45,331 bases of DNA, from NCBI GenBank assembly GCA_018384375.1, contig JAHAYJ010000107.1, positions 1-45,331 of the forward strand, read 5' to 3'. Positions 1 to 45,331 of the stretch are shown here, one piece after another; the stretch's first letter is position 1, and each line of letters begins with the position of its first letter. A program made the translations under genes and the position numbers. Below the pieces are notes generated by a model. It saw only the letters and a program-made list of their open reading frames with translations, did not search any database and had not been told where the DNA came from. The DNA is from Lachnospiraceae bacterium. Its GTDB lineage: Bacteria > Bacillota > Clostridia > Lachnospirales > Lachnospiraceae.

Positions 1-35
1 CCTTAATTTTACCACATTTGGATGCTCTTTTTTCA

Positions 36-118
36 TTCACTTGATAAGTGAAAAGCAATATTCAGTTAAAATACAGTAACTATGTGGCTTTCAGCCACTT
101 TCACGGCTGTACCGTGAA
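36..118. repeat. Cluster of three short perfect hairpins
   Basis: Three separate perfect inverted repeats lie within 83 bases: TTCACTT/AAGTGAA at 36-52, GTGGCT/AGCCAC at 84-98 and TTCACGG/CCGTGAA at 100-118. None has a convincing T-tract on either strand, so they do not look like ordinary terminators. They lie just beyond the premature stop of the kinase fragment at 123-383. They may belong to a mobile or repeated element that truncated that gene, but no transposase is visible before the window edge. Confidence 0.5.
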
Positions 119-122
119 TAAT

Positions 123-383
123 CTAGGACAATATAAGATTTATAATCATTTGTTTCAATTTAAAACCAAATCTAGCCCCACAATACAAAATAAGAAATGG
201 ATAAATTATCATTGTATATACTTTGGATAATCCCAAATAATTAACTGCAGCCATACTAATCATATCGATAGACAAGTAGCAAACTGTAGCAATATCCAGC
301 CGAAACTTCTCCCCATACAAATGATGCAAACAAATCACAATTGACAACGCTTCCAGTAATAAACACACATTCGTAATAATCAT
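123..383 (-). CDS. Truncated GHKL-type sensor kinase (N-terminal membrane part only)
   Basis: An 86-residue, strongly hydrophobic product with about three membrane segments. It carries a motif like LHHLYGEKFRLD after the first segment, resembling the N-terminus of AgrC-like GHKL sensor kinases of Lachnospiraceae. Those proteins normally run to 400 or more residues with a dimerisation helix and ATPase domain, neither of which is present. The ATG at 383 overlaps the stop of the LytTR regulator gene, as expected for a regulator/kinase pair. The reading frame stops at 123-125 and the remaining 122 bases contain hairpins instead of kinase sequence. I infer a gene broken by insertion or deletion. 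A genuine small membrane protein is possible. Family assignment rests on local resemblance only. Confidence 0.5.
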   Translation of the reverse strand: MIITNVCLLLEALSIVICLHHLYGEKFRLDIATVCYLSIDMISMAAVNYLGLSKVYTMIIYPFLILYCGARFGFKLKQMIINLILS

Positions 384-1108
384 AACTCATACTCCGCAAG
401 TATTTTTTTCCTATATGTAACTCCGATCTCCACCTTCGCCGGAATTCCCTTCATAGTGATGTACTGGTTGGGGATATCAATGCTCTCCACATAATTCTTA
501 TTTACAATAGCGCTCCTGCTGCACTGCAACAGACAGTCCGTATCTGCCTCTTCGACCAGTTTCTTACAACTTCTGCAGAACACATCCAGCGTGCTTCCGT
601 TAATCAAATGAACTGTAAGCATACGCTTAAAGCCATCCATATACACAACCTCACAAACCTTGATCGGATATATGATGCCATCTTTCCGAAAGAATATCAC
701 TGCATCCTCATCCTTCGCAGTGGTGAAATATAATGCCTTCTTCACCAACTGTCTGACTTTGTCCGGTGAAAAAGGCTTTTCCACATATCCCAGGCAGTTT
801 AAATCCTTGTAAGCATATCCGGTGGTATCCTCCAGGGATGTTATAAACAACACAGGGGTAAACATATATTTTTTGATATCTCTGATTCTTTTTACCAATC
901 TGATACCGGAAGTATCGCCCGGCACGGAGGTATCCAGGATAATATCTACCAGAAAAACATCTATCGTTTTCTCCATCAATATCTGATAGGCCGTACCGGC
1001 ATCGCCGGCTGTGTATACTATTGCTGTACCATCAACCTCCAAAACCAGCTTCTTCAGCATTTCCATCTGTATCGGTTGATCTTCAATAATGAGTACTGTC
1101 TTCTTCAT
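380..1108 (-). CDS. LytTR-family response regulator
   Basis: A 242-residue regulator. Residues 1-125 form a receiver domain with the acidic pair near residues 9-10, phospho-acceptor Asp55 in FLVDI, and the conserved Lys in YVEKPFSP. Residues 140-240 match a LytTR DNA-binding domain, including the typical CSRSAIVNKNYVESI stretch. Such regulators act in the cytoplasm and bind direct repeats at promoters, usually under a GHKL kinase. The cognate kinase should be the gene starting at 383, which is truncated, so this regulator may be orphaned. It lies 9 bases after the Xre-type gene and is probably cotranscribed with it. The target genes cannot be read from the window. Confidence 0.88.
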   Translation of the reverse strand: MKKTVLIIEDQPIQMEMLKKLVLEVDGTAIVYTAGDAGTAYQILMEKTIDVFLVDIILDTSVPGDTSGIRLVKRIRDIKKYMFTPVLFITSLEDTTGYAYKDLNCLGYVEKPFSPDKVRQLVKKALYFTTAKDEDAVIFFRKDGIIYPIKVCEVVYMDGFKRMLTVHLINGSTLDVFCRSCKKLVEEADTDCLLQCSRSAIVNKNYVESIDIPNQYITMKGIPAKVEIGVTYRKKILAEYEL

Positions 1109-1117
1109 AATTGCTAC

Positions 1118-1807
1118 TTACGCTCCAAGGAATTCTTCTGCCTGATCCATGATAGCCATAATCTGTTTTTGCTGCTCTGCCGGAAGCAGACTCCACAAAT
1201 CATCAATGATCATACTCGTGGTATCACCGGATGTTAGAAACAGACTTGGTTTGCACCCTGTCATAACATAGATTTCGGTCAAAAGTTCTGCATCCGGATG
1301 CGTCTCTTCCCTCTCAAGTGCACGATATTTTTTAATGTTGACACCCAGCTTTTCTGCCATGGCAAGCTGAGGCATGCCGGCAATTTTTCTGATCTCATAT
1401 AAAGTAGTCTGATTGGTTTCGCTTTCCGCCCTTGCTCGTAATATATCGATCTCACATTTCGTTTCCATACTGATTTCGGAACACTTCCTTGCAATGCCTG
1501 TCTCAAGAGCCCACACAGCAAGCTTTAAAAGCGGCAGCCTGTTCCCCGCCTCTGCTCTGTCGATCCTTTCAGCAAGAGCCGAAGCCTTCCGTTCAGACCT
1601 TATTCCGGTAAACAGATAATCAATGTCCCAGCCCATATCACTGTACCTGACCAGAACCTTATAGGGTACGATCGTTCTGCCAAGCTCCTGCTTACTGAGC
1701 TGACTCTGTGTGATTCCAAGTGCCTGACTGGCTTTCTCCTGGGTCAGGTTAAGCTGGATTCTATACTGACTTAATCGCTTAATAAATGCCTCATAATAAC
1801 TATTCAT
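1118..1807 (-). CDS. Xre-type regulator with two helix-turn-helix domains
   Basis: A 229-residue protein with an N-terminal Xre/Cro-type helix-turn-helix at about residues 10-60 (RLSQYRIQLNLTQEKASQAL). A second HTH-like segment lies at about 138-185 (IRKIAGMPQLAMAEKLGV). The middle part is helical with no recognised ligand domain. Two DNA-binding modules in one chain are uncommon and could let one protein bind spaced sites. It heads the short regulatory transcript that also carries the LytTR regulator. Several inverted repeats lie just upstream at 1818-1905 and are candidates for autoregulation. Function beyond transcription control is not assignable. Confidence 0.75.
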   Translation of the reverse strand: MNSYYEAFIKRLSQYRIQLNLTQEKASQALGITQSQLSKQELGRTIVPYKVLVRYSDMGWDIDYLFTGIRSERKASALAERIDRAEAGNRLPLLKLAVWALETGIARKCSEISMETKCEIDILRARAESETNQTTLYEIRKIAGMPQLAMAEKLGVNIKKYRALEREETHPDAELLTEIYVMTGCKPSLFLTSGDTTSMIIDDLWSLLPAEQQKQIMAIMDQAEEFLGA

Positions 1808-1817
1808 TCCATACTTC

Positions 1818-1905
1818 CCCGTAAAATCTCATATGTATCATTCTTGAATAAATTTTACGGGATTCCGTATTTCCCATATGATACCCAAATTTGACTATTT
1901 GGTAT
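1818..1905. promoter_or_regulatory. Stacked palindromes upstream of the Xre-type gene
   Basis: CCCGTAAAAT at 1818-1827 is repeated inverted as ATTTTACGGG at 1852-1861. A small hairpin TACGG-GATT-CCGTA follows at 1856-1869. ATACCCAAAT at 1881-1890 faces ATTTGGTAT at 1897-1905, giving a near-palindrome with one extra C. The stretch sits between the start of the Xre-type gene and the terminator of the neighbouring operon, where its promoter must lie. These are plausible operators. No clean -35/-10 pair was assigned. Confidence 0.45.
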
Positions 1906-1949
1906 TATCTGTAAAAGGAAGTATTCTATGCAGGGCTTTCGAAAATTAT

Positions 1950-1990
1950 GCAATAAAAAAACTGTATATGGTATCTTTTCCATACACAGC
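1950..1990 (-). terminator. Rho-independent terminator of the phosphatase/TlpA/DUF1576 operon
   Basis: Read on the minus strand, the arms at 1989-1980 and 1971-1962 pair in 9 of 10 positions around an eight-base loop and are followed by a run of seven T (1960-1954). It lies about 45 bases downstream of the 117-residue protein gene and closes the long minus-strand gene run. Confidence 0.75.
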
Positions 1991-2036
1991 CTTTCCATTT
2001 ACATTTATATATAATAGTACTTATTGCTAAGAATCA

Positions 2037-2390
2037 CTACCTGACCGTCTCCCGATACAGCTTTAATCTTACAAGTCTATCCTTGATCACAATCTCCGCC
2101 CGGTCGATCATCATCCCCACCAAAAGAAGCTGGCTTGTCTCTCCGGGATCTCCGCTTCCGGCAAGCTCCCAATAGATATCCTCCATGCCATCATTCTTCT
2201 GTCCGTTCAGATACTGATCAAGCTTTTCCACTTTATCGGCATACATAGGATGATAATCTGCCTCAAAGCTGATCACTGCCTGCGTGCCGGTTCTTTGAAT
2301 ATCGGAGCTGACGTGCTCTGCACCCAGGGCAAAGAAAAAGATCGTCAGTTCCTCCACAATTTTAGCTGTTTTCTTTTCTTCGTGCGTCAT
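2037..2390 (-). CDS. Uncharacterised 117-residue protein coupled to DUF1576 gene
   Basis: A small soluble protein of 117 residues that I do not recognise. It starts ATG at 2390 with GAGGAG eight bases upstream, overlapping the end of the DUF1576 membrane protein gene by the ATGA arrangement, so the two are probably translationally coupled. The sequence has a helical N-terminus, a central acidic stretch (about residues 60-82) and a leucine-rich C-terminal strand/helix with basic residues. No signal peptide, membrane segment or metal motif is seen. The context suggests a cytosolic partner of the membrane protein. It is the last gene before the operon terminator at 1950-1990. Confidence 0.7.
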   Translation of the reverse strand: MTHEEKKTAKIVEELTIFFFALGAEHVSSDIQRTGTQAVISFEADYHPMYADKVEKLDQYLNGQKNDGMEDIYWELAGSGDPGETSQLLLVGMMIDRAEIVIKDRLVRLKLYRETVR

Positions 2391-3676
2391 TCTCTCGTCT
2401 CCTCTTTCTTATGTCTCAATTCAAAACCCTTGATAAAGCTTTCCAGCATCGGTACAATGACAATTGCAACAATACCGGTGCTGAATCCATTGTTATATAG
2501 GTTCAGTCCCTCATAAAAAGAAGAGGTACACACCACCACAACTGCATGGAGCATTCCGGCCAGGATACCCGCCGGGATGCCAAATTGCCCTGCCACAGGT
2601 GACAGCCCCACTGCAAAAATTGCACCCATCTGAATTCCCGGTGTGGTTGGCGCCATATGATTGAAAAAGGTAGACAGAAACACACCGGCAAGCACCGGCA
2701 GATAGTTTCTTGCATGGACACCAAAGCTTGCAAATCCAAATGCAGTGAGAATTGCCCCCACCACCGGTCCCGACAGATCACCGCCAATCAGCAGAATATA
2801 GGTAAGACAGATACCTCCCACGATCCCCATGTTCATCAAGGTAGTTCCGATGCCATCCATAAGCACAAAATCCGCAACCGCACGTCCCGGATGCCGCATC
2901 AGCTTAAGAAGCGGCTTCCAGTCTCCCCGATTCAGGAACAATCCAAAGAGAAAGGTCAGCAGAAAATAAAGATACATACTTACTGCCATCCACACTTCTC
3001 TTCCCGATTTCCAGATAAAAACGCTGTCACTTTCCAGTCCGAAGGACTGCAGGATACACACCAGTACAAAGGCAAGCAGTCCTGCTGCAAAACCCACATT
3101 AAACAGATTATAACCCATGTGCATGGAAGCAGTATGCATGGAAAGCGGTGGTAGCACAAAACCAATCAAAATACCAACTGCCACAGCACAGAGAAAGTTA
3201 ATCCAAAGGGGAAAGGGAAGCAGATAAACCATCTCTGTCACCATCGGGGCCAGGCAGGAACCAAACAGCGCTGTATAAATATATCGACTCATCTTAGAGC
3301 GATGCAGCTTTGCATAGAGCCAGGTACCGAATATCATCGGCAGCACATTGACCGGATTTTTCCCGAAAAGGGCAAACCCTGCATTGATAAACAGAACCGC
3401 CATGGTAAGCCCGGTAAACGGTATCTTTTGCCACCAGATGAGCAGGATCCCCATTCCCATAACAAGCGCGGCATTTAGAAATGCAGCTCCCACTCCTGCA
3501 AGCTCAAAGTAATCCGTGATCAGTGCATCTCTTGAATGAATAATCGTCCACATTCCCTCAAGCAATTCCTTGAAAGATGCCATTGCAAAAGCCCCTGCCA
3601 GCAAAAGAAACATCGTTCCAATACTAAAAATAAGTAGTTCCTTACCCTTTATCCTCTCCCAAAAGCGTTTCCCCAT
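2387..3676 (-). CDS. DUF1576-type multi-pass membrane protein
   Basis: A 429-residue integral membrane protein with about ten to twelve predicted membrane segments. It appears to have two related halves: both contain a glycine-rich segment, a PxxFGT or HMAPTTPG-type loop and a His-Met-rich stretch (LSMHTASMHMGYNLFN in the first half). This matches proteins annotated as DUF1576, whose substrate is unknown. ATG at 3676 is preferred over GTG at 3682 because GGAAGG sits five bases before it. It follows the polyferredoxin protein by 57 bases and overlaps the 117-residue gene downstream. A transporter role is inference from topology only. Confidence 0.7.
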   Translation of the reverse strand: MGKRFWERIKGKELLIFSIGTMFLLLAGAFAMASFKELLEGMWTIIHSRDALITDYFELAGVGAAFLNAALVMGMGILLIWWQKIPFTGLTMAVLFINAGFALFGKNPVNVLPMIFGTWLYAKLHRSKMSRYIYTALFGSCLAPMVTEMVYLLPFPLWINFLCAVAVGILIGFVLPPLSMHTASMHMGYNLFNVGFAAGLLAFVLVCILQSFGLESDSVFIWKSGREVWMAVSMYLYFLLTFLFGLFLNRGDWKPLLKLMRHPGRAVADFVLMDGIGTTLMNMGIVGGICLTYILLIGGDLSGPVVGAILTAFGFASFGVHARNYLPVLAGVFLSTFFNHMAPTTPGIQMGAIFAVGLSPVAGQFGIPAGILAGMLHAVVVVCTSSFYEGLNLYNNGFSTGIVAIVIVPMLESFIKGFELRHKKEETRE

Positions 3677-3733
3677 ACTCACCTTCCTTGTAAAATCTAA
3701 TTATTCTTATAACTCCGAATTGTATTTTAAATT

Positions 3734-4597
3734 CTACCCCTTTTTGCCCTTGGATAGACGTTCCTTATGGATACAGTTCTTCGGACAGGCATCCATGCAG
3801 GCGCCGCAGCGGATGCATTCCGGAGAGTTTATTTCCTTTGTGACCTCCACTCCCATTTTGCAGGCTCTCTCGCAGGCCTTACAGTCCACACAGCGCTCTT
3901 TATCTACCGCAAGACGGTAGAAACTAAATTTGTTAAAAAAGGAATAAAAGGCGCCAAGGGGGCACAAATACTTACAAAAAGGCCTGTAGATCATCACGGA
4001 AAGAATTACGATCATAATCAGCACCGTCAATTTCCACCCAAAAAGGGCTCCTATAGACTGGCGCAGTCCCACATTTCCCGCAAGAAGCGGAAGCCCTGCT
4101 CCCAGCGTTCCCGCAGGGCAGACATATTTGCAAAACCAGGTGGTTCCGAAACCGAACTCATCCCGGATCACCACCGGTAATAAAATAACTAAGAGAAACA
4201 ATACCACATACTTCAGATAGCGCAAGTATCTATCTGCCTTTTTAGGTACATTACCTTTTTTCACCGGTATCTTATAAAGCAGATCCTGTATCCAGCCAAA
4301 AGGGCATAAAAATCCGCACACCACTCTGCCCAGCAGAACACCAAACAGCATCAGCGTACCCAGCACATAAAAGGGAATCCTTGTATGATAGCCACTAAGA
4401 AGCGACTGCAGAGAGCCGATGGGACATGCCCCCAGTGCTCCCGGGCAGGAATAGCAGTTCAGGACAGGAACACAGACCGCTTTGGATTTGCCTGTAAAAA
4501 TGGTTCCCTTCCGAAATCCCGCCGCGTAGCCGTTAATCAGGACAGCCGCTGCCAGCTGGATCAGATTTCTCTTTTTCTCATTCGTAATCTTTTTCAT
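3734..4597 (-). CDS. NapH/YccM-like polyferredoxin membrane protein
   Basis: A 287-residue membrane iron-sulfur protein. The N-terminal half has about five membrane segments interleaved with cysteine motifs: a CYSCPGALGACPIG loop and the CPFGWIQDLLY and CPLGAFYSFFNK signatures of the NapH/NosR/RdxA group. The C-terminus carries two 4Fe-4S ferredoxin motifs, CVDCKACERAC and CIRCGACMDACPKNC. Such proteins pass electrons across or along the membrane. Its neighbours, a CXXC micro-protein and a TlpA-like thioredoxin lipoprotein, suggest extracytoplasmic thiol redox chemistry. ATG at 4597 is chosen; TTG at 4609 would add four residues and abut the preceding stop. The physiological electron donor is not evident. 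Confidence 0.85.
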   Translation of the reverse strand: MKKITNEKKRNLIQLAAAVLINGYAAGFRKGTIFTGKSKAVCVPVLNCYSCPGALGACPIGSLQSLLSGYHTRIPFYVLGTLMLFGVLLGRVVCGFLCPFGWIQDLLYKIPVKKGNVPKKADRYLRYLKYVVLFLLVILLPVVIRDEFGFGTTWFCKYVCPAGTLGAGLPLLAGNVGLRQSIGALFGWKLTVLIMIVILSVMIYRPFCKYLCPLGAFYSFFNKFSFYRLAVDKERCVDCKACERACKMGVEVTKEINSPECIRCGACMDACPKNCIHKERLSKGKKG

Positions 4598-4601
4598 AGG
4601 C

Positions 4602-4748
4602 CTATCCAATTCCGATACACTGCAGGCAGATGTTGACTGCCTTTTTCAGTACCTCCAAATGCTCTTCTCTCATAAGTCCATATCCGATACAGGCAGCCGA
4701 TGCGATCAGTACAGTGCCCCGTATCATCCACAAATTTTTCTGCTTCAT
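4602..4748 (-). CDS. CD1871A-type CXXC motif micro-protein
   Basis: A 48-residue protein, easy to miss because of its size. It begins at ATG 4748, overlapping the PAP2 gene stop by ATGA, and ends five bases before the ATG of the polyferredoxin gene. Residues 5-25 form one hydrophobic membrane segment. The C-terminus is ICLQCIGIG, carrying the CXXC motif typical of the CD1871A group, which is regularly found beside polyferredoxin and thioredoxin-like genes in Clostridia. Its exact role is unknown; a small membrane redox component is a reasonable inference. The coupling on both sides supports real translation. Confidence 0.82.
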   Translation of the reverse strand: MKQKNLWMIRGTVLIASAACIGYGLMREEHLEVLKKAVNICLQCIGIG

Positions 4749-5698
4749 CCTTTTACTCCCCTGCCATTTTCCACCAGTTTAAACAAAAACGGATAACCTG
4801 CCATAATCCAGAAAACCAAAATCGTATAGCCGATAAATTCTCCAAAGTGGGCACCGCATACAGCGATCATTGCCGGGGAAACCAGCTTATGGATGACAAG
4901 CAGCGTCACAATTCCCACAAGAACTCTGATCACAGCCGTCTTTGTGTTTTTTGCCTTTTCAAACTGAATCAGATGTCTCTCTGTCACCCAGCCTGTCAAA
5001 GCTCCCATAAAAAGTCCGGCTGCCACATAACAGTCTGTCATCATCTCATAAGGATCTACCAGAATTTCTCCGCTCTCCGTATAATCCAGCGGATACGATT
5101 TCAGTGTAATAAATGCAAGGAATGCAGCACATAAAAGGATTCCGGATACCAGGAAGATCAGATCTCTATCCTTACTGCCATCCGCCCATCTAACCAGCTT
5201 CTCATTCACATAAATCGACAGGCAGCACAGCAGAAATCCCACAATAACATCCTGCGGCGTATGTACTCCCAGATAGTTTCTGGAAAACATCACAAGGAAA
5301 GTAATTGCAGTGCACAAAACCACCACCCATTTCCTCTTTTTTTGCCAGACGGCGACGGTCATAAATTCTGCAGTTGCAAGCTGTGTATGTCCGCTGGGGA
5401 AGGAATAGCCGGTAGCAGTTCTCATGGAATCCCCTGCCGGGATCACCCTTGGGTCACGAATCCAGGGCCGATAGACACAGCAGACATTTTTCACCAGCTG
5501 ACTTACTGTCTTACCACTGCCGATATTGAGCATAATCTGCGCTCCGACTTTTTTGTTGACACACCAGTAAATGATGGCAATCGCCACAATCGATACCGGG
5601 CCGATCACCAGCTCGGAAACCACTTCCATAAAAGTATCCAACATACCGCCCGTGGCGTTTCTGAAGTCCTGTAACAACAATAAATATTCAATGTCCAT
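4745..5698 (-). CDS. PAP2-family membrane phosphatase
   Basis: A 317-residue integral membrane protein of the phosphatidic acid phosphatase type 2 superfamily. The three active-site motifs are visible: KxxxxxxRP as KNVCCVYRP, PSGH in SFPSGHTQ, and SRNYLGVHTPQD, which supplies the catalytic His and Asp. About seven membrane segments are expected, with C-terminal helices extending beyond the core domain. Family members dephosphorylate lipid phosphates or undecaprenyl pyrophosphate at the outer membrane face. The substrate cannot be deduced here. ATG at 5698 has AGAGGAAG upstream. It lies 18 bases after the flavodoxin-fold gene and is coupled to the micro-protein gene. Confidence 0.87.
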   Translation of the reverse strand: MDIEYLLLLQDFRNATGGMLDTFMEVVSELVIGPVSIVAIAIIYWCVNKKVGAQIMLNIGSGKTVSQLVKNVCCVYRPWIRDPRVIPAGDSMRTATGYSFPSGHTQLATAEFMTVAVWQKKRKWVVVLCTAITFLVMFSRNYLGVHTPQDVIVGFLLCCLSIYVNEKLVRWADGSKDRDLIFLVSGILLCAAFLAFITLKSYPLDYTESGEILVDPYEMMTDCYVAAGLFMGALTGWVTERHLIQFEKAKNTKTAVIRVLVGIVTLLVIHKLVSPAMIAVCGAHFGEFIGYTILVFWIMAGYPFLFKLVENGRGVKG

Positions 5699-5716
5699 AG
5701 CTTAACTTCCTCTACT

Positions 5717-6265
5717 CTATTTTATTTCTTCCTTTGCTTTCTCCAATATTCCCTCTACATCTGCCCCGTCAATATCCAGATTTTCTGCCTTCATGCAGAT
5801 CGTCTCACCGATACCGTACAGGTTCTTTGCAAGTGCTTCCACATAAGGGTATCCGAAATCAGCGATAACAGGTCCGCCTGCCGTAGTCACATAATAAAGC
5901 TTCTTTGCGCTGCAAAGCCCTTTTGGTCTGTCATTCTCATAACAGAAGGTAATTCCCGAAACAGTTACCGCCTCAAGGTAAATCTTGAGAAGTGCCGGAA
6001 AGGCAAAATCCCAATAGGGCGCTGCGATCACGATACAGTCTACCTTAGCAAACTGACGGGCATAGCGAAATAAATCGTCATCAAATTTTTTCTCCGAAAG
6101 GAGTCTGTCTCTCTTCGCAAGAAGATCTTTTGACAGAGGCTTCATATCCTCCTCTTCCAATTTGATTTCCGTCACTTCTCCCGGTATTTTCTCTAAAAGA
6201 TATCTGGCAAGAAGCAATGTTCTTGATTGCTCCCGGACACATGCATTTACAAAAAGAATATCCAT
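5717..6265 (-). CDS. Flavodoxin-fold NAD(P)H-dependent oxidoreductase
   Basis: A 182-residue cytosolic protein. It begins with the beta-strand MDILFVNACVREQSRT, where the SRT turn binds FMN phosphate in the NQO/azoreductase group. It continues with IVIAAPYWDFAFPALLKIYLEAV, the usual second flavin loop and dimer helix, and a TTAGGP loop that contacts the isoalloxazine ring. Such enzymes reduce quinones, azo or nitro compounds using NAD(P)H. Its place among redox genes (TlpA-like lipoprotein, polyferredoxin) suggests a linked electron-transfer role, but the natural substrate is unknown. Confidence 0.85.
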   Translation of the reverse strand: MDILFVNACVREQSRTLLLARYLLEKIPGEVTEIKLEEEDMKPLSKDLLAKRDRLLSEKKFDDDLFRYARQFAKVDCIVIAAPYWDFAFPALLKIYLEAVTVSGITFCYENDRPKGLCSAKKLYYVTTAGGPVIADFGYPYVEALAKNLYGIGETICMKAENLDIDGADVEGILEKAKEEIK

Positions 6266-6281
6266 ATTATTTCCTTTCCGA

Positions 6282-6371
6282 TTATTTTAAATAAAAAATC
6301 TTTCTCACATATTTAATACGGGAAACTGCACATACCGTCAGGAAGGACAGACCAACTACCAAAAACATCAT
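6282..6371 (-). CDS. Possible 29-residue membrane peptide or gene remnant
   Basis: The 159-base gap between the TlpA-like and flavodoxin-fold genes contains an open frame coding for a hydrophobic helix followed by basic residues, starting MMFLVVGLSF and ending VRKIFYLK. The frame is open for 48 codons back to a TAA, but the first ATG is at 6371 and no clear ribosome binding site precedes it. The hydrophobic-then-basic pattern looks like a genuine membrane peptide. It could equally be the tail of a decayed membrane protein gene. I keep it at low confidence. Confidence 0.25.
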   Translation of the reverse strand: MMFLVVGLSFLTVCAVSRIKYVRKIFYLK

Positions 6372-6424
6372 CAGGACAATATACAGGAAAGCACTTTGGA
6401 TTCCAAACCGGGAATATGGCAGTA

Positions 6425-7549
6425 TCAGTTATTTTCCAGTCCACTTTCAATATAATCAAGGTAATACTGTGTCACATCATCTGCCTGTGGCACTCCAATA
6501 ATGGGCTGACCGATCACATTGCCTTCCTTATCTACAAGAAAAGTTGTCGGGAACGCAGAAATAAATTCCTGCAAAAGCTCATCCATCGCATCATCAGGCA
6601 CAAGCACCGCATACTGCACACCTGTCTTCTCAATAATCTGCGCTGCCAGTTCCGTTTCCTGCCCGGCATCATCACAGATAGAAATAATATTGGCATTTGT
6701 GGGAAGCTTTTCATAAGCTGCCTGAATATCCGGTAGTTCTCTGCGGCAGGGATTACACCAGGTTGCCCACACATTGATCATGGTCACATCGTAATCCTTG
6801 AAAATATCCTGAGATACCGCATTTCCGTTTAAATCCGTCACCGCAAACGAAGAAAGATCGATTTCGGAAGCCTTATCAGCCATTTCTTTATCTTGCGCTT
6901 CATAATCAATTTCTGTCTCCGGGAAGATGATCAGACCATCTCTGATCTCATCAAGGGCACCAATACCAAGCTCTATCGCCTGAAATTCTTTCTCCGTATA
7001 CCCTTCCTTTGGGAGTTCATCATTATAGGCAAAATAGTAATTTTTCCCTTCAAGAGTACCGATTTTTTCCACGCTTGAAAAATCCTCTTCAAAACCGCTC
7101 TCACCATCTGTGCAGCAGATACCAAACAAAGCATAGCCCGTATCCCACATCTTCTGATACACAGCATCATAATCTTCAGAAGTAGCATCCATTTTATCAT
7201 AAAGTGCATCAAACTCAGCCTGAACTGCTTCTGTAGAAATCAGGATAGCACATTTCCCATCTTCAGGATAATTAGCCTTAAGAAGCTCTGTGGCATCACT
7301 TTTTTCATTCCAACTGTTCGGAATAGAGAATCCAAAACCATATTGTTGAATCAGAAATAACTCAGGGGAAGAAATATCCACCTTTTCTCCCTTTACATTG
7401 AGCATCTCCTCATCACTATATGTCTTATTCAGGCAGGCATCCTTAAAGTGTCCTTCCCCTCCATAGCCAGCCTGCTTCCCACAGCCTGCAAGCAGCATGG
7501 TTGTCAGCATTACCGACAGCAAAATACCTGTAATTCCTTTTCTTTTCAT
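6425..7549 (-). CDS. TlpA-like thioredoxin-fold lipoprotein
   Basis: A 374-residue secreted lipoprotein. The N-terminus has a basic start, a hydrophobic stretch and a lipobox LLAGC with the lipid-acceptor cysteine at 23. Residues about 30-225 form an unrecognised domain rich in acidic and aromatic residues. The C-terminal 140 residues are a TlpA/ResA-like thioredoxin fold with the active site WATWCNPCRREL and a cis-Pro loop AFPTTF. It should act outside the membrane as a thiol-disulfide reductase. The nearby polyferredoxin and CXXC micro-protein could supply or accept its electrons. GAGAAAGGAAC precedes the ATG. The long N-terminal domain is larger than in ordinary TlpA proteins. Confidence 0.85.
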   Translation of the reverse strand: MKRKGITGILLSVMLTTMLLAGCGKQAGYGGEGHFKDACLNKTYSDEEMLNVKGEKVDISSPELFLIQQYGFGFSIPNSWNEKSDATELLKANYPEDGKCAILISTEAVQAEFDALYDKMDATSEDYDAVYQKMWDTGYALFGICCTDGESGFEEDFSSVEKIGTLEGKNYYFAYNDELPKEGYTEKEFQAIELGIGALDEIRDGLIIFPETEIDYEAQDKEMADKASEIDLSSFAVTDLNGNAVSQDIFKDYDVTMINVWATWCNPCRRELPDIQAAYEKLPTNANIISICDDAGQETELAAQIIEKTGVQYAVLVPDDAMDELLQEFISAFPTTFLVDKEGNVIGQPIIGVPQADDVTQYYLDYIESGLENN

Positions 7550-7564
7550 ATCAATGTTCCTTTC

Positions 7565-9784
7565 TCAAGAAAACTTTTTCTTCATCGTAAGAATATTTTT
7601 TTCGTTCTCGTAACAATAAGCAACCTCATCCATCGTCTTCTTCATCATGAAAATCCCAAGACCACCGATTTCTCTCTCCGCAGCACCTGCCGTCACATCG
7701 GGATCCGGCTTTGCGAGCGGGTCAAAAGGGATACCATGATCGGTAAACCGGAATATCACTTCCTTTTCCTTCTCATCAAATCCCATACCGATCTTCACAT
7801 CACCCTTGCCCTCCGGATAGGCATAATGAGCAATGTTCACAAATATTTCTTCAATCGCCACCGTGATCTGCATAATCGTCTTCATCGGACACGCATGCTT
7901 ATCAAGCTCCTCCTCCACAAAGCCCAGTGCCTCCTGAAGGACACTATCCTCAGCCGGAAATATCTTTTCTGCCGAAAAAACAATTTCTTCCATGGAATCC
8001 CCCACATTCTTTTTCGTAAAGTCAAGCATCAGCATAGTGATATCGTCAAATTGCGGTGCCTCTCCCACAAACCGGTCGATATCCTGTTTTAGTCCGTGGA
8101 GCACATTTTCTGCGGTATCCTGCACATGTCCGTTCATGAATTCTGAAAGTCTCTCCTCACCGTAAAGCTGATTCGATATATCCGTTGCCTCCGTGACCCC
8201 GTCCGTGTAAAGAAACAACCTGTCTCCCGGTTCCATCGTGAGCTCATTTTTTCGATATTTAATGCCCTCCATTCCTGCCAATACCAATCCCGGTCTTGAT
8301 CTCAGATATGTGAAGCTTCCATCCTTTTGTTTCAGGAGCGGTGGATTATGTCCCGCATTGGCAAAGGTGAGCAGTCCGCTTGCCAGGTCTAAAATTCCCA
8401 TCCACGCCGTCACGAAAAGTCCTGCATCATTTCCCTCACAGAGCAGCTGATTGACCACCGTAAACACCTCGCTTACTTCCAGTCCCATCTGCGCCTGATT
8501 CTTGATCAGGGTCTTAGCTATCACCATGAAAAGGGCTGCAGGAACACCTTTTCCCGAAACATCCGCGATCACGACGGCAAGATGTTTATCATCAATCATA
8601 TAAAAATCATAAAAATCGCCGCCCACTTCCTTAGCCGGCGTCATGGTTGCATAAATCTCAAACTCATCATGCTCCGGAAAAGGCGGGAAAATGCAGGGCA
8701 GCATATGGGCCTGTATGCTGGAGGCCAGCGTCAGTTCCGCATTGATACGCTCCTTCTCTGCGGTAACAGCCTGCAGATTATCAATGTAAGCCTCCAGATC
8801 CTTTACCATACTGATATAGGATCTTGCCAGATCTCCCACCTCGGTAGAGTCACCGGCATACTGTTCACAGGCAGTTACCATGGTCTCTCTCTGTTCATCC
8901 GTGGCATGTTCCACATAATAATTTCCTGCCACCTCCGCCAGATTCTCGATGGGTTTTGCGATGCGGTTTTCGGTAAACCACATAAAGCCCATGGACAGCG
9001 CAAAATAGAAATTCAAGGCCAGCGTCTGGAACAGATACATTCGCCCCCAGATTCCGACGCTGCTTCCCTCTTTTTCCATCTTCTCGGTCAGATAGACTGC
9101 GGCTCCCACCAAAATGCAGATACCCACACCGGTAATAATGGTATTCAGGATCATGCGCTCATTTAAAGAGAAGGTAAATATCTTTTCCTTACAGCCGTTT
9201 TTCCTGTTCTCTAAATATCTTTGCAGGAAATGGCCTGCGATGAGCAGGGGACATCCAAACAGAAGACCTGAATCAAAGCTGTTAAAAAAGAGATATAAAT
9301 TATTGATGGAAAGAAAATCAGATACTGCATAGGCATGATTTAAGATACCTGTTAATATCACGATAAGAATGGCATCCACAAACATGACTAGAAAGAATTT
9401 CAGCATTCTTGAAATACAATCCAGACGGAATTTATTTCCATCCTGTTCTTTATTTATCTTATTCCAAAGAAACCAGGGCACCATTCCGTATAGAATCTGC
9501 TGCGCCGCCCCAATCAGGGCATAGGTAAAGCCATATCCTGAAATACAGTCTGAGATCAGACTCCCCAGACCGCAGCCAAGAGCCGCCGGCAGACCGAATA
9601 ACAGACCCAGAACCGGCGTCAGCGCTGTGGTTGGTCGCATATCCGTTATATCTGCAGCAGCGAGCCGAAGGCGGAAGGGCATTGTCAGTCCAACAAATAA
9701 GACAACGCTCAGCACAAAAACAATGCCTGCATTTGTGTAACTTCCTGCTTCCTTTTTGGGAAAAAGCGACCTGATAGTTTTCAT
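7565..9784 (-). CDS. SpoIIE-type phosphatase with fused anti-sigma-like kinase domain
   Basis: A 739-residue membrane regulator with three parts. Residues about 18-275 contain seven or eight membrane segments; the first 195 resemble an ECF-transporter S-component fold (DMRPTTALTPVLGLLFG). Residues about 340-595 form a PPM/SpoIIE phosphatase with EVGGDFYDF, ADVSGKGVPAALFM, NAGHNPP, YTDGVTEA and DDITML. Residues about 600-739 are a GHKL ATPase of the RsbW type (AIEEIFVNIAHYAY, FTDHGIPFDP, GGLGIFMMKK). Phosphatases of this kind dephosphorylate anti-anti-sigma factors and RsbW-type domains phosphorylate them, so both activities appear joined in one chain. No STAS partner gene is in the window. 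It is the first gene of the operon and is divergent from the LytTR regulator gene. Confidence 0.88.
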   Translation of the reverse strand: MKTIRSLFPKKEAGSYTNAGIVFVLSVVLFVGLTMPFRLRLAAADITDMRPTTALTPVLGLLFGLPAALGCGLGSLISDCISGYGFTYALIGAAQQILYGMVPWFLWNKINKEQDGNKFRLDCISRMLKFFLVMFVDAILIVILTGILNHAYAVSDFLSINNLYLFFNSFDSGLLFGCPLLIAGHFLQRYLENRKNGCKEKIFTFSLNERMILNTIITGVGICILVGAAVYLTEKMEKEGSSVGIWGRMYLFQTLALNFYFALSMGFMWFTENRIAKPIENLAEVAGNYYVEHATDEQRETMVTACEQYAGDSTEVGDLARSYISMVKDLEAYIDNLQAVTAEKERINAELTLASSIQAHMLPCIFPPFPEHDEFEIYATMTPAKEVGGDFYDFYMIDDKHLAVVIADVSGKGVPAALFMVIAKTLIKNQAQMGLEVSEVFTVVNQLLCEGNDAGLFVTAWMGILDLASGLLTFANAGHNPPLLKQKDGSFTYLRSRPGLVLAGMEGIKYRKNELTMEPGDRLFLYTDGVTEATDISNQLYGEERLSEFMNGHVQDTAENVLHGLKQDIDRFVGEAPQFDDITMLMLDFTKKNVGDSMEEIVFSAEKIFPAEDSVLQEALGFVEEELDKHACPMKTIMQITVAIEEIFVNIAHYAYPEGKGDVKIGMGFDEKEKEVIFRFTDHGIPFDPLAKPDPDVTAGAAEREIGGLGIFMMKKTMDEVAYCYENEKNILTMKKKFS

Positions 9785-9871
9785 TTTATGTTTCCCCTTC
9801 GTGTTTCTATACCTTTACTCGATTGTAAATAAATCTATAAATCTGATCACTATAGATATTAGCACCTCAGT

Positions 9872-9891
9872 CGTAACCAAACCGTAACCAA
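9872..9891. repeat. Tandem CGTAACCAA repeat in divergent intergenic region
   Basis: CGTAACCAA occurs at 9872-9880 and again at 9883-9891, an 11-base (one helical turn) spacing. The pair lies between the SpoIIE-type gene and the promoter of the LytTR regulator. It is a candidate binding site for a regulator of either direction, possibly the LytTR protein itself. Confidence 0.4.
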
Positions 9892-9909
9892 TATTCAAAC
9901 GTCCAAATC

Positions 9910-9938
9910 TTGTACCACACCCTAAAGTATAATATAAT
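9910..9938 (+). promoter_or_regulatory. Promoter of the LytTR/GHKL two-component operon
   Basis: TTGTAC at 9910-9915 and TATAAT at 9933-9938 are separated by 17 bases, a good sigma-A type match. The regulator's ATG follows at 9984. An overlapping second TATAAT at 9928-9933 shows that the exact -10 is uncertain. Confidence 0.6.
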
Positions 9939-9983
9939 ATATTTCGTACCTGTTGAACAATACAAAAGAGAAAGTTTGAAAAA

Positions 9984-10703
9984 ATGACCCACAAAATTGC
10001 TATTTGCGATGATGACAGTATCACTTCAGCCTATATAAAGACCCTTGTTGAAGGCTGGGCAGCCGATCACGGCATTCCTGTTTCTATCCGGATATTTCCA
10101 TCAGCAGAAGCGTTCCTTTTTCATTATGCTGATCACAAAGAGTATGATATCCTGCTTCTTGATATAGAAATGGGAGAAATAAACGGCATTGAACTGGCAA
10201 AAAATATCCGAAAGGACAATGAATCGGCACAGATTATATTCATCACAGGCTATTCTGATTTCATTGCAGAAGGTTACGAGGTTTCCGCTCTCCATTACCT
10301 GTTAAAACCTGTTTCCAGCGAAAAGCTGAGACAGGTGCTGGATAAAGCAGTAAGAAATCTAGCACATAAAAAGAAAGCACTCTTTATTCCTGTAGACAGT
10401 GAAATGATACGTATTATCCTGGACGACATTCAGTACGTGGAAGCTTTTGATCATCGGATTGAAATTGTAACCGCAGACAATACTTTTTTATTAAAATTAC
10501 CTCTGCATGAAATGGAACATAAGCTGAATGAGGATTTTATCCGTATCCATCGCAGCTGTATCGTTAATCTGCATTACATCAGAAGAATCACCCGCACCGA
10601 TATCGTTCTGGATTCCGGAAAGACCCTTCCGGTATCACGACGTATGTATGCCTCTGTCAATCGAGCTATCATGAAATATTGTACCGGAGGAATGGAATCA
10701 TGA
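9984..10703 (+). CDS. LytTR-family response regulator
   Basis: A 239-residue regulator. The receiver domain spans residues 1-125, with CDDD at 8-11, phospho-acceptor Asp60 in LLLDIEMG, and Lys in HYLLKPVS. The LytTR DNA-binding domain spans about 135-235, including FIRIHRSCIVNLHYIRRI. It is paired with the GHKL kinase gene that starts inside its stop codon (ATGA overlap), so the two are a co-expressed two-component system of the VirR/AgrA type. Regulators like this usually control peptide, bacteriocin or transporter genes. The ABC-transporter remnant behind the kinase may be what is left of its former target. Confidence 0.9.
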   Translation: MTHKIAICDDDSITSAYIKTLVEGWAADHGIPVSIRIFPSAEAFLFHYADHKEYDILLLDIEMGEINGIELAKNIRKDNESAQIIFITGYSDFIAEGYEVSALHYLLKPVSSEKLRQVLDKAVRNLAHKKKALFIPVDSEMIRIILDDIQYVEAFDHRIEIVTADNTFLLKLPLHEMEHKLNEDFIRIHRSCIVNLHYIRRITRTDIVLDSGKTLPVSRRMYASVNRAIMKYCTGGMES

Positions 10704-11635
10704 CTTATCTCTATATCACTGCTGCAGTTATTTTTCTGTCCCTTCTCTGGCTAATTGCACAAAAATATATGAACATACTGGTAGAGCGCCGTATTGCCAC
10801 TTGGCAGAATGACCTCGTCAAACGCCACTGTGACGAAGTAGAAAACATATATCGCCAAATGCGTGGGTGGCGTCACGATTATCACAATCATATCCAGACC
10901 ATGAAAGCATGCCTTGCCCAGGATCGAAAAAAAGAGCTTTCCGAATATCTGGATGCGCTGGATACTGATCTTGTTAGTGTTGATACCGTACTAAAGACAG
11001 GAAATGTAATGATAGATGCAATTTTAAATAGCAAAATTTCTCTTGCTCGTTCAAAAGAAATTTCTGTCAATGCCAAAGCTGTTGTGCCTGAAAATTTGTC
11101 TATTGCAGATATTGATTTGTGTGTTGTTCTCGGAAATCTTCTCGATAATGCTATCGAAGCATGCATGAAGCAGAATGACAAGGCAGAACGTTTTATCCGA
11201 ATCTACATCGGTATGCACAAAGAACTTTTCTATCTTTCCATTACCAATTCTGTAGGCGGCGACATTAAAAAGCAAAAATCCGGACAGAAAAAAAACATTT
11301 ACCTTTCCACCAAAGACAAAGAAGGACATGGATTGGGACTCATCCGTATTGACAAAATTGTTGATAAATACAACGGGTTTATTGATCGTCAGAATGAACC
11401 CGGTGTATTTGCCACCGAGGTCCTGTTACCACTTGCGCGCGAATCATTCTGGACGAACCCACTGCTGCTCTGGATCCTATTTCAGAATATGAAATTTATT
11501 CCAAATTCAACGAAATTGTACAAGATAAGACAGCGATTTATATATCACACCGCCTCTCATCCTGTCGATTCTGCGATGAAATTCTTGTATTTGACCAGGG
11601 CAGAATTGTTCAGCATGGCAATCATAAAACTTTAG
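10700..11635 (+). CDS. GHKL sensor histidine kinase with aberrant C-terminal tail
   Basis: A 311-residue kinase with one N-terminal membrane segment (residues 3-22). It has a dimerisation/phospho-acceptor helix containing GWRHDYHNHIQ (likely His59) and an HATPase_c_5-type domain with N-box LGNLLDNAIEAC and GHGLGL at about 209-214. ATG at 10700 has GGAGG nine bases upstream and overlaps the regulator stop; an in-frame TTG at 10679 is less likely. The kinase fold should end near EVLLPL (residue 245). The last 66 residues are the wrong-frame reading of an ABC ATPase segment, so the natural stop has been lost by deletion. The kinase core looks intact and may still work. Confidence 0.82.
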   Translation: MTYLYITAAVIFLSLLWLIAQKYMNILVERRIATWQNDLVKRHCDEVENIYRQMRGWRHDYHNHIQTMKACLAQDRKKELSEYLDALDTDLVSVDTVLKTGNVMIDAILNSKISLARSKEISVNAKAVVPENLSIADIDLCVVLGNLLDNAIEACMKQNDKAERFIRIYIGMHKELFYLSITNSVGGDIKKQKSGQKKNIYLSTKDKEGHGLGLIRIDKIVDKYNGFIDRQNEPGVFATEVLLPLARESFWTNPLLLWILFQNMKFIPNSTKLYKIRQRFIYHTASHPVDSAMKFLYLTRAELFSMAIIKL

Positions 11636-11697
11636 TGGCAGATACGTCCGGCAAATATTACGAGCTCTGGCATGCTCAGGCACAGTATTATATGTAA
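11440..11697 (+). pseudogene. C-terminal remnant of an ABC-transporter ATPase
   Basis: In the frame shifted from the kinase tail, the DNA reads RIILDEPTAALDPISEY, which is the Walker B and D-loop of an ABC ATPase. It continues with AIYISHRLSS (switch His) and FDQGRIVQHGNHKTL, and ends YYM-stop at 11695-11697. Only the last 80-odd residues of the nucleotide-binding domain remain; Walker A, the signature motif and the membrane domain are absent. It is joined out of frame to the 3' end of the kinase gene, with the junction at about 11432-11445. I infer a deletion that removed most of a transporter gene and the kinase stop codon. Confidence 0.82.
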
Positions 11698-11752
11698 AGC
11701 AGATTACGGTAAGAATCAGAAGGCATCATAAACCTTCGATATATCATGATGC

Positions 11753-11812
11753 AAAAAATCAATCAATAGCCATTTGTGCACACGAGCTATTGATTGATTC
11801 TTTCGATTTTTC
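11753..11812. terminator. Bidirectional Rho-independent terminator
   Basis: A perfect 14-base inverted repeat pairs 11757-11770 with 11786-11799 around a 15-base loop. On the plus strand it is followed by a T-rich tract, and on the minus strand by AAAAAA complement giving T6. It serves the two-component/ABC remnant transcript from the left and the anti-sigma gene from the right. A weaker GCATCAT/ATGATGC pair lies just before it at 11723-11752. Confidence 0.8.
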
Positions 11813-11866
11813 CTAAATATCTATACTAATGTCGACCACCTTAGGCGTCACAAAAAAGTTTATGAA

Positions 11867-12604
11867 TTATTTTGCCAGCAATTCTTCAGCCATCTCATAC
11901 CATTCATCAGCTGTCATATCACAGTCCCAAGCAAACATATTATAATATTTTCCGTCCTTTTCAAAAGAGATACCATTGCAATTCTTTATTTCAACCTGAT
12001 TAGATCCATAGCTCATTTCAAAATGAGGATCCTCTATATTCTTCTTATCTTCTTCCGTAAGCTCATATCCTGCAGGTACAAATTTATAAACTGCCTGATC
12101 AAAATATACCTCTACATCTCCAATCTTTTTTGAATCAATAGCATAACTCTCTTCACCGGATTCGTATACTTGGTTGATATACAAACTAATATCGGGCATG
12201 CTATCCTTTACATATCTTGTGGAAAAACCAGTGCCGCTTACTATCACATTTCCATTGTCATCAAGCCCTTCCACTCCCATCGTATTAGCAGCATCGAATG
12301 TATATCCATTCGAAAATGTATCAGGTATTATAAGTTCACTTCCAAGTTCTTCAGATTTTGTTACCGCTTCTGAATAGTCACTTATTTCATTCCGTGGATT
12401 TGACCAGCTTCTATAGGATGCTATTTTCCCTGCCGCGAATGCAGTCATTCCAAAAGCCATACATGCCACTGCAACCACAACAACTACCTTCTTTTTGTTC
12501 AATCTCATTAATTTTGTCTCCTCTCTTATTTGCAATCTGTTAGCTAGTTCTTCTGAGGGCTGAAGATCATCTACTATTTCTTTATATATTTCATTAAATT
12601 TCAT
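11867..12604 (-). CDS. Probable membrane-anchored anti-sigma factor
   Basis: A 245-residue protein with a cytosolic N-terminus of about 45 residues, one membrane segment (KKKVVVVVAVACMAFGMTAFAA), and an exported C-terminal domain of about 175 residues rich in acidic and aromatic residues. It starts at ATG 12604 with GAAAGGAG upstream, overlapping the ECF sigma gene stop by ATGA. Coupling to a sigma gene and single-pass topology are the hallmarks of an anti-sigma regulator that holds its sigma factor until an outside signal arrives. I see no zinc-binding anti-sigma motif, so the assignment rests on context and topology. The TTG-initiated extension to 12631 is rejected. Confidence 0.7.
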   Translation of the reverse strand: MKFNEIYKEIVDDLQPSEELANRLQIREETKLMRLNKKKVVVVVAVACMAFGMTAFAAGKIASYRSWSNPRNEISDYSEAVTKSEELGSELIIPDTFSNGYTFDAANTMGVEGLDDNGNVIVSGTGFSTRYVKDSMPDISLYINQVYESGEESYAIDSKKIGDVEVYFDQAVYKFVPAGYELTEEDKKNIEDPHFEMSYGSNQVEIKNCNGISFEKDGKYYNMFAWDCDMTADEWYEMAEELLAK

Positions 12605-13116
12605 AGTGAGCTCCTTTCTTCCGCGAAACAATCCGCCAAAACATTTCGAAGTTTTTCTCGCGCTCTTGATAACCTCGTTTGAATTGTCGTTTCCTTTATT
12701 CTCAAAATATTACTGATCTGGCCAATTGAGTACTCTTCGTAATAGAACAAGTAAACGATAATCCTATAATGTTCCGGGAGAGACATCACCGCATCCATAA
12801 CAACCTTTCGATTTACTATATCCTGTTCACTCGAACCAGTATCGACGATATCCGCTATTTCATTTTCATCTATGTCAATGCGCTTCCTCCTAAATGGATT
12901 ACGAAAATAACTATGACATGTGTTGGTAGTCACTCGAATAAGCCAGGCTTTTATCTCTTCATCATTCTTTGTACTGATTTTACTAGAATATAGTTTGATA
13001 AATACATCCTGTGATACATCTTCTGCATCTTCGCGATTACCGAAATAATGAAATAAAATACGATATACCATTTTCAAATACTTTTCTACGCAGGTATTAT
13101 ATTCCGCGGCATTCAT
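12601..13116 (-). CDS. ECF-type RNA polymerase sigma factor
   Basis: A 171-residue sigma-70 family protein. Region 2 covers residues about 10-75, with MVYRILFHYFGNREDAEDVSQDVF and the -10-recognising helix ending in WLIRVTTNTCHSYFRN. Region 4 covers about 110-165, with LPEHYRIIVYLFYYEEYSIGQIS and RLSRAREKLR. The short length and missing regions 1 and 3 mark an ECF factor. ATG at 13116 has GGAGG in CACGGAGGACAAGATAC upstream; a longer TTG-started reading to 13164 lacks support. It is coupled to the anti-sigma gene. Its regulon is unknown, but self-activation is common in this family. Confidence 0.9.
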   Translation of the reverse strand: MNAAEYNTCVEKYLKMVYRILFHYFGNREDAEDVSQDVFIKLYSSKISTKNDEEIKAWLIRVTTNTCHSYFRNPFRRKRIDIDENEIADIVDTGSSEQDIVNRKVVMDAVMSLPEHYRIIVYLFYYEEYSIGQISNILRIKETTIQTRLSRAREKLRNVLADCFAEERSSL

Positions 13117-13186
13117 GTATCTTGTCCTCCGTGTCCCTCTATAGATAAAACGCCGATGTAGCAAAAATAATCACACAATAAATAAA

Positions 13187-13206
13187 TATTATTTTACAAA
13201 ATAATA
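13187..13206. promoter_or_regulatory. Palindrome upstream of the sigma-factor gene
   Basis: TATTATTTT and AAAATAATA form a perfect 9-base inverted repeat separated by AC. It sits 71-90 bases before the sigma factor ATG, in the region expected to hold its promoter, and could be an operator. It may also be an AT-rich coincidence. Confidence 0.3.
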
Positions 13207-13211
13207 CAAGA

Positions 13212-13235
13212 CAGATATCCAACATAGGACATCTG
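13212..13235 (-). terminator. Weak hairpin downstream of the Fic gene
   Basis: CAGATATCC (13212-13220) faces GGACATCTG (13227-13235) with one mismatch, about 48 bases beyond the Fic stop. The following minus-strand sequence is T-rich but broken, so termination may be partial, letting Fic transcripts continue into the sigma gene. Confidence 0.4.
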
Positions 13236-13282
13236 CCTTGATATTATTCCTCTGAATCATCAAGTCTTTGTTCCTTATTAAT

Positions 13283-14275
13283 TTATTGTTTCACATATCT
13301 TTGGTTTCTGCTGTTTGGTTTCTCCGGTAGGGTCATCCTGACATATCCTGATGCCATTGCCGGATTGACATAATGTTTTCGGAAGGTTTCCCTGGACTTT
13401 AACCCCAGCCGCTCCATAAGGGAAGCTGCGCTGTAAGGTACATCATACTCCATGCAGGCAAGCAAACGCTTCACATACTCTGATGTCTCCGCATTTTCCT
13501 TGTTTACCTGCAGAATGACCTCATCAAGTACCTGGTCAATCATGGTCAGCATAAACTCGATAAACACATCCGCATTGCCGTTTATATGGCATTTTGCGAT
13601 TGCCTCATAATAATCCTCCTGGTATTTTTCAATCTGGCTCTCCAGCGGGATATACGCAAAAATACTGCGCCACCTGTTAAGCATCACTGTATGCCACAGC
13701 CTTGCCATTCTGCCGTTTCCGTCTGCAAAAGGATGGATAAAGACAAATTCATAATGAAACACGGCAGATAAAATCAGGGGATGTACCTTCCCTTCGCTTC
13801 TTTTAAGCCACGAAAACAGATCCCTCATAAGTCCGTTCACCATATGGGGCGGCGGGGCTACAAAAATGCACTTATCCCCTGAAAAAACCCCTTCCTCTCC
13901 CTGCCGGAATCTTCCGGATTCCTCCACAGTCTGAAAGGTCATGATTCCATGGATCTTTTTAAGATCATTTATGCTCGACGGTATAATCTCCTCTATCCTT
14001 TCATAGGCGGCATAGGCGTTTTTGACTTCCTGTATCTCTTTTCGATCGCCAAGTACCAGGTTTCCGTTAATGACATCTCTTACCTCTGATAAGGACAGGG
14101 AATTGGCTTCAATCTTAAGTGAGGAATGGATGGAACGGATTCTGTTATTCTTTCGTAAATGCGGTCTTGCTTCCAGCTCCTTGTGGCTGCTTATTTTTCC
14201 CACTTTTTCCGAAATATCGGAAACAAGCGTAAGCGTTTTTTCTGAAATGGTATAGGGGGGCACGTAACTACTCAT
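13283..14275 (-). CDS. Fic-domain protein (probable AMP transferase)
   Basis: A 330-residue Fic protein. The active-site loop is HPFADGNGRMAR with catalytic His181, complete for transferring AMP from ATP to a target. An N-terminal helix carries SSLKIEANSL (Ser51, Glu56, Asn58), which matches the self-inhibitory helix of class II Fic proteins, so activity is probably restrained in cis. The C-terminus (about 260-330) looks like a winged-helix DNA-binding part. Such stand-alone Fic proteins often modify gyrase-type or other targets, but the target is unknown here. GATGAGG precedes ATG 14275. It is monocistronic between hemZ and the sigma gene. Confidence 0.88.
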   Translation of the reverse strand: MSSYVPPYTISEKTLTLVSDISEKVGKISSHKELEARPHLRKNNRIRSIHSSLKIEANSLSLSEVRDVINGNLVLGDRKEIQEVKNAYAAYERIEEIIPSSINDLKKIHGIMTFQTVEESGRFRQGEEGVFSGDKCIFVAPPPHMVNGLMRDLFSWLKRSEGKVHPLILSAVFHYEFVFIHPFADGNGRMARLWHTVMLNRWRSIFAYIPLESQIEKYQEDYYEAIAKCHINGNADVFIEFMLTMIDQVLDEVILQVNKENAETSEYVKRLLACMEYDVPYSAASLMERLGLKSRETFRKHYVNPAMASGYVRMTLPEKPNSRNQRYVKQ

Positions 14276-14279
14276 CAGG

Positions 14280-14321
14280 TTACCTCATCTTGCTTATTAT
14301 CTTACTTACTATCTTACCCAT
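14280..14321 (-). repeat. Tandem 12-base repeats, with a 13-codon open frame, ahead of fic
   Basis: On the minus strand TAAGATAGTAAG is followed directly by TAAGATAATAAG, then by a partial third copy CAAGATGAG, covering 14316-14284. The same stretch reads as a 13-codon frame MGKIVSKIISKMR ending four bases before the Fic ATG. No ribosome binding site precedes this mini-ORF. It may be an operator array, a leader peptide, or an accident of the repeats. Confidence 0.3.
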
Positions 14322-14356
14322 TTTTACGCTGTTTCGCAACAGACGGAACAAAAAAA

Positions 14357-14395
14357 TTGATGTAGAATTGATGTACTGCTATGCCTTTTGATGTA
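14357..14395. repeat. Three TTGATGTA direct repeats between hemZ and fic
   Basis: TTGATGTA occurs at 14357-14364, 14368-14375 and 14388-14395. The 135-base gap between hemZ and fic otherwise shows only a short CTGTT/AACAG hairpin at 14330-14343 and no convincing terminator. The fic promoter and operator should lie here. Confidence 0.35.
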
Positions 14396-14410
14396 CTCCG
14401 GAAACACTCT

Positions 14411-15895
14411 TTAATCCTCTAAAAGTCTCCGTTTTCTCTCAATCATATCATCAATTTTTTCAATATAAAGAGCCACATCCTTCACATTATCACATCGCTC
14501 GATCCTTCCGTCTGGGAACACCCGCTTGGTAATCGAACCTGCTCCCAGAGCAACAATCGTCTGTTTCTCCTCCATGATCAGAATATTGTAAATACCGAAT
14601 TTCCCCTCCTCGGCATAACCCACATTTTCAAAATTACCGGACATATTCTTTTGCCGGTATAGATAATAGGGTACCATTCCCATTTCTCTTGCGCCGTCCA
14701 TGGTGGTCTGCATGGTCTCATCCGTATTATTGAGGGCTGTGATTCCGTTCTCCTCTATCCACTGGCTCAGTTTGGAGGCACGCTTGATGGCAAGGGAATG
14801 GACTGTCAGGCTGTCAGGCTTCAGTTTCTTTACTTCTCTCATGGTGTTCCTGACATCCTCCGCCGTCTCCCCCGGCAGTCCCAGGATCAAGTCCATATTG
14901 ATATTGGTAAAGCCGGCTTCTCTTGCCAGCGCAAAGGCTTCCTTCACCTGTTCTACCGTGTGACGTCTGCCGATCAGATCCAGAGTTTCCTGCTTCATGG
15001 TCTGCGGATTTACGGAAATTCTGGTGACACCGCCCTCCTTCAGCACCTTCAACTTCTCTGCCGTAATGCTGTCTGCGCGTCCTGCCTCCACCGTAAACTC
15101 TTTTAAATGGGAAAGGTCAAGGCTATCCCGCAATTTGTTTAATAGCCGCGCAAGCTCCCCGGCCTCCAGCGTAGTAGGCGTTCCTCCTCCGATGTAAATG
15201 GTGTCCAGCACCTTGTCCTTGTAGGTCTTCGCCACAAAATCAATTTCCTTTTCCAATGCTTCCAGGTACTCTCCGACCCGCTTCCTCCAGGAGACGATGG
15301 GGTACGAGGTAAAGGAACAGTACAGACAGGTGGTAGGGCAGAAGGGAATTCCGATATAGAGGCTGTAGCCGTTCTCATAATGCAGTGTCTCAAGCAGCTG
15401 CTTTTCTCTCCTTGCAATCTCAATTGCAAGCTTCCCCTTTTCCTCGCTGATCAAATAAGTGTCCTTCATGTACTCCATCATGCCGGCATCATCTAGACCT
15501 TCCTCCAGCATCATCATGGGAATCTTGGTGGGGCGTATTCCGGTAAGAGTTCCCCAGGGCAGCTGCTTGCCGGTATGTTCCGACAGCGACACATAAAGAA
15601 GCTGCTTTAACCGATTCTTCACTTCAGCTCTCGGCATATCTGGTGTAATCTCCACCTTTTTTCCACCAAAAGAAGCCGTTCCGTCTTCCCCACCACTTAA
15701 CAGGGAACACAAAACAGCTTCCTCCTCAAATCTGATGTTCAGATCCGGCAGTCCCGGACCTGAACCATTTTCCTTTTCTTCTCCTACCGTTACCCTGACA
15801 TCACAAGCCGGATAAAAGGCCTTCACCAGCGAGTGAATATCATACTCAAAGCCTGCCATGTTTACGGTAACGGAAATGAAATTTTCTTCCTTCAT
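14411..15895 (-). CDS. hemZ: Radical-SAM coproporphyrinogen dehydrogenase-like protein HemZ
   Basis: A 494-residue radical-SAM enzyme of the HemN/HemZ group. The first 155 residues form the extra N-terminal domain characteristic of HemZ. The radical-SAM core follows, with PFCPTTCLYCSFTSYP supplying the CxxxCxxC ligands of the 4Fe-4S cluster, YIGGGTPTTL for S-adenosylmethionine binding, and MDLILGLPGET. The length is close to HemZ of Bacillus (about 500). HemZ is annotated as oxygen-independent coproporphyrinogen III oxidase, but in organisms without the rest of haem synthesis its true substrate is uncertain; HemW-like haem chaperones share the fold. It follows glmS by 41 bases and probably shares its transcript. 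Confidence 0.85.
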   Translation of the reverse strand: MKEENFISVTVNMAGFEYDIHSLVKAFYPACDVRVTVGEEKENGSGPGLPDLNIRFEEEAVLCSLLSGGEDGTASFGGKKVEITPDMPRAEVKNRLKQLLYVSLSEHTGKQLPWGTLTGIRPTKIPMMMLEEGLDDAGMMEYMKDTYLISEEKGKLAIEIARREKQLLETLHYENGYSLYIGIPFCPTTCLYCSFTSYPIVSWRKRVGEYLEALEKEIDFVAKTYKDKVLDTIYIGGGTPTTLEAGELARLLNKLRDSLDLSHLKEFTVEAGRADSITAEKLKVLKEGGVTRISVNPQTMKQETLDLIGRRHTVEQVKEAFALAREAGFTNINMDLILGLPGETAEDVRNTMREVKKLKPDSLTVHSLAIKRASKLSQWIEENGITALNNTDETMQTTMDGAREMGMVPYYLYRQKNMSGNFENVGYAEEGKFGIYNILIMEEKQTIVALGAGSITKRVFPDGRIERCDNVKDVALYIEKIDDMIERKRRLLED

Positions 15896-15936
15896 CTTGT
15901 CATTGTTTCCCTTACTTTTCTGATTTGTTCTTATTT

Positions 15937-17754
15937 TTATTCTACGGTTACCACCTTAGCCAGATTTCTCGGTTTATCCACATCCAGTCCCTTATCCAAG
16001 GACACATAGTAAGCAATCAGCTGAAGTGCCACCGATGTGGGCATCACCATAAAAGGATCCTCCATCACCGGGAGTCTGAATACGCTGCTCCATTGTCCGC
16101 TTTCCTCAAGCTCTTCGTTTTCCTTCACTAAGAGCAGCACTCTTGCACCTCTGGATTGCACTTCACGGATGTTGGAGAATTCCTTACTCTTCAGTTTCTC
16201 CTGTGTAACAACCGCAATCACCGGTGTGTCCTCTGTGATCAATGCAATCGTTCCATGCTTAAGTTCTCCTGATGCATACGCCTCTGAGTGAATATAGGAG
16301 ATTTCCTTAAGCTTCAGGGAGCCTTCCAGAAGAATGGAATAGTCAAGTCCTCTACCGATCATAAATACATCCTTGGCATTCAGAATGGCACCGGTCAGAC
16401 GGTGAATTTCTTCCTTCTTTGCAAGAACAGACTCCATCACCTCCGGAACTCTGCATAGCTCATCAATAAATGCTGTCAGCTGTTCTTCACTCCAAAGTTT
16501 TCTTGCTACTGCCATTCTCGCAGTGATCAGATAAAGGACTGCCAGCTGGGTCGTATATGCCTTGGTACTTGCCACTGCAATTTCAGGGCCTGCATTGGTA
16601 TAGATGACATACTCACTTGCCCTGGCAATGGAAGCGCCCTTTACATTGACGATCGAAATGCTGGGAGAGCCACACTTTCTGGCAAATTTTAATGCCTCCA
16701 GCGTGTCAATGGTCTCCCCTGACTGCGAAATGGCAATCACCAGCGTATCCTTATCCACTACCGGATCGTTATACATAAATTCAGATGCCATCACCACATC
16801 CACATGAATTCCAATCATTGACTGGATCAGGCTTTTCCCAACCAGACCGGCATGCATGGCAGTTCCGCAGGCAATCACACAGATTCTTTTGCAATCCCGC
16901 AGGATTTCGTCGGGAATCCCTTCCTTGCTGAAGTCAGGCTTTCCGTCTCTGATTCTGGGGAGTACCGTTTCCTTAATGACCTGAGGCTGTTCCATGATCT
17001 CCTTTTCCATATAGAAGGGATAACCGCCCTTTCCGCTGCGGCTCACATCCCAGTCCACCTTAAGCCACTCAATCTCTGCCTTATCCCCTGACAGATCAAA
17101 CATCTCAATTCCATCTGTGGAAAGGCAGATCACATGGAACTCCGGCACAACAAAATAGTCTGTGGTAAAAGGGACAATCGCTGCCACATCAGAAGACAGC
17201 ATTGCGCCATCCTCCGTAACCGCAGCCACAATGGGACTTACATTGCGGACTGCATAAATCTTTCCCGGCTGATCATCAAACAGAATTGCCAGTGCAAAGG
17301 TTCCCTTCAGCTTCAGCACTGTCTTGCGAATTGCCGAATAGGGATCTCCTTCATAAAAATGCTCAAGCACTGCCGCTACCACTTCGCTGTCAGTTTCGGA
17401 TTTCAGCTTTCCTTCCAGGGCATATTTTTCCGTCAGTTCCCTGTAGTTTTCAATAATACCGTTGTGTATCAGTGTGATCCTGCCGAATCTGTGCGGATGG
17501 GCATTCTCATCGCATACACCTCCATGCGTTGCCCATCTGGTATGACCGATTCCGCAGCATCCCACCGGCTTTTTCTCCTTACACAGATTTCGTAAATCCT
17601 TAACTCTTCCCGCACGCTTTACGATCTGTGTTCCATTCTCATTTAAAAGCGCAATACCGGCACTGTCGTATCCTCTGTATTCCAAAAGCTCCAATGCATC
17701 GAGCATGATCTCTCTTGCATCTTCTTTACCTGTATATCCAATAATTCCACACAT
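15937..17754 (-). CDS. glmS: Glutamine-fructose-6-phosphate aminotransferase GlmS
   Basis: A 605-residue enzyme making glucosamine-6-phosphate from fructose-6-phosphate and glutamine, the first step of UDP-GlcNAc and peptidoglycan synthesis. The N-terminal Cys2 nucleophile is in MCGIIGYTG, so ATG 17754 must be the start. The class II glutaminase domain (1-240) has GIGHTRWATHG and HNGIIENY. Two SIS isomerase domains follow (AISQSGETIDTL; GRGLDYSILLEGSLKLKEISY), and the C-terminus ends KPRNLAKVVTVE as usual. It is preceded by a glmS ribozyme, so expression should fall when glucosamine-6-phosphate accumulates. Confidence 0.97.
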   Translation of the reverse strand: MCGIIGYTGKEDAREIMLDALELLEYRGYDSAGIALLNENGTQIVKRAGRVKDLRNLCKEKKPVGCCGIGHTRWATHGGVCDENAHPHRFGRITLIHNGIIENYRELTEKYALEGKLKSETDSEVVAAVLEHFYEGDPYSAIRKTVLKLKGTFALAILFDDQPGKIYAVRNVSPIVAAVTEDGAMLSSDVAAIVPFTTDYFVVPEFHVICLSTDGIEMFDLSGDKAEIEWLKVDWDVSRSGKGGYPFYMEKEIMEQPQVIKETVLPRIRDGKPDFSKEGIPDEILRDCKRICVIACGTAMHAGLVGKSLIQSMIGIHVDVVMASEFMYNDPVVDKDTLVIAISQSGETIDTLEALKFARKCGSPSISIVNVKGASIARASEYVIYTNAGPEIAVASTKAYTTQLAVLYLITARMAVARKLWSEEQLTAFIDELCRVPEVMESVLAKKEEIHRLTGAILNAKDVFMIGRGLDYSILLEGSLKLKEISYIHSEAYASGELKHGTIALITEDTPVIAVVTQEKLKSKEFSNIREVQSRGARVLLLVKENEELEESGQWSSVFRLPVMEDPFMVMPTSVALQLIAYYVSLDKGLDVDKPRNLAKVVTVE

Positions 17755-17844
17755 AAATTGTTTCCCTCATCTTTCCATATTATTTTCTGCGCTCTGTTTT
17801 CTCATCAGGCGCATTGTTATTCTTGTTAGGTCTGTATCTTTACG

Positions 17845-18050
17845 ATATGCTGCTTGAAACGCTCTCATGACAGCATATATCTCCGCTATACCGTATTTGT
17901 TTTGCAGTTACCCGCATATTTGCCGGTATATCTCGCACCGGAGACGGTACGAAAGAGCATCCGCCGAATTTTCGATAACTCTTTTCCTCGTCAACCTTCC
18001 AATAGCTGCCTTAGTCTTCACAGTCGTTGTTTGGAAGGTCATGGCGCTAG
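17845..18050 (-). ncRNA. glmS ribozyme (glucosamine-6-phosphate-responsive)
   Basis: The minus strand from 18050 begins CTAGCGCCATGACC, matching the conserved cleavage site; the cut should fall between A at 18048 and G at 18047. Further along it has GTTGACGAGGA, then GAGTTATCGAAAATTCGGCGGATGCTC (core of the ribozyme, about 17990-17965), and a distal GCGGGTAACTGCAAAAC. A closing hairpin pairs 17878-17871 with 17852-17845. The position in the glmS leader fits. The metabolite acts as cofactor for self-cleavage, destabilising glmS mRNA. The 3' border is approximate. The remaining 90 bases to glmS show only its ribosome binding site. Confidence 0.9.
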
Positions 18051-18140
18051 AAAAGGGAAACAATGACAATTACCTTGCCTATTCTGTTATCAAGGTTCAC
18101 AGGCAATTCCGCAAATATACATAAAATTGCCATTGATGCT

Positions 18141-18169
18141 ATTATACACAAAACACCCGTGGTTGTAAA
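18141..18169 (-). promoter_or_regulatory. glmS promoter embedded in the upstream terminator
   Basis: TTTACA (18169-18164) and TATAAT (18146-18141) are 17 bases apart on the minus strand. The -35 box lies in the loop and arm of the terminator hairpin of the DUF3048 gene. Transcription would start near 18134, about 85 bases before the ribozyme cleavage site. Confidence 0.65.
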
Positions 18170-18179
18170 CCACGGGTGT
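18153..18179 (-). terminator. Rho-independent terminator of the rel-MBL-DUF3048 operon
   Basis: A perfect 12-base stem pairs 18179-18168 with 18164-18153 around a three-base loop, followed on the minus strand by TTTTGTGT. It lies 29 bases after the DUF3048 stop. Confidence 0.88.
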
Positions 18180-18207
18180 CCAATCTACTACTTACGTTTC
18201 TTTCTTC

Positions 18208-19389
18208 TTATTTATATTCCACAAACTCTCCATACTCCTCCCAGATATTGCAGATCCATGTTTTCCCCTGATTGAAAATGATTTCCTCTCCATTTTCATC
18301 ATAGAATTTAGCGGGAGTTGCATCTCCGTCATATCTTTTCCAGGTTCCCTTGATCACCTTACCACCGGTAAAGACGATGGCATCGCCTTCTCCATGAACG
18401 CCAAATGCCAGATAGTCGTGATCGTCCCGGACTTCACCGTGGCAATACTGCAATACGACATTAGACACTGCATACTGGCTTCCATCCAGTTCATCGATCT
18501 GCTTCTCGCCTTCCTGGAATCTGTAGTAAAGCTGATCCGTTTCATTGTACTCAAAATAAGGATTATATGCGCCATAGCCACCCTTATTTCCTTCCGTACC
18601 GCCGGGATAAATGGTAAGTGCACTTTCTGCCTCCTTATAATTATCCTCTGCACGCACGCCCTCGGCTGCAAAGGTAAAAGGCGGTACATAGGAATCATCA
18701 TACTCCCAGTCATAACCCAGTCTGTCTGCTGCCTTCAGCATCCCATCGATAAATAGATATCCTGTAAATTCTGTGGCATATCCGGGTCTGCTCACTCTGT
18801 CAAATGCCTCATGTGCCGGATTATAAATGCCCTCGACAGCAGCACTGATATTCTGAACCGTATCACGGTTGATCAGCTCTTCCACGTAAGGCCTGGCCAG
18901 TCCCCAGTTACAATAAATTGCCTCATATCCCATGGCCACATAGACAAAATAGTCACGGCTGCTTCTGACGGGACCGATTCTCTCAAGATCATCAAAATCC
19001 TCAAACACTGCCATCAGCCTGGTGATACGTCCTTCCACCGGTGCTTCATAAATAATGCTTGCCTTGGAAAGTCCATACTGCGGCATCGCCGGTGTATTAT
19101 TGGGAATCATGACCGCAATGGGACGTCTCGTCACTACTCCTTCATCCTTCCACTCACCGGTCAGGTAGCTCTGCATCTTTCCGTCCACTACCTCTCTCTC
19201 CCCGATCACTCCGGATGTCTCCGGTGTAGCTTCCGGTGAAGGTGATGCCTCTCCTTCCCCCTCCAGTTCAAGTTTTTCGACCACCAGTTCCTGCTCCGGT
19301 TCCGATTCCTTCTCCCCTTTCCCGCATCCGGTAAAAACAAGGGACAGCATCATTCCCATAAGCACTATTTTCAATAGCTTGTTCTTCAT
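18208..19389 (-). CDS. DUF3048 (YerB-like) lipoprotein
   Basis: A 393-residue exported lipoprotein with a signal ending in the lipobox VFTGC (Cys22) and an acidic, Pro/Ser-rich linker (residues 24-60). The first DUF3048 domain includes RRPIAVMIPNN, ASIIYEAPVEGRITRLMAVFED and IGPVRSSRDYFVYVAMGYEA. The C-terminal domain has the YNPYFEYNETDQLYYR and GTWKR stretches typical of the YerB family. Its function is unknown; in Bacillus the family is extracytoplasmic. It is the last gene of the rel operon, 44 bases after the MBL hydrolase, and has GGAGAG before its ATG. Confidence 0.87.
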   Translation of the reverse strand: MKNKLLKIVLMGMMLSLVFTGCGKGEKESEPEQELVVEKLELEGEGEASPSPEATPETSGVIGEREVVDGKMQSYLTGEWKDEGVVTRRPIAVMIPNNTPAMPQYGLSKASIIYEAPVEGRITRLMAVFEDFDDLERIGPVRSSRDYFVYVAMGYEAIYCNWGLARPYVEELINRDTVQNISAAVEGIYNPAHEAFDRVSRPGYATEFTGYLFIDGMLKAADRLGYDWEYDDSYVPPFTFAAEGVRAEDNYKEAESALTIYPGGTEGNKGGYGAYNPYFEYNETDQLYYRFQEGEKQIDELDGSQYAVSNVVLQYCHGEVRDDHDYLAFGVHGEGDAIVFTGGKVIKGTWKRYDGDATPAKFYDENGEEIIFNQGKTWICNIWEEYGEFVEYK

Positions 19390-19433
19390 CTATACTCTCC
19401 AATCAATCGTAATTTTTCATTTGGCCGATTCGG

Positions 19434-20066
19434 TTATGACAAAAAAGGATTGTACTCCTTTTCATATCCGATCGTGGTGGATTCTCCGTGTCCCGGATAA
19501 ACCTTCACATCCGCCGGCAGCACCATCAGCTTTTCCTTCACGGAACGTACCAAGGCACTCATACTGCCTGTAGGTAAATCCGTTCTTCCCACCGATTCCT
19601 GAAACAGCGTATCTCCGCTGATGAGGATTCCCTCTTCCTCAAAATAATAACAGCAGCTTCCCTTGGTATGTCCGGGTGTGGCAATCAGCTGACAGCTCAT
19701 GCCTGCTACGCTGATCGTCGCGCCATCCTTTACATATTCGTCTGCCGTAATCTCGCAGGGTCTTCCTGCGCCCTTTGAAACATTTACGGATGCATTCTCA
19801 CAAACCTCTTTTTCCTCCTCATAGGCATAGACCTTGGCACCGGAAAGCTCCTTAAGTTCCTCCAGTCCCCAGATGTGGTCAAAATGCCCATGCGTCAAAA
19901 GAATCGCTGCCACCGTAAAGCCTTTATCCTTTAAACTATGATAAATATAATCTCCCCTGTCTGCCGGATCAAAAAGAATTACCTCGCTTTTTCCCTCCGG
20001 ATAGACAAAGTAACAATTGGTCTGGCACATACCCATCACAATTCTGCCGATTTTCAAATTTGCCAT
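19434..20066 (-). CDS. MBL-fold metallo-hydrolase (glyoxalase II-like)
   Basis: A 210-residue metallo-beta-lactamase-fold hydrolase. Metal ligands are seen in THGHFDHIWG, the later His in TPGHTKGSCC, Asp in ISGDTLF, and the final His in VYPGHGEST. This is the YqgX/GloB-like arrangement of small cytosolic thioesterases, often annotated hydroxyacylglutathione hydrolase. In thiol-poor Clostridia the substrate may differ. ATG 20066, with GGAAGGAAATA upstream, is chosen; a longer frame to 20150 overlaps rel and is rejected. It follows rel by 28 bases, as in many Firmicutes. Confidence 0.88.
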   Translation of the reverse strand: MANLKIGRIVMGMCQTNCYFVYPEGKSEVILFDPADRGDYIYHSLKDKGFTVAAILLTHGHFDHIWGLEELKELSGAKVYAYEEEKEVCENASVNVSKGAGRPCEITADEYVKDGATISVAGMSCQLIATPGHTKGSCCYYFEEEGILISGDTLFQESVGRTDLPTGSMSALVRSVKEKLMVLPADVKVYPGHGESTTIGYEKEYNPFLS

Positions 20067-20094
20067 TATCCTATATTTCCTTCCTGTCAACACA

Positions 20095-22419
20095 TCAGCC
20101 TGTGGTTCTTTCAATATCAATGACACTGTCAATGGATCTGATCTTATCAATGATACGGTTCAGTTCCTCCCTGTTGCTGATCTCAAAGGAGGTTGCCATG
20201 GTTGCCAGACCCTGCTTGTTGGTTCTGGTGTTCATGGACATGATATCAATATTCTTCTCTGTAAGAGCCCGGGAAATATCAGCCAGAAGCCCATTACGAT
20301 TATTGGCATAAATCTTAATCTCTGCCAGATACTTTTCATCTGAAACCGCATCAGGCGTACCCTCCCATTCCGCATCAATCAGACGGTCACGTTCCATTTC
20401 AGGAAGGTTCAGCACGTTGATGCAATCCGTTCTGTGAATAGACACTCCACGGCCTCTGGTAACAAAACCCACAATCTCATCTCCCGGCACAGGGGAACAG
20501 CATTTGGAAAAACGCACTGCCAGATCGTGGATGCCCTTCACTACAATGCCACTCTTTGATTTGATCTGAACCGGCTTCTTTGTCTGCTCATTCTCGGCCA
20601 CCGCTGCCAGAACCTCTTCGTTGGACAATTCTTTCTTGTGATCCTTCTCATAGAGTTCCAGCATCTTATTGACAATCTGGCCTTCCTTAAGGCCACCATG
20701 GCCCACCGCTGCATAGACGGAATCCCAGTCCCGAAAGCCGTATTTATGCATAATCACATCCATGTACTCCGGCTTCATAACTTCAGTAATATTGATTCCC
20801 TTTGCCCTGCAGTAAAGATTCAGTAAATCTTTTCCTTTAACAATATTTTCTTCTTTAAATTCATTTTTAAACCATTGATTGATCTTATTTTTCGCCTGAG
20901 TGCTCTTGACCACATTCAACCAGTCTCTGCTCGGTCCCTTTGAGTTCTGGGAGGTCATGATCTCAATCCGGTCACCGTTCTTGATCTCATAATCAATGGT
21001 TACCAGCTTACCATTCACCCTGGCGCCGATCATCTTATTCCCCACTGCACTGTGGATACTGTAGGCAAAGTCTATCGGCGTAGAGCCAGCAGGAAGATTC
21101 TTGACCTCTCCGGTAGGGGTAAAGCAATATACACTATCAGAAAACAGATCCAGATCACTCTTAAGGAGATTCATGAATTCCTTGTTATCGGACATATCAC
21201 GCTGCCATTCCAGAATCTGGCGCAGCCAGGCAAGCTTTTCCTCCTCGGAATTTTCTACCTTCTTTCCGTCGGAAGCCTCCTTATATTTCCAGTGTGCCGC
21301 AATACCATACTCTGCCGCCTTGTGCATCTCATAGGTACGAATCTGGATCTCGAAGGGCTGGCCGCTGCTGCCGATCAGGGTAGTGTGCAGGGACTGATAC
21401 ATATTTGCCTTAGGCATGGCGATGTAATCCTTAAAACGTCCCGGGATCGGCTTATACATTTCATGAATCACGCCAAGTGCCGCATAGCAATCCTTCACAC
21501 TGTCTACAATAATACGAACTGCAAACAAATCATAAATCTGATCTATGGTCTTATTCTGGTTCTTCATCTTTTTATAAATACTGAAGAAATGCTTTACACG
21601 ACCGTCAATCTGTGCCTTGATCCCGGCATTTTTAATATGCTCACTGACCTCATCCACAATATTCTGAATATATTTTTCACGGACACTCTTACGCACCGCG
21701 ATCTTATCTACCAGATCATAATATGCTTCCGGCTCCAGATATTTCAAAGAAAGATCGTCCAGTTCCACCTTGATCTTGGAAATACCCAGACGCTGTGCAA
21801 TGGGCGCATAGATCTCCATGGTTTCCCTTGCGATTCTCTGCTGGCTTTCCGGTTTCTGGTACTTTAGCGTACGCATATTGTGAAGCCTGTCTGCCAGCTT
21901 GATAATGATTACTCTGATATCCTTCGCCATAGCAAGGAACATTTTTCGAAGATTTTCTGCCTGCATCTCCAACCGGTCCGGTGTCTTATCGCCCTGATCT
22001 CCGGAAAGATGCAGATGCTGCAGCTTGGTAACACCATCCACAAGAAGGGCAACATCCGCTCCGAACTGCTGCTCGATCTCCTCAGAGGTCAGAATCGTAT
22101 CCTCCACCACATCATGCAGCAGTCCCGCTGCAATGGTTTCTTTATCCATCTCCAGATCTGCAAGGATGATGGCCACGCACAAGGGGTGGATAATATAGGG
22201 CTCTCCGGATTTTCGTACCTGATCCTCATGTGCTTTAAATGCAGTATGATAAGCCTTCTCGATCAAAGAAATGTCATCGGAAGGGTGATATTTCCGGACA
22301 CGAAAAATTAAATCCCGATAGAGCTGTTCGGGACTTTGAAATTCCTGAATGGCCTCGATCCTGCCATCATCAAACACTACTTCATTTTTGACCTGTTTGT
22401 TTTCTTTTTCTTCTGTCAT
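20095..22419 (-). CDS. rel: Bifunctional (p)ppGpp synthetase/hydrolase Rel
   Basis: A 774-residue long RelA/SpoT homologue. Domains in order: HD hydrolase (about 30-200) with GLLHDVVEDT; synthetase (about 220-370) with YDLFAVRII and FEIQIRTYEMHKAAEYGIAAHW; TGS (about 390-455, VYCFTPTGEVKNLPAGSTPIDFAY); helical and zinc-finger-like region with RFSKCCSPVPGDEIVGF; and a C-terminal ACT domain. Both catalytic halves look intact, so it should make and degrade the alarmone in response to amino-acid starvation. ATG 22419 follows AAAGGG; the TTG at 22473 coincides with the -10 region. It is the first gene of its operon. A separate small synthetase is encoded at 42,070. Confidence 0.95.
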   Translation of the reverse strand: MTEEKENKQVKNEVVFDDGRIEAIQEFQSPEQLYRDLIFRVRKYHPSDDISLIEKAYHTAFKAHEDQVRKSGEPYIIHPLCVAIILADLEMDKETIAAGLLHDVVEDTILTSEEIEQQFGADVALLVDGVTKLQHLHLSGDQGDKTPDRLEMQAENLRKMFLAMAKDIRVIIIKLADRLHNMRTLKYQKPESQQRIARETMEIYAPIAQRLGISKIKVELDDLSLKYLEPEAYYDLVDKIAVRKSVREKYIQNIVDEVSEHIKNAGIKAQIDGRVKHFFSIYKKMKNQNKTIDQIYDLFAVRIIVDSVKDCYAALGVIHEMYKPIPGRFKDYIAMPKANMYQSLHTTLIGSSGQPFEIQIRTYEMHKAAEYGIAAHWKYKEASDGKKVENSEEEKLAWLRQILEWQRDMSDNKEFMNLLKSDLDLFSDSVYCFTPTGEVKNLPAGSTPIDFAYSIHSAVGNKMIGARVNGKLVTIDYEIKNGDRIEIMTSQNSKGPSRDWLNVVKSTQAKNKINQWFKNEFKEENIVKGKDLLNLYCRAKGINITEVMKPEYMDVIMHKYGFRDWDSVYAAVGHGGLKEGQIVNKMLELYEKDHKKELSNEEVLAAVAENEQTKKPVQIKSKSGIVVKGIHDLAVRFSKCCSPVPGDEIVGFVTRGRGVSIHRTDCINVLNLPEMERDRLIDAEWEGTPDAVSDEKYLAEIKIYANNRNGLLADISRALTEKNIDIMSMNTRTNKQGLATMATSFEISNREELNRIIDKIRSIDSVIDIERTTG

Positions 22420-22472
22420 AAAGTCACACCCTTTAGATGCATTCCCCGATACTTTTTTGCATATATGAAACA

Positions 22473-22501
22473 ATTATATATTTTTTTATAAGGTTCGTCA
22501 A
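22473..22501 (-). promoter_or_regulatory. rel promoter
   Basis: TTGACG (22501-22496) and TATAAT (22478-22473) are separated by 17 bases on the minus strand, close to sigma-A consensus. The rel ATG follows about 54 bases after the -10 box. Confidence 0.72.
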
Positions 22502-22535
22502 CGTACCGCGTTAGCAATTACCAAGAACTTTCTGG

Positions 22536-22568
22536 AAAAGAAAGAGTGCTCCCGCTTCCGGCAGCACT
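22536..22568 (-). terminator. Terminator of the fatty-acid operon
   Basis: On the minus strand AGTGCT (22568-22563) pairs with AGCACT (22550-22545), with an inner CCG/CGG pair, followed by CTTTCTTTT. It lies just after the fabT-like gene and before the rel promoter. Confidence 0.75.
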
Positions 22569-22579
22569 TCCCTATTCTT

Positions 22580-23038
22580 CTATTCCTGTTCAAAAAAATG
22601 GTTCAGATTCTCCAGACAGCGGATCAGCACCTGCATCTCATCTTCCTTTAGATCCTTCACGATTGCCCGAATCATATGTCTGTGAAAATCCCTATGATGG
22701 AAAAAGGCTTTTCTGCCTTTCTCAGTCAGCACGACCAGCACAACTCTTTTATCCACCGTGCTCCTCTGACGGATAATATAGCCTTTATCCTCCAGACTGT
22801 TCATATTGGTTGTCAGCGTACCCACAGTTACCTTTAATCTCTTTGCAATAACCGACATGCTCCTTGGCTCCTCGATTCCGATCGCCTCCATGATATGCAT
22901 ATCATTATTTGTAATGTCCTTGAATTCCTCTGTTATGACGGCCTCAGCTTCCGTGTCCATCACATTGTTGAACAGATTGACCAACAATTCATTCAGAATC
23001 CGGTTCGTACTCTTTTCCATGTCTCCCTCAATTTCCAT
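22580..23038 (-). CDS. fabT: MarR-family regulator, FabT-like
   Basis: A 152-residue winged-helix protein of the MarR family. The recognition part includes MSVIAKRLKVTVGTLTTNMNSLEDKGYI, and the wing has RQRSTVDKRVVLVVLTEKG. Its place in the fatty-acid gene cluster and the three TTTGANNNTCAAA boxes before acpP point to FabT, the repressor of fatty-acid synthesis in Firmicutes, which binds such palindromes with acyl-ACP as corepressor. Unusually, it is the last gene of the operon, 32 bases after fabH, instead of the first. ATG 23038 has GAGG six bases upstream. Placement implies negative feedback on its own transcript. Confidence 0.82.
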   Translation of the reverse strand: MEIEGDMEKSTNRILNELLVNLFNNVMDTEAEAVITEEFKDITNNDMHIMEAIGIEEPRSMSVIAKRLKVTVGTLTTNMNSLEDKGYIIRQRSTVDKRVVLVVLTEKGRKAFFHHRDFHRHMIRAIVKDLKEDEMQVLIRCLENLNHFFEQE

Positions 23039-23070
23039 ACAATTCCTCTTTCAGCGCTTTTATTATACAC

Positions 23071-24057
23071 CTACCACACAAATATGCAAGCACCGTAGGT
23101 AAGTCCTGCGCCAAAGCCGGACAAAACAATTTTATCTCCCCGATGCAGTTTCCCCTGACGATTCAGTTCGTCCAACAATACCGGAATGGTCGCTGAAGAG
23201 ATATTTCCCACCTGCTCCAGATTCATGGGGAACCTCTGCATATCCGCATGAAGCCTTTTTGCTACTGCTTCGATGATACGTACATTTGCCTGATGAAGTA
23301 CAAACAGATCGATATCCTCCACTGACAGCTTCGCTTTTTCCAGAGCCTCCTGGATACAGTCAGCCACCTGGCGGGTTGCAAAACGGTAGACCTCCCGGCC
23401 ATCCATCTGTACATACAGATTTTCCCCGTCCTGAAATTCTTCCCGGAAAAGGGGATTTTGCAGCGCACGTTCCCTGCACTTTAATACCATTCCCTTCACA
23501 CCGTCGCAGCCCTGTACACCGGCAATCAGACCACAGGGCTGCTCCTGCTCTCCTGCCGCCTCCACAAGGGCTGCTCCTGCACCGTCTCCAAAGAGGATAC
23601 AACTGGAGCGGTCCTTCCAGTCAACCAGTTTGGATAGCACTTCGCTTCCCACCACCAGAATCGTTTTATACATTCCGGTCTGCAGATATGCATATGCCGT
23701 ATTAAGGCCAAAGAGAAATCCTGCACAGGCTGCATTGATATCAAACGCAACCGCATTGGCAGCACCGATCTGTGCCTGTACCTGACATGCACAGCAGGGA
23801 AGCAGATATTCCGGTGAACAGGTGGCAAGCAGGATCATATCTACCTCAAGCGGATCCTTTCCCGCCTGCTGCAGTGCTTTTTCACAGGCCTGTGCCGCAA
23901 GGGAAACAACCGTTTCCCCGGTAGAAATTCTGCGACTTCCGATACCGGTTCTCTCCCGGATCCATTCATCCGAGGTTTCCACCCATTCCGCTATTTGATT
24001 GTTATCTACGGTTTCCCTGGGAAGAGCACTTCCGGTACCGGTAATTCTCATCATCAT
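23071..24057 (-). CDS. fabH: 3-oxoacyl-ACP synthase III FabH
   Basis: A 328-residue condensing enzyme that starts fatty-acid synthesis by joining an acyl-CoA primer to malonyl-ACP. The Cys-His-Asn triad is visible: Cys111 in FDINAACAGF, His in VLHQANVRI, and Asn in EQVGNISSATIP; the GFGAGLTYGA end is also typical. The start overlaps the stop of the FabK-like gene (ATGATGATG at 24057). In most Clostridia fabH is near the front of the operon; here it is near the end. The primer-binding pocket cannot be judged without a model. Confidence 0.94.
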   Translation of the reverse strand: MMMRITGTGSALPRETVDNNQIAEWVETSDEWIRERTGIGSRRISTGETVVSLAAQACEKALQQAGKDPLEVDMILLATCSPEYLLPCCACQVQAQIGAANAVAFDINAACAGFLFGLNTAYAYLQTGMYKTILVVGSEVLSKLVDWKDRSSCILFGDGAGAALVEAAGEQEQPCGLIAGVQGCDGVKGMVLKCRERALQNPLFREEFQDGENLYVQMDGREVYRFATRQVADCIQEALEKAKLSVEDIDLFVLHQANVRIIEAVAKRLHADMQRFPMNLEQVGNISSATIPVLLDELNRQGKLHRGDKIVLSGFGAGLTYGACIFVW

Positions 24058-25091
24058 AAGGTAAATTCCTCCATAATCTCTGCCACCGTCTCTATTTTAT
24101 CCGCCCGGTATGCATTGCTTCCGCAGAAGATCAATCCTTCCTCCAGTCTTCCCTCTACCGCATTGATCAGTGCTTCCGTAATGCAGTAGGGCGAAGTTGC
24201 CGGGTTGCAGGTCTTAATACATTGCCTGCAGCCCCTCATAAAGCGTTCGCCTGCCGCAACCCTGTCAAGGAATGCATTATGGATCGCCCTGCCCGGCATT
24301 CCTACCGGACTTTTCACGATCACGATATCTTCCCTTCCGGCTGCGATATAAGCCTGCTTATAGGCGTCGCTGGCATCGCACTCCTTCGTTGTCACAAAGC
24401 GGGTCGCCATCTGTACACCGCTTGCGCCCATTTCCAGGTAGTGCTCCATGTCCTGCCTCGTATATACACCGCCGGCCACGATCACCGGCACATTCATCTC
24501 CTGTGCCATACAGATGATCGCCCGGATCTCACGATCATAGGTCTGCGGCGTCAGCTGTTCAAGTTCCTCTCTCGTAAAGCCAAGATGCCCCCCTGCAAGA
24601 GGACCCTCTACGACAACAAAATCCGGTTTTCTCTGATATTTCTTCATCCAGTATCTGGAGATAACAGACAGGGATTTTACACTGGAAACAATCGGTGCGA
24701 TCTTCGTATCCGAGTCTTTTGTAAGCTCCGGCAAGGTAAGTGGGAGCCCTGCTCCTGAAATGATGCAATCCGCCCCTGCTGCCACAGCCGCCTTTACATA
24801 ATCCTCATATTGTCTGGTCGCCACCATGATATTTACACCGATGATGCCGCCACCTGCAAGCTCTCTTGCCTTTTGTATTTCTTTTTCAATTGCTCCTAAA
24901 TTACATGCTATGGGATTCACGGCAAAATCCGGCTCCCGATAGCCGATCTGGGCAGTGGAAATAATCCCGATCCCGCCGGCCTTTGCCACTGCTCCCGCAA
25001 GACCTGAGAGGCTTACACCGACTCCCATACCTCCCTGGATCACGGGAACCTTTGCACACAAATCACCGATCACTAACTGTTTTTTCTGCAT
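24054..25091 (-). CDS. FabK/nitronate monooxygenase-like flavoprotein with Cys cluster
   Basis: A 345-residue TIM-barrel FMN protein related to FabK and nitronate monooxygenases: VPVIQGGMGVGVSLSGLAGAV, GVNIMVATRQYEDYVKAA, GPLAGGHLGF (probable FMN/active site), and VIVAGGVYTRQD followed by GVQMATRFVTT. It is distinct from the FabK at 30,142, being longer and carrying a Cys-x2-Cys-x3-Cys-x7-Cys group (Cys288, 291, 295, 303) near the C-terminus that could bind a metal or an iron-sulfur cluster. The genomic position between accDA and fabH suggests a role in fatty-acid metabolism, perhaps an additional enoyl reductase or an isomerising enzyme. The activity is not proven by sequence. Confidence 0.83.
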   Translation of the reverse strand: MQKKQLVIGDLCAKVPVIQGGMGVGVSLSGLAGAVAKAGGIGIISTAQIGYREPDFAVNPIACNLGAIEKEIQKARELAGGGIIGVNIMVATRQYEDYVKAAVAAGADCIISGAGLPLTLPELTKDSDTKIAPIVSSVKSLSVISRYWMKKYQRKPDFVVVEGPLAGGHLGFTREELEQLTPQTYDREIRAIICMAQEMNVPVIVAGGVYTRQDMEHYLEMGASGVQMATRFVTTKECDASDAYKQAYIAAGREDIVIVKSPVGMPGRAIHNAFLDRVAAGERFMRGCRQCIKTCNPATSPYCITEALINAVEGRLEEGLIFCGSNAYRADKIETVAEIMEEFTL

Positions 25092-25103
25092 TTTTACTTC
25101 CTT

Positions 25104-26750
25104 TTAGAAGTTGCGGAATCTCTGATAGCGCTGCTCCGCAATCTCCTCTCCGGTGATACCCTGATATTTTTCAAGGAACAGCTTGATATGCTCCTTCATA
25201 TATTCTCCGATTGCTTCCACGGACTTTTTATCTGCTCCGCCGAATTCCGGTACAATTTCCTCAATGACGCCCAGTCTCTTTAAGTCCTGTGCGGTGATGT
25301 TCATGACTTCACTGGCTTCCTGTGCCTTATTGGAATCTTTCCATAAAATAGAGGCAAAGCCTTCCGGAGAAAGGATGGAATAGGTTGCATTTTCCATCAT
25401 CCACACTTCATTTCCGACAGCAGTGGCAAGTGCGCCACCACTTCCGCCTTCCCCGATCAGGATACAGAGCACCGGTACCTTTAGCGCAGACATTTCAAGC
25501 AGATTTCTGGCAATTGCCTCTCCCTGTCCCCGTTCCTCCGCTTCAATTCCGCAGAAAGCTCCCGGCGTATTGACAAAGCTGATAATGGGACGGTTGAATT
25601 TCTCTGCCTGCTTCATCAGCCGCAGTGCCTTGCGGTATCCCTCCGGCATAGGCATACCAAAGTTGCGCTTCTGGCACTCCTTCATATCCTTACCCTTTAC
25701 ATCTGCGATCACAGTCACAGGCTGCCCGCCAAGGAATGCCACGCCACCCACGATTGCTGCATCATCCTGGAAATACCGATCTCCGTGAGCCTCCACAAAG
25801 GTATCAAAAATGTATTCCATATAGTCGGTTGCAGCAGGCCGTTCTACCTGGCGCACTGCCTTCACCTTCTCCCATGCAGTCCTGGGAAGCGTCAGCCAGG
25901 AGCGCTCCTTGAGAATCTCATTTAATTCAAAATGGATCTCGGCGTCCTTTCTAAATTCCGCATAGCTTCCTTCCCTGCATTGATGAGTTTTGATCAAAAA
26001 ATAAATGGTCTTTTTCAAATTTTCGCGCCGGACGATTCCGTCAATAAAGCCATGCTCCAGCAGAAATTCTGCTGTCTGAAAGCCCTCCGGCAGTTCCTGT
26101 CCGATGGTCTGCTTGATCACCCTGGGGCCGGCAAAACCAATCAATGCTCCTGGCTCTGCCATTATGACATCGCCTAACATGGCAAAGCTTGCTGTCACAC
26201 CGCCGGTAGTAGGATCAGTCAGGATCGTACAGTACAAAAGTCCTGCCTCTCCATGCTTCTTGATAGCCGCTGAAGTCTTGGCCATCTGCATCAGAGAAAT
26301 AATGCCCTCCTGCATTCTGGCGCCACCGGAACAGCAGAACAAAAATACCGGAAGTTTCAATTCGGTTGCTTTCTCAATGGCACGGGTAATCTTTTCCCCC
26401 ACCACATGTCCCATGCTTCCCATCATAAAACGGGTCTCACAGATACCAAGCACCGCATCCTCACCGAACACCTTGCACTGTCCTACCGTTACGGCCTCAT
26501 CAGCTCCGGTCTTTTCCCTTGTTTCTGCCAGTTTTTCTTCGTACCCCTCATAATTTAAGGGGTTGCTCACCGGCATATCCTCAAACCAGGGTGTAAAGGA
26601 TTTCAGATCTGCCACCATACGAATCCGGTTGGTTGTCTTTACCCTGAAGTATGCGCCGCATTCATAGCAGACATATTTCTTCTTTACAACCCTGTCACGG
26701 TTTACCATCTTTTTGCACTTCGGACATTTAATTTCAAATTCGCTATCCAT
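25104..26750 (-). CDS. accDA: Fused acetyl-CoA carboxylase carboxyltransferase (AccD-AccA)
   Basis: A single 548-residue chain with both carboxyltransferase subunits. The N-terminus is AccD with its zinc ribbon (CPKC and CYEC, Cys9/12/28/31) and [10 protein letters not shown], through about residue 290. From about 300 the sequence is AccA ([48 protein letters not shown]). Together they transfer the carboxyl group from biotin to acetyl-CoA, giving malonyl-CoA. Most bacteria use two genes. AAGGAG lies eight bases before ATG 26750 but only two before ATG 26756, so 26750 is preferred. accB and accC, needed for activity, are not in this operon. Confidence 0.94.
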
Positions 26751-26765
26751 CGACATTACTCCTTA

Positions 26766-27197
26766 CTAATCACCGATTGCAAAGGTAAGCTCAGCCTTTG
26801 CTGCCACCTTCCCGTTTACGGTAGCAACTGCTTCTCCCACGCCGATTGGTCCCTTGCATTTCACAATTTTGGTCTCCAGCATCAGTACATCACCGGGCAG
26901 AACCTTCTGCTTAAACCGTGCTTTATCAATCCCTGCAAAATAAGCTGTTTTTCCTTTGTTTTCCTCAAGTCCCAGAATAGCGACCGCGCCAACCTGAGCC
27001 AGCGCCTCGATAATCAGCACCCCCGGCATTACAGGATTTCCCGGGAAATGTCCCCCAAAATAGGGTTCATTAAAGCTGACACATTTCTTTCCCACAGCTC
27101 TTACACCCGGCTCCAGTTCTTCAATGGTATCAATCAGCAGAAACGGCTGTCTGTGAGGGATAATCTCCATGATTTCCTTTGTGGTATATACGGACAT
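26766..27197 (-). CDS. fabZ: 3-hydroxyacyl-ACP dehydratase FabZ
   Basis: A 143-residue hotdog-fold dehydratase. Active-site His50 is in [13 protein letters not shown] and Glu64 in IIEALAQ; the N-terminal [15 protein letters not shown] is typical. It removes water from 3-hydroxyacyl-ACP in each elongation round; FabZ in organisms lacking FabA may also support unsaturated acid formation. AAGGA is eight bases before ATG 27197 and two before ATG 27203, so the shorter start is preferred. It lies 8 bases beyond the fabF stop and 15 before accDA. Confidence 0.94.
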
Positions 27198-27211
27198 TTC
27201 CATCTTCCTTT

Positions 27212-28447
27212 CTAAGCTTCAAATCTCTTAACCAATATGCTGGCATTGTGACCGCCGAATCCGAGGGAATTACTCAGTGCATACGGCACCTCTTCCGTAT
27301 AGCTTTCCATACAATAGTTCAGGTCAAGCTCTTCTCCGGGCTCCTTAAGGCCAACCGTCTTATGAATAAATCCTTCCTCCACTTCCTTGACACAGGTCAG
27401 GAACTCCACTGCTCCCGCTGCTCCAAGCAAATGTCCTACCATGGACTTGGTGGAATTGATTTTCAGTTTCTTTGCATACTCACCAAAGGTAAGCTTGATT
27501 GCCCTTGTTTCAAACAAGTCATTGTGATGCGTGCTGGTTCCGTGGGCATTAATATAGGTAATGTCTGACGGCTTTAATCCTGCATCCGCAATGGCATTGC
27601 TCATGGCTCTTGCAGCACCGCTTCCGTCCTCCGCCGGGGAAGTAATATGAAAGGCATCCGCTGAGCAGCCATATCCTACTACCTCTGCATAAATCTTTGC
27701 GCCACGCTTTCTGGCATGTTCTAACTCCTCAAGTATCACAATTCCGGCGCCCTCTCCCATGACAAAACCGCTTCTGTCCTTGTCAAAAGGGATGGAACAG
27801 CGCGTGGGATCTTCACAGCTTGAAAGTGCTGTCAATGCAGAAAAGCCTGCAACACCGATCGGGGTGATGGAGCTCTCGGTTCCTCCTGCAATCATTACGT
27901 CCGCATCCCCATACTGGATGGTACGGTAAGCTTCTCCGATAGAATTGGTTCCTGTTGCACAGGCAGTTACCACATTGATATTTTTTCCTTTTAACCCGTA
28001 GGCAATGCTGACATTTCCTGCTGCCATGTTGGAGATCATAAGCGGCACAAGCATAGGTCCCACTCTTCCGGGTCCCTTCTCCTTTAACCGGTCATACTCC
28101 CGCTCCATTGCCTGCAGGCTTCCGATACCGCTGCCCACACTGCAACCAACCATATAGGGATCTTCCTCTTCCATCAAAAGACCGGCATCCCTGATCGCTT
28201 CTCCGGTTGCCGCTACCGCAAACTGACAAAACTGCTCCATTCTTCTGGCAGCCTTTTTATCCATATAGTCTGCCGGTTCAAAGTCCTTCACCTGTGCAGC
28301 AAGCTTACAGCGATATTCTGTCGTATCAAAATAGGTGATCGGTGCAAAACCGATCTTTTCTTCCTTCACACTTTTCCAGAATGCTTCCACACTGTTTCCG
28401 ATTGGGGTAATCGCTCCCATACCTGTTACAACGACTCTTCTTTTCAT
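27212..28447 (-). CDS. fabF: 3-oxoacyl-ACP synthase II FabF
   Basis: A 411-residue elongating condensing enzyme. Cys163 in [11 protein letters not shown] is the acyl acceptor; the two catalytic His lie in [11 protein letters not shown] and [13 protein letters not shown], giving the Cys-His-His triad. The start [17 protein letters not shown] is typical. It condenses acyl-ACP with malonyl-ACP. It lies 25 bases after fabG, with GGGAG before the ATG. Confidence 0.96.
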
Positions 28448-28472
28448 TTAGCCACTCCCATCCTATCTCGCA

Positions 28473-29213
28473 TCACATTACCATGCCGCCATCCACATGC
28501 AGTACCTGCCCGGTAATGTAATCCGCATTGTCTCCTGCCAAAAATAACACCATATTTGCCACATCCTGAGGTCTGCCCATTCTTCCGAGAGGAACTAGGC
28601 TCTTCAAATTCTCCTTAGCCTCATCGGAAAGCGCATCCGTCATCTCCGTTTCAATCAGACCGGGCGCAATGGCATTCACACACACATTCCGACTTGCCAG
28701 TTCCCTTGCCAGACTCTTGGTAAGGCCGATCAGTCCGGCTTTGGATGCGGAATAGTTTGCCTGACCTGCATTTCCCATAATACCGCTCACTGAGGAAATA
28801 TTAATGATCTTTCCACTTCTTTGTTTTAAGAAAAAGCGGGAAAGATGACGAATCATATTGAAAGCACCCTTTAAATTGGTATCCATGACAGCATCATAAT
28901 CCGCTTCCGTCATCCGCATGATCAGATTGTCTCTGGTAATTCCCGCATTGTTTACCAGAATATCTACTCTGCCGTACTGTGCGATCACATTCTTTACCAG
29001 CTTTTCACTTTCTGAAAAATCAGAAACATTGCATTGCATCGCCACTCCGTCACCGCCTGCCTCACGGATTGCCTTCACGACCTCCTCGGCACGCTGCGCG
29101 GAACCGTTATAATTTACGATCACAAAAGCGCCGTTCTTTGCCAAAGTCAATGCAATTTCCCTGCCGATTCCTCTGCTGGCACCTGTCACCAGCGCTATTT
29201 TTCCCTCTAACAT
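28473..29213 (-). CDS. fabG: 3-oxoacyl-ACP reductase FabG
   Basis: A 246-residue short-chain dehydrogenase. The NADPH-binding [12 protein letters not shown] is near the N-terminus, NNAG in the middle, and the Ser-Tyr-Lys triad in [20 protein letters not shown]. It reduces 3-oxoacyl-ACP. ATG 29213 overlaps the fabD stop by seven bases, with GGAGG upstream inside fabD, so translation is probably coupled. Confidence 0.96.
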
Positions 29214-30127
29214 GAAATTTCCTCCACTACACGGTCCAGATCCTCAAGCTTATCGATATTGTAAACCTTTACTTCTCTGCTCACCTTGCGGATAAAGCTG
29301 CTCAAGGTCTTCCCCGGTCCTATCTCAATGAAGGTATCCACGCCATCATGAATCATCCGCTCTACGCTCTGCTGGAATCGCACGGAGCTGGAAACCTGTT
29401 TCTTCAGCAACTCTTTGATCGGCTCTGCCTCCGTCACGTAATCTGCAGTCACATTACTCAGATAAGGGATCACAGGTTTGCGAATTGCAATCGGGGCAAG
29501 TTCCTCAAAAAGCTTTTCTCCGGCTCCCTGCAAAAGGCTGGAATGGAATGGTCCGCTGACCTTAAGCGGAACGCATCGCTTTGCACCGGCCTGTGTCAGC
29601 TTTTCTGCTGCACTTTGTACGGCCTGCTCCTGCCCTGTAATCACAATCTGTCCCGGACAGTTATAGTTGGCAATGGAAACAATTCCTTCTGTAGCCTCAC
29701 AGATTTCTTCCACCTGCATGGCTTCCATTCCAAGTACTGCCATCATGGCGCCACCTGTGGGATACGCTTCCTGCATGTAAATACCGCGTTTTCTGATTAT
29801 TCGGAACAGATCCTTAAGCTCCATGACCTCACTGACTGCAAGCGCGCCATACTCTCCCAAGCTCAAGCCTGCGCACACATCAGCTTTGATTCCTTTTCCA
29901 TCAAGCACCTTCCAGATTGCCACCTCCGTTGCAAGCATTGCGATCTGGGTATATTCCGTTACATTCAGCTGTTCGTTCTCCTCAAAAGCCAATGCTTTCA
30001 TATCAAGTCCGGTTACGGAGCCTGCCAGCTCAAATATTTCCTTCGCCTCCCGGCAGGTATCATAAAAATCCTTACCCATTCCGCAATACTGGGCACCCTG
30101 TCCGGGAAAAACAAATGCTGTTTTCAT
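29207..30127 (-). CDS. fabD: Malonyl-CoA:ACP transacylase FabD
   Basis: A 306-residue transacylase with the nucleophile Ser89 in [11 protein letters not shown], catalytic His in [10 protein letters not shown], and substrate-binding Arg in [10 protein letters not shown]. It loads malonyl groups onto ACP. It lies 14 bases after fabK and overlaps fabG. Length is standard. Confidence 0.95.
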
Positions 30128-30141
30128 ACTCTTTTCTCCAT

Positions 30142-31065
30142 TTATCTCTGTAACAGTGCTTTCGCCTGCTTCATGATATCCTGTATAATCTCATTACAGG
30201 TTTGTTCCTCTTTGATCAATCCTGCTATCTGCCCTGCCATCAGGGTTCCGTTCACAACATCACCTTCAATGACAGCCTTTCGAAGGGAGCCAAGGGTTAA
30301 TTTTTCAAGCTCCATAAAATCAGCCCCTTCCTTTTCCAGCTTCAGATATTCTTTCGTCATCTTATTTCTGAGTGAGCGAACCGGATGACCGGTAGACATG
30401 CCCGTTACAGTAGAATCAATGTCCTTCGCCTTCACTACCTGCTGCTTATAATTGGCATGAACAATGGATTCCCTGGCAACCACAAATCTGGTTCCAATCT
30501 GTACAGCCTCCGCGCCCAGCATAATGGAAGCCGCAAAGCCTCTTCCATCTCCGATTCCACCTGCTGCAATGACAGGCACACTGACTGCATCTACCACCTG
30601 GGGCACAAGCGCCATCGTCGTGGTAGAACCGATGTGTCCACCACTTTCCATGCCCTCCGCCACCACTGCATCTGCTCCGGTACGCTCCATGAGCTTGGCC
30701 ATGGCAACACTGGCCACGACAGGAATCACCTTTACTCCGGCATTTTTCCAAAGTTCCATGAACTTCGCAGGATTCCCTGCTCCTGTGGTAACAACCTTAA
30801 CGCCTTCCTCCACAATGACCTGTGCAACTTCCTGTGCGTTTGGATTTAACAGCATAACGTTGACGCCAAAGGGCTTATCCGTCAGTTCCCTGCACTTACG
30901 GATTTCTTCTCTTACGACCTCTGCCGGTGCAGATGCTGCCCCGATCAGTCCGAGTCCTCCGGCATTCGATACGGCTGCGGCAAGATTGTGCTCCGCAACC
31001 CATGCCATACCGCCCTGGATAATGGGATATTCAATGTTTAAAAGCTCTGTGATCCTTGTTTTCAT
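30142..31065 (-). CDS. fabK: Enoyl-ACP reductase II FabK
   Basis: A 307-residue FMN-dependent enoyl-ACP reductase. It starts RITELLNIEYPIIQGGMAWVAEHNLAAAVSNAGG, and carries VVAEGMESGGHIG and PVIAAGGIGDGRG followed by VQIGTRFVVA, all typical of FabK. It performs the last step of each elongation cycle in organisms lacking FabI. No fabI is seen in the window, so this is the likely main reductase. It lies 11 bases after acpP. Confidence 0.94.
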   Translation of the reverse strand: MKTRITELLNIEYPIIQGGMAWVAEHNLAAAVSNAGGLGLIGAASAPAEVVREEIRKCRELTDKPFGVNVMLLNPNAQEVAQVIVEEGVKVVTTGAGNPAKFMELWKNAGVKVIPVVASVAMAKLMERTGADAVVAEGMESGGHIGSTTTMALVPQVVDAVSVPVIAAGGIGDGRGFAASIMLGAEAVQIGTRFVVARESIVHANYKQQVVKAKDIDSTVTGMSTGHPVRSLRNKMTKEYLKLEKEGADFMELEKLTLGSLRKAVIEGDVVNGTLMAGQIAGLIKEEQTCNEIIQDIMKQAKALLQR

Positions 31066-31076
31066 ATTGATTTCCT

Positions 31077-31310
31077 TTAGGCTTCTACACCCTTATCCTG
31101 CAAATATTTGATAACTGCTCCGACTGTGGTAAGACTTTCCAATTCTTCAGAAGGGATCTCCACACCGTACTCCTCCTCAAAGGACATTACCAGTTCAAAT
31201 AAATCGAGGGAGTCTACATCCAGGTCCTCTTTAAAACGTGTTTCCTCTGTGATTTCTACATTGTCCAGATTTAACTGCTCTTCGATGATTTCTTTTACTC
31301 TTTCTAACAT
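31077..31310 (-). CDS. acpP: Acyl carrier protein
   Basis: A 77-residue acidic four-helix protein with the phosphopantetheine-acceptor Ser34 in DLDVDSLDLFEL. ATG 31310, preceded by AGAGAGGAT, is the true start. A longer frame to 31367 would read through the operator region and is rejected. It is the first gene of the fatty-acid operon. The DSLD motif fits a housekeeping ACP. Confidence 0.95.
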   Translation of the reverse strand: MLERVKEIIEEQLNLDNVEITEETRFKEDLDVDSLDLFELVMSFEEEYGVEIPSEELESLTTVGAVIKYLQDKGVEA

Positions 31311-31339
31311 GCTTTTATCCTCTCTTTTCTTTTTATTGT

Positions 31340-31384
31340 TTTGAGTTTCAAACCTTTTGAAACTCAAATATTTTGATACTCAAA
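31340..31384 (-). promoter_or_regulatory. Three tandem FabT-type operator boxes
   Basis: TTTGANNNTCAAA occurs three times: 31340-31352 (GTT centre), 31356-31368 (AAC) and 31372-31384 (TAC). The centres are exactly 16 bases apart. The first two together also form one 29-base palindrome. The boxes lie just after the predicted transcription start, so a bound repressor would block early elongation or start. The pattern matches known FabT sites, and a FabT-like protein is encoded at the end of the operon. Confidence 0.85.
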
Positions 31385-31399
31385 CTATTTGTCTGGTTC

Positions 31400-31428
31400 A
31401 ATATACTATAATAAAAAAGAAATGTCAA
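31400..31428 (-). promoter_or_regulatory. Promoter of the fatty-acid operon
   Basis: TTGACA (31428-31423) and TATATT (31405-31400) are separated by 17 bases. The start should be near 31393, placing the three operator boxes at roughly +9 to +54. The -35 box lies in the 3' arm of the groESL terminator hairpin. Confidence 0.85.
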
Positions 31429-31455
31429 TAGCTTTTTCGCAAGCTATTGACATTT
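31420..31455 (-). terminator. Terminator of the groESL operon
   Basis: A perfect 15-base stem (31455-31441 with 31434-31420) around a six-base loop is followed on the minus strand by CTTTTTT. It ends transcription from groEL and carries the -35 box of the next promoter. Confidence 0.82.
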
Positions 31456-31472
31456 TAAGTTCCGTCGATGCT

Positions 31473-31557
31473 TAGCCTGTAAATTTCATAAAATGAAATT
31501 CACAGGCTACCGCTTACAGCGCACGCTCATTAATAAACTCTAAGCGCTACGCGCTTA
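31473..31557. repeat. Two further hairpins in the groEL 3' region
   Basis: TAGCCTGTAAATTTCAT (31473-31489) pairs with 31493-31509 in 16 of 17 positions around AAA. TAAGCGC-TAC-GCGCTTA forms a perfect hairpin at 31541-31557. Neither has a T-tract on the minus strand. They may stabilise the groEL mRNA end, or derive from repeated elements. Confidence 0.5.
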
Positions 31558-31562
31558 TCGTT

Positions 31563-31625
31563 AACCCATCGGTAAAATCAAATGCGGCCCCTAATAGGGG
31601 CCGCGCTTGATTTTCTTCCGATGGG

Positions 31626-31627
<2 letters not shown>
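31563..31627 (-). repeat. Long bulged hairpin overlapping the groEL stop
   Basis: Nested pairs AACCCATCGG/CCGATGGGTT, AAAATCAA/TTGATTTT and GCGGCCCC/GGGGCCGC form a long stem with a TAATA loop. The outer arm overlaps the groEL stop codon at 31626-31628. No T-tract follows, so it could be an mRNA-stabilising structure. Confidence 0.6.
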
Positions 31628-33251
<1,624 letters not shown>

Positions 33252-33277
33252 TCAACATCTCCTTATTATTTTCTTTA

Positions 33278-33562
33278 TTATTGGATTACTGCCAGAATAT
33301 CGCTCTGTTTTACAATGATGTACTCTTCGTCCTCAATCTTGACATCTGTCCCTGCATACTTGGAATAGATTACCTGATCTCCAACCTTTACTTCCATCTT
33401 AATTTCCTTGCCATCAACCACACCGCCGGGGCCTACTGCAATGACCTCTGCCTGCTGGGGCTTTTCCTTGTTCTGTCCCGGTAACACAATACCTGACTTG
33501 GTGGTTTCTTCTGCAACCAGCTGTTTTAATACGACTCTGTCTGCTAATGGTACTAATTTCAT
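33278..33562 (-). CDS. groES: Co-chaperonin GroES
   Basis: A 94-residue co-chaperonin beginning MKLVPLADRVVLKQL, with the mobile loop near residues 17-32 and VIYSKYAGTDVKIEDEEYIIV at the C-terminus. GGAGG precedes the ATG at a suitable distance. It caps GroEL rings. First gene of the groESL operon. Confidence 0.97.
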   Translation of the reverse strand: MKLVPLADRVVLKQLVAEETTKSGIVLPGQNKEKPQQAEVIAVGPGGVVDGKEIKMEVKVGDQVIYSKYAGTDVKIEDEEYIIVKQSDILAVIQ

Positions 33563-33610
33563 TTTTGTTGCCTCCTTTATTATAAATCATTTGTTTACTT
33601 TGATATTTTG

Positions 33611-33637
33611 TTAGCACTCATTAATATCGAGTGCTAA
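33611..33637 (-). promoter_or_regulatory. CIRCE operator (HrcA-binding)
   Basis: TTAGCACTC (33611-33619) and GAGTGCTAA (33629-33637) form the perfect 9-9-9 CIRCE inverted repeat. HrcA binds this element to repress heat-shock chaperone genes. It lies between the promoter and groES. Confidence 0.97.
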
Positions 33638-33649
33638 TTGCTAAAACAT

Positions 33650-33678
33650 ATATTAATTTTATATGCCTTGCTTTGCAA
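33650..33678 (-). promoter_or_regulatory. groESL promoter
   Basis: TTGCAA (33678-33673) and TAATAT (33655-33650) are 17 bases apart on the minus strand, with CIRCE immediately downstream. The pairing is weaker than consensus but the placement is right. Confidence 0.6.
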
Positions 33679-33799
33679 CCGCTATCACAAGTGAATTTCT
33701 TTATATTATCTCTTGTTTTCTTCTGTTTTCTTTATTTATCTCTTATTATCTCATTTTTACCTCATTCTAACGATTTAATAATTTGTTTATTTTTATAAA

Positions 33800-33891
33800 A
33801 AAAACGATAAAAAGACTGTTGCACAAATCGTTTTCACCTCAGTAAAAGTGTACATCCCCTGTAAGGTGTGAAACGATCTATGCAACAGTCT
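33800..33891 (-). terminator. Large stem-loop terminator after the GGDEF gene
   Basis: AGACTGTTGCA (33813-33823) pairs with TGCAACAGTCT (33881-33891). An inner, imperfect stem uses ATCGTTT and AAACGAT. On the minus strand TTTTTATCGTTTTTTTT follows. It closes the long D-glutamate operon. The 79-base length and the outer repeat, similar to insertion-sequence ends, leave open a mobile-element origin. Confidence 0.75.
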
Positions 33892-33917
33892 CTGACTGCT
33901 AAATCCACAATTGTGAA

Positions 33918-34844
33918 TTAAATTCCTTTTTCAAGCCGCTCCCGATATCCGGGCGTATTCTTGATCTCAAACTTATTATTAAACATCTCGTATTCCGCGT
34001 CAGAAAGCTTATCCTCCAATGCTTCCTCAATATTTGTTTTATATACAATACCGACTGCTACGGAGGGAGCCAGGATCGTATCCTCATAATTGTCACAGCG
34101 CTCCTGAACCTTTGAGGCAAACTCCTCTGCTTCCCCCTCTTCCGCCATGGGAACTAAGACACCAAACACATCTCCGTCTATCCTTCCTATTACAAAATAG
34201 GGTTTTGCTTCCTCCTTCAGAATTTCAGCAACCGTTTTGATCAGTCTGTCACTTTCTTCCTCTCCGAAATGATCATTGACAAATTTCCAGTCGTTGATAT
34301 TAATATTAAGTACAGCTACCGGCACTACTTCAGACCGGTCAATGATCTTTATCTTTTCCTCAAAATAAATCTTATTAAAAACACCTGTCAGAATATCTTC
34401 TCTTTCATTATGAATGACCTTATACTGCCTGTCCTCCAGCTGCTTTTCCAGTTCCTCCAGATAAATACTGCCTTCACGATGCAGATAAGCCTCTTCCCCA
34501 AGCTTGGAAAGCAGTGCAACCGTACCGTCCAGCATTTCATTCATCAAATGTTTGTCTCTTCCCTCATCCAGCTCCTTTATGTACAAATGTCCTACTGTAC
34601 GGTTCTGTACCCGGATTTTCCGTCCCGGATCATTTACCACATCGGGATGAAATCCAAGAAAACTGTCACCGATTACAATCTCCTTTTCTCCGTGCCTGTC
34701 TGTCAGCAGTATATTAATTTCCAGCATTTCCGCCAGATTTTGAAGATACCGTTTCACTGTTTCCGTATCATAAAGGTTTGAAAGGGTATAGTTTTTGATA
34801 TTTTCTTTAATTCTCTTATCATAAGGTATTGCATTGTAGCCCAT
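33918..34844 (-). CDS. Degenerate GGDEF-domain protein
   Basis: A 308-residue cytosolic protein. The N-terminal part (1-110) resembles a small sensory domain with no clear family. A coiled stretch at 120-148 leads into a GGDEF domain (149-300), beginning DILTGVFNKIYFEE and including LNININDWKFVNDHFG. The signature is RIDGDVFG (residues 221-228), so the usual GGDEF reads DGDVF: the first Gly and the catalytic Glu are replaced. Cyclic-di-GMP synthesis is therefore unlikely; it may bind nucleotide as a sensor. It follows the 246-residue hypothetical by 51 bases and precedes a strong terminator. Confidence 0.8.
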   Translation of the reverse strand: MGYNAIPYDKRIKENIKNYTLSNLYDTETVKRYLQNLAEMLEINILLTDRHGEKEIVIGDSFLGFHPDVVNDPGRKIRVQNRTVGHLYIKELDEGRDKHLMNEMLDGTVALLSKLGEEAYLHREGSIYLEELEKQLEDRQYKVIHNEREDILTGVFNKIYFEEKIKIIDRSEVVPVAVLNININDWKFVNDHFGEEESDRLIKTVAEILKEEAKPYFVIGRIDGDVFGVLVPMAEEGEAEEFASKVQERCDNYEDTILAPSVAVGIVYKTNIEEALEDKLSDAEYEMFNNKFEIKNTPGYRERLEKGI

Positions 34845-34895
34845 AAAGCAGCCTCTCCCAAACAGTATATATTTTCTTTAAGTATACCGTTTCCA

Positions 34896-35636
34896 TCAGC
34901 CTTTATCAAGCATTTCTTCACTGTCCTTTATGGGTTTTTCGCTTCTATTTACATGTGGATTTTTCCGGTAAGTCAGATTCTCATTCAGCCTGCAATATTC
35001 ACCTGTCTTACTGTAGGAGTCCATCAGATGACTATCTGACCGGTATGCCGTCGGAATTTCCTCTTTCTGTGCTCTGGTGCCCCGCTGCTTATCCTCCAAT
35101 GTCTGCTGCCTGCCCATTCCCTTTCCGCCTGCAGTCTGACTTCCGGTATCCGTCAAAGCAGCAAATGCATCTTTGCCCTTTTGGAAACGCTTCAAGGAAG
35201 AATGAATTCCAACTCTGATCTTTTCCTTTACCGCTTCCCATTTATTGACAATATGGCTGGAAAAACTTTGTTTCCAGGCGCTGACCACTGCGTTCAGACC
35301 GCTGTGCAAGATACCTGTGCCATCGGAAATGCGATTACTTTTATCCTTCTCCTGCTGCCCTTCCTCTCCCAGAGCCTGCCAGGCATCTTTAAGCAGCCCC
35401 ATGCCGGTCTTGATTCTGCCGGAAGACTTCACATTCCCGGATTCCCTACGATCTACCGTCATCTCCTCCGATACCGTTTCCCTACCTGCCGTCAGACCGG
35501 TATCCTTTCGTGTCCCCATTGCCGCAGCGCTCTGCTGCTTCTTTTTATCCTCATGGAGGCACTCTGTAACGTGATGTGTATGAGATTGCTGATATTCTGT
35601 TCCGGAATAGGCATTAAAATCATTTCTTATCTGCAT
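34896..35636 (-). CDS. Uncharacterised hydrophilic protein
   Basis: A 246-residue protein I do not recognise. It is highly charged, rich in Lys, Glu, Gln, Ser and Thr, without membrane segment, signal peptide or metal motif. A central stretch (about 105-165) contains two amphipathic helices with aromatic residues (LLKDAWQALGEEG; AVVSAWKQSFSSHIVNKWEAVKEKI). The ends look disordered. ATG 35636 has GAGG six bases upstream and lies seven bases beyond the stop of the membrane protein gene; a longer frame to 35723 overlaps that gene and is rejected. Tight spacing suggests it works with the preceding membrane protein. Confidence 0.6.
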   Translation of the reverse strand: MQIRNDFNAYSGTEYQQSHTHHVTECLHEDKKKQQSAAAMGTRKDTGLTAGRETVSEEMTVDRRESGNVKSSGRIKTGMGLLKDAWQALGEEGQQEKDKSNRISDGTGILHSGLNAVVSAWKQSFSSHIVNKWEAVKEKIRVGIHSSLKRFQKGKDAFAALTDTGSQTAGGKGMGRQQTLEDKQRGTRAQKEEIPTAYRSDSHLMDSYSKTGEYCRLNENLTYRKNPHVNRSEKPIKDSEEMLDKG

Positions 35637-35643
35637 AGGAGCC

Positions 35644-36552
35644 TCACTTTTTTCTGTTAAAGAATTTTCGGTGAACTTCCTTTTTCCATTCCTCAGACAC
35701 ATCCTTCTGAAGCTTTTCCTCAAAATCCTGCTCTGAAAGCACCTGGGGAATCAGACTGGGAACAAGTCTGCCCTTTCCTTTATATTTCACATAAAAATAA
35801 CCGAAAACAGAAAACACAACTGCACCAATAAAATTGACGAACAGATCCTTCATGGTATCCAGAAGACCAATATCCAGATAACCGCCAAGTCCAAGTTCCT
35901 GCCCGTTTACCGTCACATCTGTAATATTATGAATTGCTGTGGGATGATTCCCCGAAAGTGGATCAAGCATGACAGAATTAATGCTATGCACAATGGTATC
36001 CTTCTGCATATCCAATCCAAAGAATAAGTCCATCCCACATTCAAAAAACTCCCATACAACACCGATGGTCATAGAAAAGCAAAATGCAACAACAGCCATA
36101 AAAAGCGGAGAAAGCTGAAAAGAAAAACGTTCATTCCGATTCAGCAGATCCACCATGGAAAATCCGATTGCTGCTGCCAGAAAACCATTCAATGTATGCA
36201 GCATCGTATCCCAATAGGGAAATGTAATATAATAAGCACTGATCTCTCCCAATATTTCCGCAGCAAATATGAACAACAGTACGATTGCCTCCAGGGCATC
36301 CGGGATATCAACCTTAAAGTTCATTTCAATAAAACTGGGAATCAGAAAAAGTATCAATGTTAAAATACACAAGAAAACATTCTCATAATTGCCGTTAAAA
36401 AATTGAGCAATCATTACAGCAACCACCAAAAGTCTGAGTATTGCATATAAAGCAAATACCTTTTTGCTCTCGGTAATATGTTTTCCCAACAGTTTTCTCC
36501 TGGATCTATTCAGTTTTTCTTCCTTATTATTATCTTTTTCTTCCTTTTTCAT
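35644..36552 (-). CDS. Multi-pass membrane protein, DUF2238/YjdF-like
   Basis: A 302-residue protein with a charged cytosolic N-terminus (1-30), about seven membrane segments and a charged C-terminal tail. Conserved-looking motifs are WDTMLHTLNGFLAAAIGFSMVDLL and GVVWEFFECGMDLFFG, plus DTMKDLFVNFIGAVVF, which resemble the His/Glu/Asp pattern of YjdF/DUF2238 membrane proteins. Function is unknown. It lies 32 bases after pxpA, so it may be cotranscribed with the D-glutamate genes. I see no clear ribosome binding site before ATG 36552, which leaves the start uncertain. Confidence 0.65.
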   Translation of the reverse strand: MKKEEKDNNKEEKLNRSRRKLLGKHITESKKVFALYAILRLLVVAVMIAQFFNGNYENVFLCILTLILFLIPSFIEMNFKVDIPDALEAIVLLFIFAAEILGEISAYYITFPYWDTMLHTLNGFLAAAIGFSMVDLLNRNERFSFQLSPLFMAVVAFCFSMTIGVVWEFFECGMDLFFGLDMQKDTIVHSINSVMLDPLSGNHPTAIHNITDVTVNGQELGLGGYLDIGLLDTMKDLFVNFIGAVVFSVFGYFYVKYKGKGRLVPSLIPQVLSEQDFEEKLQKDVSEEWKKEVHRKFFNRKK

Positions 36553-36584
36553 GGAATAAATCTATCATAGCAGGGATTCACCTG

Positions 36585-37355
36585 TCAAGTCGTCATCTCC
36601 CTGAGCGGCTTGATCGCAATCCCCTCTGCCAGCAACGCTTTTCTGATCTTTTCCACAAACCTTAGTGCCTTCTCTCCGTCTCCATGAACACATACGCTGT
36701 CTGCCTGTATGGAAATCTCTTTTCCGGTGACGGTGCGCACCTTCCCCTCCTTGATCATACGGATGACGCGGTTTACTGCTTCCTCCTCATCCTCGATCAT
36801 GGCTCCTGACTTACTTCTTGCTACCAGAGAGCCATCCTCCTCATAGGCTCTGTCTGCAAAGACCTCCCTCGCAAAGGGAAGTCCCTTTTCCTTTGCCGCT
36901 TCTTCCACCCGGCTTCCGGCTTGTCCAAGCACGATCAGATTTTCATCTACCGCGCTGATGCCTTCACAGATTGCTTCGGCAAGTGCCTTATCCTTCCCTG
37001 CCATATTGTAAAGAGCACCGTGGGCTTTTACATGCTGCAGACTCCCTCCTGCCGCCTTGACAAAGGCTGAGAGAGCACCGATCTGATATACGATCAATGC
37101 TTTCACTTCCGCAGGCGATAATTTCATTTCTCTTCTTCCAAAGCCCTGCAGATCCGGGAATCCGGGATGTGCCCCCATACCGATTCCGTTTGCCGCTGCA
37201 AGAACTGTGGTATGCTCCATTACCAAAGGATCGGCTGCATGAAATCCACAGGCAATATTTGCAGAAGAAATCAGCGGAAGAATCTGCTCATCCATGCCGA
37301 TCCTGTATGCGCCGAAGCTTTCTCCCAGATCACAATTCAAATCTACCCGATACAT
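36585..37355 (-). CDS. pxpA: 5-oxoprolinase subunit PxpA (LamB/YcsF family)
   Basis: A 256-residue protein with the family signature VDLNCDLGESFGAYRIGMDE at the N-terminus, then SSANIACGFHAADP and AHPGFPDLQGFGRR, plus VKAHGALYN. With PxpB and PxpC it hydrolyses 5-oxoproline to glutamate using ATP. ATG 37355 with AGGAGGAAAAGGAA upstream is the start; a TTG frame to 37397 is rejected. It follows the DUF1445 gene by 45 bases and belongs to the D-glutamate/5-oxoproline operon. Confidence 0.92.
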   Translation of the reverse strand: MYRVDLNCDLGESFGAYRIGMDEQILPLISSANIACGFHAADPLVMEHTTVLAAANGIGMGAHPGFPDLQGFGRREMKLSPAEVKALIVYQIGALSAFVKAAGGSLQHVKAHGALYNMAGKDKALAEAICEGISAVDENLIVLGQAGSRVEEAAKEKGLPFAREVFADRAYEEDGSLVARSKSGAMIEDEEEAVNRVIRMIKEGKVRTVTGKEISIQADSVCVHGDGEKALRFVEKIRKALLAEGIAIKPLREMTT

Positions 37356-37400
37356 TTCCTTTTCCTCCTGATTTCGAACCTCATTTTCTTCAATCAACTC

Positions 37401-38234
37401 TCAGTATTTCAGTTCTGTATTTTTCACATCTGTGATCAGCATATGCCCCGGTGCATGCGTAATACAAAAAGAAGGTTTCACATTCATAACCACAGACTGC
37501 GGTGTTACCCCGCAGCACCAGAACACCGGAACCTCCCCCGGCTTTATGGGAACTGCATCCCCGAAGTCCGGTCTGTTTACATCCCTGATTCCGATCACTG
37601 ACGGATCGCCGATGTGAATCGGCGTTCCGTGTACCTTTGGCATCTGCTCTGTAACCGTCACCGCCTTCACAAGCTGCCCATAAGGAATCGGCCGCATGCT
37701 CACTACCATCTTTCCACTGAAGATTCCCGCCGGTTCACATTCTATATTTGTTATGTACATGGGAACATTGCAGCCCATACTGATATGCCTTACTTCAATT
37801 CCGGCCTCCAGGAGTTCGGACTCAAAGGAAAAACTGCATCCAATCAGAAAACTCACCAGATCCTCCCGCCAGAAGCTTTCCACATTGGTATATTCTCCCG
37901 TCATGACACCATTTTCATATATTCGGTATCTGGGAATTTCTGTGGCAATATCTGCTCCGGGTGCGATTTTTCTCAGGAGGCGGTCACCTGCCTGTGAAAC
38001 CTCCAGGATGGGGCAGGACTTTGGATTTCTCTGCGTAAACAGAAGGAAATCATATGCATATTCCTTGGGAAGCACTACCAGGTTAGCCTGCGCATACCCC
38101 GGGCACATGCCGGATGTGGGACCGGTAATTTTTTCTTCCCGAATTAATTTCCGAACCTCTGTCGGCACCAGAATTCCCTGCTCGGACAATTCCTGTGCTG
38201 TGATACTTTTATTTTCCTTCCTCCCTACAGCCAT
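37401..38234 (-). CDS. DUF1445 protein (D-glutamate cyclase N-terminal-domain homologue)
   Basis: A 277-residue protein of the YcsI/DUF1445 family, annotated as putative hydro-lyase. Visible motifs are GPTSGMCPGYAQANLVVLP, TNIECEPAGIF and CCGVTPQ, with THAPGHMLITD near the end. In animal mitochondria D-glutamate cyclase is a fusion of a DUF1445-like and a DUF4392 domain. Here the two are separate genes in one operon, the DUF4392 part being at 39,895. The start overlaps the pxpC stop by ten bases. Whether this half is catalytic or structural is not known from sequence. Confidence 0.85.
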   Translation of the reverse strand: MAVGRKENKSITAQELSEQGILVPTEVRKLIREEKITGPTSGMCPGYAQANLVVLPKEYAYDFLLFTQRNPKSCPILEVSQAGDRLLRKIAPGADIATEIPRYRIYENGVMTGEYTNVESFWREDLVSFLIGCSFSFESELLEAGIEVRHISMGCNVPMYITNIECEPAGIFSGKMVVSMRPIPYGQLVKAVTVTEQMPKVHGTPIHIGDPSVIGIRDVNRPDFGDAVPIKPGEVPVFWCCGVTPQSVVMNVKPSFCITHAPGHMLITDVKNTELKY

Positions 38235-39178
38235 CTGTTCATTCTCCTCTCCAGCTTCTTAAGTTCGTCTCTTTCTGTTTTCAGTACCTTCTGCGCCTCT
38301 TCCACAGACACCTGCTCAAACAAAAGCTTATTCCCCGGTGCTGCCTGCGCAAGAACCGACAGATCTGCCGTAATCACTGCGCCAAGCTTTGCATAACCCC
38401 CGGTGGTCTGCCTGTCTGCCATCAGAATAATCGGTTTCCCACTGGCAGGAATCTGGATCGCACCGGGAACCGTTGCATCCGATATGATATCCACTGTTTC
38501 CTTGCAGGTGACGGGAATCCCCTCCAGTCGATACCCCATTCTGTCCGATTCCGGCAGAATCGTATACGGGGTAGAGAAAAAAGCTTCTATTCCTTCGTCG
38601 GTAAAGTAGTCCTTTTGAAGTCCCAGAACAACTCTTATTTTCCATTCCTTCCTGCTTTCAGCACTATGAGATATACTTCTTCTCTCTAAATGCCGCAGCT
38701 TTGCAACTGGATTCAAAAATGGAATCTCATCACCAGCTTCCAGCTTTCTGCCTTCCATGCCGCCCAGCTTCACCTTCAGACTGGTAGACTTACTTCCCAT
38801 TATCTCAGGTACCTTAAGTCCTCCCGCAAAGGCAATGTAACCTCTCACTCCTTCCTTGGCAAATCCAAGTTTGAGAATACTACCCTTTTGTGCCGTAAAA
38901 ACCCGGTATCCGGCTACCGGCACCCCGTCCAGAGTTGCTCCCATGTCAGCGCCTGTGAGTACAAAGCAGTCTGTCTCCGTAAATTCTATTTCCGGTCCCA
39001 AAAGAGTTGCCTCCAGCATAGCCTCTGTTTCTTTATTTCCCAAAAGTGCATTTGCAATCCGGAAGGCTCTCCTGTCCATCACACCGGACGGACCAAAACC
39101 GGCTTCCTGTGCACCATATCTTCCCTGATCCTGTATGGTAGTCAGGGCTCCGCCATTTCTAATTTTTATTCCGCCCAT
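38225..39178 (-). CDS. pxpC: 5-oxoprolinase subunit PxpC (biotin-carboxylase-like/KipA family)
   Basis: A 317-residue protein of the KipA/allophanate hydrolase subunit 2 family. It opens IRNGGALTTIQDQGRYGAQ, continues GFGPSGVMDRRAFRIANALLGN, and carries FTGADMGATLDG-like and ILMADRQTTGGYAKLGAVI stretches. Forms the 5-oxoprolinase complex with PxpB and PxpA. GGGGAG precedes ATG 39178, 15 bases after pxpB. Length is normal. Confidence 0.92.
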   Translation of the reverse strand: MGGIKIRNGGALTTIQDQGRYGAQEAGFGPSGVMDRRAFRIANALLGNKETEAMLEATLLGPEIEFTETDCFVLTGADMGATLDGVPVAGYRVFTAQKGSILKLGFAKEGVRGYIAFAGGLKVPEIMGSKSTSLKVKLGGMEGRKLEAGDEIPFLNPVAKLRHLERRSISHSAESRKEWKIRVVLGLQKDYFTDEGIEAFFSTPYTILPESDRMGYRLEGIPVTCKETVDIISDATVPGAIQIPASGKPIILMADRQTTGGYAKLGAVITADLSVLAQAAPGNKLLFEQVSVEEAQKVLKTERDELKKLERRMNRWL

Positions 39179-39193
39179 TTTGACTCCCCTTCT

Positions 39194-39916
39194 TCAGCTT
39201 TCTGCAATCTGGCAATGATAATTGCCGGCTCTGCAGTGCATATCAATTTCCTGGTATTCCTTTTCCTTTACAGGCACAAAACGGATATAGTCTCCTGCCC
39301 GGTAAAGGATCGGGTCCTCCCGTCGCTGATCGTAAAGACGTACCGGCGTCTTTCCGATCAGCTGCCAGCCGCCCGGAGAATCCAGCGGATAAATCCCCGT
39401 CTGACTTCCCCCGATCCCTACACTGCCAGCCTCGATCCTTGTACGCGGAGTGGAAAGCCTCGGTGTTGCCAGTCGCTCATCCATTCCTCCTAAATAGGGA
39501 AAGCCCGGCAGGAAACCGAGCATATAAATCAAATAGTCTCTTCCACTGTGTAATTCAATAATACTCTGACGGCTTAACCCGGTATGCTCCATAACAGTGT
39601 GCATATCAGGGGCATAGGACTCCTCATAGCAGACCGGAATATAGAAAATACGCTTTTTTTGTTCTCCCGTAACCTCCAGGTTTTCGATTATCCCCTGCAA
39701 AAGTTCACACAACTTACCGTAAGAAATACGAAAAGGATCATAAAAAACAGTAACAGAACGAAAAGTGGGAATAAGCTCCAGAACACCCTTTCCTTTTTTC
39801 TCTGCAAGAGCCTTTGCAAATGCCGTTACCTTTTGATTGACCTCGGGACTGATTTTTCGATCAAATTCCACTGTCACGGCACTATCCCCGGCTGTTAAGA
39901 TGCTGATTTCTTCCAC
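39194..39916 (-). CDS. pxpB: 5-oxoprolinase subunit PxpB (KipI family)
   Basis: A 240-residue protein of the KipI/allophanate hydrolase subunit 1 family, with GFLPGFPYLGGMDERLATPRL, then AGSVGIGGSQTGIYPLDSPGGWQLIG near the C-terminus. GTG 39916 is the start: AGGAGG lies seven bases upstream inside the DUF4392 gene, giving a 22-base overlap. Works with PxpC and PxpA in ATP-dependent opening of 5-oxoproline. In Bacillus the KipI homologue inhibits a sporulation kinase; the presence of PxpA and PxpC favours the enzyme role here. Confidence 0.92.
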   Translation of the reverse strand: MEEISILTAGDSAVTVEFDRKISPEVNQKVTAFAKALAEKKGKGVLELIPTFRSVTVFYDPFRISYGKLCELLQGIIENLEVTGEQKKRIFYIPVCYEESYAPDMHTVMEHTGLSRQSIIELHSGRDYLIYMLGFLPGFPYLGGMDERLATPRLSTPRTRIEAGSVGIGGSQTGIYPLDSPGGWQLIGKTPVRLYDQRREDPILYRAGDYIRFVPVKEKEYQEIDMHCRAGNYHCQIAES

Positions 39917-40995
39917 TCCGCCACCTCCTGTTCACATTCCTGAAAAAAGCCCTTTTCCAGTGTAACCTCAAACCATTTTTGAACATTATATTCAATTGCA
40001 TATGCAGTCGTCTCTCTCATCATAGTCACAATATGACAATTCATTGCCACATCAAACCCATCGATTCCGGGAAGAAGGGAGCCTGTCATATCCACCATGC
40101 CGCTCCGTGCACATTCCCTTAAAACTCGTTCTTCCATATCTGCATCATGCATGATACCAATATCCTTTTTCAAATAAGCAATGGCACTGATCAGCGCATA
40201 CACACCCCAATCGGAAACAGTAGCTGTGATCAGGTAATCCGCTGATGTTCTTGCCAGGATTCCACCCTTGCATTCACAATTACATTTTCCCTTACCTGCA
40301 TAAGGAATATACCTGGTAATATGAGAACCAATCGCCCCCATGCCAATTTCATTCCCCAGATCGCCGACTGCAAATGTCGGTATCCCCTTTTCTAAAGCAG
40401 CATCAAACAGCCCATCCATCTTAGCTTCCAATTCTGTCATATTGAGGCCTGTCGCATTGTGATATTCTCCCTTCTCATTTGCTCCGGGAGCCTCTGTGGA
40501 AATCAGAGCTCTTGGTTTCCCATAGGAAAAGAGCTTATGTACCTGCTCCTTTACCTCATCCGAATTCTTTGTAAAAGAGAAAATACCAAAGGCCTCCGGC
40601 AATTCCAGCGCCAGTGAAAGATCTTCATACAGATGCATTCCCACCAGAGGTGCACAATTTTTAACTGCCACCATATTTTCTTCCGGGCAGATTAATATCG
40701 GTTTTACATCAAAGGCTCTGATCAGGGCCCTTGCCAGCAGGATTGCCCCTACAATACCGTCTGTTTCCGGGCATTTATGCGGGCGGAGTATAAATCCTGT
40801 CATGATATAGACAATGTCTCCCGGTACAAGGAGCCGGGTAAGTGCCTTTGCACTGTGCATGGAAACCGGTTCTCCTGCAAATGCCCTTGCACCTTCATAA
40901 AGGATCCGGCAAACACCATAGCCCCTGGGATCCAGGTTCATCAACTGATCCAGATTCGTTCCTACATTCCATTCGGCAAGTTCTTCTCTTGTCAT
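39895..40995 (-). CDS. DUF4392 protein (D-glutamate cyclase catalytic-domain homologue)
   Basis: A 366-residue protein matching the DUF4392 domain found at the C-terminus of animal D-glutamate cyclase, which forms 5-oxo-D-proline from D-glutamate. Motifs include TGFILRPHKCPETDGIVGA, STEAPGANEKGEYHN, VGDLGNEIGMGAIG, a CNCECKGG cysteine group, and WGVYALISA. Catalytic residues are not established for me to check. GGAGGAAGG precedes ATG 40995; it is 15 bases after the D-amino-acid aminotransferase. With the DUF1445 gene it would make up a split D-glutamate cyclase in the same operon as 5-oxoprolinase. Confidence 0.85.
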   Translation of the reverse strand: MTREELAEWNVGTNLDQLMNLDPRGYGVCRILYEGARAFAGEPVSMHSAKALTRLLVPGDIVYIMTGFILRPHKCPETDGIVGAILLARALIRAFDVKPILICPEENMVAVKNCAPLVGMHLYEDLSLALELPEAFGIFSFTKNSDEVKEQVHKLFSYGKPRALISTEAPGANEKGEYHNATGLNMTELEAKMDGLFDAALEKGIPTFAVGDLGNEIGMGAIGSHITRYIPYAGKGKCNCECKGGILARTSADYLITATVSDWGVYALISAIAYLKKDIGIMHDADMEERVLRECARSGMVDMTGSLLPGIDGFDVAMNCHIVTMMRETTAYAIEYNVQKWFEVTLEKGFFQECEQEVAEWKKSAS

Positions 40996-41010
40996 AGCCT
41001 TCCTCCTTCA

Positions 41011-41880
41011 CTAGGGTTCCAGTACAGACAATCTGTATCCTGTTTCCTGATAGAAATCCTTCACTGCCTCCTCCTGCAATTTACGGAGCAATGCAGGATC
41101 CTTACCTCCTACCTTTTTCCCTTCAAGTTCACAGACACCGACGCCCAGTGTACCGGCACTGGATATAATAATTTCATCTGCTGTATATAAATCATCCACT
41201 GTAAACGCTTCCTCCACATACGGAATTCCAGCCTTATCGCAGATTTTCAAGAGATGCTTTCTGGTAATACCGGGAAGGATCAGGTTGTCCGTGGGTGCAG
41301 TGCGGAACACACCGTCTTTCAAAATATGTACATTGCTGTGTGCACACTCCGTCACACGCTCCCCCCTGTGGAAAATTGCTTCCTCACAGCCTGCTTCCTT
41401 TGCGCGCTGATAAGCCATAACACTGGGGATCAAATTCAGGGTCTTAATATTGCAGTGCAAAAATCTGGTATCCTCCACTAAAATGACCTTCATCGGCTTT
41501 GTCAGATTTACAAGCGGAACCTCCCGTACCGTGATCAACAGGTTTGCAGGCTTCCCATCTGTCGGGAATAAGTGATTGCGCATTCCGGTTCCCCTGGTAC
41601 ATTGCCAGTAAACCATGACCTCACCGTCAGAATCCATCAGGTCTACGCATTTCTGAAGCTCTGCCTTCAATTCTTCTCTTGTCATTTTAAAAGGCATCTC
41701 CAGCGCCTGAAAGCTGTTGAAAAAGCGTTCTATGTGCGCATCTGCCTCAAATATCTTGCGGTTCGCCGCATAGGTGGCATCATAAACACCATCTCCAAAG
41801 TACATGGCACGATCATTCATGGGAACCATCATCTTTTCAATTTCGCCAATTTCACCGTTATAATAACCTACATTTTTCAT
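41011..41880 (-). CDS. dat: D-amino-acid aminotransferase (class IV)
   Basis: A 289-residue PLP enzyme of the class IV fold. Catalytic Lys146 lies in HCNIKTLNL. RGTGMRNHLFP supplies the Arg101/His103 pair that binds the substrate carboxylate in Bacillus D-amino-acid transaminase, which sets it apart from branched-chain enzymes. FGDGVYD and TECAHSNVHIL are also typical. It should interconvert D-Ala and D-Glu with their keto acids. GGGAGGAG precedes ATG 41880. First gene of the D-glutamate operon, so it probably supplies or drains the D-Glu used by the cyclase genes. Confidence 0.88.
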   Translation of the reverse strand: MKNVGYYNGEIGEIEKMMVPMNDRAMYFGDGVYDATYAANRKIFEADAHIERFFNSFQALEMPFKMTREELKAELQKCVDLMDSDGEVMVYWQCTRGTGMRNHLFPTDGKPANLLITVREVPLVNLTKPMKVILVEDTRFLHCNIKTLNLIPSVMAYQRAKEAGCEEAIFHRGERVTECAHSNVHILKDGVFRTAPTDNLILPGITRKHLLKICDKAGIPYVEEAFTVDDLYTADEIIISSAGTLGVGVCELEGKKVGGKDPALLRKLQEEAVKDFYQETGYRLSVLEP

Positions 41881-41929
41881 ATCTTCTCCTCCCGCTCTTT
41901 CGCATAATCAGAAATTCCTATAAAACGGC

Positions 41930-41964
41930 AAAGGCGCTATGTCCGAATCGGACATAACGCCTTT
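41930..41964 (-). promoter_or_regulatory. Leader hairpin of the D-glutamate operon
   Basis: On the minus strand AAAGGCG (41964-41958) pairs with CGCCTTT (41936-41930), with an inner TATGTCC/GGACATA stem, followed by a broken T-rich run. It begins only about eight bases after the predicted start. It may attenuate the operon, protect the 5' end, or terminate relQ read-through; no separate relQ terminator is seen. Confidence 0.6.
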
Positions 41965-41978
41965 GTTATTTTGGCTTC

Positions 41979-42007
41979 ATTATAATCTTATGAAATTTAA
42001 AAGGCAA
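41979..42007 (-). promoter_or_regulatory. Promoter of the D-glutamate operon
   Basis: TTGCCT (42007-42002) and TATAAT (41984-41979) are separated by 17 bases on the minus strand, immediately before the leader hairpin. The predicted start is near 41972. Confidence 0.68.
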
Positions 42008-42069
42008 TACCTAAAATGATAATTTTTGTACCAAAACAAATACAATTTCTATTCTGCCGTATCATCTAC

Positions 42070-42747
42070 CTAGCCTCTGTCAATTCCGTCCCTGATCTCC
42101 TGCATCTGATAATCCAGCTTTTCAATCGAATCCGCACATTTCTTAAGCTGCTCCACGATTATTTCTGAATTTTCCACATTTTTCTTGTATTTCAGCTTGT
42201 GTTCCAGGCTTGCCCAGAAATCCATGGCGATCGTTCTGAACTGTACCTCTACCTTCATATGCTTCTTTTCATTGGATAGAAAAATGGGAATATCCAGAAT
42301 CAGATGAAGGCTGCGGTAACCGTTTGGCTTAGGATTCTTGATATAGTCCTTCTTCTCAAGCAGAATAATATCGTCCTGCTTCTCCAAGAGCGCCGCCAGC
42401 CGATAAATATCATCCGGAAAGGAACAGATCACCCTCACACCGGCAACATCCTTTAAATATTTCTCAATATTCTCCACAGTGACTGCATAGCCCTTGCGCC
42501 TCAATTTATCCGAAATACTTACGGGAGATTTCAGCCTTGACTTGATGGATTCAAAAGGATTTCTGTTGTATTCCTGTGAGAACTCTGCATCCAGCACCTT
42601 AAGCTTAGTCTCCACCTCCATAATGGCACAACGATATTGCATCATCAGTACCAAATACGGCTTTGCTTCTTCTATAATATTTCCTGCATTATCACCCAGT
42701 AGATTGTCCAGTGTTTCTGTCTTTTGTTCCTCTTGTACTTTCTCCAC
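42070..42747 (-). CDS. relQ: Small alarmone synthetase (RelQ/YjbM-like)
   Basis: A 225-residue single-domain (p)ppGpp synthetase. It contains IKSRLKSPVSISDKLRRKG, DVAGVRVICSFPDDIY, NPKPNGYRSLHLI and VEVQFRTIAMDFWASLEHKLKYK, the canonical small alarmone synthetase motifs, with no HD or regulatory domain. It would make alarmones independently of the ribosome. The only possible start is GTG 42747; an in-frame TAA lies at 42756-42754, and the ribosome binding site is weak. A mini-ORF ends just upstream and may couple translation. Confidence 0.9.
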   Translation of the reverse strand: MEKVQEEQKTETLDNLLGDNAGNIIEEAKPYLVLMMQYRCAIMEVETKLKVLDAEFSQEYNRNPFESIKSRLKSPVSISDKLRRKGYAVTVENIEKYLKDVAGVRVICSFPDDIYRLAALLEKQDDIILLEKKDYIKNPKPNGYRSLHLILDIPIFLSNEKKHMKVEVQFRTIAMDFWASLEHKLKYKKNVENSEIIVEQLKKCADSIEKLDYQMQEIRDGIDRG

Positions 42748-42753
42748 GTCAAT

Positions 42754-42807
42754 TTACATCCTTCCGCATCTTAATTTTCCAATAAGACCGTTTCTATTAT
42801 AAAACAT
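42754..42807 (-). CDS. 17-codon upstream ORF ahead of relQ
   Basis: AGAGGAG followed by CAT and ATG (42807) opens a 17-codon frame, MFYNRNGLIGKLRCGRM, ending TAA at 42756-42754. It is in the same frame as relQ and ends six bases before the relQ GTG. The strong ribosome binding site contrasts with the weak one of relQ, so ribosomes may reinitiate. It could also be a mutated relQ N-terminus. Confidence 0.45.
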   Translation of the reverse strand: MFYNRNGLIGKLRCGRM

Positions 42808-42843
42808 ATGCTCCTCTAATACTATAAATTTTTTCTAAATATT

Positions 42844-42897
42844 TTAACATCATCTTAACGGAAAATAATTGCTCTCTTTGCCGTGAAAATGTATAAT
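42844..42897 (+). promoter_or_regulatory. kdpD-like gene promoter with TTAAC direct repeats
   Basis: TTGCTC (42869-42874) and TATAAT (42892-42897) are 17 bases apart. TTAAC occurs at 42844-42848 and 42855-42859, an 11-base spacing typical of OmpR-family sites, directly upstream. This supports starting translation at ATG 42922, since GTG 42883 would lie inside the promoter. Confidence 0.6.
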
Positions 42898-42921
42898 ATT
42901 CCCAAAAGGGGATTCTATATT

Positions 42922-44025
42922 ATGGCGCACAAATCAGGCTTTCAAAAACGAAAAATGTCATCCGGTGTAATTCTGCGGGATACTCTGCTCACACTGCTCA
43001 TTTTACTCGTTGCCACAGCCATTGCGTTTGGCTTTTTTCATGTTGTACCTGAAAACTCTGCCAATATTACTCTGGTGTATATCACTGCTTTGGTATTGAC
43101 AGCCCGTTTTACCGAAGGATATTTTTATGGAGTTGCTGCATCCCTTGTCAGTGTTGTAGCCATTAACTATTTATTTACATACCCTTTCTTTCGGGTGAAC
43201 TTTACGCTGACAGGCTACCCGGTAACCTTTCTTTTTACATTGCTTATTTCCATTATTGTAAGTGCCCTTACCACGCGTCTTAAGGAACAGGCCGATGCTC
43301 TTGTAGAAAGAGAAAAGCTGCTTATGGATGCCGAAAAAGAAAAAATGCGGGCAAATCTTCTCCGTTCCGTTTCCCATGATCTTCGCACCCCTCTTACCGG
43401 TATTATCGGTAACAGTACCACCTACATCGATAATTCAGAGTCTCTGACCGATCAGGAAAAGCTTCGCCTTGTGGAGCACATACGGGAAGATTCCAACTGG
43501 CTTCTCAATATGGTAGAAAACCTTCTTTCTGTAACCAGGATCAATCAGAATTCCATGAAAATTGCCACCTCTCTTGAATCCGTGGAAGAGGTTGTATCCG
43601 AAGCACTCCTTAGATTCCGCAAAAGGCTTCCGGACGTTGCTGTCACAGTGCAGGTACCGGAGGATTTCCTGATGGTTCCTATGGATGCCATGCTGATTGA
43701 ACAGGTAATTATTAATCTTTTGGAAAACGCCGCCGTACACTCCGGCAGCGAGCTTCCTGTAGAGCTAACGGTTTCCAACGATGAGAAAAAGGTTGTTTTT
43801 CATGTCAAGGATTACGGTGTAGGCATTGATCCAAACAAGCTGGATACTATTTTTGACGGTTCCAGTTACACACCGGACAGCGCTTCTGACGGACATCGCG
43901 GCATGGGCATCGGGCTTTCCATCTGCAAAACCATTATCGCTGCTCATAACGGTGAGATCAGCGCCGTTAATCATACATGCGGATGTGAATTTACGTTCAC
44001 ACTCCCTATCACATCAGAGAAATGA
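42922..44025 (+). CDS. KdpD-like sensor histidine kinase lacking the KdpD N-terminal domain
   Basis: A 367-residue membrane kinase. Four membrane segments form a DUF4118-type region (about 22-115), as in KdpD. The dimerisation helix has His152 in SVSHDLRTPLTG, and the ATPase domain has NLLENAAVHS, DYGVGI and GMGIGLSICKTI. The large cytosolic KdpD/USP domains (about 400 residues in KdpD) are absent. AGGGGA precedes ATG 42922. It overlaps no gene, and the regulator follows after eight bases. KdpD senses potassium limitation; without the N-terminal domain the signal is uncertain. No kdpFABC genes are seen. Confidence 0.88.
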   Translation: MAHKSGFQKRKMSSGVILRDTLLTLLILLVATAIAFGFFHVVPENSANITLVYITALVLTARFTEGYFYGVAASLVSVVAINYLFTYPFFRVNFTLTGYPVTFLFTLLISIIVSALTTRLKEQADALVEREKLLMDAEKEKMRANLLRSVSHDLRTPLTGIIGNSTTYIDNSESLTDQEKLRLVEHIREDSNWLLNMVENLLSVTRINQNSMKIATSLESVEEVVSEALLRFRKRLPDVAVTVQVPEDFLMVPMDAMLIEQVIINLLENAAVHSGSELPVELTVSNDEKKVVFHVKDYGVGIDPNKLDTIFDGSSYTPDSASDGHRGMGIGLSICKTIIAAHNGEISAVNHTCGCEFTFTLPITSEK

Positions 44026-44033
44026 GGATACCA

Positions 44034-44750
44034 ATGAACACAAACACTTTATCAAGAAATACTATCTTATTAATTGAGGACGAAGAGAATATCCGTTCCT
44101 TCATCTCCACCACTCTCAAGAACCAGGGGTATAAGATCATCACTGCCGCAACCGGAACAGAAGGCCTGCATCTTTCTGCTTCTCTTTGTCCTGATGTGAT
44201 CCTTCTGGATCTTGGCCTTCCTGATATGGATGGAATGGATATTATCCGGCAACTGCGTACATGGACCTCGGTTCCTGTGATCGTAATTTCGGCACGCAGC
44301 AATGAACATGAGAAAGCAAAAGCTTTGGACTGCGGTGCTGACGACTACATTACCAAGCCCTTCAGCACGGTAGAACTGCTTGCCAGGATCCGCACCTCTC
44401 TTCGGCACAGCAGCCAGATGAGCGACCAGCCGGCTATGCATCAAAAGCCCTACCACCACAAAGCTCTTACGATTAATTACTCCGATCATGTGGTAACGCT
44501 GGAAGGCAATATCATCCATCTGACGCAAATTGAATATAAACTTCTGACTCTCCTTGCCAGGAATTCAGGCAAGGTACTTACCTATACCTTTATCATGGAA
44601 AAAATCTGGGGTCCATATGTTGATAACAACAACCAGATCCTGCGGGTCAACATGGCAAATATCCGGAGAAAAATCGAAAAGAACCCGGCAGCACCGGAAT
44701 ATGTGTTTACCGAAATCGGGATTGGATACCGGATGGCGGAAAGCGATTAA
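44034..44750 (+). CDS. OmpR-family response regulator, KdpE-like
   Basis: A 238-residue regulator. The receiver domain has acidic residues in LLIEDEENIR, phospho-acceptor Asp59 in VILLDLGLPDMDG, and Lys in DYITKPFS. The winged-helix domain (about 135-235) includes HLTQIEYKLLTLLARNSGKVLT and NQILRVNMANIRRKIE. The sequence is close to KdpE. GAGGA lies five bases before ATG 44034; ATG 44022, overlapping the kinase stop, is less likely. It is cotranscribed with the kinase, and a clear terminator follows. Targets are unknown; the repeats before the kinase promoter may be its own site. Confidence 0.9.
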   Translation: MNTNTLSRNTILLIEDEENIRSFISTTLKNQGYKIITAATGTEGLHLSASLCPDVILLDLGLPDMDGMDIIRQLRTWTSVPVIVISARSNEHEKAKALDCGADDYITKPFSTVELLARIRTSLRHSSQMSDQPAMHQKPYHHKALTINYSDHVVTLEGNIIHLTQIEYKLLTLLARNSGKVLTYTFIMEKIWGPYVDNNNQILRVNMANIRRKIEKNPAAPEYVFTEIGIGYRMAESD

Positions 44751-44825
44751 TGCACAGTCAAATGCCAGCTCCTGCTATCAAAAGTGCTCCCGAAGCTACA
44801 AAGGAAATTATGGGAACCTGCATTT

Positions 44826-44872
44826 GAGAAACGGTACTCTCCCTAACCGGAAAGTACCGTTCTCCTTTTTTA
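44826..44872 (+). terminator. Rho-independent terminator of the kdpDE-like operon
   Basis: ACGGTACT (44831-44838) pairs with AGTACCGT (44853-44860), extended by GAG/CTC, followed by CTTTTTT on the plus strand. It lies about 80 bases after the regulator stop. Nothing else is seen in the gap to 44924. Confidence 0.85.
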
Positions 44873-44924
44873 ATAATAGCAACCAATCGTATTACCTCAA
44901 CAAATTCAAAGCTGCTTAATTATT

Positions 44925-45331
44925 CTACTTCAATACATAGCCTATCCATTTTAATCTTCTTTGCATAGCTTCTTGAACAATCGAACTGTCAAGTGCCATT
45001 TCAAAGCCATGGCAAGCCCCTTTTACTTCATGTAGTTCTACAGAAACACCTTCTGCCTGTAATCTTTGCGAAAATGCAACACCTTCATCTTTCAAAGAAT
45101 CAAATTCCGCAACCTCAATATACGTTTTAGGAAAATCAGCTAATGTTTCCGCCTCCATTGGCGATGCATACTGTATCGGCACCGGCATCTTTTCACCAAG
45201 ATATACATTCCACATCATTTTCGAAAGGTTTGAATCCCACACAGGTGTGTCAGTATATTTTTTCATAGATTCCGTAATCATTCTTCTGTCTGTTACCGGG
45301 TAAATCAGCATTACTCCATTAGGAATACTCT
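44925..45331 (-). CDS. Alpha/beta hydrolase (esterase/lipase), cut by the window edge
   Basis: The C-terminal 135 residues of an alpha/beta-hydrolase of the esterase/hormone-sensitive-lipase group; the frame is open through the right end, so the N-terminus with the oxyanion-hole and nucleophile Ser lies outside. The visible part has LIYPVTD, then VAEFDSLKDEG with the catalytic Asp, and CHGFEM with the catalytic His. No start within the window should be assumed; the ATG at 45311 is internal. Substrate unknown. Confidence 0.82.
   Translation of the reverse strand, partial: SIPNGVMLIYPVTDRRMITESMKKYTDTPVWDSNLSKMMWNVYLGEKMPVPIQYASPMEAETLADFPKTYIEVAEFDSLKDEGVAFSQRLQAEGVSVELHEVKGACHGFEMALDSSIVQEAMQRRLKWIGYVLK

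Follow-up and report, generated by a model that had tools for sequence, protein, structure and literature searches.

Do the two halves of animal D-glutamate cyclase, when a bacterium encodes them as separate genes in one operon with 5-oxoprolinase, still act as one enzyme, and what does such an operon do with D-glutamate? The mitochondrial animal enzyme GLUCM, a fusion of DUF1445 and DUF4392, is reported to convert D-glutamate to 5-oxo-D-proline, which humans excrete (PMC5339696). The literature consulted does not assign the catalysis to one of its domains, and bacteria that carry the domains separately, some having both and some a single one, and next to genes of known kind, make each domain assayable alone. 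The locus considered here lies in a window of 45,331 nucleotides (the whole stretch of DNA analysed) from a Lachnospiraceae bacterium.

Organization of the locus

Six genes lie on the minus strand between 41880 and 36585, in the order that a sequence-only reading had given: dat, DUF4392, pxpB, pxpC, DUF1445, and pxpA. The first, dat (41011..41880; PF01063, 1.6e-41), encodes a protein resembling class IV D-amino-acid aminotransferases, and a gap of 15 nt separates it from a DUF4392 (GLUCM-like_C) gene (39895..40995; Pfam, 2.6e-90) homologous to the C-terminal half of the animal cyclase. This gene overlaps by 22 nt with pxpB, encoding 5-oxoprolinase subunit B (39194..39916; PF02682 (CT_C_D), 1.5e-77); another 15-nt gap leads to pxpC, encoding subunit C (38225..39178; PF02626 (CT_A_B), 9.1e-95), which overlaps by 10 nt with DUF1445 (D-Glu_cyclase; 37401..38234; PF07286, 4.7e-70), the homologue of the N-terminal half. 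The last gene, pxpA, encoding subunit A (36585..37355; PF03746 (LamB_YcsF), 6.4e-106), likely starts at ATG 37355, which is preceded by AGGAGG (the listed ORF begins at TTG 37397), and with this start it follows DUF1445 after 45 nt. The short gaps and overlaps noted earlier are therefore real, and all three PxpABC subunits are present. PxpB, PxpA, DUF1445, and the CT domain of PxpC pass their NCBIfam cut-offs (TIGR00370, NF003814, NF003969, and TIGR00724, respectively), and PxpC does not reach that of the equivalog NF045499 (264.3 bits, cut-off 500).

The lower boundary of 33918 drawn by the sequence-only reading is too far out, the system ending at 36585. Beyond pxpA (36552-33918) lie a membrane protein, an unnamed ORF, and a GGDEF protein; this trio recurs in the near relative L003 and is absent from the distant operons compared.

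The window shares both domains with animal GLUCM (PF07286 and PF14336 above cut-off), but GLUCM is one fused protein, whereas in the window pxpB and pxpC separate the two ORFs, which share an operon with 5-oxoprolinase and an aminotransferase. A split arrangement like this is already published: Table 1 of PMC12547972 gives zero full-length and six split gut-microbial homologues of GLUCM_HUMAN. That source, in the part available, is a homology table without a dat or pxp operon, and a full-text literature search found no publication on an operon of dat, DUF4392, and pxp. Deer colon and rectum were the sampling sites of some of the window's near relatives, which makes the gut one likely setting.

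Distribution of the genes

All six genes occur on one strand at 17 nonduplicate loci (window included), in five gene orders and at least three families, so that the linkage of dat, DUF1445, DUF4392, and pxpABC on which the sequence-only reading depended is present and recurrent in related genomes. Because the set appears in several orders across three or more families, it is beyond chance; and since relatives keep the genes together in these different orders, the six very probably act together.

Of 299 genomes of the window's family, 20 have both DUF4392 and DUF1445 (2.25 expected), as do 31 of 398 genomes of the phylum (6.75 expected). At nine loci, the two are adjacent with no pxp in the fetched stretch, echoing the animal fusion. 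Eight of these nine genomes have pxpB elsewhere (in G322, locus L088, it is 12 kb off on the same contig, outside the fetched stretch); G627 (L130), with DUF4392 in two pieces, has no pxpB match. Neighbors may go unseen on short contigs (L069, L077, L089, L092, L094, L096, and L130). No bacterial DUF1445-DUF4392 fusion was seen among the matches of the profile searches; in G487, whose DUF4392 frame of 589 aa is the longest above the cut-off, the DUF1445 match lies at another place.

A split cyclase that needs both halves, as originally proposed, does not agree with this distribution. All 28 family genomes bearing DUF1445 carry pxpB, and eight of them have no DUF4392 match; conversely, DUF1445 was not matched in four of the 24 family genomes with DUF4392 (one of the four, G045, shows a fragment where a contig ends). 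Since DUF1445 accompanies PxpABC where no DUF4392 is found, it is not merely half of an obligatory cyclase. Of the 60 family genomes containing a pxpB-type match, 39 have no DUF4392. DUF4392 lies apart from pxp in 10 of its 24 family genomes, seven of which still have a pxp-DUF1445 operon.

The Bacillus subtilis PxpABC operon for 5-oxoproline has been described with ycsG, ycsI, and kipR, and no dat is named in the part of the account consulted (PMC10448178). It keeps pxpA, pxpB, and pxpC together, as does the window, and carries the NRAMP transporter YcsG. DUF1445 is present in the B. subtilis control genome too, where the gene is ycsI, again with no DUF4392 match, as in all 14 control genomes (0/14).

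It is DUF4392, not DUF1445, that dat tracks, which also speaks against an obligate two-half enzyme. Within the window's family, 12 of the 14 Pxp operons that include DUF4392 have dat, as against none of the 14 that do not (0/13 without L166, which was left out of the operon table since its contig stops 174 nt beyond pxpB), although few independent lineages are involved. In the operon table, where operons lacking DUF4392 are limited to the window's family and those having it were also drawn from the phylum and genome-contig searches, same-strand dat is found in 20/24 operons with DUF4392 vs. 0/13 others, and a YcsG-type transporter in 0/24 vs. 10/13; here "dat" in relatives means a match to a profile grown from the window dat. 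A nearby dat is missing from three of the 24 (L068, L111, and L113) and is on the opposite strand in L082. G072 bears an additional copy of DUF1445 (L162), with no DUF4392 and with a dat-like gene 1.5 kb off on the opposite strand. A sodium/alanine symporter adjoins dat (L072, L082, and L177) or pxpA (L103) in four of the 24 DUF4392 operons, which is not significant (Fisher P = 0.28). These counts omit L067 (DUF4392 identical to that of L007) and L083 (same genome as L177), and score L177 as a linked DUF4392 operon with DUF4392 about 7 kb from the remaining genes; for neighbor families, a single member of each was tested with Pfam and the assignment was carried over to the others through BLAST clusters. 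The DUF4392-dat linkage comprises only two to three independent lineages or pairs, with which a sign test is unable to reach 0.05. Trees of the Pxp subunits, from which ORFs below length limits were dropped (as from the alignments), gave no clean split by operon class, with four to five label changes per tree.

Active sites and proposed function

Arg101, His103, and Lys146 of the aminotransferase had been correctly singled out: together with Y33 they fall within the stretches aligned to 9pxs and 3lqs, and all four are invariant in 21/21 aligned rows (window included). In D-amino-acid aminotransferases, Tyr, Arg, and His form the carboxylate trap and Lys is catalytic. The best PDB matches of dat are enzymes of this kind (9pxs, 3lqs, and 1daa), and its score against the D-amino-acid transaminase equivalog TIGR01121 (230.4 bits) is below the cut-off of 277.45.

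We give about even credence to the reading that this is a D-branch variant of the 5-oxoproline operon. DUF4392 by itself would interconvert D-glutamate and 5-oxo-D-proline. Dat, to judge by its active-site residues, would join the interconversion of D-glutamate and 2-oxoglutarate with that of pyruvate to D-alanine; PxpABC, whose family function is established, is predicted to open 5-oxoproline to glutamate at the expense of ATP; and DUF1445, from its distribution, would be a regular PxpABC partner acting on the lactam, beyond the role of half a cyclase. Through their combined action, glutamate and its lactam, each in the D- and the L-form, would enter the 2-oxoglutarate/glutamate pool. Lactam opening leaves the alpha carbon unchanged. 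The loop in the sequence-only reading, in which D-glutamate is cyclized and then recovered by PxpABC, would have no net effect and would return D-glutamate at the cost of ATP. Because this loop is futile, flux would have to exit through Dat or through an inversion of the alpha carbon, and DUF1445 is the sole operon enzyme without an assigned step. Against the D-branch reading, murI and alr are also encoded in the window genome and make the route partly redundant. In view of these two genes, the link to cell-wall D-amino acids drawn in the sequence-only reading is an inference.

Were DUF1445 and DUF4392 instead the subunits of a single D-glutamate cyclase, the operon would clear cell-wall D-glutamate by way of the lactam. 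The fusion of the halves in animals (PMC5339696; PMC5132392), their adjacency at nine bacterial loci, and their co-occurrence well above chance are consistent with such an enzyme, but the eight family genomes with DUF1445 and pxpB that do without DUF4392, and the occurrence of DUF4392 without DUF1445, argue against it, as does the return of D-glutamate by PxpABC unless the alpha carbon is inverted; we regard it as rather unlikely. Much less should be expected of a plain 5-oxoproline operon in which dat and DUF4392 are passengers by neighborhood with no common pathway. The 10 family genomes with DUF4392 apart from pxp, and the extensive synteny of L003 outside the six genes, are what it would predict, but it is hard to reconcile with six genes kept in five orders in at least three families, or with the pxp-DUF1445 operon retained in seven of those 10 genomes, and we consider it very unlikely.

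The DUF4392 protein has an acidic metal site (E77, D79, E168, D212, E216, and D312) that is invariant in 72/72 aligned rows (78 matches, six removed as duplicate or short) and corresponds to E59, D61, E115, D157, E161, and D246 of TON_0340. The latter, a solved member of the family from Thermococcus (PDB 4dwz, 4fc5, 5gkx, and 5gl2-5gl4), has the same fold and all six ligands; the window protein exceeds it in length and carries an insert with a CxCxC motif (C238/C240/C242). TON_0340 is reported as a weak Mn phosphatase and probable phosphatase (PMC5132392). DUF4392 might accordingly be no cyclase and instead remove phosphate from a small compound, such as a PxpABC intermediate, but the reported activity is very low with no known natural substrate (PMC5132392), most family genomes with a pxpB-type match lack DUF4392, and the animal fusion is a D-glutamate cyclase (PMC5339696), so that we think this distinctly improbable.

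In DUF1445, C74, C133, R149, R181, and H202 are invariant and C241 almost so (49 rows). Its clear PDB matches are 2pif (5.5e-94) and 3db9 (7e-94), and the NCBIfam model NF003969 bears the name "putative hydro-lyase". We considered the two-cysteine, cofactor-independent racemases as possible relatives. A DUF1445 profile (alignment A4, 16 rows) clearly matched only 2pif and 3db9 among PDB sequences. A structure model from an alignment of the window and L003-L007 was too poor for a fold search (pLDDT 34). A further reading, to which we attach only slight probability, is that DUF1445 might invert the alpha carbon of 5-oxoproline with C74, C133, and C241, DUF4392 alone being an Mn-dependent D-glutamate cyclase. 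If so, the two would provide a route from D- to L-glutamate that bypasses glutamate racemase, the operon would be a means of using 5-oxo-D-proline, and animal D-glutamate cyclase would unite two successive enzymes in one fused protein, as has been suspected in general terms (PMC5132392).

Upstream region

A promoter-like site (TTGCCT-17-TATAAT; 41979..42007, minus strand) with 10 of 12 consensus bases lies upstream of the operon; the scan returned 12 such sites vs. 8.8 in shuffles, and is weak evidence by itself. Between this site and dat lies a leader hairpin (41929..41965, minus strand), found by folding 41900-41980 (-31.2 kcal/mol, z = -6.08). We do not take the hairpin as a hallmark of the system, the folding having covered the window and L003-L006. 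A crude stem finder run on 22 loci missed the hairpins of L004 and L005 and returned other, dissimilar stems in L070, L073, L074, L082, L085, L090, L103, and L177. By folding, a hairpin is found at the equivalent place in L003, L004, L005, and L006 (z = -9.7, -5.9, -4.4, and -6.5, respectively), and that of L004 is kept although its upstream gene differs.

The six-gene operon and its linkage

The window is the complete contig (45,331 bases, from a 3.1-Mb draft genome) and carries on its minus strand a class IV D-amino-acid aminotransferase-like gene (dat, 41880-41011), DUF4392 (40995-39895), pxpB (39916-39194), pxpC (39178-38225), DUF1445 (38234-37401), and pxpA (ORF 37397-36585, likely start ATG 37355). 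All six were recognized in the sequence-only reading, and Pfam supports each name, DUF1445 and DUF4392 being currently called "D-glutamate cyclase" and "D-glutamate cyclase-like, C-terminal". NCBIfam supports PxpA, PxpB, and the CT domain of PxpC, labels DUF1445 "putative hydro-lyase", and has no match to DUF4392; the aminotransferase and PxpC score under its narrow equivalog cut-offs. The same reading placed the lower end at 33918, which is too far, as L003, a near relative, is alone among the loci listed in repeating the genes below 36585. One of these (33918-34844, minus strand) encodes a GGDEF-domain protein that, judged by its sequence, is probably not an active diguanylate cyclase because its signature is DGDVF. 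A small RelA/SpoT-type synthetase-like gene lies directly upstream of the operon (42070-42747, minus strand), and also in L003. A 17-pair hairpin (41929-41965, minus strand) separates dat from a promoter-like site and could act as a terminator or attenuator in the leader; a hairpin folds at the same place in L003-L006, with the upper stem differing in L004 and L005 and the upstream gene in L004. A glmS ribozyme (17877-18059, minus strand, 89.1 bits) is found upstream of the minus-strand ORF 17754-15937.

We searched 299 genomes of the window's family and 398 genomes of its phylum for DUF4392 (PF14336). In the family, 24 exceeded the cut-off and 26 reached E 0.001; in the phylum, 42 and 43 did so, respectively. 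The neighbourhoods of matches over cut-off were then fetched, and six relatives on named contigs were included as well. All six genes lie on one strand at 17 loci (duplicates removed, window counted) in five orders: dat-DUF4392-pxpB-pxpC-DUF1445-pxpA (eight loci), dat-pxpB-pxpC-DUF1445-pxpA-DUF4392 (six), and pxpB-pxpC-DUF1445-pxpA-DUF4392-dat, DUF4392-dat-pxpB-pxpC-DUF1445-pxpA, and dat-pxpA-pxpB-pxpC-DUF1445-DUF4392 (one each). Four loci (L003-L006) are closely related to the window; its family and two other families in the phylum, f39 and f105, supply the rest. The proposed linkage of dat, DUF1445, DUF4392, and pxpABC is therefore conserved.

DUF4392 and DUF1445 occur jointly in 20 of the 299 family genomes (2.25 expected) and 31 of the 398 phylum genomes (6.75 expected), expectations that ignore shared descent, the family draw being nearly one genome per genus. 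A 21st family genome, G045, has DUF4392 together with a DUF1445 gene reduced to a fragment where its contig ends. DUF1445 is present in 28 family genomes, all with pxpB; the pxpB-type domain exceeds its cut-off in 60. DUF4392 is at the Pxp operon in 14 of the 24 family genomes that have it (about 7 kb off in G249) and elsewhere in 10, seven of which keep a pxp-DUF1445 operon at a separate place.

One paper describes a DUF1445-DUF4392 fusion in higher animals, guessed to join sequentially linked functions (PMC5132392, 2016), whereas in the window the two are separate genes with pxpB and pxpC between. Another lists six gut-microbial homologues of the human enzyme that are split (PMC12547972, 2025), and a pxp operon that includes ycsG and ycsI appears in a third (PMC10448178); split homologues and pxp operon are thus known. 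No description of dat, DUF4392, and pxp together was found in the open-licence literature (subscription papers, the PxpABC paper among them, fall outside this scope); their combination may be new, a negative result of this scope carrying little weight.

Two kinds of Pxp operon

The family has 14 Pxp operons that include DUF4392 and 14 that lack it. Same-strand dat accompanies 12 of the former, and dat is absent from all of the latter; a YcsG-like NRAMP gene (Pfam test on the L169 member) is seen in none of the former and 10 of the latter. Across 37 usable loci, dat is found in 20/24 with DUF4392 vs. 0/13 without, and the YcsG-like transporter in 0/24 vs. 10/13. The DUF4392-dat association represents two or three independent comparisons in trees, none opposed, with which a sign test is unable to reach significance.

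L068, L111, and L113 are DUF4392 operons without dat. At L068 (5248-8619), the place of dat before DUF4392-pxpB-pxpC-DUF1445-pxpA is taken by a class I/II aminotransferase with a D-2-hydroxyacid dehydrogenase-like gene on either side (the first of these tested directly, the second assigned through its shared cluster). In L082, dat and an alanine symporter are encoded on the strand opposite the operon, and L162 (in G072, at a second DUF1445 gene) has a dat-like gene nearby without DUF4392. A sodium/alanine symporter adjoins dat or pxpA in 4/24 DUF4392 operons (L072, L082, L103, and L177) vs. 0/13 others, which is not significant (p 0.28); another is near a solitary DUF4392 (L078). An AsnC/Lrp-type gene is near L074, L093, and L103 (tested on L103). 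Upstream of dat in L007, L065, and L070, a same-strand series of LIV-type amino-acid ABC transporter genes plus a cytidylate-kinase-like gene leads directly into it, the identities coming from tests of the L065 and L070 members. Biotin carboxylase and biotin carrier protein genes separate pxpC from DUF1445 in two operons without DUF4392, L161 (9327-11125, by Pfam) and L168 (3916-5715, by membership of the same BLAST clusters).

Possible routes for D-glutamate

The mammalian D-glutamate cyclase reaction is reversible, and the equilibrium of lactam opening is unfavourable. The sequence-only reading had D-Glu cyclised and then recycled; a cyclase and a 5-oxoprolinase so joined would take the D-form round a futile loop, since lactam opening leaves the alpha carbon unaltered. 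The animal fusion converts D-Glu to 5-oxo-D-proline (PMC5339696), PxpABC is an ATP-dependent 5-oxoprolinase yielding glutamate (as cited in PMC10448178), and Corynebacterium glutamicum requires pxpTABC for growth on the L-form of 5-oxoproline (PMC13274462), in which paper a word search found neither D-glutamate nor 5-oxo-D.

We give an even chance to the general reading that the operon is a D-branch version of the 5-oxoproline route. There are two escapes from the loop. In the first, DUF4392 would interconvert D-lactam and D-Glu, the latter draining via Dat, and PxpABC would handle the L-lactam, so that the operon would consume both enantiomers. In the second, some enzyme might invert the alpha carbon of the lactam. 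DUF1445 would be the candidate, as PxpABC's constant companion and the sole operon enzyme without an assigned step, yet we consider such inversion quite improbable. For the D-branch route, the company of dat, the metal site, and the occurrence of DUF1445 without DUF4392 suggest that the D-Glu step belongs to DUF4392 and not to DUF1445. DUF4392 also has a loop of variable length (residues 226-252; window 40240-40320, minus strand), with a CxCxC insert in 33-35 of 72 DUF4392 rows, the window included (C238/C240/C242), that looks like a further metal site.
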